DNA from: Mycolicibacterium pulveris
Lineage (GTDB): Bacteria > Actinomycetota > Actinomycetes > Mycobacteriales > Mycobacteriaceae
DNA: 64,000 nt
NCBI RefSeq assembly: GCF_010725725.1
Contig: NZ_AP022599.1
Span: forward strand, 3,844,001-3,908,000
Reading direction: 5' to 3'
The translations under genes and the position numbers were made by a program. This document shows positions 1 through 64,000 of the stretch, in pieces. The notes beneath the pieces were generated by a model that searched no databases, was not told the DNA's origin, and worked only from the letters and a program-made list of their open reading frames with translations. Positions within the stretch are counted from its first letter, which is position 1; every line of letters begins with the position of its first letter.

Positions 1-1473
<1,473 letters not shown>

Positions 1474-1495
1474 GGCTGAAGGGTCCAGTAATCCA

Positions 1496-2419
1496 ATGGC
1501 AGCAACACTGCGCGAACTGCGCGGCAGGATCCGCTCCGCGGGCTCGATCAAGAAGATCACCAAAGCCCAGGAGCTGATCGCCACCTCGCGGATCGCCAAG
1601 GCGCAGGCGCGAGTCGAAGCGGCTCGACCATACGACCGCGAGATCACCAACATGCTCACCGAACTGGCCAGCGCCAGCGCGCTGGACCATCCGTTGCTCG
1701 TCGCACGCGAAAACCCACGACGGGCAGGTGTGCTGGTGGTGTCCTCCGACCGTGGGCTGTGCGGCGCTTACAACGCGAACCTGCTACGCCGGTCCGAGGA
1801 GCTGTTCTCCCTGCTGCGCGAGGAGGGCAAAGAGCCGGTCCTCTACGTCGTGGGCCGAAAAGCGCTCGGCTACTACAGCTTCCGTAACTGGGATGTGACC
1901 GAGGCGTGGACGGGCTTTTCGGAACGTCCCGAGTACGAGAACGCGCAGGAGATCGCGTCGACACTGGTCGATGCGTTCATGGCCGGCGTTGACGACGAAG
2001 GCGACGATCCGGGAGCCGACAACGTCCTGGGCGTCGACGAACTGCACATCGTGTTCACCGAGTTCCGGTCGATGTTGTCGCAGACGGCGATCGCGCGGCG
2101 GATCGCCCCGATGGAGGTCGAGTACAGCGAAGAGGACACCGGTCTGCACACCCTGTTCTCGTTCGAGCCCGACGCGGAAACGCTGTTCGCCGCGCTGCTG
2201 CCGCGGTACATCTCCACCCGCATCTTCGCCGCGCTGCTCGAGGCGGCGGCGTCGGAGTCGGCGTCACGCAGGCGGGCCATGAAGTCGGCTACCGACAATG
2301 CCGACGAGCTCATCACGGATCTGACGTTGCAGGCCAACCGTGAACGCCAGGCGCAGATCACCCAGGAAATCAGCGAGATCGTCGGCGGCGCCAACGCGCT
2401 GGCCGACGCCCAGAGTTAG
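1496..2419 (+). CDS. atpG: ATP synthase F1 subunit gamma
   Basis: Central rotor shaft of F1, 307 residues. The N-terminal and C-terminal helices that form the coiled-coil axle are intact (start [10 protein letters not shown], end NALADAQS). Residues about 166-179 form an acidic loop ([14 protein letters not shown]) absent from most bacteria. Such a loop is known in mycobacteria and is linked there to suppression of ATP hydrolysis. The gene lies 22 nt after atpA and 24 nt before atpD, so it is cotranscribed with them. Confidence 0.98.
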
Positions 2420-3970
<1,551 letters not shown>

Positions 3971-3972
3971 CC

Positions 3973-4338
3973 ATGGCGGAGCTAGACGTCGACATCGTCG
4001 CCGTCGAACGTGAAATCTGGTCGGGCAAGGCCACGTTCGTGTTCACCCGCACCACCGCCGGTGAGATCGGCATCCTGCCCCGCCACATCCCGTTGGTCGC
4101 CCAGCTCGTCGACGACGCGGTCGTGCGGGTCGAGCGCGAAGGCGAAGACGACCTGCGCATCGCGGTCGACGGCGGCTTCATGTCGGTCACCGACGAGGGC
4201 GTGATCATTCTCGCCGAGTCCGCCGAGCTCGAGTCCGAGATCGACTCCGACGCCGCGCGTCAGGACGCCGACTCCGATGATCCAGCAACAGCCGCCAGGG
4301 GACGGGCCAGACTCCGTGCCCTGGGTCAGATCGACTAG
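3973..4338 (+). CDS. atpC: ATP synthase F1 subunit epsilon
   Basis: Epsilon subunit of F1, 121 residues, the normal mycobacterial length. The N-terminal beta-sandwich is recognised by [16 protein letters not shown]; a short C-terminal helical part ends LRALGQID. Epsilon links the gamma shaft to the c-ring and regulates hydrolysis. The start ATG follows the atpD stop by 2 nt, so translation is probably coupled. It is the last atp gene of the operon; the next gene starts 11 nt downstream and is likely cotranscribed. Confidence 0.97.
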
Positions 4339-4349
4339 CGGTCCCGCAG

Positions 4350-4796
4350 ATGAGCGCGTCCATGTGGATCATGGTCGCGCTGGTCGGTGTTCTCTTCGCG
4401 GTCGTCGTCGCGCTGAGCTACCGGTTGTGGAAGCTGCGTCAGGTGGGTGGCACCGCGGCGATTCTGCGTGATGTGCCCGCCGTCGGCGGCCACGGCTGGC
4501 GCCATGGCGTGATGCGGTACCGCGGTGGGGAGGCCGGCTTCTATCGGTTGTCCAGCCTGCGGTGGTGGCCGGACCGGCGGTTGAGTCGCCGGGGGTTGGA
4601 GATCGTGTCGCGCCGCGCACCGCGCGGCGACGAATTCGACATCATGACGCACGAAATCGTGGTGCTGGAGGTCCGAGACGTCAGCCCGGAACGCCGGCGC
4701 GGCTATGAGATCGCGTTGGACCGTGGCGCGTTGACGGCGTTCCTGTCCTGGGTGGAGTCGCGGCCGTCACCGCGGGCGCGCCGCCGGGCCCGCTAA
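4350..4796 (+). CDS. DUF2550 single-pass membrane protein
   Basis: 148 residues: an N-terminal membrane helix at about residues 5-24 (MWIMVALVGVLFAVVVALSY) followed by a basic, Trp/Arg-rich soluble domain (WRHGVMRYRGGEAGFYRLSSL). This matches the DUF2550 family, whose M. tuberculosis member Rv1312 also sits directly after atpC. Function is unknown; the position suggests expression with ATP synthase. Its TAA stop at 4794-4796 overlaps the stop of the convergent adenosyltransferase gene by 3 nt, leaving no room for a separate terminator. Confidence 0.9.
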   Translation: MSASMWIMVALVGVLFAVVVALSYRLWKLRQVGGTAAILRDVPAVGGHGWRHGVMRYRGGEAGFYRLSSLRWWPDRRLSRRGLEIVSRRAPRGDEFDIMTHEIVVLEVRDVSPERRRGYEIALDRGALTAFLSWVESRPSPRARRRAR

Positions 4797-5371
4797 TCCG
4801 TTGCGCCACCGCCGGGTTGCCACAACACGTCGCCGTCGGGGTTTGCCACCCGCGACAGGATGAACAACAGATCCGACAGCCGGTTGAGGTACTTCGCGGG
4901 TAGCACGCTGACCCCGTCGCCGTGAATCTCCACGGCCTTCCACGCGGACCGCTCGGCCCGACGCACCACAGTGCGAGCCACATGCAGGAGCGCCGACAGC
5001 GCCGTACCGCCTGGCAACACAAAGGAATTCAGTGCCGACAGCGGTTCGTTGAACTCATCGCACCAGGCTTCCAACCGGTCGATGTAGCTCTGCGGAACCC
5101 GCAGCGGTGGATATTTGGGGTTCTCCACCACCGGAGTCGACAGATCCGCGCCGGCATCGAAGAGGTCGTTCTGAATCTGCCTGAGCACGTTGAGAATCTG
5201 CTCATCGGGGTGACCCAACGCAATCGCCACGCCGATGGCGGCATTGGCTTCGTCGCAGTCGGCGTACGCCTCGAGGCGGGCGTCATTCTTTGACACCCTG
5301 CTGAAGTCGCTCAAGCCGGTGGTTCCGTCATCGCCCGTGCGCGTGTAGATGCGGGTCAGATGAACGCCCAT
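4793..5371 (-). CDS. ATP:cob(I)alamin adenosyltransferase, PduO type
   Basis: 192 residues. Transfers the adenosyl group of ATP to cob(I)alamin to make adenosylcobalamin, the cofactor of methylmalonyl-CoA mutase. The N-terminal ATP-binding motif TRTGDDGTTGL and the C-terminal RRAERSAW segment are typical of the PduO family. The ATG at 5371 gives the start MGVHLTRIYTR, equal to M. tuberculosis Rv1314c. The frame stays open much further upstream, antisense to murA, but that part has no family similarity. In M. tuberculosis an IS1557 copy lies between the DUF2550 gene and this one; here none is present. Confidence 0.95.
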   Translation of the reverse strand: MGVHLTRIYTRTGDDGTTGLSDFSRVSKNDARLEAYADCDEANAAIGVAIALGHPDEQILNVLRQIQNDLFDAGADLSTPVVENPKYPPLRVPQSYIDRLEAWCDEFNEPLSALNSFVLPGGTALSALLHVARTVVRRAERSAWKAVEIHGDGVSVLPAKYLNRLSDLLFILSRVANPDGDVLWQPGGGATD

Positions 5372-5441
5372 GCCGAAACCGTACCCGAAGGACTCGGCAT
5401 GGCGACTGACACCGTCTTGAGCGCTGTTTACACTGGCCCGC

Positions 5442-6695
5442 GTGAGTGAGCGTTTCGTGGTCACCGGCGGAAGCCGGCTGTCGGGCGAAGTTGCCGTCGG
5501 GGGCGCCAAGAACAGCGTTCTGAAGCTGATGGCGGCCTCGCTGCTGGCGGAGGGCACCACCACGATCACAAACTGCCCGGACATCCTCGACGTGCCGCTG
5601 ATGGCAGAGGTGCTGCGGGGGCTGGGCGCCACCGTCGAACTGGACTCCGACGTCGTGCGGATCACGTCACCCGACGAGCCCAAATACGACGCCGACTTTG
5701 CTGCCGTGCGGCAGTTCCGCGCCTCCGTATGTGTCCTCGGGCCGTTGGTCGGGCGCTGCAAGCGGGCCCGGGTGGCGTTGCCCGGCGGCGACGCGATCGG
5801 GTCGCGGCCCCTGGACATGCACCAGGCCGGCCTGCGGCAACTGGGGGCCCGGTGCAACATCGAGCACGGCTGCGTGGTCGCCGAGGCCGACCACCTGCGC
5901 GGCGCGGAGATCCAGCTGGAGTTTCCGTCGGTCGGGGCCACCGAAAACATCCTGATGGCCGCCGTCGTGGCTGAGGGCGTGACGACGATCCACAACGCCG
6001 CACGCGAGCCCGACGTCGTCGACCTGTGCACCATGCTCAACCAGATGGGCGCCCAGATCTCGGGGGCGGGCACCCCGACGATGACGATCACCGGGGTGGA
6101 CCGGCTGCATCCGACCGAACACCGGGTGATCGGTGACCGCATCGTCGCCGCGACGTGGGGGATCGCCGCGGCGATGACCCGGGGCGACATCTCAGTGGTC
6201 GGCGTCGACCCGCAGCATCTGCAGCTGGTCCTGCACAAGCTCCATGACGTCGGGGCGACCGTCACGCAGGACGACAACGGCTTCCGCGTGGTCCAGTACG
6301 AGCGGCCCAAGGCCGTCAACGTCGCCACGCTGCCGTTTCCGGGGTTCCCGACCGACCTGCAGCCGATGGCCATCGCGCTGGCGTCGATCGCCGACGGCAC
6401 CTCGATGATCACCGAGAACGTGTTCGAGGCGCGGTTCCGGTTCGTCGAGGAGATGGTCCGGCTCGGCGCCGACGCCCGCACCGACGGGCATCACGCCGTG
6501 GTCCGGGGCATCCCGCAGCTCTCCAGCGCGCCCGTGTGGTCGTCGGATATCCGCGCCGGTGCCGGCCTGGTCCTGGCGGGCCTGGTGGCTGACGGCGACA
6601 CCGAGGTCCACGACGTGTTCCACATCGACCGGGGCTATCCGCTGTTCGTGGAGAACCTCAAGAGCCTGGGCGCCGAGATCGAGCGCGTCGCCTGA
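5442..6695 (+). CDS. murA: UDP-N-acetylglucosamine 1-carboxyvinyltransferase
   Basis: First committed enzyme of peptidoglycan synthesis: transfers enolpyruvate from PEP to UDP-GlcNAc. 417 residues, the full length of the family. Residue 117, in the loop [10 protein letters not shown], is Asp where most bacteria have the fosfomycin-reactive Cys; this substitution is known to make mycobacterial MurA insensitive to fosfomycin. GTG start at 5442. The rrn operon begins about 40 nt after the stop, as in other mycobacteria. Confidence 0.98.
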
Positions 6696-6736
6696 GCGGG
6701 GCCCTGAGCAGCTCGGCAGGGACCGGGGAGGCGGCG

Positions 6737-6765
6737 TTGGACGCGGCCGGAAGACGGGGTAGTCT
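6737..6765 (+). promoter_or_regulatory. rrn promoter, distal (P1-like)
   Basis: A -35 box TTGGAC (6737-6742) and a -10 box TAGTCT (6760-6765) are separated by 17 bp. It lies 41 nt after the murA stop and upstream of the second promoter. Sigma-70/SigA-type promoters at this place are known in mycobacterial rrnA operons. Assigned by sequence only. Confidence 0.75.
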
Positions 6766-6812
6766 TTATTGAGAAGCCAACGGCCCCAGCCAGATCGGCT
6801 GGCGGACGTGGT

Positions 6813-6841
6813 TTGACGTCTCTGTCCACGTGGAGTACAGT
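6813..6841 (+). promoter_or_regulatory. rrn promoter, proximal (PCL1-like)
   Basis: A -35 box TTGACG (6813-6818) and a -10 box TACAGT (6836-6841) are spaced by 17 bp, the best promoter match in the window. It stands immediately before the conserved rRNA leader, where the PCL1 promoter lies in other mycobacteria. Transcription should begin near 6848. Confidence 0.85.
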
Positions 6842-6842
6842 G

Positions 6843-6985
6843 GCAGGGTTGCCTGCACAGCGGGTGTGTTGTTTGAGAACTCAATAGTGTGTTTGGTGGT
6901 TTTTGTTTGTTGTTGTTTTTTGCTGCACTCCTTTTTCCCGTTTAGGGGTGTGGTTTTTGTTTTGCCAGATGTTTTCTCTGGACGG
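6843..6985 (+). promoter_or_regulatory. rRNA leader with antitermination and processing elements
   Basis: The leader begins with a small hairpin, GCAGG/CCTGC (6843-6847 and 6852-6856), resembling boxB. The conserved mycobacterial leader segment TTTGAGAACTCAATAGTGT (6872-6890) follows, where boxA lies. The rest up to the 16S start is unusually T-rich for this genome and, in other mycobacteria, pairs with the spacer to form the RNase III stem. No coding region is seen. Confidence 0.7.
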
Positions 6986-12034
<5,049 letters not shown>

Positions 12035-12133
12035 CACTCGCAACCACACCAACCACGAACACCAAACACGTGTTCACACCCCACCACCAAAACACACCAA
12101 CCCCCACACAGGGGACACCAAAAAGTGAATAGA
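12035..12133 (+). other. 23S-5S spacer
   Basis: About 99 nt, very C- and A-rich (many CACAC and CCAAC runs), complementary in character to the G/T-rich 16S-23S spacer. No tRNA or other gene is visible. Confidence 0.75.
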
Positions 12134-12250
12134 GTTACGGCGGTCCATAGCGGCAGGGAAACGCCCGGACCCATCCCGAACCCGGAAGCTAAGCCTGCCA
12201 GCGCCAATGATACTGCCCCACACGGGCGGAAAAGTAGGACACCGCCGAAC
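12134..12250 (+). rRNA. rrf: 5S ribosomal RNA
   Basis: 117 nt, with terminal stem GTTACGGCGG / CCGCCGAAC and the internal conserved CCCATCCCGAACCCGGAAGC. Follows 23S by about 100 nt and is the last product of the operon. Confidence 0.95.
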
Positions 12251-12261
12251 ACAAATTAAGC

Positions 12262-12294
12262 CCTGTGCCCCCCAATTCTGTTGGGGGGCACAGG
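12262..12294 (+). terminator. rrn operon terminator
   Basis: A perfect 14-bp stem, CCTGTGCCCCCCAA (12262-12275) with TTGGGGGGCACAGG (12281-12294), and a 5-nt loop, 11 nt after 5S. The following CATTTGTGT is only weakly T-rich, as common for mycobacterial terminators. Confidence 0.93.
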
Positions 12295-12338
12295 CATTTG
12301 TGTATCTCGACGGGGATGTCGACGGCGGTGAACGTGAT

Positions 12339-12369
12339 GACTGGCAATGCGCGCCGCGCGTTGCCAGTC
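12339..12369 (+). terminator. second hairpin after rrn
   Basis: GACTGGCAA (12339-12347) pairs with TTGCCAGTC (12361-12369). Inside, CGCG/CGCG pairs around a CCG loop after a 2-nt bulge, giving 13 bp in all. No T tract follows. It may be a backup terminator or a leader structure of the next gene. Confidence 0.5.
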
Positions 12370-12417
12370 GGCGTCGCAGGGTCGAGAGCGCCGTCCGTGC
12401 ACCCTACGCTGGCTGGC

Positions 12418-13768
12418 ATGACCGGATCCGACGGCGATGGCGCCGCGGCCAGTCCTGCCGAGCGACGCTTCACACTGAAAGCCGGCGTCGTCGTCGGGCG
12501 CGTCCACGACGGCGTCGTGCGGGCCCTCGGCATTCCCTACGCACGGGCGACACGGTTTTCCCCGCCTGTCCCAGTCTCGCGATACGAAAGACCGGTCAAC
12601 GCATTCACGCGGGCCCCGGCTGCGCCGCAACTGCCGCCAAAGCTGTTGTCGCGGTTGATAGGCGACGACAATCTAGATCCAGATGAGGACTGCCAACGCC
12701 TGTCTGTCACCGCGCCGATCGACGTCAGCGCCGACACTCGACTACCGGTGCTGGTCTGGATCCACGGCGGTGGTTATGTCGCGGGTGCCGGTGACCTCGC
12801 CCAGCACGACCCACGTCGATTGGTGGCCGAGCAACGCGTGATCGTCGTGGCGGTCACTTATCGACTCGGAATGCTCGGCTTCCTCGGCGATGGTGCTGAT
12901 GTGCCGCCCAACCTCGGATTGCTCGACCTGCTGACCGCGCTGCGGTGGGTTCGCGACAACATCGACGCTTTTGGTGGTGACCCGGATGCGATCACGGTGT
13001 TCGGCCGGTCCTCGGGTGCGGACGCGATCGCGCACCTGATGATCAGCAACGGTGCAGAAGGTCTGTTCCAGCGGGCGATCCTGCAGAGCGCGCCGCTGGG
13101 CATCACCGCTGGCCGAGCGCCGATGACCGAGGCGATGTGCGCGGCCGTCGGCGACTTGTCGCGCACCGCCGGTCGAGACCATCCTCGCGCTACAGCCGGT
13201 CGCCGAGCGGGCCGCGCGGCGGTTTGGGGCGTCCGGGCGCATGCAGCCGTTCGGGGTGCAATACGGGTTTTCCCCCTTGCCGGAAGAGGCCGACCGGGAC
13301 TCCGCATGGCAAGCGGCAGCACAGCGCGTCGATGTGATGATCGGATGCACTCGGGAAGAGACCGGGGTGATCGCGGCGCTCATCCCGCCGCTGGGCGCCG
13401 CGTTCCGTGCGCCCGTCCTGGGGCGCATCGCGCGGCCGCTGATCACCGCACCCACCACCCGGAGCATGTATGACAGCCCCGCCCGACAGTTCGTCGCCCG
13501 GCACCGAGCGGCCGGCGGCCGCGCTTACCGGTATCGCCTGACGTGGCGGCCGGACGACAATGCATGCGGGGCCGCGCATCTCACCGATCTGCCGCTTCTG
13601 CTCGGCACCCGTCAAGCATGGAAAGACGCCGCTATTCTGGGAGAAACGGAGTGGGCTGAGGTGGATCGCCGGGGTCGCGCCATCCGACGCATCTGGGCCG
13701 AGTTCGCCCGAACCGGCGCGTTGTCACACACCGAGGCCAACGACACGATCACCTTCCGGTTGGACTGA
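12418..13768 (+). pseudogene. Type-B carboxylesterase, broken by a frameshift
   Basis: Alpha/beta-hydrolase of the carboxylesterase/lipase type B family. The first frame, from ATG 12418, carries the oxyanion-hole motif HGGGYV and the nucleophile elbow GRSSG. It stays meaningful up to about 13160. From about 13165 the second frame (+1) continues the same protein (VETILALQPVAERAARRFG and on to the end TITFRLD at 13768). Without the shift the product would be about 450 residues. One extra base in the run CCGCCGG around 13160-13172 would explain it. Either a true pseudogene or a sequencing error; one base decides. It lies right after the rrn terminators. Confidence 0.85.
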
Positions 13769-13831
13769 CCCAGCGCACCGTCCGCTGAACAACCAGCCGC
13801 TGCGGGACCAGCAAGAGGTGAATGCGCACCG

Positions 13832-14335
13832 CTACCCGAAGAGCGTGGGCTGCGCCGACGCGTGTGACCGTTCGAGTCCGAGCAGCATCTTTTTCCGATC
13901 CAGGCCGCCGCCGTAACCGGTGAGGCTGCCGTTCGCCCCGATCACCCGGTGACATGGCACGATGATGCCAATCGGGTTGTGGCCGTTGGCCAGTCCCACC
14001 GCACGGAATGCGCCGGGCGATCCGATCTGTCGAGCGATCTCGCCGTACGAGCGGGTCTCACCGTACGGGATCGTCAACAGCGCCTCCCAAACTCGGCGCT
14101 GGAACGCCGTGCCGACCAGGTCGAGCTCCAGATCGAACTCCCTGCGCTCACCGGCGAAATAGGCCTCCAGCTGGGCGACGGCCTTGGGGAAGGCGCTATC
14201 GTCGGGCTCCCAGTTATCGCGGCTCGGCTCGTAGGTCTGGTCAACCATCCGCAGATGCATGAGTCGACCATTCCTGCCGGCCAACGTCAGCGGGCCCACC
14301 GGACTGTCGACGCTACGAAACTGCAAGGTTTCCAT
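13832..14335 (-). CDS. ogt: Methylated-DNA--protein-cysteine methyltransferase
   Basis: Suicide repair enzyme that takes the alkyl group from O6-alkylguanine onto a cysteine. 167 residues; the active site IVPCHRVIG is intact and the DNA-binding helix AFRAVGLANGHNP precedes it. The ATG at 14335 has AAGGAG 7 nt upstream and lies inside the 3' end of the Ada-AlkA gene, which ends at 14313. The 23-nt overlap implies one adaptive-response operon with translational coupling, as for Rv1317c-Rv1316c. Confidence 0.97.
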   Translation of the reverse strand: METLQFRSVDSPVGPLTLAGRNGRLMHLRMVDQTYEPSRDNWEPDDSAFPKAVAQLEAYFAGERREFDLELDLVGTAFQRRVWEALLTIPYGETRSYGEIARQIGSPGAFRAVGLANGHNPIGIIVPCHRVIGANGSLTGYGGGLDRKKMLLGLERSHASAQPTLFG

Positions 14336-15821
14336 CACTTTTCTCCTTCGGCGGCCATTCGTTGACCGCGTGCTCGAGGGCCGTCCACAAGTGCTGCGTG
14401 GCGTAGGAACGCCAGGGCCGCCAACGCTTACTGTGCTCGGCAAGCGCCCGCTGAGTGCACGGTAACCCCAGCTTTTCGGCGGCGAGTCGCACTCCCAGGT
14501 CACTGGTCGGGAAGGCGTCGGGATCGCCGAGTCCACGCATGGCGATCACCTCGGCGGTCCAATCCCCGATACCGGGTATTGCGCGTAGTTGCGCACGGGT
14601 GCTGTTCCAGTCGCATCCCGCGTCCAGCACCACCTCACCGTCGGCGATCGCTCGGATCAAGGTGATCAGGGCACGTTGGCGCGTCGTCGGAAAGGCAAGA
14701 TGCGCCGGGTCGATGTCGGCAAGCTGGGCGACGGAGGGAAACACGTGGGTGAGCGCGCCGTCCGCGTCGGTGATGCGCCTTCCGTAGCCGGCGACAATCC
14801 GGCCGGCGTAGGTGCGGGCCCTTTTGATCGACACCTGTTGGCCCAGCACCACGCGCAGCGCCAGTTCCTGCTCGTCGACCGCGCGAGGAATCCGCTGCCC
14901 GGGTGCCTTCGCGACGAGCGCATTCAGATCAGGGTCGCTGCTCAGCGCGTCGACAACCGCCTCGGGGTCGGCATCGAGATCCAGCAGGCGCCGGCAGCGG
15001 GCGATCGCGGTGGCAAGATCACGGAAGTCGTCCAGGGTGACTCGGCACCGCACATGGTCGGGTTGCGGTGTGAGGCTCACGATTCCGTTGCCGTTGGGTA
15101 GTCGCAACGTCCGCCGGTAGGCACCGTCGCGCACCTCCTCGACCCCGGGAATCGCGCTGGCAGCCAGGTGGCCGAACACACCCTCATAGGCGAACGGGGT
15201 GCGCACGGGCAACCGCAGCGAGAGCGCCCCGGTGCCGCCGTCACTTCGGCCGAACCGCGCTCGCGCGCGTTGGCGCAACACTGTCGGCGTCATGTCGCAC
15301 ACGCTGCGGACGGTGTCATTGAATTGGCGGATGCTGGCGAAGCCGGCGGCGAACGCGACGTCGCTGAAGGGCAGTTCGGTGGTTTCGATCAGGATCCGCG
15401 CGGTCTGGGTGCGCTGGGCCCTGGCCAGCGCCAACGGGTTGGCGCCGACCTCGGCCTGTAGCAGCCGTTCGAGTTGCCGGGTGGTGTAGCCCAGACGGCT
15501 GGCCAGGCCGGTGACCCCGTCGCGATCGACGGTGCCGTCGGCGATGAGCCGCATGGCGCGGGCCACCACGTCGCCGCGCACGTTCCACTCCGGTGAGCCC
15601 GGCGACGCGTCGGGACGGCAGCGTTTGCACGGCCGGAAGCCGGCCTTCTGCGCTGCGGCTGCGGTCGGATAGAACCGCATGTTGCCGGCGTGGGGCGGCC
15701 GGACGGGGCAACTCGGTCGGCAGTAGATTCTGGTGGTGAGCACGGCGGTGACGAACCAGCCGTCGAACCGGGCGTCCTTGGACTGCACGGCCCGGTAGCA
15801 GCGGTCGAAATCGTCGTACAC
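14313..15821 (-). CDS. alkA: Ada-type regulator fused to AlkA 3-methyladenine DNA glycosylase
   Basis: 502 residues with two activities. Residues 1-80 form the methylphosphotriester-accepting zinc domain with four cysteines (C34, C38, C65, C68). Residues about 85-185 form an AraC-type DNA-binding domain. The C-terminal half is an AlkA glycosylase with the helix-hairpin-helix PGIGDWTAE and the following catalytic region GDPDAFPTSDLG. Methyl transfer to the N-terminal domain should switch on the ada-alkA/ogt operon. It lacks the C-terminal O6-methyltransferase domain of E. coli Ada, which is supplied by the overlapping ogt. Confidence 0.96.
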   Translation of the reverse strand: MYDDFDRCYRAVQSKDARFDGWFVTAVLTTRIYCRPSCPVRPPHAGNMRFYPTAAAAQKAGFRPCKRCRPDASPGSPEWNVRGDVVARAMRLIADGTVDRDGVTGLASRLGYTTRQLERLLQAEVGANPLALARAQRTQTARILIETTELPFSDVAFAAGFASIRQFNDTVRSVCDMTPTVLRQRARARFGRSDGGTGALSLRLPVRTPFAYEGVFGHLAASAIPGVEEVRDGAYRRTLRLPNGNGIVSLTPQPDHVRCRVTLDDFRDLATAIARCRRLLDLDADPEAVVDALSSDPDLNALVAKAPGQRIPRAVDEQELALRVVLGQQVSIKRARTYAGRIVAGYGRRITDADGALTHVFPSVAQLADIDPAHLAFPTTRQRALITLIRAIADGEVVLDAGCDWNSTRAQLRAIPGIGDWTAEVIAMRGLGDPDAFPTSDLGVRLAAEKLGLPCTQRALAEHSKRWRPWRSYATQHLWTALEHAVNEWPPKEKSDGNLAVS

Positions 15822-15876
15822 ACCTCCAACAATTACACGCCACCACCGACATGACTAGCGGAAAACCGACATCGTC

Positions 15877-16794
15877 GTGGTTGGCAGGCAAAGCTGCGCG
15901 CAAGCCCTTCCGCGGGTGAAGCTCATGTTGCCCGACCTGCAGCGGCTGGCTACCGGAATCGTCGACGAGGTGGCAAATGCAGGCCAATGCGATGTCGTCG
16001 AACTCGCAGGCCGAATGGCCGGGTACACGGCAGCGGCACTGCTGGGTATTCCTCGCGAACACGGCCACCGCCTGCACGAGTTGTTCATGATCACCCACAG
16101 TTCGCCAGATGTGGTGGGGGAGGAGGCTTTCCACTCGGCATTCGCCGAAATGGCCGCAATGGGTTTCGAGGCGCTCGCCGCCAAGCGAGCCGATCCGGCC
16201 GATGACGTGCTGAGCGCCTACGCCCAAATGAAAGTGGACGGTCGCCCGATCACCGACATCGAGTTCTTCGGCAACTTCATCCTGCTTGCCGACGGCAGCC
16301 TCGACACTTCGCGCAACCTGATCTCCGCCGGGATGAAGCTGTTATTCGATCATCCCGGCGTGCGTCGGCGTCTGGCCGATGATCTCGACGCGCTGTTACC
16401 AGGTGCGATCGAGGAGATGTTGCGGCTGCTCTCGCCGGTGGTCTACATCCGCCGTCTTGCCACCGAGGACACCGTGTTGGCCGGCCAGCGGATCGCCAAG
16501 GGCGACCGGGTGGTGATCTGTTACGGCTCGGGCAATCGGGACGAGCGGGTCTACGACGATCCCGAGGAGTTCGACATCGACCGTAAACGCGGCGACCACA
16601 TGGCCTTCGGCGGTGGTGGTCCGCATTTCTGCGTCGGGTCGCATGTGGGTCGGGCAGAGGGGATGGTGATGATCCGCGAGTTGCTCACCCGGCTGCCAGA
16701 CATCGCGCAGGCGGGTCCGGAAACGTGGGCAGCGACCAGTCTCACGTCCGGCCTCGCATCGTTACCCGTGCGCTATACGCCGCAAAGTACCTGA
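15877..16794 (+). pseudogene. Cytochrome P450, N-terminally truncated remnant
   Basis: The heme-binding loop FGGGGPHFCVG, the ExxR of the K helix (EEMLR) and the I-helix region (LLADGSLDTSRN) are all present. The readable protein begins only around the C helix: about 100-120 residues of the normal 400 are missing. A stop lies in frame at 15856, just upstream, and the divergent alkA begins 55 nt away. Without the N-terminal sheet and the B-C region the product cannot form a normal P450. The usable part is clean, so the loss may be recent. Confidence 0.85.
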
Positions 16795-16823
16795 GGGAAA
16801 CGGTTGAGTGTCAACGCGAAGGA

Positions 16824-17117
16824 TCAGCACGAGACGGTGACGTAGACCGTGCTGTAGCGGACCCGCTCCACAGAACCGGTATCCCCGACCGGATCGCGGT
16901 CGGTGACGTCTTGGCCCGCAGTGACACTGGTCACCGTACATTGCGACAGCGGTGCCGCACCGACCCGGTTGACGATGACCCGATTGCCTTCGGTTTCAAG
17001 CCTTCTGATGGTGTCTTCCGCCGAGCCGGGACCCGTCGGCGCCGCCTGCGCGGGGGCCGTCGCGCCCAGTGTCGCAGCCAGCAGCGCCGCCGCTGTCGCG
17101 ATGCCCAAGGTTCGCAC
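16824..17117 (-). CDS. Small secreted protein of unknown function
   Basis: 97 residues from GTG 17117, which has GGGAG 8 nt upstream; a longer frame to 17156 lacks a ribosome site. An N-terminal signal peptide (RTLGIATAAALLAATLGATAPAQA) is followed by a short mature part with two cysteines (SQC and the C-terminal SC). It reads like the small mycobacterial secreted proteins with the EGNRVIVNRVG motif; I cannot assign a role. Divergent from the TetR gene, so the intergenic operator sites may control it. Confidence 0.75.
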   Translation of the reverse strand: MRTLGIATAAALLAATLGATAPAQAAPTGPGSAEDTIRRLETEGNRVIVNRVGAAPLSQCTVTSVTAGQDVTDRDPVGDTGSVERVRYSTVYVTVSC

Positions 17118-17213
17118 TGTTCTCTCCCTTCGTTGTGGACCATCGCGTGTGATCACGCGACGCCGCCGTTTCCCACAAGGCCCCTCCGCCCTTATAGGTG
17201 GTAACAGAAATGC

Positions 17214-17231
17214 GATAGCGTTGATGTTATC
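17214..17231. promoter_or_regulatory. Imperfect inverted repeat, candidate TetR operator
   Basis: GATAGC (17214-17219) and GTTATC (17226-17231) form a near-inverted repeat in the divergent promoter region. Both halves resemble those of the site at 17247-17265. Confidence 0.45.
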
Positions 17232-17246
17232 AGCAGAAAGCTAAAG

Positions 17247-17265
17247 ATGCTATCGTCGATAACAT
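17247..17265. promoter_or_regulatory. 19-bp palindrome over the tetR start codon, candidate operator
   Basis: ATGCTATCGTCGATAACAT is a 19-bp palindrome centred at 17256 with one mismatched pair. It covers the ATG at 17264, a position from which the regulator could block its own expression. Confidence 0.65.
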
Positions 17266-17974
17266 GCAGGCTTCAGCGGAGCGACAGCTCGAACCACGGG
17301 AGCGCATTCTGCGCGCGGCCGCCGACATCCTCACCGAGCACGGGCGTGAGGCGGTCACCACCCGAAGTGTCAGCGCCGCCGCTGGCGTCCAGCCGCCGAC
17401 GATCTACCGGCATTTCGGCGATATGCGCCAACTGATCGACGACGCCGCCAGTCTCGGCATGGCCGACTACCTCAACGCCAAACGCCGTCGCCGGCTGACC
17501 GACGACCCGGTCGAGGACCTTCGTGGGGGCTGGAATCTTCACGTGGAGTTCGGGATTCGCAACCCGACGACCTACACCGTGCTGTACGGCGACCCGCGCC
17601 CAGACGCCACGCCGCGAGCGGTCGCAGAAGGTGACGCCATCCTCAAGCGGCTGATCCAGCGCATCGCCGAAGCCGGGCGACTGCGCGTCGGCGTCGACAG
17701 GGCCGCGGACATGGTGCATTCGGCGTGCCGCGGCGTCACGCTCACCCTGATCTCCCGGCCGCCGGTCGCCCGCGACCTCGAACTGTCCAACGCCACCCGC
17801 GAAGCGATCCTGGCGGCCATCACCACCGATCGCCCCGACGATCTACTCCAAGATGCCCGCACGGCCGCGCGCGCCATGGCGCTGAAAGCGGTCCTGGAAA
17901 CGGCCGACGCCGCCGTGCTCACCAAAGCCGAGACGGCGCTGCTCGTCGAGTGGCTTGATCGGCTGGCCCAATGA
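17264..17974 (+). CDS. TetR family transcriptional regulator
   Basis: 236 residues. The N-terminal helix-turn-helix (AADILTEHGREAVTTRSVSA then GVQPPTIYRHFGD) is the standard TetR DNA-binding domain; the ligand-binding part is unassigned. The palindrome overlapping the start codon and a second half-matching site upstream point to autorepression and control of the divergent secreted-protein gene. The Nudix gene starts 21 nt downstream and is probably cotranscribed. Confidence 0.9.
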   Translation: MQASAERQLEPRERILRAAADILTEHGREAVTTRSVSAAAGVQPPTIYRHFGDMRQLIDDAASLGMADYLNAKRRRRLTDDPVEDLRGGWNLHVEFGIRNPTTYTVLYGDPRPDATPRAVAEGDAILKRLIQRIAEAGRLRVGVDRAADMVHSACRGVTLTLISRPPVARDLELSNATREAILAAITTDRPDDLLQDARTAARAMALKAVLETADAAVLTKAETALLVEWLDRLAQ

Positions 17975-17995
17975 GCGGTTGCTTAGAGTCGAGCG

Positions 17996-18712
17996 GTGAC
18001 CATCAGCTACGACGACGCGCTGCGCGAACAGATCCGGGAACGCTTGGCCGCGCACCGCCGCACCGTGACTGACCCCGCCAAGCGCCACGCCGCGGTCGCG
18101 GTGGTTCTCGTCGACTCCGCGCTCGGTGAGGACCGAGTGGACCCAGCGCCCGTCGACGACTGGATCGGCGGACGGCCGATGCCGGAAGCCGGACTCGACG
18201 GTCGCATGATCGACGTGTCGGGTGGTGCGGCGTTTCTGCTGTGCCGCAGGGCCGCTCGGCTGTCGTCGCACGCCGCCCAGTGGGCGCTGCCAGGAGGCCG
18301 CTTGGACCCGGGCGAAACCGTCGAGGAAGCCGCATTGCGCGAACTTGACGAAGAGGTCGGCGTGCGGCTGTCGGATTCAACGGTGCTCGGCGTCCTCGAC
18401 GACTACCCGACGCGGTCGGGCTACATCATCACGCCGGTGGTGATCTGGGGCGGCGGACGGTTGGACCTGCGCCCTGCACCCGAGGAGGTGGTGGCGGTCT
18501 ACCGCGTCGGCCTGCACCAGCTGCAGCGCGACGATTCGCCGCGGTTCGTCAGCATCCCGGAAAGCCCTCGCCCCGTCGTGCAGATTCCGCTTGGCGGTGA
18601 CCTGATCCACGCACCCACGGGTGCGGTGTTGTTGCAGCTGCGCTGGCTCTGTCTGGAAGGCCGCAGCGACCCGGTCGACACGCTCGAACAACCCGTTTTC
18701 GCCTGGTCCTGA
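17996..18712 (+). CDS. Nudix hydrolase
   Basis: 238 residues. The Nudix box, residues 101-123, fits GX5EX7REUXEEXGU (GGRLDPGETVEEAALRELDEE then VGV). Such enzymes hydrolyse nucleoside diphosphates linked to another moiety; the substrate cannot be read from sequence, though the layout recalls CoA pyrophosphatase-like Nudix proteins. GTG start at 17996, 21 nt after the TetR gene, suggesting an operon. Confidence 0.9.
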   Translation: MTISYDDALREQIRERLAAHRRTVTDPAKRHAAVAVVLVDSALGEDRVDPAPVDDWIGGRPMPEAGLDGRMIDVSGGAAFLLCRRAARLSSHAAQWALPGGRLDPGETVEEAALRELDEEVGVRLSDSTVLGVLDDYPTRSGYIITPVVIWGGGRLDLRPAPEEVVAVYRVGLHQLQRDDSPRFVSIPESPRPVVQIPLGGDLIHAPTGAVLLQLRWLCLEGRSDPVDTLEQPVFAWS

Positions 18713-18815
18713 CCGACGCGGCCGTCGCCTCCTGGGTATCGAGATCCTAACGATCTCGTCAATTTCAGACGTCGGCACTCGCTCTGCAGCCCGGCGCCGT
18801 GATCTGGTGGAAGCG

Positions 18816-19328
18816 ATGTCAACACAGGGGCCGTCCGCATTTCGCTTGTTGGTTGCCGCGCTGGTGGGTGCGGCGCTGCTCGCCGTGGGAATAGGGGCCG
18901 CGGCAGGCGCACCGCCGTCGGACAGTCGCGGCTACGTCGACTCCACCGCGCGCTGCGCCTCGCCGAGCACCGCGGTGGTCTTCGGTAGCACGGCGAGCTC
19001 GCGCGTGGCGATCTGTGAATCCGCCGACGGCGAGTACGAGTACCGCGGCGTGCGGGTGCGCGACGGCGCCAAGTTGATCGTGCCGGCCCGTCCCGCCGAC
19101 GACGGCGGGTTCACCGCCGACAACAAGGGCGCCACCTACACGGTGACCGCCGATGCCTTGACCATCACTTCCGGCACCCGCGTGATCCGCACCGAGGAAA
19201 TGCTGGACTTCCACGGTTCAGCGCCGTCGGGCAACCCCGGCGCGTCCCCGCCCGCGGCGACCCCGACATCCACCACGCCGCTGCCGCCGCCGTTGCCGGC
19301 CGAGGTGGGCGGCAGCAGCGACAGCTAA
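18816..19328 (+). CDS. Secreted or membrane-anchored protein of unknown function
   Basis: 170 residues from ATG 18816, preceded by GGTGGAAG; the open frame extends upstream without a signal. Residues about 10-34 form a signal peptide or anchor (LLVAALVGAALLAVGIGAAA). The mature part has two cysteines and a threonine-rich stretch (TYTVTADALTITSGTRVI). A Pro/Thr-rich tail (TPTSTTPLPPPLPAE) looks like a cell-wall-spanning linker. Family not recognised. It ends 17 nt before the convergent fadD. Confidence 0.75.
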   Translation: MSTQGPSAFRLLVAALVGAALLAVGIGAAAGAPPSDSRGYVDSTARCASPSTAVVFGSTASSRVAICESADGEYEYRGVRVRDGAKLIVPARPADDGGFTADNKGATYTVTADALTITSGTRVIRTEEMLDFHGSAPSGNPGASPPAATPTSTTPLPPPLPAEVGGSSDS

Positions 19329-19345
19329 GCCGCTGTCCTAGAGGC

Positions 19346-21157
19346 TCATTCGCGAACCTCGCCGCGCAGATACTGTTCCCGACAGGCTCGGCGCGCCAAC
19401 TTGCCGCTGGTAGTCCGCGGGATAGAGCCGGCAGGCACGAAGCGGATGTCGGCGACCGAAAGGCCGTGCACATCGGCGACCGCCGTGCGGATCGCTGCGA
19501 TCGCCGGCGCCGGATCGGCGCGGCGGGTGCCCGATGCGCGTTCGGCGATGATCACCACATCGTCGTCGTCGATCCCGAACGCCGCCACGTAGCCGCGGCG
19601 CACCATCGCCGAGGCCTCGGCCACCGTGTCCTCGATGTCGTGCGGATAGTGCTGACGACCGTCGACGACCACCACATCCGCGCGCCGACCGGTGACGTAC
19701 AGCTCACCGTCCAGATACATCCCCAGATCACCGGTGCGCATCCATGCGGCGTCGGCGGCTGCGCCCTGGGCGTGGCTGCCCGCGGCCAGCCGCGACCGCA
19801 GCTTGGCGTTGAACGTCTGACGGGACTCCTCGGGCCGGGCCCAGTACCGTCGCGCGACGTTGTCGCCGTGCAGCCAGATCTCACCGACCCGGCCGTCAGC
19901 GAGTTCGACGTGGGCGTCGGGGTCGACGATCACCGCCCACTGGCTGCGCGCGACCTGCCCGCATGACACCTGCGGCAGCGCGGTTTTCGCGTCTGGCGCC
20001 ACCGGCACCGCGCGTCCCTCGGCGAGCTGCGCACGATCGAGGTGCACGACGGTCGGCACGGCGTCCGGCGCGATGGTCGACACGAACAGCGTCGCCTCGG
20101 CGATGCCGTACGAGGGTTTGATCGCCGTCTCGGGCAGCCCATAGGGAGCGAACGCGGCGGCGAACGTGGTGATCGCGTCCATGTTGACCGGTTCGGAGCC
20201 GACGATCATGACGACGTTGCGCAACTCGATGTTCTCGCCCGCAGCGGGCAGGCCGCGTTGCGCCGCGTACTCGTAGGCGAAGTTGGGCGCGGCGGTGACC
20301 ACCCGGCCCCGCCGCGACTCGTCGGAGAGCGCGCGGATCCAGCGCTCTGGTCGACGCAGGAAGGCCGTGGGTGCCAGCAGCGTCGAATGACCGCCATACA
20401 CCGCGGGAAAGCCGATCATCGACAACCCCATGTCGTGGTAGAGCGGGAGCCAACTGACCCCGTGGGTGTTTCGGTCCAGCAGGTCGATCGACAGGATCAT
20501 CTGGATCAAGTTGGTGCCGACGGCCCGGTGCGTGATCTCCACGCCGACCGGGGGCCGCGTCGATCCCGACGTGTACTGCAGGTGCGAGACGTCATCGACG
20601 TTCAGGTCAACCGGCGTAAACGCCTGGCTCACCGAATCGGGAATTTCGTCGACGACGATGAGCTGGGGTGACGGCTGGTACGTGTGCCGCACCAGGAACG
20701 CCTCGACGGCGTGGGCGACGGCGCGCGTGGTGAGTATCACCGCGGGCCGGGCGTCGCGCAGGGCGGTGTCCAGACGTTCGGCGTGTCCTTGAAGTTCGGG
20801 GGCGAACAAGGGGACGGCGATCATGCCCGCCTTCACCGCGCCGTAGAAACCGGCCACGTAATCCAAGCCCTGCGGGGCCAGGATCGCCACCCGGTCGCCC
20901 AACGACGCGACGCGTTGTAGGGCTGCACCGATCGCCCGGATCCGCTGCCCGAGCTGGACCCATGTCCACTCGATGGCTCGACCGTCTGCCGATCCGGTGT
21001 AGTCGAGGTACCGGTAGGCCACGGTGTCGCCGAGGTTGGCGATATTGCGGTCGATGAGCGAGACCAGCGTCACCCCGGGCGGTAGGACGACGTTGCCCTC
21101 GACGTCGAGGCAGTCCTCGATCTGCAGCAGACCCCTATGGTCGATAGATGCGGACAC
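19346..21157 (-). CDS. Fatty acyl-AMP ligase / FadD-type acyl-activating enzyme
   Basis: 603 residues from GTG 21157 (SASIDHRGLLQIEDCL). The adenylate-forming motifs are present: YTSGSTRPPVGVEITH, the YGIAEATL motif, TGDLG, and the C-terminal catalytic lysine region RTTSGKLAR. Residue spacing resembles the FAAL branch that loads fatty acids as acyl-AMP onto polyketide synthases. No polyketide synthase or acyl carrier protein lies nearby, so the partner is unknown. The P-loop lacks the usual lysine (RPPVG rather than PKG), a feature also seen in FAALs. Confidence 0.88.
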   Translation of the reverse strand: MSASIDHRGLLQIEDCLDVEGNVVLPPGVTLVSLIDRNIANLGDTVAYRYLDYTGSADGRAIEWTWVQLGQRIRAIGAALQRVASLGDRVAILAPQGLDYVAGFYGAVKAGMIAVPLFAPELQGHAERLDTALRDARPAVILTTRAVAHAVEAFLVRHTYQPSPQLIVVDEIPDSVSQAFTPVDLNVDDVSHLQYTSGSTRPPVGVEITHRAVGTNLIQMILSIDLLDRNTHGVSWLPLYHDMGLSMIGFPAVYGGHSTLLAPTAFLRRPERWIRALSDESRRGRVVTAAPNFAYEYAAQRGLPAAGENIELRNVVMIVGSEPVNMDAITTFAAAFAPYGLPETAIKPSYGIAEATLFVSTIAPDAVPTVVHLDRAQLAEGRAVPVAPDAKTALPQVSCGQVARSQWAVIVDPDAHVELADGRVGEIWLHGDNVARRYWARPEESRQTFNAKLRSRLAAGSHAQGAAADAAWMRTGDLGMYLDGELYVTGRRADVVVVDGRQHYPHDIEDTVAEASAMVRRGYVAAFGIDDDDVVIIAERASGTRRADPAPAIAAIRTAVADVHGLSVADIRFVPAGSIPRTTSGKLARRACREQYLRGEVRE

Positions 21158-21209
21158 ATACCCGAGTGTAATTAATGTGACGCGCAGTATCACCTAACCT
21201 GGCCGGGGT

Positions 21210-21401
21210 GTGACGCAAACGCAACACCCCGGCGGCGCCCACGGCGACGAGAACTGGGCGTTCGACGCCGACGGACTGATGAAGACCCGGCACGCCAGCA
21301 TCAACGACGTCGCCATCACCGAGGCCGATCGCCTTTTCCCTTGGGACCGAAGCGGTCCGCGGCCGACCGGCCATCCGGGCCTCACCGAGCTGGGGCTGTG
21401 A
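21210..21401 (+). pseudogene. C-terminal fragment of a DUF1348 (NTF2-like) protein
   Basis: The 63-residue frame reads DENWAFDADGLMKTRHASIND, then VAITEADRLFPW and HPGLTELGL at the end. This is the C-terminal third of the DUF1348 family, small NTF2/SnoaL-fold proteins of about 150 residues. About 90-100 N-terminal residues are missing. The gene stops abruptly near the start of the divergent fadD, suggesting a deletion or recombination end point. It is unlikely to fold alone. Confidence 0.75.
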
Positions 21402-21445
21402 GCGCAGCGGTCGTGGCGGAACCGGCCTGCCGATAGGATCTCGTC

Positions 21446-22744
21446 ATGGCTCAACTGGTGCAGGAGTACCTGGACCAGATCCGTGCCGAACATCTCGCCA
21501 ACACCGACGGCGCGCTGGCCGACTACATCCCGGAATTGGCTCGCGTCGACCCCGACGCGCTCGGGCTCTCGCTGTGCTTGGCCGACGGATACGTCTACGA
21601 ATGTGGCGATTCGGCAACGGAATTCACGATCCAATCGGTGTCGAAGCCCTTCACTTACGCGCTCGCGCTCGATCGTATCGGCCGGCAGGGGGTGGACGCG
21701 AAGATCGGCGTCGAACCCTCAGGCGAGGCGTTCAACGAGATCAGCGTCGACAAGAACACCAAGGCACCGAAGAACCCGATGATCAACGCCGGTGCCGTCG
21801 CGGCGGTCTCGCTGATTCCCGGCGTGAGCGCAGATCACCGGTTCGACCAGATTCTGGAGTTCTATTCGGCGTTCGCGGGCCGGCGCCTTTCGGTCGATCT
21901 CGACGTGTACGCCTCGGAGAAGGCCACCGGCAGCCGCAACCGTGCGATCGCCTACATGTTGCAGAGTTTCGGTGTGCTCGACGGCGATCCCGACGAGATT
22001 CTCGACGTCTACTTCCGCCAGTGCTCGATCAACGTCACGAGCACCGACCTGGCCAGGATGGCGACGACTCTCGCCCGCGGAGGCGTCGAACCCCGGTCCG
22101 GTCGACGGGTGACCAGCGCCGCGGTGGTCCAGCGCACGTTGAGCGTGATGGTCACCTGCGGGATGTACGACGCCGCGGGGGACTGGGTGAGCGCGGTGGG
22201 CATGCCCGCGAAAAGCGGTGTCGGCGGCGGTATCACCGCCGCGCTGCCCGGCCAACTCGGGATCGGCGTCTACTCACCGCTTCTGGATGCCAAGGGCCAC
22301 AGCGTCCGCGGTGTGGAGGTGTGCCGCAGCCTGTCGGTCAACCTGGGGTTGCATTTCATGTCGGTGACCCGCGAATCACGATCGACTGTTCGGGCGTCCT
22401 ATGACGCCCGTCCCGGTGTTCGGGTCTACGAGCTGCACGGCGACCTGCTGTTCGCCGGGGCTGAGCAGGTGCTGCGCAACATCGAGCAGGAATGCAGCGA
22501 GTTCGACGTCGCCATCCTGGAGGTGTCGCGCGTTGACGACATCGACGCCACCGCCCGTCGCATGCTCGCCGGTATGCGTGAGTTCCTCACGGCGGCAGGC
22601 AAGAAGGGCTTTCTGGTCGATCCCGACGACACGTTGCGGTTGGCCGGTGTGCCAGACTCCCGCGCCACCGTCTTCGCCACACTCGATGACGCGCTGAACG
22701 CCGCGGACCACGCCGTGTCTGGACCGCCGGCCTCAGACCGGTAG
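21446..22744 (+). CDS. glsA: Glutaminase A with C-terminal STAS domain
   Basis: 432 residues. Residues 1-305 are a serine-dependent beta-lactamase-fold glutaminase (glutamine to glutamate and ammonia); the catalytic SxxK is S64-V-S-K67. NPMINAGA and the CSINVTSTDLA segment are conserved family blocks. Residues about 320-425 form a STAS domain (DLLFAGAEQVLRNIEQ then FDVAILEVSRVDDID), a known fusion in actinobacterial glutaminases that may sense a nucleotide. The end overlaps the convergent cyclase gene by 12 nt. Confidence 0.95.
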   Translation: MAQLVQEYLDQIRAEHLANTDGALADYIPELARVDPDALGLSLCLADGYVYECGDSATEFTIQSVSKPFTYALALDRIGRQGVDAKIGVEPSGEAFNEISVDKNTKAPKNPMINAGAVAAVSLIPGVSADHRFDQILEFYSAFAGRRLSVDLDVYASEKATGSRNRAIAYMLQSFGVLDGDPDEILDVYFRQCSINVTSTDLARMATTLARGGVEPRSGRRVTSAAVVQRTLSVMVTCGMYDAAGDWVSAVGMPAKSGVGGGITAALPGQLGIGVYSPLLDAKGHSVRGVEVCRSLSVNLGLHFMSVTRESRSTVRASYDARPGVRVYELHGDLLFAGAEQVLRNIEQECSEFDVAILEVSRVDDIDATARRMLAGMREFLTAAGKKGFLVDPDDTLRLAGVPDSRATVFATLDDALNAADHAVSGPPASDR

Positions 22745-24340
22745 CGCCAAGCGGGTGGGCTCGTCGAGGCCCCGCAGCGTCACCGTATCCCCGATCGTCC
22801 ACCGTGCACGTTCGCTTTCGGACGCGTTCGACACCGTCGTCGATGAGGCCAACACGTGACAGGACTGGGTCTTGGCCAGCTCGCAGAGCCGGGCCGCCTC
22901 GTTGACCGGTTCACCGATCACGGTGTACTCGAACCGTTCTCGCGCACCGACGTTGCCAGCCACGGCCATACCCGATGCGATCCCGACGCCCGCTTCGAAC
23001 TCGGGCGTCTCCTCACGGATCCGCCGTGCGATGGCACGCCCGGCGGCCAGCGCGGCGTCTTCGGGGGAGGGCAGGCGGTTAGGAGCACCGAACACGGCCA
23101 AGGCGCCGTCGCCCTCGAACTTGTTGACGAAACCCTGATGGCGGTCGACCTCCTCGACGACGACCGCGAAGAACCGATTGAACAGGCCGACGACTTCGGT
23201 TGCGCGCAATCGCGTCACCAGCTGGGTGGATCCGATGATGTCGACGAAGATCACGGCGATGTGGCGTTCTTCGCCGCCGAGCTTGGTGTGCTGCTTCTCG
23301 GCGGCGGCTGCCACGTCGCGGCCGACATGGCGGCCGAACAGGTCGCGCAACCGCTCCCGTTCCCGCAGCCCGCGCACCATTCTGTTGAAGCCTCGCTGAA
23401 GTTCACCGAGCTCGGTGCCGTCGAAAACCACCAGCTCGCAACTCAAGTCGCCTTCTTCGACGCGCCTCAGCGCCGTGCGCACGACCCGCAGCGGCGTGGC
23501 GAACAGCCAGGACAGCAGCCACATCAGCAGGAAACCGAAGCTGAGGGCAAGCAGGGCGATGATCATCACGGCGATGGCGAACTGGGTGTGCGAGAGGTTG
23601 CGCATCCACACCGAGAACAGCGCGGTGATCGCGATGCCGATCATCGGCACGCCCGAGCTGAGCAGCCACACCGTCATCGTGCGGCCCATGATGCCGCCGG
23701 TCAGCCGGCGTGGCGGCGGGGCGTACTCCAGCGCCTGCGCGGCCACGGGCCGCAGCGCGAACTCCGTGGTGAGATAGCCGGCGGTGGCCACGATGACGCC
23801 CGGGAACGCCAACGAGAACAAGAACCGGGGGATGAAAATCGTGTCGATCATCCCGTAGAGCGTCGTGAACAGCGCCGTTCCCACACCCCACAAGGCCAGC
23901 AGTGCCAACGCCACCCGCCACGGGGCCACGAACGTGTTGCGGTGATCCTCAGCAGTGGGCCGACGTAGTTCGATGGCCCAGCGCAACGCGTTGACCGTGC
24001 GTTTGGTGATACAGAAGACACCAACCACCAGCGCCGCGCCGATGTAGGTGGGCACCACGGCGAAGGGCAGCCACGCGGGAGCGTCGTGGATCGCGCTCGG
24101 CACCGGGAACGCCACGATCACCAACAGCAACGAGACCGCGATGCCGAGAAGGTTCCACGCCACGACGAGCACGGTCAGGATGATCTGGATTCGCACCCGA
24201 CGCCGAGCCTGGCTCTCGGAGGCCTTGCCGAGCAGCCACGACCCGTACTCGGGGCCCTCGGGTAGCCGCCCGCTCTGCCGGGTAAGGGTCTCGGCGATGC
24301 GGCCCAGGCGGCGCGCGAAGCTACTCTTCTTGGCGTTCAT
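22733..24340 (-). CDS. Membrane adenylate cyclase, class III, with HAMP domain
   Basis: 535 residues: six predicted membrane helices (about 50-290), a HAMP linker (TPLRVVRTALRRVEEGDL), and a class III cyclase domain from about 345. Metal-binding Asp residues occur in FVDIIGSTQLV and FEGDGALAVFG; the Asn/Arg pair of the transition-state site is in GEPVNEAARL. Matches the Rv1318c-Rv1320c family, three tandem copies in M. tuberculosis, of which only one is present here. Makes cAMP from ATP at the inner membrane; a candidate phosphodiesterase is encoded at 47778. Confidence 0.95.
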   Translation of the reverse strand: MNAKKSSFARRLGRIAETLTRQSGRLPEGPEYGSWLLGKASESQARRRVRIQIILTVLVVAWNLLGIAVSLLLVIVAFPVPSAIHDAPAWLPFAVVPTYIGAALVVGVFCITKRTVNALRWAIELRRPTAEDHRNTFVAPWRVALALLALWGVGTALFTTLYGMIDTIFIPRFLFSLAFPGVIVATAGYLTTEFALRPVAAQALEYAPPPRRLTGGIMGRTMTVWLLSSGVPMIGIAITALFSVWMRNLSHTQFAIAVMIIALLALSFGFLLMWLLSWLFATPLRVVRTALRRVEEGDLSCELVVFDGTELGELQRGFNRMVRGLRERERLRDLFGRHVGRDVAAAAEKQHTKLGGEERHIAVIFVDIIGSTQLVTRLRATEVVGLFNRFFAVVVEEVDRHQGFVNKFEGDGALAVFGAPNRLPSPEDAALAAGRAIARRIREETPEFEAGVGIASGMAVAGNVGARERFEYTVIGEPVNEAARLCELAKTQSCHVLASSTTVSNASESERARWTIGDTVTLRGLDEPTRLALPV

Positions 24341-24386
24341 CCCGGCCTAGCCTAAATTGCCCGGGGCGCCCCCTAATGTGGTTCGG

Positions 24387-25058
24387 GTGCGTCTCGTCAT
24401 CGCCCAGTGCACCGTGGACTATGTCGGACGGCTCACGGCCCATCTGCCGTCGGCACGTCGCCTGCTGTTGATCAAGGCCGATGGGTCGGTCAGCGTGCAC
24501 GCCGACGACCGGGCCTACAAGCCGCTGAACTGGATGAGCCCGCCGTGCCGGTTGACCGAGCAGCTCGACGGCCCCGTGCTGGTCTGGGTGGTGGAGAACA
24601 AGGCGGGCGAGCAGCTGCGGATCACGGTGGAGGAGATCGAGCACGACTCCAGCCACGAACTCGGGGTGGATCCAGGGCTGGTCAAAGACGGCGTGGAGGC
24701 CCATCTGCAGGAGTTGTTGGCCGAGCACGTCGAATTGCTCGGCCCCGGCTACACGCTGGTGCGTCGCGAGTACATGACCGCGATCGGCCCGGTCGACCTG
24801 TTGTGCCGGGACGAGAACGGCCGCGCCGTTGCCGTGGAGATCAAGCGCCGCGGTGAGATCGACGGCGTCGAACAGCTCACCCGCTACCTCGAGCTGCTCA
24901 ACCGTGACACCCTGCTGGCGCCGGTGGCCGGGGTCTTCGCCGCCCAGCAGATCAAACCGCAGGCGCGGACGCTGGCGACCGATCGTGGAATTCGTTGCGT
25001 GACGCTGGATTACGACCAGATGCGCGGCATGGACAGCGACGAGTTCCGGCTGTTCTGA
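24387..25058 (+). CDS. nucS: Endonuclease NucS (EndoMS), mismatch repair
   Basis: 223 residues from GTG 24387, the same length as M. tuberculosis Rv1321. NucS cuts both strands at mismatches and replaces MutS/MutL in mycobacteria. The C-terminal nuclease core is recognised by [21 protein letters not shown] (the D...ExK motif); the N-terminal domain begins [20 protein letters not shown]. The extension upstream to 24357 lacks family similarity. Its TGA stop shares one base with the next ATG. Confidence 0.96.
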
Positions 25059-25354
25059 TGCCTCGGCGCGACCGGCCCTCCCGACGCAGGCAGACGCCCA
25101 CGTCGTTGCCACCGATGCGACGAATCGAAATCGGCCCGGACGGCTACGAGTACGAAGTCCGGCCGGTCCCAGGCTCGCGCGCCACCAAGACCTACCGCTG
25201 TCCGGGGTGTAATCACGAGATCCACTTCGGCACAGCGCATTTGGTGGTGTTTCTCGCCGATGGCGGCGAACGGGCGCTCGAGGACCGTCGGCACTGGCAC
25301 ACCCCGTGCTGGACGCACCGGGGTACCCGCGGTCCGACTCGCAGGTGGTCTTAG
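25058..25354 (+). CDS. Small zinc-ribbon-like protein coupled to nucS
   Basis: 98 residues. A basic N-terminus (RRDRPSRRRQ) is followed by a CPGC...H/C arrangement (YRCPGCNHEIHFGTAH then HWHTPCW) that looks like a metal site. Equivalent in place and length to Rv1322. The start overlaps the nucS stop (TGATG), so it is translated together with nucS and may assist DNA repair, which is inference. Its end overlaps the convergent epimerase by 4 nt. Confidence 0.85.
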   Translation: MPRRDRPSRRRQTPTSLPPMRRIEIGPDGYEYEVRPVPGSRATKTYRCPGCNHEIHFGTAHLVVFLADGGERALEDRRHWHTPCWTHRGTRGPTRRWS

Positions 25355-25827
25355 TGGGCGTCGTCCTGGGCGGGCTCGACCAACTCGATGAGCACTCCGC
25401 CGGCATCCTTGGGATGGATGAAGTTGATCCGCGAATTGGCGGTGCCGCGTCGCGGCGCGTCGTAGATCAGGCTGACCCCGTCGGCGCGCAGCCGCTCGGA
25501 AAGCGCGTCGATGTCGCTGGTGCGGTACGCCAGTTGCTGAAGCCCGGGGCCGCGCTTGTCGAGGAACTTCGCGATCGTCGACGTCTCGTCGAGCGGGGCC
25601 ATCAGCTGGACCTGGGCGCTGCCGACCGGAGCGCCCCGCACGGTGAGCATGGCTTCACGGACGCCTTGGTCCTCGTTGACTTCCTCGTGCAGAACGATCA
25701 TCCCGAGGTGGTCGTGGTACCACTTGATGGCGGCGGCCAGGTCGGGCACCGCGATCCCGACGTGATCGATCGCCGTCACGAGGGCGCTCGCGAGGGCGGG
25801 ACGGGCATCAACCTGCTCGGCGGTCAT
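25351..25827 (-). CDS. mce: Methylmalonyl-CoA epimerase
   Basis: 158 residues of the vicinal-oxygen-chelate (glyoxalase) fold. Interconverts (S)- and (R)-methylmalonyl-CoA in propionate breakdown, upstream of the B12-dependent mutase that needs the adenosyltransferase encoded at 4793. Metal ligands: His in IDHVGIAV, His/Gln region in GPGLQQLAYR, and Glu in GGVLIELVEP. Start ATG 25827 gives MTAEQVDARP. Divergent from fadA4 across a palindrome. Confidence 0.95.
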   Translation of the reverse strand: MTAEQVDARPALASALVTAIDHVGIAVPDLAAAIKWYHDHLGMIVLHEEVNEDQGVREAMLTVRGAPVGSAQVQLMAPLDETSTIAKFLDKRGPGLQQLAYRTSDIDALSERLRADGVSLIYDAPRRGTANSRINFIHPKDAGGVLIELVEPAQDDAH

Positions 25828-25835
25828 AACGCAAC

Positions 25836-25848
25836 GGTAACGTTTACC
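25836..25848. promoter_or_regulatory. Palindrome between mce and fadA4, candidate operator
   Basis: GGTAA-CGT-TTACC is an exact inverted repeat between the two divergent genes of acyl-CoA metabolism. No regulator gene adjoins it. Confidence 0.45.
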
Positions 25849-25909
25849 AGAACCGTTTGCATATGCGTGATCGGTCACATCGGCGCAGACGATGCCTGGA
25901 GGTACAGAA

Positions 25910-27091
25910 ATGACGACGTCGGTAATAGTTGCTGGAGCACGCACTCCGGTAGGCAAACTCATGGGTTCGCTCAAGGATTTTTCCGGCAGTGACCTCGGTG
26001 GCATCGCGATCGCCGGCGCTTTGCAGAAGGCCAAGGTTCCCGCCTCGGCCGTCGAATACGTGATCATGGGCCAGGTGCTGACCGCCGGCGCCGGGCAGAT
26101 GCCGGCGCGCCAGGCCGCGATTGCCGGCGGCATCGGCTGGGACGTGCCGTCGCTGACCATCAACAAGATGTGCCTGTCCGGGATCGACGCGATCGCGTTG
26201 GCCGATCAGCTGATCCGGGCCGGCGAGTTCGACGTGGTGGTCGCCGGGGGACAGGAGTCGATGTCGCAGGCGCCGCACATGCTGATGAACAGCCGCTCGG
26301 GGTACAAGTACGGCGATGTCACGGTGCTGGACCACATGGCCTACGACGGCCTGCACGATGTGTTCACCGACCAGCCCATGGGCGCGCTCACCGAGCAGCG
26401 AAACGAGATCGACCAGTTCACTCGCGAAGAGCAGGACGAGTTCGCTGCGCGGTCGCATCAAAAGGCTGCCGCGGCATGGAAAGACGGCGTGTTCGCCGAC
26501 GAGGTCGTGCCGGTGCAGATTCCGCAGCGTAAGGGTGACCCGATGGAGTTCGCCCAGGACGAGGGCATCCGCGCCAACACCACCGTCGAGTCGCTGGCGG
26601 GGCTGAAACCCGCATTCCACAAGGACGGCACCATCACCGCCGGGTCCGCGTCGCAGATCTCCGACGGCGCCGCCGCGGTGGTGGTGATGAGCAAGGACAA
26701 GGCCGCCGAAATGGGGCTGACCTGGCTGGCCGAGATCGGTGCGCACGGCGTCGTCGCAGGCCCGGATTCCACCCTGCAGTCGCAGCCGGCGAACGCGATC
26801 AAGAAAGCGATTGCGCGCGAGGGCATCTCAGTCGATCAGCTCGACGTCATCGAGATCAACGAGGCCTTCTCGGCGGTGTCGCTGGCCTCGGCCAAGGAGC
26901 TGGGGGTGGACCTGGACAAGGTCAACATCAATGGCGGCGCGATCGCCATCGGGCATCCGATCGGAATGTCGGGGGCCCGGATCACGCTGCACGCGGCGCT
27001 CGAGCTGTCCCGGAAGGGTTCAGGCTACGCCGTGGCGGCGCTGTGCGGCGCGGGCGGTCAGGGCGACGCGCTGATTCTGCGCGCGGGATAG
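25910..27091 (+). CDS. fadA4: Acetyl-CoA acetyltransferase (thiolase)
   Basis: 393 residues from ATG 25910, which has GGAGG 8 nt upstream; an earlier in-frame ATG at 25892 has none. Condenses or cleaves acetoacetyl-CoA. The nucleophile Cys88 is in NKMCLSG, the His in GHPIGMSG, and the second Cys in CGAGGQGD. Syntenic with Rv1323. With the divergent epimerase it suggests propionate and fatty acid breakdown. Confidence 0.96.
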
Positions 27092-27134
27092 CACCTACGA
27101 CGCTGTGTAGTAAACGGGCCCGGTTTCGGGCACA

Positions 27135-27518
27135 ATGGCGGCCATGACTCGCGCCTTGCCCCCTCGTCTCGTGGCCGGCTGGTTCCGGTTCGTCGCCTTG
27201 CTCGAGGCGGTCAGCTGGGCGGGGCTGCTGGTCGGGATGTACTTCAAGTACCTCGGCACCCCGCGGACGGAGATCGGGGTCAAGGTGTTCGGCATGGCGC
27301 ACGGGTTGATCTTCGTGGCGTTCGTCGCCGTGGGTCTGCTGGCCGGCCTCGCATTCAAGTGGACGCTCGGCACATGGTTGCTGGGGCTGCTGTCGAGCAT
27401 CGTGCCACTGGCCAGTGTGATCTTCCTCATATGGGTCGATCGAACCGGCCGGATCGGCGTCGACGCGGCCGGCGGGGCCCTGGCGCCACCGGGCCTGCCC
27501 GCGCCCGAATCGACGTGA
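27135..27518 (+). CDS. DUF3817 integral membrane protein
   Basis: 127 residues with three hydrophobic helices (about 15-37, 54-76, 80-100). The pattern FRFVALLEAVSWAGLLVGMYFKY is typical of DUF3817. A second DUF3817 protein is encoded at 51651. Function unknown. ATG 27135 and ATG 27144 are both possible starts. Confidence 0.85.
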   Translation: MAAMTRALPPRLVAGWFRFVALLEAVSWAGLLVGMYFKYLGTPRTEIGVKVFGMAHGLIFVAFVAVGLLAGLAFKWTLGTWLLGLLSSIVPLASVIFLIWVDRTGRIGVDAAGGALAPPGLPAPEST

Positions 27519-27531
27519 CAGACTTGTAGGC

Positions 27532-28425
27532 GTGACTCGACCCCGACCTTCCATTGCGGCCTCGATGGCCGGCGCGGTTGACCTGTCGGCGCTCAAACAG
27601 CGGGCGTCCGCGGGCGACGGCGGTTCGGCAGCCCCATCGGGTGGTGTGGAGATCACCGAGGCCAACCTCGAAGCAGAAGTGCTGGTTCGGTCCAGCCAGG
27701 TGCCCGTCGTGGTACTGCTGTGGTCGCCGCGCAGCGACGCCAGCGCCCGATTGGGTGATGCGCTGGGCAGTCTCGCGTCCGCTGACGGCGGCCGATGGTC
27801 GCTGGCGACGGTCAACGTCGACGCCGTGCCGCGGGTGGCGCAGATGTTCGGCGTGCAAGCCGTGCCCACGGTGGTGGCGCTGGCCGCCGGCCAACCGTTG
27901 TCGAGCTTCCAGGGCGTGCAGCCCCCGGAGCAGCTGCGCCAGTGGATCGATTCGCTGCTGAATGCCACCGCCGGAAAGCTGTCCGGCGGTGGTGATTCCG
28001 AGCAGCCCGAGCAGGTCGACCCCGAACTCGCGCAGGCGCGTGAATACCTGGACGCCGGCGATTTCGAGGCGGCACGCAAGGCGTACCAAGCGATCCTGGA
28101 CGCCAACCCCGGCCACGCCGAAGCCAAAGGCGCGGTGCGGCAGATCAGCTTCCTGCAGCGTGCGACGTCGCACGCGCCCGGCGCGATCGTGGCCGCCGAC
28201 GCCAAGCCGGACGACTTCGAGTTGGCCTTCGCGGCAGCCGACGTCGAGATCCTGCAGCAGAACGTCGCGGCGGCCTTCGACCGGTTGGTCGGGCTGGTGC
28301 AGCGGACCACCGGCGACGACCGCGCCAAAGTGCGCACGCGGCTCGTCGAGCTGTTCGAGCTCTTCGATCCCGCCGACCCCGAAGTGATCGCCGGCCGTCG
28401 CAAGCTCGCCAACGCGCTGTACTAA
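27532..28425 (+). CDS. Thioredoxin-fold co-chaperone (YbbN/CnoX-like)
   Basis: 297 residues: a thioredoxin domain (about 40-150) followed by a tetratricopeptide-like helical part (about 165-297). At the active site the sequence is WSPRSDAS, so no CXXC redox pair exists; the cis-proline region AVPTVVAL is kept. This combination is known from YbbN/CnoX holdases that pass clients to chaperonins. Equivalent to Rv1324. GTG start at 27532. Redox activity is unlikely from the missing cysteines. Confidence 0.9.
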   Translation: MTRPRPSIAASMAGAVDLSALKQRASAGDGGSAAPSGGVEITEANLEAEVLVRSSQVPVVVLLWSPRSDASARLGDALGSLASADGGRWSLATVNVDAVPRVAQMFGVQAVPTVVALAAGQPLSSFQGVQPPEQLRQWIDSLLNATAGKLSGGGDSEQPEQVDPELAQAREYLDAGDFEAARKAYQAILDANPGHAEAKGAVRQISFLQRATSHAPGAIVAADAKPDDFELAFAAADVEILQQNVAAAFDRLVGLVQRTTGDDRAKVRTRLVELFELFDPADPEVIAGRRKLANALY

Positions 28426-28465
28426 CCGCCGCCGCGTCCGCCTAGCCCGGATGGCCCGCCGGCCC

Positions 28466-28527
28466 GCCGAGGTCGACGAAATGGCGTGTTCTACTCGCAC
28501 TTTCCCGCCCGGTTGTCCCTTTGGGCG
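28466..28527 (-). repeat. Intergenic repeat, copy A
   Basis: On the minus strand it reads CGCCCAAAGGGACAACCGGG, then GCGGGAAAGTGCGAGTAG, then AACACGCCATTTCGTCGAC. The same unit occurs at 38997 and 48565. This copy lies between the convergent thioredoxin-like gene and glgB, and its short hairpin (CGCCC/GGGCG) is weaker than in the other copies. Confidence 0.8.
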
Positions 28528-28557
28528 AGAACGAGGGGCGAGAAGAAGCTAGGCCCG

Positions 28558-30768
28558 TCAGTCGGCGGGTTCGAACCACAGCGCGGCCAGCGGCGGCAGC
28601 ACCATGACCGCCGAAGCGGGGCGGCCGTGCCACGGTTCGGCGGTCGCCTGCACCGCGCCGTAGTTGCCGATACCCGCGCCGTTGTAGATGTCGGCGTCGG
28701 TGTTGAGGACCTCACGCCAGGAGCCGGTGTGCGGCAGGCCAAGTCGATAGCGCGTGTGCTCGGCGCCTGCGAAGTTGAACACGCACGCCATCACCGAGCC
28801 GTCGTCGCCGTAGCGCAGGAAGCTGATCACGTTGTTGGCCGAGTCGTTGGCGTCGATCCAGGAATAGCCCTCGGGGCTGGTGTCGCGCGACCACAGCGCC
28901 CGCCGGTCGCGGTAGATGCGGTTCATGTCGTGCACCATGCGCTGAATGCCCGTCGAGTAGCTGTTCTCGTCGAGCTGATACCAGTCGACACCGCGTTCCT
29001 CCGACCACTCGGCGCGTTGGCCGAAGTCCTGGCCCATGAACAACAGCTGCTTGCCCGGATGCGCCCACTGGTAGGCCAGCAGGCCGCGTAACCCCGCGGC
29101 CTTGACGTGGTCGTTACCGGGCATGCGGCCCCACAACGTGCCCTTGCCGTGCACCACCTCGTCGTGGCTGATCGGCAGCACATAGTTCTCGCTGAACGCA
29201 TAGAGCATCGAGAACGTGATCTCGTGGTGGTGATAGCTGCGGTGGATCGGGTCGCGTTTGATGAACTCCAGCGTGTCGTTCATCCATCCCATGTTCCATT
29301 TCATCGAAAAGCCAAGACCGCCGAGGTTTGTCGGGCGGGTGACACCCGGCCACGACGTCGACTCCTCGGCGACGGTCACCACGCCCGGCGTCACCTTGTG
29401 CACGGTCGCGTTCATCTCCTGCAAAAATTGCACGGCCTCGAGGTTCTCTCTGCCGCCGTAGATGTTGGGTGTCCAGCCGCCCTCCGGCCGCGAGTAGTCC
29501 AGGTACAGCATCGAGGCGACCGCGTCGACCCGCAGGCCGTCGATGTGGAACTCCTGACACCAGTACAGCGCGTTGGCCACCAGGAAGTTGCGCACTTCGG
29601 CGCGGCCGAAGTCGAACACGTAGGTGCCCCAATCGAGTTGCTCGCCCCGGCGGGGATCGGAGTGCTCATAGAGCGCTGTGCCGTCGAACCGGCCCAGCGC
29701 CCAGGCGTCCTTGGGAAAGTGGGCGGGCACCCAGTCCATGATCACCCCGATGCCGGCCTGGTGCAGCGTGTCGACGAGGAAGCGGAACTCGTCAGGCGTG
29801 CCGAGCCGTGAGGTCGGGGCGTAGTACGATGTCACCTGGTAGCCCCACGAACCGCCGAACGGATGCTCGGCCACCGGCATCAGCTCGACGTGCGTAAACC
29901 CCTGGGAAACCACGTATTCGGTGAGTTGCTCGGCCAGCTCCCGGTAGCTCAGTCCCGGCCGCCACGACATCAGGTGCACCTCGTAGGTGCTCATCGGCTC
30001 AAACACCGGGTTGTGCTCGGCGCGCCTGCGCATCCACTCGTCGTCGGCCCACCGGTACTCGCTGCGCGTCACCTTCGACGCCGTCTGCGGCGGCACCTCG
30101 GTGGCGAAGGCCATCGGATCGGCGCGGTCGCTGATCGAACCGTCCGCACCGTGCACCCGGAACTTGTACAGGCCCCCGACCTCGAAACCGGGCCAGAACA
30201 GCTCCCATACCCCCGTGGAACCGAGTACCCGCAGTTGCGCCTCGGCGCCGTCCCAGTGATTGAAGTCGCCAATCAGGCTGACGCCCTTGGCGTTCGGCGC
30301 CCACACCGCGAACGACACCCCGTCCACCACCCCGTCGGGTGTGGTGAACCGGCGCGGATGTGCACCCAGCGCCTCCCACAGCCGTTCGTGGCGGCCTTCG
30401 GCGAACAGGTGCAGGTCGACCTCGCCGAGGGTGGGCAGAAACCGGTAGGCGTCCGCGACGGTGTGCCGGTGGATCTCGCCGTCCGCACCGGCATAGCCCA
30501 CCTCGAGGCGGTAGTCGATCAGGTCGGTGAACGGCAGCGCGACGGCGAACAGGCCGGCCTCGATGTGGGTGAACACGTACCGCTGGCCGCCGATCAGCGC
30601 GGCCACCTCGCGCGCGTGCGGCCGGTAGGCTCGGATCACGGTGTGGTCGTCGTACTCATGGGCGCCCAGAATCGAATGCGGATCGTGGTGTTCACCGGCC
30701 AGCAGGCGGTTGAGATCGGCGGTATGCGGCCGCAGATGGGGGCTGGTGCGCGGATTGGTCTGCGTCAT
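28558..30768 (-). CDS. glgB: 1,4-alpha-glucan branching enzyme
   Basis: 736 residues. Introduces alpha-1,6 branches into glycogen-like glucans. N-terminal carbohydrate-binding module ([20 protein letters not shown]), then the GH13 barrel with nucleophile Asp in [10 protein letters not shown] and acid Glu in [19 protein letters not shown] block is present as [14 protein letters not shown] 30768 has AGGGAG 5 nt upstream; GTG 30774, overlapping the glgE stop as GTGA, is an alternative. Lies 2 nt after glgE, so the two act and are expressed together. Confidence 0.97.
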
Positions 30769-30770
30769 GC

Positions 30771-32858
30771 TCACTCCCTACGCAGCAGGTTCAGGCGGTG
30801 CTCGGGGGACAGCTGTGGCATGTTCAGCACGTGCGCCACGGCCTTGCCCGGGTCGATGCGGACGTAATTGGCATGGCCCCACTGGTATTCCTCACCGGTG
30901 ATCTCATCGCGCACCCAGAACCGGTCATGGGGCTCCATGCCCAGCGCCGCCATGTCCAGCCACAAGGTGGCCTCCTCGGCGCCGAACGGGTTGAGCGTCA
31001 CCACCACCAGCACCTGGTCGCCCGTCACCGGATCGAACTTGCTGTAGGCCAGCAGCGCGTCATTGTCGGGATGGTGGAACTTGATGGTGCGCAGCTGATG
31101 CAACGCCGGATGGACCTGCCGAATCTCGTTGAGCTGGGTCAAGAACGGCTCCAGCGACTCGCCGTCGGCCAGGGCGGCCTCGAAGTCGCGCGGGCGCAGT
31201 TCGTACTTCTCCGAGTGCAGATACTCCTCGCTGCCTTCGCGCACCGCACGGTGCTCGAACAGCTCGTAGCCGGAGTACACACCCCACGACGGGCTCATGG
31301 TCGACGCCAGCACCGCGCGGATCGCGAACATGCCGGGACCGCCGTGCTGCAGGCTCTCATGCAGGATGTCTGGGGTGTTGACGAACAGGTTGGGCCGCGC
31401 ATAGTCGGCGTGCTCGACGATCTGCTGGCCGAACTCGATCAACTCCCACTTCGCGGTGCGCCAGGTGAAGTACGTATAGGACTGCGTGAAGCCGAGTTTG
31501 GCCAGCCCGTAAAGGCGGGCGGGACGGGTGAACGCCTCGGACAGGAACAACACGTCGGGGTCGTGGTTCTTCACCTCGCCGATCAACCAGGCCCAGAAGT
31601 CCGGCGACTTGGTGTGCGGATTGTCGACCCGAAACACCTTGACGCCGTGCGAAATCCAGAACTTCACCACCCGCAGCACTTCCTGGTACAACCCGGCCGG
31701 GTCGTTGTCGAAGTTGAGCGGATAGATGTCCTGATATTTCTTCGGCGGGTTCTCCGCGTAGGCGATGGTGCCGTCGGGCAGCACCGTGAACCACTCGGGA
31801 TGCTCGCGCGCCCACGGGTGATCGGGCGCGGTCTGCAACGCCAGATCCAGCGCGACCTCCAGGCCCTCGTCGCGGGCCGCGGCGACGAAGTCGTCGAAAT
31901 CCTCGATCGTGCCCAGCTTCGGGTGCACCGCGTCGTGACCACCTTCGTCACTGCCGATCGCCCACGGCGAGCCGACATCGTCGGGGGCCGCGGTCACGCT
32001 GTTGTTGCGGCCCTTGCGGTGCACCTTGCCGATCGGGTGGACCGGGGGCAGGTACACCACGTCGAACCCCATCCGCGCGATCCGCGACAGCGCCTTGGTC
32101 GCCGTGGCGAAGGTGCCGTGGACGGGATTGCCGCTGGCGTCCCACCCGCCCGTCGACCGCGGGAACATCTCGTACCACGCGCTGAACCTGGCCAGTGGAC
32201 GGTCGACCCACACGCCGTACCGCTCGCCGCGGGTGAGGAGTTCACGCAGCGGATACCGCGACAGCAGTTCGGTCACTGCCGGCGACAGCGCCGCGCCCGC
32301 GCGGGTGAACGGGTCGCCGGGCTCGCGCAGCCGGGCCGCCGCGTCGATCAGCGGGAACCGCTCCTGTCTCGGCACTCCGGCCGCGGCGCGCTCCAGCAGC
32401 CCCGCACCGACCAGCAGGTCGTTGGACAGTTCTCCTTCGCTCTGCCCGGCGTCCAGCTTCGCGGTCACGCTCTTGCGCCACGTCGCGATGGGATCGCCCC
32501 ACCCGTCCACTCGGAAGGTCCACAGGCCGACGGCGTCGGGAGTGAACTGACCGTGGAACACGTCCGGGGTCTCCCCGGTCGACATGGGCAGAAGCTGCGG
32601 TTTGATGCGCGACGCCGGGGTGACCACTTCCTCGACGGGCACGGCTTCCGGGGCCCGCACCAGCCCGGGGGGATCGTCGACGAGTTTCGGGTACGCGGTG
32701 CCGTGATAGCGCACCACCAGCGTGGCGGCGACGGCGTCATGGCCCTCGCGCCACACCGTCGCCGACACCGGCACGACTTCGCCGACGACGGCCTTGGCCG
32801 GGTACCGACCGCCGGAAACGACAGGTGCGACGTCGTCGATTGCGATTCGACCGGTCAC
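30771..32858 (-). CDS. glgE: Maltose-1-phosphate maltosyltransferase
   Basis: 695 residues from GTG 32858. Extends alpha-1,4-glucans with maltosyl units from maltose-1-phosphate; in M. tuberculosis loss of GlgE is lethal through build-up of that donor. GH13_3 barrel: nucleophile Asp in [10 protein letters not shown], acid/base Glu in [10 protein letters not shown]. The start is chosen because AAGGAG (32866-32871) stands 7 nt before it and the length matches the family (about 700); the open frame continues to 32999 without a ribosome site. Confidence 0.96.
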
Positions 32859-32865
32859 CCCACCA

Positions 32866-32871
32866 CTCCTT
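32866..32871 (-). promoter_or_regulatory. Ribosome binding site that fixes the glgE start
   Basis: AAGGAG on the minus strand, 7 nt before GTG 32858. Earlier in-frame start codons, including the ATG at 32897, lack such a site. Confidence 0.75.
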
Positions 32872-32895
32872 ACGTTCCTGGACACGTTCCTGGAC
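32872..32895. repeat. 12-bp tandem direct repeat in the glgE-glgP divergent region
   Basis: ACGTTCCTGGAC occurs twice in a row, 32872-32883 and 32884-32895, just upstream of the glgE ribosome site. Confidence 0.85.
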
Positions 32896-33055
32896 ATTTG
32901 CGTCCTCGGCACCGCCAGGTCCGGCGTCGTCTGCGCGCGCCTCGAGAACCTCCTGGCCGCCCTATACCCACCGTAATGCGCCCCCCAACCCCCGGACACC
33001 GAAGCGATCAGGGTTGGGACTGCGCGGGGGCGAAAGGTCAGTAAGGTGGAGTCGC

Positions 33056-35704
33056 GTGAAAGCCCTGAGACGGTTCACGGTGCGCGCACATCTTCCCGGT
33101 CGGTTGGCCGCGCTCGAACGGCTGTCCATCAACCTGCGCTGGACCTGGGACAAGCCCACCCAGGATCTGTTCGCCACCATCGACGAGAACCTGTGGCGGC
33201 AGGTCGGTTGCGACCCGGTGGCCCTGCTGGGTCAGGTCAGCCCCCAGCGCCTGGACGGGTTGGCGACCGACGAATCGTTTCTGGGCCGGCTCGACTCGCT
33301 CGTCGCCGATCTCGACGATTACCTGACCCGTCCCCTGTGGTATCAGCAGCAACTCGAATCCGGCGCTGAACTGCCCAACGGCATCGCGTACTTCTCGATG
33401 GAGTTCGGCGTGGCCGAGGTGTTGCCGAACTACTCCGGGGGCCTGGGCATCCTTGCCGGCGACCACCTCAAGTCGGCCTCCGATCTGGGCCTGCCGCTGA
33501 TCGGCGTGGGGCTTCTGTACCGCTCGGGCTACTTCCGCCAGTCGCTGACCGCCGACGGCTGGCAGCACGAGAGCTACCCGTCGCTGGACCCGCAGGGCCT
33601 TCCGCTGCGACAGCTCACCGACGGCAGCAGCAATCCCGTGCTCGTCGAGGTGGCGATGCCCGGGGACAGCCAGCTGCGCGCGCGGATCTGGGTGGCCCAG
33701 GTGGGCCGAATCCCGTTGCTGCTGTTGGACTCCGACATCCCCGAAAACGACCACGGCCTGCGGGGGGTGACCGACCGGCTCTACGGCGGGGACCAGGAAC
33801 ACCGGATCAAACAGGAGATCCTCGCCGGTGTCGGCGGTGTGCGCGCGATCCGGGCGTTCATCGACCTGGAGGGCCGGCCGTCCCCGGAGGTGTTCCACAT
33901 GAACGAGGGACACGCGGGATTTCTTGGCGTCGAACGCATCCGGGAGCTCATCGACGCCGGCCTGGATTTCGACACCGCGCTGACGGTGGTGCGCTCGTCC
34001 ACGGTGTTCACCACCCACACCCCGGTGCCCGCGGGCATCGACCGGTTTCCGGTGGAGAGGGTCCGGCGGTATTTCGGCAGTGGTGTCGACGAGAGCGCGG
34101 ACGACGAGCAGGGATCGAGCGCGCCGGCGGAGGAGACCTCGCGGCTACTGCCGGGCGTTCCGCTGGACCGCATCGTGGCGTTCGGCGCCGAAGAGGATCC
34201 GACGAAGTTCAACATGGCGCACATGGGTCTGCGGCTGGCGCAGCGGGCCAACGGGGTGTCGCTGCTGCACGGCGAGGTCAGCAGGCAGATGTTCAACGGG
34301 CTGTGGCCGGGTTTCGATCCCAGCGAGGTGCCGATCGGCTCGATCACCAACGGCGTGCACGCGCCGACCTGGGCGGCGCCGCAGTGGTTGGAGCTGGGCC
34401 GCGAGCTGATCGGGGCCAACCCGCAGGGGGAGCCAGCGGTGTGGGAACCCGCGGTGTGGGAGCGGCTGCACCAGGTCGACCCCGGGCACATGTGGTGGAT
34501 CCGCTCGCAGCTGCGCAGCCAGCTCATCGAGGACGTGCGGGCGCGGCTACGGCGGTCGTGGGCCGAACGCGGGGCGGCTGATGCTGAACTGGGTTGGATC
34601 GCAACGGCTTTCGATCCCGAGGTGCTGACCATCGGGTTCGCGCGGCGGGTGCCGACGTACAAGCGGTTGACGTTGATGCTGCGCGACCCCGAACGCTTGG
34701 AGCGGCTGCTGCTCGACGAGAAGCGCCCGATCCAGCTCATCGTGGCGGGTAAGTCCCATCCCGCCGACGAGGGCGGCAAGGCGCTGATCCAACAGGTGGT
34801 GAAGTTCGCGGATCGACCCGAGGTGCGGCACCGCATCGCGTTTCTGCCCGACTACGACATGTCGATGGCCCGGCAACTGTACTGGGGATGCGACGTGTGG
34901 CTGAACAACCCGCTGCGACCGTTGGAGGCGTGCGGCACATCCGGGATGAAGAGCGCACTCAACGGCGGGTTGAACCTGTCGATCCGCGACGGCTGGTGGG
35001 ACGAGTGGTACGACGGTGAAAACGGTTGGGAGATACCGACTGCCAACGGACTGGCCGACGAGAACCGGCGCGACGATCTCGAGGCCGCCGCCCTCTACGA
35101 CCTGCTCGAACAGTCGGTGACGCCGAAGTTCTACGACCGCGACGACCGGGGCATCCCGACCCGGTGGGTGGAGATGGTGCGGCACACGCTGATCGCGCTG
35201 GGGCCGAAGGTGCTGGCGTCGCGCATGGTTCGTGATTACACCGAGAAGTACTACGCGCCCGCCGGCCAATCCCTGCGTAAGACGGTGCAACCCGGCGCGG
35301 ACGGGGAACCGTTCGGCGCGGCCCGTGATCTGGCGGCCTACCGGCGGCGAGCCGAGGACGCTTGGCCGAAGATCCAGATCACCGACGTCGACAGCTCGGG
35401 GCTGCCGGACACCCCGCTGCTCGGCTCGGAGCTCACCTTGACCGCGACCGTGCAACTGGCCGACCTGCGACCGGAGGAGGTGACGGTGCAGGCCGTGCTT
35501 GGGCGCGTCGACGCGAGCAACAACCTGGTGAATCCGGTGACCGTGCCGATGCAGCACACGGGCACGACCGAGGGTGGCAACGCCAGATTCTCGACGACCA
35601 CGCCGCTGCCGGTCGCCGGCCCGGTCGGGTACACGGTGCGGGTGTTGCCCCACCATCCGCTGCTGGCCGGTGACAACGAGCTCGGCCTCGTCACCCACCC
35701 GTGA
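33056..35704 (+). CDS. glgP: Alpha-glucan phosphorylase
   Basis: 882 residues from GTG 33056. Releases glucose-1-phosphate from alpha-glucans (or adds maltosyl-phosphate precursors in reverse). GT35 family; the pyridoxal phosphate lysine lies in [14 protein letters not shown], and [19 protein letters not shown] is the conserved segment after it. Divergent from glgE-glgB. The stop overlaps the next GTG (GTGA), so the lyase-like gene is coupled to it. Confidence 0.96.
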
Positions 35705-36549
35705 TCCCCGCGCTCAAGGTTGCGGTCGACGGCGGACCCTACGGGCTGGCCGCCGGCGCTGACGACGCGCTGTGGGTGACGCTGGTGCACGCGGGTGCCA
35801 TCGCGCGCGTGACGACGACCGGCGATGTCACGGTGTATCCCGTTGCACCGCAGAGTCGCCCGTCGATCATCACCGCCGGCCCCGACGGCGCGTTGTGGTT
35901 CACCCGCACCGGTGACGACCACATCGGCCGGATCAGCACGGCGGGCGAGTTGAACGCGTTTCCTCTCGGCGAGGACCGCGGCCCCTACGGCATCACCGCC
36001 GGTGCCGACGGCGCGTTGTGGTTCACCGCCATGACGTCCGGTGAAATCGGCCGGATCTCGGTCGACGGGGAGGTGACCGAATGGCATGCCGTCGGCGGGG
36101 CACCGTCGATGATCACAACCGGGCCCGACAACGCCTTGTGGTTCACCCTCAACCAGGCCAACGCCATCGGCCGGCTGTCACCGGCTGATGGGTTGACTGT
36201 GCGGGAATTGCCAACTGCCGCGGCCGGACCCGTGGGTATCGCCGCAACCCACGATGACGCGGTGTGGTTCACCGAGATATCCGCCGAGAAGCTGGGCCGC
36301 ATACCGTTGCAGGACGCGATCCAGGAGATCGACCTGCCCGGCAAGCCGCACGCGGTGGTGGCCGACCCCGGCGACGGGGTGTGGGTCAGTCTGTGGGGCT
36401 CCCATCAGATCGCCAGGGTCAGCGAAGACGGTGAAATCGTCACGATCGACCTTCCTCGGGGCAGCGAGCCGCACGGAATCGCCATCGGCCCCGACGGCGC
36501 CCCGTGGGTCGCGCTCGAGGCGGGGTTCGTGCTGCGGATGCCGATCTGA
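35701..36549 (+). CDS. Virginiamycin B lyase-like beta-propeller protein
   Basis: 282 residues built from seven repeats with the pattern GPDGALWFT..IGRIS, the seven-bladed fold of streptogramin B lyase Vgb. Residues Y14, H217, H258 and E273 sit near the places of the Vgb active site (Y18, H228, H270, E284 as I recall them). Vgb linearises type B streptogramins; related proteins without that activity are common, so the substrate here is open. Starts with GTG inside the glgP stop. A role in glucan metabolism is suggested only by this coupling. No signal peptide, so cytosolic. Confidence 0.85.
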   Translation: MIPALKVAVDGGPYGLAAGADDALWVTLVHAGAIARVTTTGDVTVYPVAPQSRPSIITAGPDGALWFTRTGDDHIGRISTAGELNAFPLGEDRGPYGITAGADGALWFTAMTSGEIGRISVDGEVTEWHAVGGAPSMITTGPDNALWFTLNQANAIGRLSPADGLTVRELPTAAAGPVGIAATHDDAVWFTEISAEKLGRIPLQDAIQEIDLPGKPHAVVADPGDGVWVSLWGSHQIARVSEDGEIVTIDLPRGSEPHGIAIGPDGAPWVALEAGFVLRMPI

Positions 36550-36624
36550 GCAATTATCTGGACACCTGTTCAACGACCTCGAGGGCCCGGGTAGGTTGCC
36601 TGACAGTGCGTCAATTGACACAAC

Positions 36625-37416
36625 GTGTGGCGCGTGTGGCGAAGGACTTCAGCAGTGGCTCTTGGAACTGGACTGCGGCGCGGCATCGCTGTGTTGGCGA
36701 TCGGGGGAGTGATCGGTGGCCTGGACGCCGGGACGGCAGCGGCCGAACCGGTCGTGGGGCCCGTCGTCGACGTCGCCCCGGCGGCACCGACGCCGGAGGC
36801 CGCGCCGGGACCTGACGACGCACCAACGCCGCCGGACGGCGCGGTCGAGTCCACGCCGCCGGCGGTGACGGACACCCCCGACGGCTGGACGCTCACCCTG
36901 TCGGCCGACGACGAGATTCAAGCTCCGATCCCGCCGCTCACCACGGCGCTGTCGACCCGCGAATACGTCGTCGGCGGCACCTACACCGGTTCGATCACCG
37001 GCCCCGACGACACCCCGGCCGGAGGCACGCTCGAGGTCGGCTACGAGATCGGCTGCGGCATCGACATGAGCACGTCCAACGGTGTCTCGCTGACCGGCAC
37101 CGCCGGCATCAACCCGTCGATGGGAATCCTGGGCATCGATGCCGCGGGCCCGATCGAGATCGGCGTGCTGCCGACCGTCGGCGCCAACATCGGCGGCGGC
37201 ATCACCGTCGGGCTCAAGCCCGGCCTGGTCAACGTGGTCCCGGTGACGAAGAAGGAGTTCACCGGCGCCGACCCGTGGGTGAAGGTGAGCAACTTCCGGG
37301 TCAGGATCGACGGCTGCGTCGGCGAGTCCTTCATCCGTTCCTATGCGTTCCTGACCCGCTCGACCGACATGTCCGAAGCGGTGCTGGCCTGGTACGGCGT
37401 CACCAAGAAGGTCTAG
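36625..37416 (+). CDS. MspA family porin
   Basis: 263 residues. Signal peptide at about 17-40 (LRRGIAVLAIGGVIGGLDAGTAAA), then an unusual Pro/Asp/Ala-rich linker (about 41-82), then the MspA beta-barrel domain beginning DGWTLTLSADDEIQAPIPPL. MspA proteins form octameric water-filled channels across the mycobacterial outer membrane. Two cysteines (GCGID and DGCVGES) may form a disulfide. The best-known MspA lacks such a linker. GTG start at 36625. Confidence 0.92.
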   Translation: MWRVWRRTSAVALGTGLRRGIAVLAIGGVIGGLDAGTAAAEPVVGPVVDVAPAAPTPEAAPGPDDAPTPPDGAVESTPPAVTDTPDGWTLTLSADDEIQAPIPPLTTALSTREYVVGGTYTGSITGPDDTPAGGTLEVGYEIGCGIDMSTSNGVSLTGTAGINPSMGILGIDAAGPIEIGVLPTVGANIGGGITVGLKPGLVNVVPVTKKEFTGADPWVKVSNFRVRIDGCVGESFIRSYAFLTRSTDMSEAVLAWYGVTKKV

Positions 37417-37428
37417 CCCCTCCTCCGG

Positions 37429-37487
37429 GCGAAATAGCATTCCGGGTCGTCGCGCGTGCGAATTGGCGACCCGGAATGCTATTTCGC
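37429..37487. terminator. Perfect 21-bp-arm palindrome between convergent genes
   Basis: The left arm begins GCGAAATAGCATTCC (37429-37449) and its exact reverse complement lies at 37467-37487. The loop is 17 nt. It starts 12 nt after the porin stop and ends 43 nt before the stop of the convergent protease gene, so it can act as a two-way terminator. No T tract. Confidence 0.8.
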
Positions 37488-37530
37488 GGGCTGCGGTAAG
37501 CAAACCGGCGGCCGCGGGACACCGCGGGGG

Positions 37531-38970
37531 TCAGTCGAAGCGCTTGAAGCAGCGCTCCTGGTCGCCGAGCACCCCGACGCGAAACGCGTCGATCCGGGAG
37601 AACCCCGACGGCACCGACTCGCCGTTGACGTCGCTGGCGACCAGGCCGTTGGTGAGAATGCCCGACACCGCCTCGTCGAGATCGCCTGCGGTCAACGTGA
37701 CGGTGTGGCCGTCGGAGGTGGTGACCGACCGGGACAGCTTCGTGGTGGCCACGCCGGTGAGGCAGGCGGTGCGCAGCGCAGCCGCGGCGTTGTCGAGTGC
37801 GACGCCGCCCTGCTCGTGCTGGATGGCTTGCATGAACCGCGACACCAGCACCGAATAGGCGGTGTTGTCGCCGCTGGCCAGCCCGCCGGCACCGGCGGTG
37901 TCGGCGGGGGTGCCCATCTCGGTCAGCTCGTCGAGGTCGACGGCGATCGTGTTGGTGGGCGGGCAGTACGACACCGCCGCGCTCGGGCGGATGTCGGGAC
38001 AGTCGGCCGGCGCGAAGCTCAGTCGCGGCGGGTCGGCGGGCCGGAAGAGGATGTCCAGCGCGTCGACGATCGCGCGCACCGACGACTCGCTGACCTCCCA
38101 CTCGCCGGTTTCGTCCGCGCCGAGCAGCACGGGCAGGTCACCGCGACGCTGGCCGATCTCGCGCATGTCGATCGATTTGCATGCGGCGGCACCGTCGGTG
38201 AAACCGAATTGGAACGCCGAGAGCCGTTCGAACGCCGAACCGTGCTCGTCGATGCCGGCCGCGGGATCGATCTCGGTCATCAACGGGTCGCGGAACGCGA
38301 TCACCGCGGCCAGCACGTTGTTGAGGCCCTCACCGGTGGACAGGGTGAACCGCGGAGAGTTGTCCTCGGCCACCCACCGCATGTAAACCCCGGCGAGACA
38401 GTCGGCCTGCTGTTCGGCGACCAGCGTCGGGGTGGCGATGTCAGCCATCTCGGCCTGACGCTGCACGGCGTGGCCGTACTCGTGGGCCAGCACCATCGTG
38501 ACGCCCATGTCGCCGTAGGCCCGCTGCAGGTCGGGCATCAGCTCGCCGCGATCCCACCCGATGGTCCGGTCGTCGTGGCAGAAACCGGCGTTGACCAGGC
38601 CGTAGGTGTCCTCGCCGCAGAACTCGACGTTGTCGAAGCCGTTGGCGTCCCAGGAGTACAGCGCCTTGACCCGGCGGAACGTCCCCCCGAACGGTTCGCT
38701 GAACGCGCCCTCCCAGAACTCCTCGACATCGCTGACGGCCTGGCGTGCCAGCTCGTCGATGTCGCTGTCGTCGGTGCCCTGTACCTTGCGCGTCGGTTCC
38801 CCGGCGTCGGACCGCAGCCCGGAGGGCCCGTCGGTTGCGGGCATGCCCGCGACCCGGAACGGGTCGGCGAACACCGAGACGGGCCTGCCCTGCAGCGTGG
38901 TCGAGCAGCCGGCCACAAGAAGCGTCGACGCCACCGCGATCACCGCGCCCACCAGGTGTCGTCGCCCCAT
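37531..38970 (-). CDS. Lipoprotein zinc metalloprotease, LpqM-like
   Basis: 479 residues. A lipoprotein signal peptide ends in LLVAGC, so the protein is lipid-anchored outside the inner membrane. The zinc site HEYGHAVQRQAEM carries the HExxH-type motif, here HEYGH, with a downstream acidic ligand region (EQQADCLAGVYMRW), as in YpfJ-type neutral zinc metallopeptidases. Resembles LpqM of M. tuberculosis. ATG 38970 gives MGRRHLVGAV; the frame continues upstream to 39003 without support. Confidence 0.88.
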   Translation of the reverse strand: MGRRHLVGAVIAVASTLLVAGCSTTLQGRPVSVFADPFRVAGMPATDGPSGLRSDAGEPTRKVQGTDDSDIDELARQAVSDVEEFWEGAFSEPFGGTFRRVKALYSWDANGFDNVEFCGEDTYGLVNAGFCHDDRTIGWDRGELMPDLQRAYGDMGVTMVLAHEYGHAVQRQAEMADIATPTLVAEQQADCLAGVYMRWVAEDNSPRFTLSTGEGLNNVLAAVIAFRDPLMTEIDPAAGIDEHGSAFERLSAFQFGFTDGAAACKSIDMREIGQRRGDLPVLLGADETGEWEVSESSVRAIVDALDILFRPADPPRLSFAPADCPDIRPSAAVSYCPPTNTIAVDLDELTEMGTPADTAGAGGLASGDNTAYSVLVSRFMQAIQHEQGGVALDNAAAALRTACLTGVATTKLSRSVTTSDGHTVTLTAGDLDEAVSGILTNGLVASDVNGESVPSGFSRIDAFRVGVLGDQERCFKRFD

Positions 38971-38996
38971 GGGGATATACCTAATACGCCTGACTT

Positions 38997-39058
38997 CGCC
39001 CAAAGGGACATTTGGGCGCGAAAGTGCGAGTGAATTTCGCCATTACGTCGATCTCGGC
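38997..39058 (+). repeat. Intergenic repeat, copy B
   Basis: Reads CGCCCAAAGGGACATTTGGG, then CGCGAAAGTGCGAGTGAA, then TTTCGCCATTACGTCGATC. The hairpin CGCCCAAA (38997-39004) with TTTGGGCG (39011-39018) is perfect. It lies 17 nt beyond the dinG stop and upstream of the protease gene. Confidence 0.8.
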
Positions 39059-39075
39059 GCAAATCGCAAACAAGG

Positions 39076-41067
39076 TCAGGCGTCACGCAGCCGCTGCAGC
39101 GCCTCGCGCACCCGGATCGGATCGGTCGTCGCCCAGAACGGCGGCAGCGACGCGCGCAGATACCCGCTGTAGCGCGCGGTGGCCATCCGCGAATCCAGCA
39201 CCGCCACCACGCCGCGGTCCTCGACGGTGCGCAGCAGGCGGCCCGCGCCCTGCGCCAACAGCAGTGCCGCGTGGCTGGCGGCCACGGCCATGAACCCGTT
39301 GCCGCCGCGAGCGGCCACCGCGCGTTGGCGCGCGGTCAGTAGCGGATCGTCGGGTCGCGGAAACGGGATGCGGTCGATGAGCACCAGCGACAGCGACGGA
39401 CCCGGCACGTCGACGCCCTGCCACAGCGACAACGTGCCGAACAGCGAGGTCTCGGGGTCTTCGGCGAACCTTTTCACCAGCGCCGAGGTGGTGTCCTCAC
39501 CCTGACACAGCACCGGGGTGTCGAGGCGCTCACGCATGATCTCGGTGGCGGCCTTGGCCGCCCGCATCGACGAGAACAGGCCCAAGGTGCGCCCGCCCGC
39601 CGCGGTGACCAGCGCCGCGATCTCGTCGAGCTGTTCGGCGTTGGATGTCGCCGACTCCGCGGCTCCGGCCCCGCTGCCGCGATGCCCCGGCGGCGGAAGA
39701 TGCGCGGCGACGTAGAGGATGCCCGACGTCGCGTGCTCGAACGGCGACCCGACGTCGATGCCGCGCCACTTGGTGTCCTCGCCGTCCAGCCCCCACGCCG
39801 AGGCCATCGCGTCGAACGTGCCGCCGATGGTCAGCGTCGCCGACGTCAGCACCGTGGTCGAGTGCTCGAACAGCCTGTCGCGCAGCAGCCCGGCCACCGA
39901 CAGCGGCGCCACCCGCAACACCGCGCGCACGTTACCGCGGTTGTCCTCGTGCTCCAGCCACACCACGTCGCTGCGGTCGGGGATGGCCGGCACGAACGAG
40001 TCGAGGATGCGCGACGCGGTGTCGGCGACGTCGGTCAGCGCGGTGACCGCCTCCGCCCGCGCCGACGCGGCCTTCGGATCGCTGGGGCTGGTGTCGATCG
40101 CCGAGCGCACCTGGTGGGCGGCGTCGCGCAGCGCGGTCAGATACGTCGCCAGCTCGTCGTCGAGCCGGTCGATGCGCCCGGGCGTGCCGTCGTGAATGGC
40201 CGACGAGATCGTTGCGGTCGCCGCCTCCAGCCGTTGGGAGAGTTCGGCGTCGACGAGACGCGCGGCCCGCCGCTGCGCCACGCCCAGCGACGTCGCCGAC
40301 AGCTCGCCGGTCGCCACCGACGTCACCCGGTCGACCAGCTCGTGCGCCTCGTCGACCACCAACAGGCGATGTTCGGGCAGCACGGCCGCATCCGAGATCG
40401 CGTCGATGGCCAACAGGGCGTGGTTGGTGACGACGACGTCGGCAGCGCCGGCTTTTTCGCGGGCCCGTTCGGCGAAGCAGTCGGTGCCGAACGGGCACCG
40501 CGACACCCCGATGCACTCTCGCGCGGACACGCTCACCTGCGACCACGACCGGTCCGGCACCCCGGGCGTCAACTCGTCGCGATCTCCGGTGTCGGTGTCG
40601 GATGACCACGCGATCAGCCGCTGCACGTCGCGCCCCAGCGCGCTTGTGGCCATCGGCTCGAACAACTCTTCCTGCGGCCGGTCTTCAGGCTCGGCTGCGG
40701 CTCCGTTGTGAATCTTGTTCAGGCACAGGTAATTTCCGCGGCCCTTCAGCAGCGCGAACGACGGGGTCCGGGGCAGGGCATCGGTCAGCGACTTCGCCAG
40801 CCGAGGCAGGTCGCGGTCCACGAGCTGGCGTTGCAGCGCAATGGTCGCCGTGGACACCACGACCGGTTCGTCGATCTCGAGGGCCCGCGCGATGGCGGGC
40901 ACCAAATAGGCCAGCGACTTGCCGGTGCCGGTTCCGGCCTGGACCGCAAGGTGCTCACCGGTGTCGAAGGCGTGCGCCACCGCCTCGGCCATCTCGATCT
41001 GGCCGCTGCGCTGACTCCCGCCCAACGAGGCGACCGCCGTCGCGAGCAGGTCTGTGACGTCTCTCGT
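39076..41067 (-). CDS. dinG: ATP-dependent helicase DinG, non-standard start codon
   Basis: Superfamily 2 iron-sulfur helicase, 663 residues. Walker A GTGTGKS, four cysteines of the cluster ([21 protein letters not shown]), DEAH box VVDEAHEL. The expected N-terminus begins [16 protein letters not shown]. The only codon at the right place is ACG (41065-41067), 4 nt after a perfect AGGAGG at 41072-41077; reading from it gives almost the length of Rv1329c. The first standard start in frame is TTG 41025, which would cut 14 residues and has no ribosome site. Confidence 0.92.
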
Positions 41068-41071
41068 GGTG

Positions 41072-41077
41072 CCTCCT
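41072..41077 (-). promoter_or_regulatory. Ribosome binding site before the dinG ACG codon
   Basis: AGGAGG on the minus strand, overlapping the pncB stop codon. No ATG, GTG or TTG in the dinG frame lies within reach; ACG stands 4 nt downstream. Confidence 0.7.
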
Positions 41078-42377
41078 ATGTTGCGCGCGCGACCATGCGG
41101 GTCGGGATCGCCGGCTCGCCTCGGGACAACGCCAGACCGTGCCACGGCAAGCTTTTCAGCCCGGCGCGGACCCGTTCGCGCGCGGTTTCCAGGCTGAGAT
41201 CGCCGACGGGCTCGCCGCCGCGCACCAACGGCTCGGTCAGCGGTCGCTCGGCCAGCCCACGCTGGCCGGCAGGCGGTTCCCCGTACCGATGGACCACCTC
41301 CTCGACCACGGTGCCGGTGGTCTTGGCCAGTCGTGTCGCCTGCTTGCGCCCGCCGTGGGATTCCTTGTGGCTGCTGCGCTTCTCCACCGGCATCCCGTCG
41401 ACCTCGACGAGCTTGTACACCATGCCCGCGGTCGGCGCGCCCGAGCCCGTCACCAACGAGGTGCCGACACCGAAGATGTCGACGGGCTCGGCCCGAAGCG
41501 CGGCGATGCCGAACTCGTCCAGATCGCCGGAGACCACGATGCGGGTGCGGTGCGCGCCCAGCCGGTCGAGTTGGTCGCGGACCTGACGGGCCAGCACGCC
41601 GAGATCGCCGGAGTCGATGCGCACCGCGCCGAGTTCCGGACCGGCCACCTCGACGGCGTTGGCCACCCCGGCGGTGATGTCGTAGGTGTCGACCAGCAGC
41701 GTGGTGTCCGCGCCAAGCGCCTCGACCTGCGCCTTGAACGCCGCCTTCTCGTTCGGCCGCCCCTCCGGTGCGGTGTACAGCAGCGTGAATGCGTGGGCGC
41801 TGGTGCCCACCGCCGGAACGCCGTGGACGCGCTGCGCCTCGAGATTGGAGGAGGCGGTGAACCCGGCCAGGTAGGCGGCCCGCGCGGCGGCGACGGCGGC
41901 CTGCTCGTGCGTGCGCCGGGAGCCCATCTCGATCAGCGCGCGTCCCTCGGCCGCCGACACCATGCGAGCGGCCGCCGACGCGATCGCGCTGTCGTGGTTG
42001 AAAATCGACAGCGCCAGGGTCTCCAACACCACGCATTCCCCGAAGGTGCCGTGCACCGACAACACCGGCGAGCCCGGGAAATACAGTTCACCTTCGCCGT
42101 ATCCGTCGACGTCACCGCTGAACCGGTAGTCGGCGAGATAGGCCAGGGTCTCGCGGTCACAGAAGTCCGAAAGCAGCGAGAGCGCCTCGTCGTCGAACGT
42201 GAACTGTGCCAACGCATCAACGAACCGGGCGGTTCCGGCGACCACGCCGTACCGGCGTCCGTCGGGCAGGCGGCGCGCGAAGATCTCGAACGTGGTCCGG
42301 CGGTGGGCCGTCCCGTCGCGCAGGGCGGCGGCGAGCATCGTCAGCTCGTATTTGTCGGTGAGCAAAGCCAGGGACAT
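41076..42377 (-). CDS. pncB: Nicotinate phosphoribosyltransferase
   Basis: 433 residues. Makes nicotinate mononucleotide from nicotinate and PRPP in NAD salvage. Conserved blocks: [18 protein letters not shown] at the start, [28 protein letters not shown], and [24 protein letters not shown] 42377 gives [11 protein letters not shown]; a GTG further up is possible. Divergent from clpS. Position equals Rv1330c. Confidence 0.96.
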
Positions 42378-42452
42378 CCCCGTGGACGTCGAGACCACAC
42401 CGCAACCGTAGTAGTTCAAAGCCGCAAGTACGCCCCGGCTATCCTTAAACAC

Positions 42453-42755
42453 ATGGTGACACCGGCCAAGGCCCGACCGGGGACGCACGAGGAGCGTGAT
42501 GTCGCCACGTACGAGGCGACGGATGTTCCTTGGGTGACCATCGTCTGGGACGACCCGGTCAACTTGATGACCTACGTGACGTACGTCTTCCAGAAGCTGT
42601 TCGGCTACAGCGAGCCGCACGCGACCAAACTCATGCTGCAGGTGCACAACGAAGGCAAGGCCGTGGTGTCGGCGGGCAGTCGTGAGTCGATGGAGGTCGA
42701 CGTGTCCAAACTCCATGCCGCCGGTTTGTGGGCGACAATGCAGCAGGACCGCTGA
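42453..42755 (+). CDS. clpS: ATP-dependent Clp protease adaptor ClpS
   Basis: 100 residues. Delivers N-degron substrates to the Clp ATPase. The core [27 protein letters not shown] has the N-end-residue binding Asp/Asn region; the C-terminal part ends [14 protein letters not shown]. The DUF2017 gene starts 7 nt after its stop, a conserved pair in actinobacteria. Confidence 0.95.
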
Positions 42756-42762
42756 CAGAACA

Positions 42763-43347
42763 GTGCGTAAATGGAAGCGGGTCGACACTCCCGACGGCCC
42801 ACGCTTCCGCTCGGCGCTCGCCGCACACGAGGCGGCGCTGCTGCACAGCCTCGCCACGTCCATGATCGGCATGCTCGACGAGCGCCAATCCTCTGCTCCT
42901 GCAGACGAACTCGAACAGATCACCGGAATGCGCACCGGGAATTCCGCGCCGCCACAGGACGAGACGATGAAACGCCTGCTGCCCGACTTCTACCGCTCCC
43001 AGACCGACCATCCCGCCGGTTCGGGCACCGTCGAGTCGCTCAACAGCGCGCTGCGCAGCCTGCACGAGCCCGAAATCATCGACGCGAAAATTCAAGCCGC
43101 ACAGCAGCTTCTGGAGACCCTTCCGCGCGATGGCGGCAAGCTCGAACTGCGTGAGGACGACGCGCACGCCTGGGTCGCAGCGGTCAACGACATGCGGTTG
43201 GCGCTGGGCACCATGCTCGGGGTCAAGGCGGGCGGGCCGGACGCGTTGCCCGCCGATCACCCGCTGGCCGGGCACCTCGACGTGTACCAGTGGCTGACCG
43301 TGCTGCAGGAGTATCTGGTCCTCGGGCTCATGGGCAAACCGCGTTGA
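42763..43347 (+). CDS. DUF2017 protein, clpS neighbour
   Basis: 194 residues, largely helical, starting RKWKRVDTPDGPRFRSALAA. DUF2017 proteins follow clpS throughout actinobacteria (Rv1332 in M. tuberculosis, sometimes called a regulator). No DNA-binding motif is evident. GTG start at 42763. A link to proteolysis is inferred from position only. Confidence 0.88.
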   Translation: MRKWKRVDTPDGPRFRSALAAHEAALLHSLATSMIGMLDERQSSAPADELEQITGMRTGNSAPPQDETMKRLLPDFYRSQTDHPAGSGTVESLNSALRSLHEPEIIDAKIQAAQQLLETLPRDGGKLELREDDAHAWVAAVNDMRLALGTMLGVKAGGPDALPADHPLAGHLDVYQWLTVLQEYLVLGLMGKPR

Positions 43348-43384
43348 TCGGCGCGTGCGGACACACTCGCGAAAAGAGCACACA

Positions 43385-44407
43385 GTGACGGGTTCAATCA
43401 CCGATGTCGCCGGCGTCCTCGTCGGACAACACCACCGCGTCGACGCCGACGCCACGCTGGGCTCGGGCTGGGCCAGTGGCACCACGGTGGTGCTGGCCCC
43501 GCCAGGCACCGTCGGCGCCGTCGACGGCCGCGGCGGTGCGCCCGGCACTCGCGAGACCGACCTGCTCCACCCGAGCAACACCGTGCGCCACGTCGACGCG
43601 GTGGTGCTGTCGGGCGGCAGCGCGTTCGGGCTCGCCGCCGCCGACGGCGTGATGCGGTTTCTGGAGGAACAGGGCCGCGGGGTGGCGCTGGAGGGCGGGG
43701 TGGTGCCCATCGTGCCCGCCGCGGTGGTCTTCGATCTGCCCGTCGGCGGCTGGGGTTGCCGGCCGACGGCGGAGTTCGGGTACACCGCCGCCTGCAACGC
43801 CGGTACCGAGGTCGCGGTCGGCACCGTCGGCGCGGGCACCGGCGCCCGGGCCGGCGTCCTCAAGGGCGGCGTCGGCACCGCGTCGACGACGCTGGAGTCG
43901 GGCGTGACGGTTGGGGCGGTGGTGATCGTCAACTCGGCCGGTGACGTGGTGGACCGCGCGACCGGGCTGCCGTGGCTGGCCGAGGACATCGAAACGCTGG
44001 GCCTGGTGGCGCCGCCGACCGACCAGCTCGCGGCCTACGCCGACCGGCACACCGAGTTCAGCCCGCTCAACACCACCATCGCCGTCGTGGCCACCGACGC
44101 GGTGCTGAGCAAGGCGGGATGCGCCCGCGTCGCCGTCGCCGCGCACGACGGGCTGGCCCGCACCATCCGGCCGTGCCACACCCCACTCGATGGGGATACG
44201 GTGTTTGCGCTGGCCACCGGCGCCGTCGAGGTGCCGCTCGACCCGGAAACCCCGGCGTCGATGTCGCCGGAGACGCCGCTGGTCACCGCGATCGGCGCGG
44301 CCGCCGCGGACTGTCTGGCCCGTGCGGTGCTGGTCGGTGTGCTGGCGGCGGAGTCGGTGGCCGGAATACCGACGTACCGGGACCTGTTGCCCGGAGCGTT
44401 CGGGTGA
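43385..44407 (+). CDS. P1/DmpA-family N-terminal nucleophile aminopeptidase
   Basis: 340 residues from GTG 43385 (TGSITDVAGVLVG). Peptidase family S58: self-cleaves to expose a catalytic Ser/Thr. The likely cleavage site is Asn-Thr in SPLNTTIAVVATDA, resembling nylon hydrolase NylC rather than the Gly-Ser of DmpA. Conserved RGGAPGTRETDLL and DGDTVFALATG blocks are present. Equivalent to Rv1333, shown by others to have hydrolase activity. The upstream frame to 43355 overlaps no signal. Confidence 0.88.
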   Translation: MTGSITDVAGVLVGQHHRVDADATLGSGWASGTTVVLAPPGTVGAVDGRGGAPGTRETDLLHPSNTVRHVDAVVLSGGSAFGLAAADGVMRFLEEQGRGVALEGGVVPIVPAAVVFDLPVGGWGCRPTAEFGYTAACNAGTEVAVGTVGAGTGARAGVLKGGVGTASTTLESGVTVGAVVIVNSAGDVVDRATGLPWLAEDIETLGLVAPPTDQLAAYADRHTEFSPLNTTIAVVATDAVLSKAGCARVAVAAHDGLARTIRPCHTPLDGDTVFALATGAVEVPLDPETPASMSPETPLVTAIGAAAADCLARAVLVGVLAAESVAGIPTYRDLLPGAFG

Positions 44408-44483
44408 CGTCGCCGAACCGGCATTCCAGCAGCGCCTCAAGCGGCGTTTGGCCGCTGGAATACAGTTTTGCGACAGAAAGGGA

Positions 44484-44923
44484 ATGACTGTGCTGGTGAT
44501 TCGGGCCGACCTGGTCGACGCCATGGTCGCGCACGCCCGTGCCGACCATCCCGACGAGGCCTGCGGGATCATCGCCGGGCCGGAGGGCTCCGATCGGCCC
44601 GAGCGGTTCATCGCGATGACCAACGCCGAACGGTCCCCGACGTTCTACCGCTTCGACTCGATGGAGCAGTTGAAGGTGTGGCGGGCGATGGAGCAGGCCG
44701 GCGAGGCGCCCGTCGTCATCTACCACTCACACACCGCGACCGAGGCCTACCCCAGCCGCACCGACATCTCTTTGGCTTTCGAACCCGACGCCCACTACGT
44801 GCTGGTGTCCACCCGCGACCCCGACGAGCACGAGCTACGCAGCTACCGCATCGTCGATGGTGTCGTCACCGAGGAACCCGTCAAGATCGTCGAGCAGTAT
44901 GTCGAGCAGTATGAGGAGCAACC

Positions 44924-44927
<4 letters not shown>
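44484..44927 (+). CDS. mec: [CysO sulfur-carrier]-S-L-cysteine hydrolase
   Basis: 147 residues, a JAMM/MPN+ zinc metalloprotease. The JAMM motif is HSHTATEAYPSRTD with the upstream Glu in DEACGIIAG. It releases cysteine from the CysO-cysteine adduct. Start ATG 44484 or GTG 44490; the frame is open further up, within the preceding gene. The stop overlaps the cysO ATG (ATGA). First of the mec-cysO-cysM unit. Confidence 0.95.
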
Positions 44928-46855
<1,928 letters not shown>

Positions 46856-46859
<4 letters not shown>

Positions 46860-47704
46860 CGGAGCCGTCGGGCCGCGCGGCGCTCCCGGTCGGCATCTTC
46901 GACTCGGGGGTCGGCGGGTTGACGGTCGCCCGCGCGATCATCGACCAGTTGCCCGACGAGGACATCCTCTATGTCGGCGACACCGCCAACGGGCCGTACG
47001 GGCCGCTGACCATCCCGCAGATCCGCGCGCACGCGCTGGCGATCGGCGACGATCTGGTGGCGCGCGGGGTGAAGGCGTTGGTGATCGCCTGCAACTCGGC
47101 GTCGTCGGCGTGCCTGCGCGACGCCAGGGAACGCTACGCCCCGGTGCCCGTCGTCGAGGTGATCCTGCCCGCGGTGCGACGCGCGGTGGCCGCGACCCGC
47201 AACGGCCGCATCGGCGTCATCGGCACGCAGGCGACCATCGCGTCGGGGGCCTATCAGGATGCCTTCGGGGCGGCGCGGGACACCGAGGTGATCGCGGTGG
47301 CCTGCCCGCGGTTCGTCGACTTCGTCGAGCGGGGGGTGACCAGCGGACGCCAGGTGCTCGGCCTGGCCGAGGGCTACCTGGAACCGCTCCAACGCGCCGA
47401 GGTCGACACGCTGGTGCTGGGCTGCACGCACTACCCGATGCTGTCGGGTCTGATCCAGTTGGCGATGGGCGAGCACGTGACCCTGGTGTCCAGCGCGGAG
47501 GAAACCGCCAAGGACTTGCTGCGGGTGCTCACCGAACTCGATTTGCTGCGCCCACACCCGGAGGATCCGGCCGCCGGCGGTGCGCAGCGCGTCTTCGAGG
47601 CGACCGGCGATCCTGAGTCGTTCACCACACTGGCGGCCCGATTCCTCGGTCCGTCGCTTGACGGTGTTCGACCTGTGCAACGTCACGTCGGCGCCGGGAA
47701 GTGA
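46856..47704 (+). CDS. murI: Glutamate racemase
   Basis: 282 residues. Makes D-glutamate for peptidoglycan. Both catalytic cysteines are present, in [10 protein letters not shown] and [10 protein letters not shown]; the start [14 protein letters not shown] is the family N-terminus. GTG 46856 overlaps the rhomboid stop. Confidence 0.97.
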
Positions 47705-47777
47705 TTTACCGCAAGAAAGGGTTGCAAACGGGCGATGTCTTCGTCAGACGCGTGGCGGGCATGGCAAGCTAGAGTGC

Positions 47778-48548
47778 GTGCGAATCACCGTTCTCGGCTG
47801 CTCCGGCAGCGTCGTCGGGCCTGATTCGCCAGCCTCGGGATATTTGATCTCCGCGCCGGATACTCCGCCACTGGTCGTCGATTTCGGGGGCGGCGTACTG
47901 GGCGCGCTGCAACGCTACGCCGACCCCAACGATGTGCACGTGCTGCTTTCGCATCTGCATGCCGACCATTGCCTTGACCTTCCCGGGTTGTTCGTGTGGC
48001 GGCGCTACCATCCGTCGCCGGCCAAGGAACCCGGTGTGCTCTACGGCCCGGCGAACACCTGGGCACGGCTGGGTGCCGCGTCCTCACCCGAGGGCGGGGA
48101 AATCGATGACTTCTCTGACGTTTTCGAGGTGCGCCACTGGGTGCACGATCAACCGGTGACCATCGGCTCGCTGACCGTGGTGCCGAAGCTTGTTTGCCAC
48201 CCCACCGAGTCCTACGGGTTGCGGTTCATCGATCCGTCCGGTGCGACGTTCGTCTACAGCGGCGACACCGGCTACTGCGACGCGCTGATCGACTTGGCCC
48301 GCGGCGCCGACGTGTTCCTGTGCGAGGCGTCGTGGACGCATTCACCGGACCGGCCGCCGAACCTGCATCTGTCGGGCACCGAGGCCGGCCGGGCGGCCGC
48401 GCGGGCCGGCGTCGGCGAGCTGTTGTTGACCCACATTCCGCCGTGGACGTCACGCGAGGACGTGATCAGCGAGGCGAAGGCGGAGTTCCACGGCCCGGTG
48501 CACGCGGTGGTGTGCGGGGAGACGTTCGACGTCCCCCGCAAGCCGTAG
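47778..48548 (+). CDS. Metallo-beta-lactamase-fold cAMP phosphodiesterase-like protein
   Basis: 256 residues from GTG 47778. The metal-binding HLHADHCLDLPG motif, the His of LVCHPTESYG, the Asp of YSGDTGYCD and the final HIPPW block define the MBL fold. Equivalent to Rv1339, which is reported to be an atypical class II cAMP phosphodiesterase. With the cyclase at 22733 it would set cAMP levels. Confidence 0.9.
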   Translation: MRITVLGCSGSVVGPDSPASGYLISAPDTPPLVVDFGGGVLGALQRYADPNDVHVLLSHLHADHCLDLPGLFVWRRYHPSPAKEPGVLYGPANTWARLGAASSPEGGEIDDFSDVFEVRHWVHDQPVTIGSLTVVPKLVCHPTESYGLRFIDPSGATFVYSGDTGYCDALIDLARGADVFLCEASWTHSPDRPPNLHLSGTEAGRAAARAGVGELLLTHIPPWTSREDVISEAKAEFHGPVHAVVCGETFDVPRKP

Positions 48549-48564
48549 CCGCACGCCTTATTTC

Positions 48565-48625
48565 CGCCCAACGGGACATTTGGGCGCCAAAGTGCGAGAA
48601 GAACGCGCCAAAACGTCGATCTCGG
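48565..48625 (+). repeat. Intergenic repeat, copy C
   Basis: Reads CGCCCAACGGGACATTTGGG, then CGCCAAAGTGCGAGAAGA, then ACGCGCCAAAACGTCGATC. The hairpin CGCCCAA/TTGGGCG is perfect. It lies 17 nt after the stop of the phosphodiesterase-like gene and before rph. Confidence 0.8.
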
Positions 48626-48656
48626 TGATGACGGAGCCACCCGATAGGGTTGGCCC

Positions 48657-49439
48657 GTGTCCACACGAGAAGACGGTCGGCGCGACGACGAACTGCGACC
48701 GGTCCGCATCACCCGCGGCTTCACCACACACCCCGCCGGGTCGGTGCTGGTCGAGTTCGGCGAAACCCGCGTCATGTGCACCGCCAGCGTCACCGAAGGT
48801 GTGCCGCGCTGGCGCAGGGGCACCGGGCAGGGCTGGCTGACCGCCGAATACGCGATGCTGCCTGCCGCGACCCACGAGCGCTCGGACCGCGAGTCGGTCA
48901 AGGGCCGAGTCGGCGGGCGAACCCAGGAGATCAGCCGGCTCGTCGGCCGGTCGCTGCGCGCGTGCATCGACCTGGCGGCGCTGGGGGAGAACACCATCGC
49001 GATCGACTGCGACGTCCTGCAGGCCGACGGCGGTACCCGCACCGCGGCGATCACCGGCGCCTACGTCGCGCTGGCCGACGCGGTGACCTACCTGGCCGCC
49101 GCCGGCAAACTGGCAGATCCCCGGCCACTGTCGTGCGCGATCGCGGCCGTCAGTGTCGGCGTCGTCGACGGACGCATCCGCGTCGACCTGCCCTACTCCG
49201 AAGACTCCCGCGCCGAAGTCGACATGAACGTCGTCGCCACCGACACCGGGACGCTCGTGGAGATCCAAGGCACCGGAGAGGGCGCGACGTTCCCGCGCTC
49301 GACGCTGGACAAGATGCTCGACGCTGCGATGGGCGCCTGCGAGCAGATCTTCGAAATCCAGCGCCAGGCACTGGAATTGCCGTACCCGGGGAAGCTGCCG
49401 GAATCCCCGGAGCCGCCGAAGAAGGCGTTCGGAAGCTGA
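48657..49439 (+). CDS. rph: Ribonuclease PH
   Basis: 260 residues. Phosphorolytic 3' exoribonuclease that trims tRNA precursors. The core [17 protein letters not shown] strand (here [13 protein letters not shown]), [11 protein letters not shown] and the phosphate-binding [16 protein letters not shown] are present. GTG start at 48657. Its TGA overlaps the proposed CTG start of the next gene. Confidence 0.97.
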
Positions 49440-50050
49440 CCTCGCTGCTGGTGGCCAGCCGCAACCGCAAGAAGCTGGCCGAGCTGCACCGCGTCCTCGA
49501 CGCCGCCGGGGTGTCGGGGTTGACGCTGCTGTCCCTTGACGACGTGGCACCGTTCGACGAAGCACCGGAGACCGGTGCGACGTTCGAGGACAACGCGGTG
49601 GCCAAGGCGCGCCAGGCGTTTCGGGCCACCGGGCTGGCGACGGTGGCCGACGACTCCGGGCTGGAAGTCGACGCGCTGAACGGGATGCCGGGGGTGTTGT
49701 CGGCGAGGTGGTCGGGCACGCACGGCGATGCCGCCGAAAAAGACCGAGCCAACACCGCGTTGCTGCTGGCGCAACTGCGCGACGTGCCCGACGAGCGGCG
49801 CGGCGCGGCGTTCGTGTCGGCCTGCGCGCTGGTGCACGACGCGGGCGAGGTCGTCGTGCGGGGGGAGTGGCGGGGCGGCATCGCGCACGAGCCACGCGGC
49901 GACGGCGGCTTCGGCTACGACCCGGTGTTCGTGCCCGCCGGGTCGACGAGAACCGCCGCCGAGCTGAGCCCCGCCGAGAAGGACGCGGTGTCGCATCGCG
50001 CGCGGGCGTTGACGGCGCTGCTGCCGGCGTTGCGCGAACTGGCCGGCTGA
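49436..50050 (+). CDS. rdgB: dITP/XTP pyrophosphatase (RdgB/HAM1), CTG start likely
   Basis: 204 residues. Removes non-canonical purine triphosphates. [15 protein letters not shown] is the first beta-strand and nucleotide loop, and [21 protein letters not shown] and [11 protein letters not shown] are family blocks. The only codon giving the full N-terminus (and the exact length of Rv1341) is CTG 49436, overlapping the rph stop as CTGA. The first standard start, GTG 49451, would remove residues of the first strand. Confidence 0.94.
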
Positions 50051-50070
50051 GGGCGCGGCGCTCTCAAGGC

Positions 50071-50130
50071 CGCGAACGTGCCGTTTCATCCGAACACGCC
50101 GTCGTGCGCGTATCAAAACGCACATTCGCG
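50071..50130. repeat. Imperfect intergenic inverted repeat
   Basis: CGCGAACGTGCCGTTT (50071-50086) is nearly complementary to AAAACGCACATTCGCG (50115-50130). The two arms differ by one substitution and one added base. It begins 20 nt after the rdgB stop and may serve as terminator. Similar GCGAA-GTGCG units are, as I recall, frequent between mycobacterial genes. Confidence 0.6.
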
Positions 50131-50171
50131 AACCGGCGAACTGGCCGGCGCCTAACGCGGATTTTGTATAG

Positions 50172-50184
50172 CCGATCTAATCGG
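50172..50184. promoter_or_regulatory. Palindrome before the MFS gene, candidate operator
   Basis: CCGAT-CTA-ATCGG, exact inverted repeat ending 5 nt before the ATG of the transporter, in an AT-richer stretch (TTTTGTATAG). No adjacent regulator. Confidence 0.45.
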
Positions 50185-50188
50185 TAGC

Positions 50189-51673
50189 ATGCCCGGGGTG
50201 CGTAGCCGCCGCTCCACCCTCTCCGACGTCGACGGCGCACGCACCCGGCATCCGGCGATCGTCGTCGCGGTCCTCGCCGCCGCCGGCATCAGCGTGTCGC
50301 TGATGCAGACCCTGGTGATCCCGCTCATCCCCGAACTGCCCGCGCTGCTGCACACCAACGCCGCCAATGCGTCGTGGGTGATCACCGCGACGCTGCTCAC
50401 CGCCGCGGTGGCGACGCCGGTGTTCGGCAGGCTCGGCGACATGTACGGGCCCAAGCCGATCCTGCTGATCTGCGCGGTCCTGTTGACGGCCGGTTCGTTG
50501 CTCGTGGCGACGACGAACGCGTTGGTCCCGGTGATCGTCGGCCGCGCGTTGCAGGGCTTCGGCATACCGATCATCCCGTTGGGCATCAGCGTGCTGCGGG
50601 CGACCGTCCCGCCGCACCGGGTCGGCACGGCGATGGGGTTGATGAGTTCCTCGCTCGGGGTGGGCGGGGCGCTGGGGCTTCCGCTGTCGGCGATCATCGC
50701 CGACCGTTTCGACTGGCATGCGCTGTTCTGGTTCGCCGCCGCCCTCGGTGTCGCATCCGGCCTGCTGTTCGCGGTGCTGGTGCCTCGGATTCCCGCGACG
50801 TCGAACGATCGCTTCGACCCGCTCGGCACGATCGGGCTGGCCGCCGGGCTGGTGACGCTGCTGCTCGGCATCTCCAAAGGCGGGGACTGGGGCTGGACCA
50901 GCGTGACGACGCTGGGGATGTTCGTGACGTCGATCGTCGTCTTCGGCTTCTTCGCGCTGTGGCAGTTTCGCACCGCCGCACCGATCGTCGACCTGCGGAC
51001 CACGTTGAAGCGGCCGGTGCTGAGCACGAACGTGGCGTCGATCGCGGTGGGGTTCGCGTTGTTCGCGATGTCGTTGATCGGACCGCAGGTCCTCGAGCTG
51101 CCGCCGGCAACGGGCTACGGGTTGGGCCAGAGCATGCTGCAAGCCGGTCTGTGGCTGGCGCCCGGCGGGCTGGCGATGATGGTCTCCGCGCCGATCGCAT
51201 CGCGGGTGGCGGCGGCGCACGGGCCGAAGTCCACGCTGATCATCGGCAGCCTGGTCGTGTCGGGCTCGTATCTGGCGGGGTTGGCGCTGATCGGCAGCGC
51301 GTGGCAGGTGTCCCTGTTTAACGTGCTGGTCAGTGTCGGGGTCGGGTTCGCGTTCGCGTCGATGCCCGCGTTGATCAACGCGGCTGTGCCGATCTCGGAA
51401 ACCGCTGCGGCTAACGGGATCAATGCGCTGGCACGGTCACTGGGCACCTCCATCTCCAGTGCCGTGGTGGGCGCCGTGCTCGCAGGCGCGACGGTCTCGG
51501 TTGCGGGCCAGGACTATCCGTCGCTGACCGCGTTGCGGATCGCGTTGGTGATCGCTGCGGGGATGGCGGCGCTTGCCGCGCTGCTGGCCGTGCTGATTCC
51601 CGCCATGGTCGACGGGGCCGACGACGCCGTCGTGCAGGAACGGGAGCCGGTCACAAGCCGAAGCGTTCCTTGA
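50189..51673 (+). CDS. MFS drug-efflux-type transporter (DHA2, 14 helices)
   Basis: 494 residues with about 14 hydrophobic helices. The motif-A loop GRLGDMYGPKPIL between helices 2 and 3 and the motif-C-like ALGLPLSAIIADR support the DHA2 drug:proton antiporter group. Substrate unknown. Not part of the M. tuberculosis gene order here, so probably an insertion between rdgB and the DUF3817 gene. Its end overlaps the convergent DUF3817 gene by 23 nt. Confidence 0.9.
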   Translation: MPGVRSRRSTLSDVDGARTRHPAIVVAVLAAAGISVSLMQTLVIPLIPELPALLHTNAANASWVITATLLTAAVATPVFGRLGDMYGPKPILLICAVLLTAGSLLVATTNALVPVIVGRALQGFGIPIIPLGISVLRATVPPHRVGTAMGLMSSSLGVGGALGLPLSAIIADRFDWHALFWFAAALGVASGLLFAVLVPRIPATSNDRFDPLGTIGLAAGLVTLLLGISKGGDWGWTSVTTLGMFVTSIVVFGFFALWQFRTAAPIVDLRTTLKRPVLSTNVASIAVGFALFAMSLIGPQVLELPPATGYGLGQSMLQAGLWLAPGGLAMMVSAPIASRVAAAHGPKSTLIIGSLVVSGSYLAGLALIGSAWQVSLFNVLVSVGVGFAFASMPALINAAVPISETAAANGINALARSLGTSISSAVVGAVLAGATVSVAGQDYPSLTALRIALVIAAGMAALAALLAVLIPAMVDGADDAVVQEREPVTSRSVP

Positions 51674-51989
51674 TCTCCTTGGTCTGCACCTGCTCGACGA
51701 TGATCCCGACCAGCGGAATGGTGCCCGCCAGCAGCACGCCGATGGTCTTGGCGATCGGCCAGCGCACCTTCACCGCGAGGTTGGCGGTGAAGAGCAGATA
51801 GACGAAGTACACCCAGCCGTGGACGACCGCGATCCAGTTCAGGCCCTCGACGTCATAGACGTACTTCATCACCATCTCGTAGCACAGCGCGATCAGCCAG
51901 ATACCGGTCGTCCAAGCGAGAACGCGGTAGCCCATTAGCGCCTTGCGGATGGCGTCGATGGGGGTGGTGGGCGCGGGGGTTTCGGTCAT
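51651..51989 (-). CDS. DUF3817 integral membrane protein
   Basis: 112 residues, three membrane helices; the centre VHGWVYFVYLLFTANLAVKV is typical of DUF3817. Equivalent to Rv1342c. ATG 51989 overlaps the lprD stop (ATGA), so the two are coupled. Paralogous family member at 27135. Confidence 0.88.
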   Translation of the reverse strand: MTETPAPTTPIDAIRKALMGYRVLAWTTGIWLIALCYEMVMKYVYDVEGLNWIAVVHGWVYFVYLLFTANLAVKVRWPIAKTIGVLLAGTIPLVGIIVEQVQTKEIKERFGL

Positions 51990-52372
51990 GACGTCGGCTG
52001 TTCCTTGTCTTTCTGGGCGTCTTTCTCTGCGAGCTCGGCGAGGTAGGCGTTGTACTCCCGCAACGCGGGATCGGCGTCGGTGTCGGGTCGCGGCGTGTGG
52101 CGTTCGGGCAGCAGTCCGGCGGGAATTTCGGTGACGGCATCGCCGCTGGGCTGCGCGGGTGGCGCTTCTTCGTAGCGGACGAACTTGTAGTAGGCGTATA
52201 TGAGGAAGCCGGCGAACATCGGCCACTGCAGCGCGTAGCCGAGGTTCTGGAAATCGCCGGACGTGGACTCGAAGCGGGTCCACTGCCACCACGCCAGGGC
52301 CAGACAGCCGGCGGCGCCGACGATCACCAGGGCGATGAGCGCCGGTCTGCTACGCCGTGTAGTGGACACCAT
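51986..52372 (-). CDS. lprD: Lipoprotein LprD
   Basis: 128 residues. A lipobox-like VGAAGC follows the N-terminal hydrophobic stretch, predicting lipid attachment; a second hydrophobic segment (GYALQWPMFAGFLIYAYYKF) makes a membrane-spanning form also possible. Acidic/charged C-terminus. Equivalent to Rv1343c. The gene begins inside the 3' end of the LAGLIDADG gene (23-nt overlap). Confidence 0.87.
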   Translation of the reverse strand: MVSTTRRSRPALIALVIVGAAGCLALAWWQWTRFESTSGDFQNLGYALQWPMFAGFLIYAYYKFVRYEEAPPAQPSGDAVTEIPAGLLPERHTPRPDTDADPALREYNAYLAELAEKDAQKDKEQPTS

Positions 52373-53120
52373 TCAACGGTACCGCGATGGCCTTCGGCCC
52401 GACGAACTCATCCAGCCGCGCAGTGGCCGCTTTGCGGTAAACGGAGATGATGTATCTGCTCGACCGGGTCCAGGGGATGTCGAGCCTGTCGAGCGCGGCG
52501 GTGAACAATCCCAGGATGTCTTCGGATCGGTTTGTGAAGTGGTACCGGATGCTGCGTACCCCGCGATCGTTGGCGACGACGCGGCAGCCGTCGGAATGGA
52601 TGAGGCCGAGAACGAACTCTTCGGTTGCCTGGTCGACGAGTGCTTGCTGCCAGGGCGCGAGTTTGATCGGCCTCTCATGCTTTTTGCCCGGACCGTGTTG
52701 AGGAAATAGGCAGGGCCAGTGTCTAGAGAAAAGGTAGACATCGACACATCCGACACGCTGCACGAGTCCCGCGCGTTGACCTGGCATCAGCAATCCGATG
52801 GCGTAACAGCACCGATTGATAATCGCCGGATACTTTTTGTCGAGGGTGATCCGCAGGCGCCATACTCGACGTGTCCGTGAGATGTTCCCGTCCCCGAGGT
52901 ATAGACCCAGCACATAGCTGTACGCGGCGGGCGGTAGGACTGAGAAGTCATGGACGACACCGCATTCGCTTTCGCGCGTGTGCCTCGACGCGATCTGCGG
53001 TTTGTTCCGCCAGTCCCGCACCGTAGAACGCGGTATACCGAGTTGACGTGCGACCGCCGAAGCGTTGGCGCCGGATGCGATGAGGCGCATTGCGGCCTCA
53101 AACTCTTCTGCTGACCGCAC
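52350..53120 (-). CDS. Free-standing HTH + LAGLIDADG protein
   Basis: 256 residues. Residues about 18-37 form a resolvase-like helix-turn-helix (ASAVARQLGIPRSTVRDW). Two LAGLIDADG helices follow: YVLGLYLGDG (69-78) and FVLGLIHSDG (169-178), each with the acidic catalytic residue. Such proteins are homing endonucleases or regulators derived from them. There is no intein or intron around it. It starts 91 nt from the divergent tRNA-Leu and ends inside lprD. GTG start at 53120 next to GGGGGCAGAGG. Target and role unknown. Confidence 0.88.
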   Translation of the reverse strand: MRSAEEFEAAMRLIASGANASAVARQLGIPRSTVRDWRNKPQIASRHTRESECGVVHDFSVLPPAAYSYVLGLYLGDGNISRTRRVWRLRITLDKKYPAIINRCCYAIGLLMPGQRAGLVQRVGCVDVYLFSRHWPCLFPQHGPGKKHERPIKLAPWQQALVDQATEEFVLGLIHSDGCRVVANDRGVRSIRYHFTNRSEDILGLFTAALDRLDIPWTRSSRYIISVYRKAATARLDEFVGPKAIAVPLNGVHYTA

Positions 53121-53211
53121 CCTCTGCCCCCGCCTTTCTGCGTTTTCCTCAAGATATGCGGCACGGCCGACATATCTGGGTGAAGGTTTTGGGCGGTACG
53201 ATCGCCACGAT

Positions 53212-53297
53212 GCGGGCGTGATGGAACGGCAGACATGCCGGCTTTAGGTGCCGGTGCTCGAAAGAGCGTGTGGGTTCGAATCCCACCGCCCGCACCA
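53212..53297 (+). tRNA. tRNA-Leu (anticodon UAG)
   Basis: Acceptor stem GCGGGCG (53212-53218) pairs with CGCCCGC (53287-53293); discriminator A and encoded CCA follow. Anticodon stem CCGGC/GCCGG encloses TTTAGGT with anticodon TAG. A long variable arm (TGCTCGAAAGAGCG) marks a leucine tRNA; the T arm is GTGGGTTCGAATCCCAC. No intron. Confidence 0.95.
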
Positions 53298-53404
53298 CCC
53301 CTTGCGCGCTCGATCGTTCACCGAAATCTGCCGGACGGTCGTTCCGGCGACGACAGAGCGACCGTCACGCAGAACTCGGCGGTCCTCAGCGACGCCGGTC
53401 GAAG

Positions 53405-53659
53405 CTACGCGTTCTGAGGGGAAGTGACTTCCGGGTCGGCGGACTGCCTGACAAAGCAGACGATGCTGCCGGTGAATCCGACCGCCGCGATCACACCGAA
53501 CACCAGGGCCAGTATGCCGTCGCCGACCGTCCAGCTGGCCAACGCCACCGCGATCGCGATCACGCCCGCGATGTTGAGGATGAGCCCCGTCGTCGCAACC
53601 GCCTCTGACCAGGCCTCAGAACCGGTGTCCTCGGACGGTGCGGAGGTACGTCCGCGCAT
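53405..53659 (-). CDS. Small two-helix membrane protein
   Basis: 84 residues from ATG 53659, which has GGGAG 7 nt upstream (the frame is open to 53683). Two hydrophobic helices: TTGLILNIAGVIAIAVALAS and ILALVFGVIAAVGFTGSIVCF. No family recognised. Stands alone between tRNA-Leu and the AraC gene. Confidence 0.7.
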   Translation of the reverse strand: MRGRTSAPSEDTGSEAWSEAVATTGLILNIAGVIAIAVALASWTVGDGILALVFGVIAAVGFTGSIVCFVRQSADPEVTSPQNA

Positions 53660-53745
53660 CAAGCTCTCCCATCGGCGATGCAAATCCAGATGCCGAGGAA
53701 TTGACCGCTAGGACAGTTTCTAAACGTGGTGCGGGTGGTCCGTCG

Positions 53746-54603
53746 TCAGCCGAGACCGCTGCCGACCCGTTTGCGGTACGTCGTGGGCGTCTCGCCGCAG
53801 AACTGGGTGAACGCCCGGGTGAACGAGCTGAGGCTGTCGAAGCCGACCGCCGACGACGTCTCCTGCACGGATTGCCCCGGCGCGGCCAATAGCGCCATGG
53901 CCCGCAACATCCGGGCATGCAAAAGATATGTCCGCCAAGGAATTCCAAGCGTGTCCTGAAACAGCCGCCGCAACGTCCGTTCGGACACCGCGACGGCGCG
54001 GCTGACGTCGTCGACGGTGACGGTGTCGAGATGCGCTTTCGTGTAGGCCATCGCGGCGGCGACGGTCGGGTGCTCCGAGGTGGGCAGGCTCAACGGCGCC
54101 TCGTGATCGAGGGCTTCGCGGACCAGATCGGCCAACGTCCGAAAGAAGCTGTCCGACACCCGCTCATCCTCGGCGGAGCCCGGTCTGCGGTCGATCGGCC
54201 AGCGCAGCGCGTAGAGCATCATCTCCCGGACCAGCGGTGAGACCGCGATGATCCGGGCGCGGTCCCCGCCGTCGGGAAGCAACAGTGGGTCGAACATCAC
54301 CGCGACGGTGCGGACGTTCGGGTTCATCCGTGCCTGATGTTGCAGGCCGACGGGGATCCACGCCGCCTGTTGCGGCGGCAGCAGGTAGTGCGCCGAGTCG
54401 GTCTCCACCTCGACCACGCCGCCGACCGCGTACTCGATCTGGTGCACGTCGTGCGAGTGCCAACCCGTGATGAGCTCGTCGCCGTGATACAGGTAGCTGC
54501 CGGCCAGCGCCCGGCCGCCGCGGCGCAGGTCGATCACGCGACGCGAACCCGTCGCGTTGGCCGATTCGGCCAAGAGTCTGTCCGATCGCGCAGAGACGGT
54601 CAC
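53746..54603 (-). CDS. AraC family transcriptional regulator
   Basis: 285 residues. N-terminal cupin effector domain (GWHSHDVHQIEYAVGGVVEVET and LLPPQQAAWIPVGLQHQAR) and C-terminal double helix-turn-helix (VTVDDVSRAVAVSERTLRRLF, then SVQETSSAVGFDSLSSFTRAF). GTG 54603 is chosen because longer frames run into the divergent amidohydrolase. Only 25 bp separate the two starts, so both are likely leaderless and the regulator probably controls that neighbour. Confidence 0.9.
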   Translation of the reverse strand: MTVSARSDRLLAESANATGSRRVIDLRRGGRALAGSYLYHGDELITGWHSHDVHQIEYAVGGVVEVETDSAHYLLPPQQAAWIPVGLQHQARMNPNVRTVAVMFDPLLLPDGGDRARIIAVSPLVREMMLYALRWPIDRRPGSAEDERVSDSFFRTLADLVREALDHEAPLSLPTSEHPTVAAAMAYTKAHLDTVTVDDVSRAVAVSERTLRRLFQDTLGIPWRTYLLHARMLRAMALLAAPGQSVQETSSAVGFDSLSSFTRAFTQFCGETPTTYRKRVGSGLG

Positions 54604-54628
54604 GTCTGCACACGGTACTACTGGGGAT

Positions 54629-55903
54629 ATGACCGAAACCCTGCGCCCTGACGACCTGATCCTGGTGAGCATCGACGACCATGTCGTCGAGCCGCCCGAC
54701 ATGTTCCTGCGTCACGTGCCCGCGAAGTACAAGGACGAGGCGCCGGTCGTGGTGACCGACGACAAGGGCGTCGACCAGTGGATGTATCAAGGCCGTCCGC
54801 AGGGCGTCAGCGGGCTGAACGCGGTGGTGTCGTGGCCGGCGGAGGAGTGGGGCCGGGACCCGGCCGGGTTCGCCGAGATGCGCCCGGGGGTGTACGACGT
54901 GCACGAGCGGGTCCGCGACATGAACCGCAACGGCATCCTGGCGTCGATGTGCTTCCCGACGTTCACCGGGTTCTCCGCGCGCCACCTCAACATGACACGC
55001 GAAGACGTCACCTTGATCATGGTGTCGGCCTACAACGACTGGCACATCGACGAGTGGGCCGGGTCGTACCCGGATCGGTTCATCCCGATCGCGATCCTGC
55101 CGACGTGGACGCCCGAGGGCATGTGCAACGAGATCCGCAGGGTGGCCGCCAAGGGGTGCCGCGCTGTGACGATGCCGGAACTTCCCCACCTGGAAGGGCT
55201 TCCGAGCTATCACGACGAGGACTACTGGGGTCCGGTGTTCCGCACGCTCTCGGAGGAGAACGTGGTGATGTGCCTGCACATCGGCACCGGCTTCGGCGCG
55301 ATCAGCATGGCGCCCAACGCGCCGATCGACAACCTGATCATCCTGGCCACCCAGGTGTCGGCGATGTGCGCGCAGGATCTGCTGTGGGGTCCGGCGATGC
55401 GCAACTACCCGGACCTGAAATTCGCGTTCTCCGAAGGTGGAATCGGCTGGATTCCGTTCTATCTCGACCGCAGCGACCGCCACTACACCAACCAGAAGTG
55501 GCTGCGGCGCGACTTCGGCGACAAGCTGCCGTCCGACGTGTTCCGCGAGCATTCGCTGGCCTGCTACGTCACCGACAAGACCTCGCTGAAACTGCGCCAT
55601 GAGATCGGCATCGACATCATCGCGTGGGAGTGCGACTATCCGCACTCGGACTGCTTCTGGCCCGACGCGCCCGAACAGGTGCTGGCCGAGTTGACCGCCG
55701 CGGGCGCCGACGCCGCCGACATCAACAAGATCACGTGGCAGAACGCGTGCAACTTCTTCACCTGGGACCCGTTCGCCCGCACCCCGCGGTCGGAGGCGAC
55801 GGTTGGGGCGTTGCGCGCCAAGGCGACCGACGTCGATGTGTCGATCCGCCCGCGCGCCGAATGGCGTCGACTCTACGAGCAGAAGCAGCTCGCCAAGGCG
55901 TAA
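54629..55903 (+). CDS. Amidohydrolase 2 family metal-dependent hydrolase
   Basis: 424 residues of the amidohydrolase-2 (ACMSD-like) TIM barrel. Start SIDDHVVEPPDMF carries the metal-binding D-x-H variant; other ligands are the His of CLHIGTGF and the Asp of WECDYPHSD. Family members decarboxylate or hydrolyse aromatic and cyclic compounds; many mycobacterial ones are of unknown substrate. Divergent from an AraC regulator. Confidence 0.88.
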   Translation: MTETLRPDDLILVSIDDHVVEPPDMFLRHVPAKYKDEAPVVVTDDKGVDQWMYQGRPQGVSGLNAVVSWPAEEWGRDPAGFAEMRPGVYDVHERVRDMNRNGILASMCFPTFTGFSARHLNMTREDVTLIMVSAYNDWHIDEWAGSYPDRFIPIAILPTWTPEGMCNEIRRVAAKGCRAVTMPELPHLEGLPSYHDEDYWGPVFRTLSEENVVMCLHIGTGFGAISMAPNAPIDNLIILATQVSAMCAQDLLWGPAMRNYPDLKFAFSEGGIGWIPFYLDRSDRHYTNQKWLRRDFGDKLPSDVFREHSLACYVTDKTSLKLRHEIGIDIIAWECDYPHSDCFWPDAPEQVLAELTAAGADAADINKITWQNACNFFTWDPFARTPRSEATVGALRAKATDVDVSIRPRAEWRRLYEQKQLAKA

Positions 55904-55955
55904 GCCGACGCCTGCCTGCCTCGGTTTCGCGAGCTACGGGGCGCCCCTCAGGGCC

Positions 55956-57029
55956 TCACCACATCAGGCCGCGGACCATCTCCGACGGCGGAATGTCTTC
56001 GACGGCGATGATCCCCTTGGGCGCGCGGCACACCCAGTCGATCACGTTGACGACGCGGGCCGCGGTGGACACGCATCCGGCTTCGGTGACGTCGAGGGTG
56101 GGGTGAGACAGCAGGGTGCTCATCTCGATGCGGGGCTCGCCGTCCACGATCACCTTGTGCACACCGGAGTGTCCCTCGGGCGGATACTCCCAGTCAGGCG
56201 CCGCGTCCGGGGTGAGCCGGGTGGTGTGCTCCACGGTGATGACGGGTTCGCCGCCGCGCACGCCTTCCGCGGCGAACCGAACCCCGGCTAGCCGGCCGGG
56301 TTCGACGGTCATCATCTTGCATTCGATGCGCTTGTCGGCGTACCACGGCTCGTAGCGGTCGCGAAGCTCGTCGAGCTCGACTCCGAGATGATGCGCGAGG
56401 TTGCGCACCAGCCCGCCGAAAATCGATGCGATGACCCCGGGCTGGAACGCCATCGGCAGCTCATCATCGGGAGTGGCACCGAAACCCATTGCCGTTCCGG
56501 TGTATTCGTAGTCGTCGTAGTTGCCATAGTCGAAAACCTCCTGGATCGCGACCGATTCGGCACGGGTGACCAGGCTCAGCGCGGCCAGCGCCGCGGTGTC
56601 GCCCGAGTAGCCGGGGTCGATGCCGTTGACGTAGAGCGACGAATTGCCCGTTTCGCAGGCTTCTTCCAAGGGCTTGCGCAGCCAGTCGTCGGCCTGGTTC
56701 GGCGTCACCAACCACACCATCGACGTGCCCACGACGTTGATGCCCGCGGCGAGGAACTTCGACATCTCCTCGATCGCCTCCATCGGCCGCGTCTCACCCA
56801 GCGCGGTATAAACCACGCAATCGGGTTTCAGCGCGACCAGCGCGTCGATGTCGTCGGTCGCGATCACCCCTGTCGGTTCGCTGAGCCCGCACAACTCGGC
56901 AGCGTCCTTGCCGATCTTGTCGGGGCTGGCGGCATGTACTCCGACGAGCTCGAAATCCGGCCGCCCGATGAGCGCGGGCAACGAGTGCTGCCCGACGTTG
57001 CCGGTGGAAAACTGGACTACTCGGCGCAT
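55956..57029 (-). CDS. NAD(P)H-dependent amine dehydrogenase-like oxidoreductase
   Basis: 357 residues. Rossmann motif at the start (VVQFSTGNVGQHSL) followed by a dihydrodipicolinate reductase-like core. This fold includes 2,4-diaminopentanoate dehydrogenase and many mycobacterial paralogs with unknown substrates. Lies 18 nt after the SDR gene on the same strand, so the two likely form an operon controlled from the operator at 57854. Confidence 0.82.
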   Translation of the reverse strand: MRRVVQFSTGNVGQHSLPALIGRPDFELVGVHAASPDKIGKDAAELCGLSEPTGVIATDDIDALVALKPDCVVYTALGETRPMEAIEEMSKFLAAGINVVGTSMVWLVTPNQADDWLRKPLEEACETGNSSLYVNGIDPGYSGDTAALAALSLVTRAESVAIQEVFDYGNYDDYEYTGTAMGFGATPDDELPMAFQPGVIASIFGGLVRNLAHHLGVELDELRDRYEPWYADKRIECKMMTVEPGRLAGVRFAAEGVRGGEPVITVEHTTRLTPDAAPDWEYPPEGHSGVHKVIVDGEPRIEMSTLLSHPTLDVTEAGCVSTAARVVNVIDWVCRAPKGIIAVEDIPPSEMVRGLMW

Positions 57030-57047
57030 TTGGGGATCCGTTCTCGA

Positions 57048-57836
57048 TCAGTAGTCGGGGATGGGCAGAGGCGAGTTGTTCGAGTCGATACCGCCGTCGA
57101 CGTGGAAGATCGCGTTGGTCGCGTAGCAGTCCCGGGTGGCCAGGTAGACGCAGAGCCGGCCGAGGTCTTCGACGTTGCCGAGCCGGTGCAGCGGCGTGGA
57201 CTCCAGCATCTTGTCCAACGATCCCGGCATCAGGTCCAGGCTGCCCTGCAGGCCGTCGGTGGCAAAGGAGCCCAACGCGATCGCGTTGACCCGGATTTTC
57301 GGGGCGAGTTCCTGTGCCATGGCCCGCGTCAACGCCTCCAGCGCCCCCTTGGCGGTGCAGTAGGCCGTAAGTGCCCGGATGCCGAACCGTGCCGAACCCG
57401 AAGAGATGTTGACGATCGATCCGTGGCCGGCGTCGAGCATGTGCGGCGCGCACAATTGGCTCATGATGAACGCCGAGGTCACACACCAGTCGAATGTCTG
57501 CTTGAAGTCCTCGTCGGTGATGTCGAGGAACCGTGCGTATTTCGAGCCGCCGACGTTGTTGATGAGGATGTCGATGCGGCCGAAGCGGTCCATGGTCGTG
57601 TTCACGACGCGTTCGCCGTCGGGACGGCTCATCGCGTCGGCGACGAGGGCCAAGCCCTTGCCGCCGGAATCTTCGATGCCCTTGATCGTCGCGACGATGT
57701 CGGATTCGGTGCGGGCCGTGCCGACGACGGTGGCACCAGCCTCCGCCAGGACCCGTGCGATACCTTGTCCGACACCTTTGCCCGCGCCGGTGACGATCGC
57801 CACCTGCCCGTCGAGATTGAACTGCTCCAGCGCCAT
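57048..57836 (-). CDS. Short-chain dehydrogenase/reductase
   Basis: 262 residues from ATG 57836 with GAGGAG upstream. Rossmann motif TGAGKGVGQG, NNVGG, and catalytic Ser-Tyr-Lys (NISSGSARFG... YCTAKGA). The Tyr is in AYCTAKG. Uses NAD(P)H on an alcohol/ketone; substrate unknown. The palindrome ATTGACT-GA-AGTCAAT lies 18 nt upstream of its start, so it is a likely target of the adjacent TetR proteins. Confidence 0.92.
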   Translation of the reverse strand: MALEQFNLDGQVAIVTGAGKGVGQGIARVLAEAGATVVGTARTESDIVATIKGIEDSGGKGLALVADAMSRPDGERVVNTTMDRFGRIDILINNVGGSKYARFLDITDEDFKQTFDWCVTSAFIMSQLCAPHMLDAGHGSIVNISSGSARFGIRALTAYCTAKGALEALTRAMAQELAPKIRVNAIALGSFATDGLQGSLDLMPGSLDKMLESTPLHRLGNVEDLGRLCVYLATRDCYATNAIFHVDGGIDSNNSPLPIPDY

Positions 57837-57853
57837 ATCGACTCCTCGATGAA

Positions 57854-57869
57854 ATTGACTGAAGTCAAT
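57854..57869. promoter_or_regulatory. Operator 1, TGACT-NN-AGTCA, SDR/tetR divergent region
   Basis: ATTGACT-GA-AGTCAAT, 7-bp perfect arms. Between the SDR gene (minus) and the first TetR gene (plus). Same core as at 58518 and 59292. Confidence 0.8.
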
Positions 57870-57912
57870 CACATGTGTCAAGACCCCTCGTCGCTGTTGC
57901 TATCGTCTGGGC

Positions 57913-58512
57913 ATGGCGGTGGTCGACAAACCTTCAGCGCGTGAGGCAAAACGCTTACAGACCCGGGAGCGGCTGATGGGCGCCGCCATCGCCGAGTTCA
58001 AGCGGGCCGGGATGGCCGAGGCTGATGTCGGCGCCATCGTCGCGGCCGCCGGCGTCGCACACGGCACCTTCTTCTTTCACTTTCCCACCAAACAGCATGT
58101 GCTGCTCGAGCTGGAGCGTCGCGAAGAAGAGCGCATCGCCAAACAGCTCGGCCGGTTCGCTGACGCCAAGCGAAGCCTGCGCGCTATTTTCGAGGAGGCG
58201 GTACGCCTTGTGCTGGGGCTGGAGCGCCGCCTTGGGCCGATACTGTTCAAAGACTTTCTTGCACTGCACTTCTCGCAGAGCAGGCCGCTGGACGAGAGTA
58301 ACGAGCACCCAGTCATCGTCCGGGTCGCCCAGGAGATCGAGCGCGCCCAGCGGGCCGGCCGGGTCGCCCCCGCGGTCAACCCGACCAACAGTGCGGTGTT
58401 CTTCTTGCTCGGACTCTACGCATTGCTGACGACCACCCACGACTGGCCAACGCAGAGTTCGATGATCGACGACTACGTGGCCCAGACATTACGCGGCCTC
58501 GAGGCGCTCTGA
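57913..58512 (+). CDS. TetR family regulator, paralog 1
   Basis: 199 residues. Standard TetR N-terminus (TRERLMGAAIAEFKRAG); the recognition region GVAHGTFFFHFPTKQHVLLE is almost the same as in the TetR encoded at 59329, so both may bind one operator type. The rest of the two proteins is also clearly related (LGLERRLGPILFKDFLALHFS / TGLERRFGPILFKELLAQHFS). Divergent from the SDR; its stop lies within the next operator region. Confidence 0.92.
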   Translation: MAVVDKPSAREAKRLQTRERLMGAAIAEFKRAGMAEADVGAIVAAAGVAHGTFFFHFPTKQHVLLELERREEERIAKQLGRFADAKRSLRAIFEEAVRLVLGLERRLGPILFKDFLALHFSQSRPLDESNEHPVIVRVAQEIERAQRAGRVAPAVNPTNSAVFFLLGLYALLTTTHDWPTQSSMIDDYVAQTLRGLEAL

Positions 58513-58517
58513 CTGGT

Positions 58518-58529
58518 TGACTAAAGTCA
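58518..58529. promoter_or_regulatory. Operator 2, TGACT-NN-AGTCA, before membrane protein 1
   Basis: TGACT-AA-AGTCA, followed at once by GTCA and preceded by a further TGACT at 58510, suggesting room for a second dimer. 44 nt before the membrane-protein start. Confidence 0.8.
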
Positions 58530-58560
58530 GTCACGCTGCAAAGCTCAGCCCGGGCGATGC

Positions 58561-58566
58561 AGGAGG
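58561..58566 (+). promoter_or_regulatory. Ribosome binding site favouring TTG over ATG for membrane protein 1
   Basis: AGGAGG stands 7 nt before TTG 58574 but 13 nt before ATG 58580. Confidence 0.55.
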
Positions 58567-58573
58567 TGACCCT

Positions 58574-59269
58574 TTGACCATGTCCGCCAACACCGTGGTC
58601 GGAAGCGGGCTCGACGAGCACATGGAGCGCTCGCGTCAGGTGCAGCGGCAGGCCGATAAATGGCTGATCTCCGGCAGCGTGTTGATCGGCACCGCGGCGC
58701 TCGGCATCTTCGGCCTGCCGCTGTTTCTGCGCGGCGTGTGGATTCTGCGCAACGCCGCCCGCGAAGGACTGACGGTGCGGCCGATGCTGGTGACCCTGCT
58801 CGGCTACTGCGTCATCGTCGACGCCGCGATCAACGTGTTCGGGTGGGCGCTGGATCTGGTCGCCCACCACACGCTGCTAGCGCGAGTGTTGTTGAACGGC
58901 TGGGGAGCAATGTTCGACGCCGGCTACTTCTGGCACTACAACGAGCTCTGGCTCGGCGGGGCGGCCGGTCCCGGCGAGAAGGCACTCGAGGTCGGGCTGA
59001 TCCTCACCGTCTTCTGCATGCGCATCGCCGCGGGAATTGGCTTCCTGCAGATGAAGCGGTGGGGCCACCAGTGGATGATCATCACCTGCTGGATGGGCGT
59101 GGTTATCTGGTGCGTCTACGTGTTCAACATGACGATGTACGCCGATGTCCGCTACGCCGGGGTGATCCTGCCCGTGGTCGGTTGGTGGATCTACGACATC
59201 TTCTACATCACGCCGTTCCTGGCCATCCCGTATCTGCATTCGGTGAACAGGGAAATCTTCTCCGACTGA
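58574..59269 (+). CDS. Multi-spanning membrane protein, paralog 1, unknown family
   Basis: 231 residues from TTG 58574 (ATG 58580 also possible). About six hydrophobic helices. Shares long identical stretches with the protein at 62588: RPMxVTLx[68 protein letters not shown]. Conserved His and Trp/Tyr residues in these blocks could bind a metal or heme, which is inference. I do not recognise the family. Flanked by TetR genes and operators on both sides. Confidence 0.85.
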   Translation: MTMSANTVVGSGLDEHMERSRQVQRQADKWLISGSVLIGTAALGIFGLPLFLRGVWILRNAAREGLTVRPMLVTLLGYCVIVDAAINVFGWALDLVAHHTLLARVLLNGWGAMFDAGYFWHYNELWLGGAAGPGEKALEVGLILTVFCMRIAAGIGFLQMKRWGHQWMIITCWMGVVIWCVYVFNMTMYADVRYAGVILPVVGWWIYDIFYITPFLAIPYLHSVNREIFSD

Positions 59270-59278
59270 GCTTATAAC

Positions 59279-59303
59279 TGACTGAACTCATTGACTACAG
59301 TCA
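59279..59303. promoter_or_regulatory. Operator 3, tandem TGACT-NN-AGTCA sites before tetR paralog 2
   Basis: TGACT-AC-AGTCA at 59292-59303 is exact; TGACT-GA-ACTCA at 59279-59290, one base upstream, has one mismatch. They lie 25 nt before the second TetR gene, the first gene of the large transcription unit. Confidence 0.8.
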
Positions 59304-59328
59304 GTCATTGCGTTACAAAGGGCGGACC

Positions 59329-59931
59329 ATGACCTCACAGGTGAAGGTGTCGGCGCGAGCGGCGCGACGGATGCGGACGCGCGAGCGCATCCTCGGTGCC
59401 GCGATCGCCGAGTTCAAGAAGTCGGGCATGGCCGGCGCCGACGTCAATGCGATCGCCGCGGCCGCCGGTGTCGCGCACGGCACCTTCTTCTTCCACTTTC
59501 CCAGCAAGGAGCATGTGCTTCTCGAGTTGGAGAACCGCGAAGAGGCGCGGATCGCAGCGGAATTCGCCAGGTTTGTCGAACAGCGGCACGACCTGGTCAC
59601 CACGTTGACCGCCGTGATCGACCTCGTGACCGGTCTGGAGCGCCGGTTCGGGCCGATCCTTTTCAAAGAGCTGCTGGCTCAGCATTTCTCGCCGACAAGG
59701 CCGCACAAGGATGAGTGGACCGACCATCCGGTGATCGTGTTGCTGGTGCGCGAGCTCGAGCGGGCTCGCGGTGACGGTGAAGTTCACCCTGAGGTCGACG
59801 CCTTCTACAGCGCCACCTTCTTCCTGCTCGGCATCTACGGCGTGCTGACCACGACGGACAATCCCGAGACCCGCGAAACGATGCTGGCCAAGTTGGTCTC
59901 GACCGCCGTGCGCGGTCTGGAGGTGCGATGA
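59329..59931 (+). CDS. TetR family regulator, paralog 2
   Basis: 200 residues from ATG 59329. Paralog of the TetR at 57913, with nearly the same recognition helix (GVAHGTFFFHFPSKEHVLLE). Operator 3 lies directly upstream, so autoregulation is expected. First gene of the unit that continues through the VWA, MoxR and P450 genes; the next sORF starts 33 nt downstream. Confidence 0.92.
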   Translation: MTSQVKVSARAARRMRTRERILGAAIAEFKKSGMAGADVNAIAAAAGVAHGTFFFHFPSKEHVLLELENREEARIAAEFARFVEQRHDLVTTLTAVIDLVTGLERRFGPILFKELLAQHFSPTRPHKDEWTDHPVIVLLVRELERARGDGEVHPEVDAFYSATFFLLGIYGVLTTTDNPETRETMLAKLVSTAVRGLEVR

Positions 59932-59964
59932 CATGCGACAAGACGACAAGCGAGGAGTTTGACA

Positions 59965-60072
59965 GTGTGGGCATGGATTTGGGAGATACTGCGCTACGTC
60001 GGGGCGTGGGGTGGAGCCGCCCTCGTCATCTGGTTCTGGTACTGGATGTTCTCCAGCCTCGGCACGTTCTAG
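59965..60072 (+). CDS. 35-residue tryptophan-rich membrane peptide
   Basis: GTG 59965 with GAGGAG about 8 nt upstream. The 35 residues start VWAWIWEILRYVGAWG, continue with AALVIWFWYWMF and end SSLGTF. Seven Trp and almost no charge; one membrane helix. It fills the gap between TetR and the VWA gene, 7 nt before the latter. The good ribosome site and fit into the operon make it a likely real gene, but no homolog is known to me. Confidence 0.7.
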   Translation: MWAWIWEILRYVGAWGGAALVIWFWYWMFSSLGTF

Positions 60073-60079
60073 GGCTGCG

Positions 60080-61615
60080 ATGAGCGAGCTGTCCGACGCG
60101 CACGCGCTGGCGATCGAACGAAGTTGCGCCGTCACGGCTGTCGCGCTGAGCGGCGAACGCCGCGAAGGGGTGCGCCTGGTGACCGGTGAGCACCGTCAGT
60201 TCAGCCTGAGCGCCGGTCTCGATTACGTGCAGGTGCCCTATCCCTCTCTTGGGCGCGACTGGACGCGTAGAACTTTGACGTGTGGTGTCGCACTCCAATC
60301 TTCACCTTCCAAGGAGCGACTCGCCGGCTATCGGCTCAACGAGCTGACGGCGCGTGAGCTTCGTGCGCTCACGCTGGTCGAGGCCGGCGTCGCACTGGGC
60401 TGGGTCGCCGCCACCTGGCCCGGCCTGATGAGCGAGGCGCAGCGATTGCTGCCCGATCTCGAGATGTTGCCCGACGACATGACCGCCGAGGCGATGCTCG
60501 ACCGGGCGATCACGTGGGCGCGCAGCGGACAGCCGATCGCCGACGTCCCGGCTGTGGTGGGCCGGTTGCCGCTGGCCTACACGGCGCCGCAGGGGCTGAC
60601 CGACAAGCTGCGGCGCAGCTTCGGCCGGATGCCGTGGACCAGTACCCAAAAGCGGCTGCCGCGCCCGTACTCGGTGCCCGTCGGCGGCGACGGAGGTGTG
60701 CGCAACCTGAACCTGCCGCCGCCGAGCCGCCCGCAGGACAACGACCTCGACGTCGCCCCCGAGCACCGGCCGGGAATCCCGTACCCGGAGTGGAACGCCT
60801 GGACGAAAAGCTTCATGCCCGACCATGTCGCGGTGCTCGAACGCGCTCATCCCAGCCGCGAACGACAGCCCGGCGTGGTCTCGGCCGACTTGCGCAAATG
60901 GTTCGAGGAGCACACCCATCGGGCCATGAAGAGCCGGCTTGAAGACGGTAGCGACCTGGACGTCGACCAGTATGTGAACCATTACGTCGACCTCACCACC
61001 GGCGAGGCGATCGAGCCCCGCATCTTCCGCGAACTGCTGCCCAGCAGCCGCGACGTCACCACCGCCTTGCTGTTGGACGGCAGTTCGTCGCTGGGAGTGC
61101 ACGGCGGAAGGGTCTTCAAGCTCGAGTTGGCCTGCGCAGACGCGCTGTCGCGGGCGATGACGCTGGCCCGGGAACGGCACGGAATCTTCGTGTTCACCGG
61201 AAACACCCGCCATCGGGTCGAAGTCAACTGCCTGAAGGACTTCGACGAGCGGCGCTTTGTGCCGCCGAGCCGGCTGGGCCTGTCGGCCGGGGGCTATACC
61301 CGGCTCGGTGCGCCGTTGCGGCACTTGACAAGCCGTTTGCTGGCGCAGCCTTCCGAGCGGCGCCTGATGATCGTGATCGGTGACGGCCTGATCTCCGACG
61401 AGGGCTACGAGGGCCGCTACGCCTGGGCCGACGCCGCGCACGCGGTCGAGGAGGCCAACGACGCAGGCGTCTCGATCTACTACGTCGGCGTCGGACCGAC
61501 CCGGGTCGATCCGCTGCCAGAGGTCTTCGGACCCCGCCGGTCCCAACGCATCCGGCGCGTGGAGGACCTGCCCAGGGTGCTCGCCCACGTCCACCGCGAA
61601 CTCGTCGCCGCCTGA
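60080..61615 (+). CDS. VWA-domain protein, CoxE/NorD-type partner of MoxR ATPase
   Basis: 511 residues from ATG 60080. The C-terminal half is a von Willebrand A domain with a full MIDAS site: DGSSS (333-337), Thr407 in GGYTRLG, Asp435 in IGDG. The N-terminal half is long and unassigned. VWA proteins of this group (NorD, CbbO, CoxE) pair with a MoxR-type ATPase to activate or insert metal into a target enzyme. The ATPase gene follows after 31 nt. The target here is unknown. Confidence 0.9.
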   Translation: MSELSDAHALAIERSCAVTAVALSGERREGVRLVTGEHRQFSLSAGLDYVQVPYPSLGRDWTRRTLTCGVALQSSPSKERLAGYRLNELTARELRALTLVEAGVALGWVAATWPGLMSEAQRLLPDLEMLPDDMTAEAMLDRAITWARSGQPIADVPAVVGRLPLAYTAPQGLTDKLRRSFGRMPWTSTQKRLPRPYSVPVGGDGGVRNLNLPPPSRPQDNDLDVAPEHRPGIPYPEWNAWTKSFMPDHVAVLERAHPSRERQPGVVSADLRKWFEEHTHRAMKSRLEDGSDLDVDQYVNHYVDLTTGEAIEPRIFRELLPSSRDVTTALLLDGSSSLGVHGGRVFKLELACADALSRAMTLARERHGIFVFTGNTRHRVEVNCLKDFDERRFVPPSRLGLSAGGYTRLGAPLRHLTSRLLAQPSERRLMIVIGDGLISDEGYEGRYAWADAAHAVEEANDAGVSIYYVGVGPTRVDPLPEVFGPRRSQRIRRVEDLPRVLAHVHRELVAA

Positions 61616-61646
61616 TCGACAACCAACCGAGGAGCTCCAGCCACCG

Positions 61647-62450
61647 ATGACCACCGACACCTACTACGCCAACGGCAACGAAGTCCAGCTGTTCGAGCAG
61701 GCCTATCACCAGCGCCTACCCGTCATGCTCACCGGACCGACCGGGTGCGGGAAGACACGCCTCGTCGAGCACATGGGCGCGCTGCTGCGCCGGCCCGTCG
61801 TCACCATCAGCTGCCACGACGATCTGACCAGCTCGGATCTCGTCGGCCGGTTCATGGTGACCGGCGGCGATGTGGTCTGGACGGACGGACCGCTGACCAG
61901 GGCGGTCAAAGCCGGGGCGATCTGCTATCTCGACGAGGTGGTGGAGGCTCGCCACGACTCGCTCGCGGTGTTGCATTCGTTGACCGACCACCGACGCACG
62001 CTCTACCTCGACCGCGCCGACGAGGTGGTCCACGCCCCCGAAACCTTCATGCTGGTGTGCTCTTACAACCCGGCGTACCGCAGCTCGCTGAAGGAACTCA
62101 AACCGTCGTTTCGGCAACGCTTCGTCACGCTGCCGATGAATTACCTTCCCCCCGACCGCGAGGCCGAGGTCATCGTCGCCGAAACCGGCGTCCCGCTGCC
62201 GACCGCCACGCGACTGGTCCGATGCGCCACCGCCATCCGCACCGCCGACGAGGCGTTCCACTTCGAACCCCCGTCGACCCGCGTCCTGGTCACCGCGGCA
62301 CACCTGATCGCCGCCGGCGCAACCGAACTGGACGCGGCCGAGGCCTGCGTTCTCGCGCCGTTGTCCAGCGACGGCGCCGTCACCGACGGCCTACGTGAAG
62401 TCGCCGTGGCCAGCCTGGCCGGCGCCGACACTTCGAGCACCCCGCACTAG
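61647..62450 (+). CDS. MoxR-family AAA+ ATPase, NorQ/CbbQ-like
   Basis: 267 residues. Walker A GPTGCGKT (30-37), Walker B ICYLDE (92-97), sensor 1 in CSYNP (N141) and arginine-finger region SFRQRF (156-158). The compact form resembles NorQ/CbbQ, which form hexamers that remodel a metalloenzyme together with a VWA adaptor. Such an adaptor is encoded just upstream. RBS GAGGAG stands before ATG 61647. Confidence 0.93.
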   Translation: MTTDTYYANGNEVQLFEQAYHQRLPVMLTGPTGCGKTRLVEHMGALLRRPVVTISCHDDLTSSDLVGRFMVTGGDVVWTDGPLTRAVKAGAICYLDEVVEARHDSLAVLHSLTDHRRTLYLDRADEVVHAPETFMLVCSYNPAYRSSLKELKPSFRQRFVTLPMNYLPPDREAEVIVAETGVPLPTATRLVRCATAIRTADEAFHFEPPSTRVLVTAAHLIAAGATELDAAEACVLAPLSSDGAVTDGLREVAVASLAGADTSSTPH

Positions 62451-62462
62451 GAAGGAATCCTT

Positions 62463-62591
62463 ATGGACCCCAAGGAGAGGCAGCGCAAACGAGCGCTGAT
62501 CATTCTGCAGATCGTCATCTACGGCTATCTGCTGGCGATGTTCCTCATCCAGCTGTACATGTCGTTCGAGCGGGGCTGGTGGACGCTGTGA
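62463..62591 (+). CDS. 42-residue single-helix membrane peptide
   Basis: ATG 62463 preceded by AGGAAGGA. Starts MDPKERQRKRALI, has one helix (ILQIVIYGYLLAMFLIQLYM) and ends FERGWWTL. Charged N-terminus and short C-terminal tail. Its TGA overlaps the GTG of the next gene (GTGA), strong evidence of real translation. No family recognised; such peptides often are small subunits of membrane complexes. Confidence 0.78.
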   Translation: MDPKERQRKRALIILQIVIYGYLLAMFLIQLYMSFERGWWTL

Positions 62592-63274
62592 GCGCGACGG
62601 CGACGACGGTCAGCCTCGAAGACCACCACGAAGAATCGCGACTCGCCCAACGCCGCGCCGACAAGTGGATGATCGTCGGCGCCGCGCTGATGGGCATGTG
62701 GGCACCGGGCATCATCGGCTTCCCGATCTTCATGCGCGGGGTGTGGTTACAGCGACAGGCCGCGCGGGCCGGCCTGTCGGTGCGGCCGATGATCGTCACG
62801 CTGATCGGCTACCTGGTGCTCATCGACGGCTTCCTCAACAGCCTGGGCTGGGCGTTGGACCTGATCGGCAACCACACCTTGATCAACCGGGTGTTGATGA
62901 TCGGCTGGGGCCACATGTTCGACGCGGCCTACTTCTGGCACTACAACGAACCCTGGGTCGGCGGCTCCGCGGTACCCGGCGAAAAGGCCTATGTCGCAGG
63001 GCTGATCCTGACCGTGTTCGCGATGCGGTGCGCCGCGGCAATCGGCTTCCTGCAGATGAAGCGGTGGGGGCACCAGTGGATGATCATCACCTGCTGGATG
63101 GGTGTGGTGATCTGGTGCGCCTACGTGTTCAACATGACGATGTACGCCGACGTGCGCTACTCCGGTGTGCTGTTCCCCGTCATCGGCTGGTGGATCTACG
63201 ACATCTTCTACATCACACCGTTCCTGGCGATTCCCTATCTGCACACCGTCAACCGCGAGATCTTCTCCGACTGA
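62588..63274 (+). CDS. Multi-spanning membrane protein, paralog 2, unknown family
   Basis: 228 residues from GTG 62588 ([18 protein letters not shown]). Close paralog of the protein at 58574, with the same six-helix pattern and conserved blocks ([53 protein letters not shown]). Coupled to the 42-residue peptide by overlap. The 146-residue gene follows after 19 nt. Function unknown. Confidence 0.87.
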
Positions 63275-63293
63275 ACAGGTTAAGGAGCAAACC

Positions 63294-63734
63294 ATGACGT
63301 CGTCACCGTCCACCTCGGCCGCCGACGAGAAGGATCCCGCCGAGGATCTCCCGCCCGGTACCACCCCGTACTACGCGCGGATGCACAAGTACATCAAGCG
63401 CGCCGTGCTCGTCTGCCTGATCGCCCTGGTGATCGAGGGAGCGTTCACGCTGCCCTTCATGGCGGTGTGGTACGGCTATCCGACCCTGAGCCTCACCGAG
63501 ATCTGCAGCGGCCTGCTCAAGGTCCGCTACTCCGACGACACGCTGGAGTGCAAGGTGCCGTATCCGCCGCTCGGCCCACCGGAGGGCGCCGAGGGCAAGG
63601 ACACCGCGCGCGACGAGTGGGGGATCCAGCCGGTACCCAAGTATGACCGGATCGGCTTCCGCGAACTGGTCCGCATCCACGAGGAGAGCGAGGCTCGCAA
63701 AGCCGCGCAGCAACAACAGGATTCGACGCCATGA
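63294..63734 (+). CDS. Single-pass membrane protein of the P450 cluster
   Basis: 146 residues; ATG 63294 has AAGGAG 7 nt upstream. An acidic N-terminus is followed by one membrane helix ([23 protein letters not shown]). A soluble part with two cysteines (EICSG, LECKV) and a charged, Gln-rich C-terminus follow. Family not recognised. The TGA overlaps the P450 ATG (ATGA). Confidence 0.82.
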
Positions 63735-64000
63735 GTCGACGATCGGCCGACGAGCACGCGCAGAACTGGGATCTGCGCCACGAGGACTTCAACGACATCG
63801 AATTCCTCTACGAGGTCTACGGGGTGATGCGGCGCCAAGCGCCGTTCGTACACACCGACACCCCGTTCCTCACCACCATGCCGGGCAGCGCCTGGGTGGC
63901 GGTGCGCTATGAGGAGTGCTACCGAATCCTGCAGGACTGGCAGCATTTCTCGAGCAACCCGACGCCGGACGCGACCGAGGCGTTCGGCGGTGATCTGGTG
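63731..64000 (+). CDS. Cytochrome P450, 3' end cut by window edge
   Basis: The first 90 residues are visible: [19 protein letters not shown], then a P450 N-terminus with [39 protein letters not shown]. The pattern matches bacterial soluble P450s (helix A, beta-1 sheet, helix B). The heme-binding region lies beyond the window. ATG 63731 overlaps the preceding gene. Likely the oxygenase of the cluster. Confidence 0.88.

Follow-up and report, generated by a model that had tools for sequence, protein, structure and literature searches.

MoxR/VWA machines have few known clients, and most of these are metalloenzymes. In the stretch of Mycolicibacterium pulveris DNA that we analysed (64,000 nucleotides of contig NZ_AP022599.1, hereafter the window), a gene pair of this type lies among genes for membrane proteins, micropeptides and a P450, which raises the question of what the pair acts on. 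An earlier note on this DNA had described a packed one-strand set of MoxR, VWA, membrane protein, micropeptide and P450 genes, and both the genes and their overlaps (GTGA of MP2/MemB at 62588-62591, ATGA of SP146/P450a at 63731-63734) were confirmed in the sequence. The features of the locus are as follows.

55956..57029, minus strand: DapB/amine-dehydrogenase-like NAD(P) oxidoreductase, a linked neighbour beside SDR
57048..57836, minus strand: SDR oxidoreductase, divergent from the cluster and facing operator 1 (start picked by eye; the ORF reaches 57881)
57855..57868: predicted palindromic operator 1, TGACTNNAGTCA, between SDR and TetR1
57913-58512, plus strand: TetR1 regulator (PF00440)
58517..58529: predicted operator 2, upstream of MemA
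58580-59269, plus strand: MemA, polytopic membrane protein of 229 aa, predicted EBP-like fold by homology to MemB
59291..59303: predicted operator 3, upstream of TetR2
59329-59931, plus strand: TetR2 regulator, ScbR-like (PF00440; NF041196 at E 3.1e-19, under the cut-off of that model)
59965-60072, plus strand: MP1, Trp-rich single-helix micropeptide of 35 aa, GTG start
60080-61615, plus strand: VWA protein of 511 aa with a NorD-like C-terminal part (PF00092)
61647-62450, plus strand: MoxR AAA+ ATPase of NorQ/CbbQ type, 267 aa (PF07728 and PF08406 CbbQ_C)
62463-62591, plus strand: MP2, single-helix micropeptide of 42 aa with a basic N-terminus
62588-63274, plus strand: MemB, polytopic membrane protein of 228 aa, EBP/TMEM97-like fold in its model
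63294-63734, plus strand: SP146, single-pass protein of 146 aa with two conserved Cys (C-x14-C)
63731..64000, plus strand: P450a (PF00067), start only in the window; ~963 bases more, to the equivalent of 64963

Past the window, the genome sequence carries a DapB-like reductase gene and two further P450 genes downstream of P450a. MemA and MemB are 71% identical to each other, and MemB of Mycolicibacterium elephantis DSM 44368 is 100% identical to MemB described here over the matched residues.

The type of the ATPase pair (NorQD) is clear. MoxR matched the solved NorQ (chain 9qh4, E 3.4e-76), as well as CbbQ, and it contains PF07728 (E 9.5e-37) and PF08406 (E 8.4e-21); Walker A and Walker B patterns were found in 94 of 94 MoxR proteins. 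The adjoining gene encodes the VWA protein, whose DxSxS (MIDAS) motif was present in 91/95 proteins, and of which only residues 207-511 matched the solved NorD (chain 9qhd, E 1.4e-33). Its N-terminal part, presumably the one that binds the client, was unmatched by solved NorD. The NorQ/NorD-like pair claimed in the earlier note was thus borne out, with both features of the NorQ/CbbQ-type MoxR AAA+ proteins with an adjacent VWA partner in place. Just as that note stated, no standard metalloenzyme client of such a pair was visible among the nine locus proteins scanned; cNOR (NorB/NorC) families were absent from these nine and from the conserved block. According to the accessible part of PMC13036017, iron enters nitric oxide reductase, a membrane-bound client, through remodelling by NorQD. 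The present pair resembles NorQ/NorD and CbbQ/CbbO in the CbbQ_C domain, the intact Walker motifs, the DxSxS VWA protein, the adjacency of the genes and a probably membrane-bound client. It differs from them in that the solved NorD is matched from VWA residue 207 on, that no cNOR or Rubisco gene was seen at the locus, and that two micropeptides and an EBP-like candidate client are found instead.

Three NorQD loci of this genome carry AveC-like (PF17198) membrane proteins, an arrangement parallel to that of this operon. Their NorQ rows fell on the opposite side of a tree of 23 hand-picked rows, in which the 18 rows from loci with Mem (MemA, MemB and their homologues), including the distant L010 and L114, were split from five rows of AveC-like/P450 loci with a support of 100/100 (the tree carries a long-branch warning, above all for L010 and L114). 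Homology of Mem to the AveC-like proteins, an idea that came from a similar 'EG' helix motif, was rejected at an hhalign probability of 0.9%. Homology of SP146 to AveC-like proteins (0.3% by hhalign) and of Mem to SP (3.5% in a profile comparison) was likewise rejected.

The conservation of the cluster exceeds chance. By best match, VWA, MoxR, MemB and SP146 were each found in all of 80 loci, which were the best of 344 MemB relatives from named genomes and are so close relatives; on the same basis, MemA was present in 79 of them, TetR1 in 70 and TetR2 in 20. MoxR, VWA and the membrane protein, the co-occurrence of which the earlier note had proposed to check, therefore kept together throughout this set. 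The C-x14-C pair of SP146 was conserved in 95/95 proteins. Pattern searches recovered MP1 and MP2 in 79/80 loci each; the sequence of the locus that lacks MP1 (L038) begins within the VWA gene, and the one missed for MP2 (L035) has a variant copy. Over 197-200 sampled pairs, mean dN and dS were 0.084 and 0.784 for MP1, 0.108 and 0.943 for MP2, and 0.045 and 0.656 for MemB (180 codons, 77 loci). Since dN of MP1 and MP2 is far under dS, both have the signature of genuine genes that are under purifying selection.

The block, with one or two Mem genes, recurred in 13 regions of six other genera. These belonged to 15 regions hand-picked from family genomes with Mem (L133 and L134, extra Mem copies of the genus itself, are not among the 13), and hence Mem is in all of them. 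VWA and MP1 were found in 13/13, and MP1, VWA, MoxR, MP2, Mem and SP all together in 12, the remaining region being cut by a contig end. One region (L125) and L087 of the 80 loci very probably stem from a single record, so this region is counted in both sets. At L123 and L130, MP2 sits between two Mem genes, not before one. Among 148 genomes of the genus, VWA was found in 80 (E 1e-60) and Mem in 82 (E 1e-10); when the lists were compared by eye, all 80 VWA genomes lay within the 82, Mem only was present in G685 and G738, and neither in 66. Mem was also found in 32 of 301 family genomes and in 9 of 396 phylum genomes.

Mem genes were met apart from the pair as well. The M. pulveris genome holds four copies, MemA and MemB included. 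The third (L115) is accompanied by SP, in a CoA/SDR cluster with no NorQD, and the fourth (L113), which is distant, has a single-pass protein of 66 aa as its partner and is separated by ~13 kb from L010, a second locus with NorQD and a P450. No NorQD was near Mem at L133 and L134, and none was annotated within 8 kb of Mem on a Mycobacterium branderi plasmid (L138). A plasmid search gave one distant match only.

Neither MemA nor MemB matched a Pfam or NCBIfam family at E 1, so no curated oxygenase family was matched, and profile searches of PDB sequences listed only chance-level matches. The model of MemB built from 104 diverse homologues, which replaced a first one from 32 close homologues (pLDDT 71.6, no usable match), had the EXPERA fold of EBP/TMEM97 as its best fold match, and the comparison recovered the four EXPERA helices. 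Methane/ammonia monooxygenase subunits were absent among the fold matches listed. The corresponding family, PF05241, was found in no protein of the M. pulveris genome at E 1; it was weakly matched by 25 of the 104 homologues (best E 4.5e-4), and 3 of 10 homologues scanned singly scored 16.5-19.3 bits, below the curated cut-off of 25.7.

D79, D111, Y114 and E131 are invariant in the 104 homologues, and N83, R65, R189, W159 and others nearly so. For EBP, the human sterol isomerase, the accessible part of PMC4263179 gives E80 and D108 as acidic residues of the active site, along with Y111 and E122. Aligned by order and spacing only, D111-x2-Y114 and E131 follow the same order as D108-x2-Y111 and E122 of EBP. 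The distance to D111 is 32 residues from D79 and 28 from N83, equal to the distances of H76 and E80 from D108 in EBP, and by this spacing D79 and N83 may hold the places of EBP H76 and E80. The Mem proteins resemble EXPERA proteins (EBP, TMEM97, TM6SF2; PF05241) in the modelled four-helix core, in being small polytopic membrane proteins, and possibly in their invariant acidic residues and D-x2-Y motif, of which the order and spacing are similar. Unlike these, they are under the Pfam cut-off where scored, have an extra N-terminal helical hairpin, and share their operon with an AAA+/VWA pair and one-helix partners.

The operon points to a lipid-modifying membrane enzyme of a kind not yet described, which would depend on an activator of its own; most likely, NorQD assists a membrane complex in which the EBP-like Mem proteins are the client. 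In its full form, our proposal is a TetR-controlled operon for a membrane enzyme complex with its own AAA+/VWA activator, in which Mem is catalytic and performs acid-base isoprenoid chemistry; it may well be right, though we would not go so far as to call it probable. MemA and MemB would be the catalytic subunits, each with an EXPERA-like core as in EBP plus the hairpin, D79, D111, E131 and Y114 would line the presumed active site, and MP1, MP2 and SP146 would be one-helix subunits. NorQ (MoxR) and NorD (VWA) would bind from the cytoplasm and, driven by ATP, remodel the complex so that it becomes active. The chemistry would likely be of the acid-base kind: a double bond would be shifted, or the skeleton rearranged, in an intermediate of the polycyclic isoprenoid class (steroid- or triterpenoid-like) that the SDR, amine-dehydrogenase-like and P450/Rieske enzymes encoded nearby would produce or consume. 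In plants, EBP-like isomerases with a P450 product as their substrate are known, as the accessible part of PMC9999417 relates.

The neighbours give a mixed picture that leans towards polycyclic isoprenoid metabolism. Of the 101 neighbour proteins outside the core in the other genera, 69 were scanned (left aside were those of L126 and L131, apparently near-duplicates of L121 and L127, and some more), and the families matched included SDR (4), APH/EcKL (3), KshA_C (2), 3Beta_HSD (2), thiolase (2) and acyl-CoA dehydrogenase (2), among others. The two proteins with Rieske motifs, taken as the KshA_C pair, flank a single locus (L123), and for one of the 3Beta_HSD matches (L124) a general epimerase is the better explanation. 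APH/EcKL-type kinases adjoin the block at four loci.

Alternatively, Mem could be a metal-dependent membrane enzyme, an oxygenase or desaturase, with D79, D111, E131, Y114, H95 and H117 as ligands of a metal inserted by NorQD. The clear NorQ/NorD type of the pair fits this, as NorQD drives metal insertion (PMC13036017, accessible part), and so do the histidines of the main clade: among 176 Mem rows from 94 loci, those not set aside as lacking NorQD, H95 is present in 175 and H117 in 173, and H218 in 175. However, in the distant L114, with Mem beside NorQD, the histidines at 117, 161 and 218 are replaced by D, L and Y, so that a metal site including H117 would require L114 to be an exception, and position 117 is His in 52 of the 104 homologues. 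The missing family matches and the EBP/TMEM97 fold also speak against a metal enzyme, which we consider unlikely, if worth keeping in view. Of the membrane oxygenase imagined in the earlier note, the conserved H95 and H117 are in agreement with the idea and nothing specific favours it; that the EXPERA fold includes a non-oxidative sterol isomerase goes part of the way towards a described family unrelated to oxidation. A combined version, in which the enzyme that NorQ/NorD loads or switches has the EBP fold and several subunits, two of them micropeptides, and may be the first of the EXPERA type with a catalytic metal, appears to us similarly doubtful.

The Mem proteins could also form a module without catalysis, for the binding of lipids or sterols or for assembly, in the manner of TMEM97 or NACHO, which would pass lipophilic substrates on to soluble P450, SDR and CoA enzymes while NorQD cycles its conformation. 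Such a role is improbable, as three acidic residues and a Tyr that are strictly invariant in 104 diverse homologues are a better fit to catalysis.

As to the P450, P450a has the CYP125 ancestors as its nearest solved chains, followed by many other hydroxylases. An orthologue (score over 600) was found in 24/80 loci, a P450 gene as the next one after SP146 in 24/80, and a P450 similar to those queried in 1/13 regions of the other genera. A P450 similar to a, b or c (score over 60) was found within the ~20-kb locus in 70/80, the baseline for this figure being the PF00067 count of one genome, unadjusted for the kinship of loci or the clustering of P450s; as this genome is P450-rich (70 PF00067 matches, some split), some P450s would be near the loci by chance. 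That NorQD serves P450s, with the membrane proteins only anchoring or feeding them, is highly improbable. The 70/80 loci and the two other NorQD pairs beside P450s in this genome (L010, L012) speak for it; against it are the orthologue in only 24/80 and a P450 in 1/13 regions where Mem, by which they were chosen, is in all 13. Most likely, the P450 is accessory. The co-occurrence with the P450, which the earlier note had proposed to check, was thus partial, with the orthologue scarce and yet some P450 in most loci, and the P450 or a His-rich Mem as an obligate metalloenzyme is weakened by the conservation data. Overall, the observation in that note was confirmed and sharpened, and its interpretation was half right: of its two candidates, the membrane proteins hold up as the likely client, and the P450 does not hold up as an obligate partner.

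A palindrome, TTGACTNNAGTCA, occurs at 57855, 58517 and 59291, and 100 shuffles gave none. Its longer form, TTGACTNNAGTCANTCA, has three copies genome-wide, all in the cluster, and the backward control pattern has none. TGACTNNAGTCA was found in 77/80 loci, with 142 copies in 1.61 Mb as compared with ~0.5 expected from base composition, which supports the coregulation that had been proposed for the cluster. As orthologues of SDR (score over 450) and of the DapB/amine-dehydrogenase-like gene (score over 500) are present in 54 and 56 of the 80 loci, both genes probably belong to the regulon. The two TetR genes and the common palindromic operator are absent from the earlier note.

Among titles and the beginnings of abstracts, we found no report of an AAA+/VWA-EBP-like operon or of its micropeptides, and no paper joining EXPERA and mycobacteria. 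For strain UM_CSW, PMC4818103 reports a genomic island that carries three EBP homologues along with TetR and a probable cholesterol dehydrogenase, and PMC9903846 names Mycobacterium, Mycolicibacterium, Microbacterium and Nocardia as genera with PF05241; the accessible parts of these two EBP-like accounts make no mention of an AAA+/VWA pair, micropeptides, SP146 or an operator. UM_CSW is among our 80 loci (L086). A client resembling a sterol isomerase would broaden the range of MoxR/VWA motors, and an EBP-fold client, if true, would be a new kind of client for these machines and a new architecture for the sterol-isomerase fold. Such an EBP-like, possibly isoprenoid-modifying membrane complex would occur in 80 of the 148 congeneric genomes sampled and in relatives, e.g., Nocardia. 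MP1 and MP2 are small enough to escape ordinary gene calling, and represent testable subunits. In Nocardia and other relatives, most of the names given are 'hypothetical protein'.

The Mem locus, named for its EBP/TMEM97-like polytopic membrane proteins, carries three copies of a palindromic operator:

57855-57868, palindromic operator TGACTNNAGTCA, first copy
58517-58529, second copy
59291-59303, third copy

A search of the whole M. pulveris genome found the longer form of this palindrome to be confined to the Mem locus, and the operator was present at 77 of the 80 related loci, that is, the best 80 of 344 MemB relatives.

AveC-like (PF17198) membrane proteins adjoin three additional loci of this genome that encode a NorQ-type ATPase and NorD-like VWA protein (NorQD) pair (L011, L013 and L014), which suggests that, in these bacteria, polytopic membrane proteins are recurrent clients of NorQD pairs. 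At L010:7664-11635, a P450 gene comes after a second NorQD pair; about 13 kb away is a distantly related Mem gene that has a 66-aa single-pass partner (L113:10749-11676). Also in this genome, an acyl-CoA/SDR catabolic cluster encloses an MP2-Mem-single-pass protein set without NorQD (L115:9027-10285).

At the related locus L087 (16081-20677) and at L125, very probably the same record, a second NorQD pair lies downstream of the Mem cluster; at L087 the genes that come after it encode a binding protein and an AveC-like protein. In other genera, an APH/ecdysteroid-kinase-like gene adjoins the end of the block of Mem and single-pass protein genes at four loci (L123, L127, L130 and L131).
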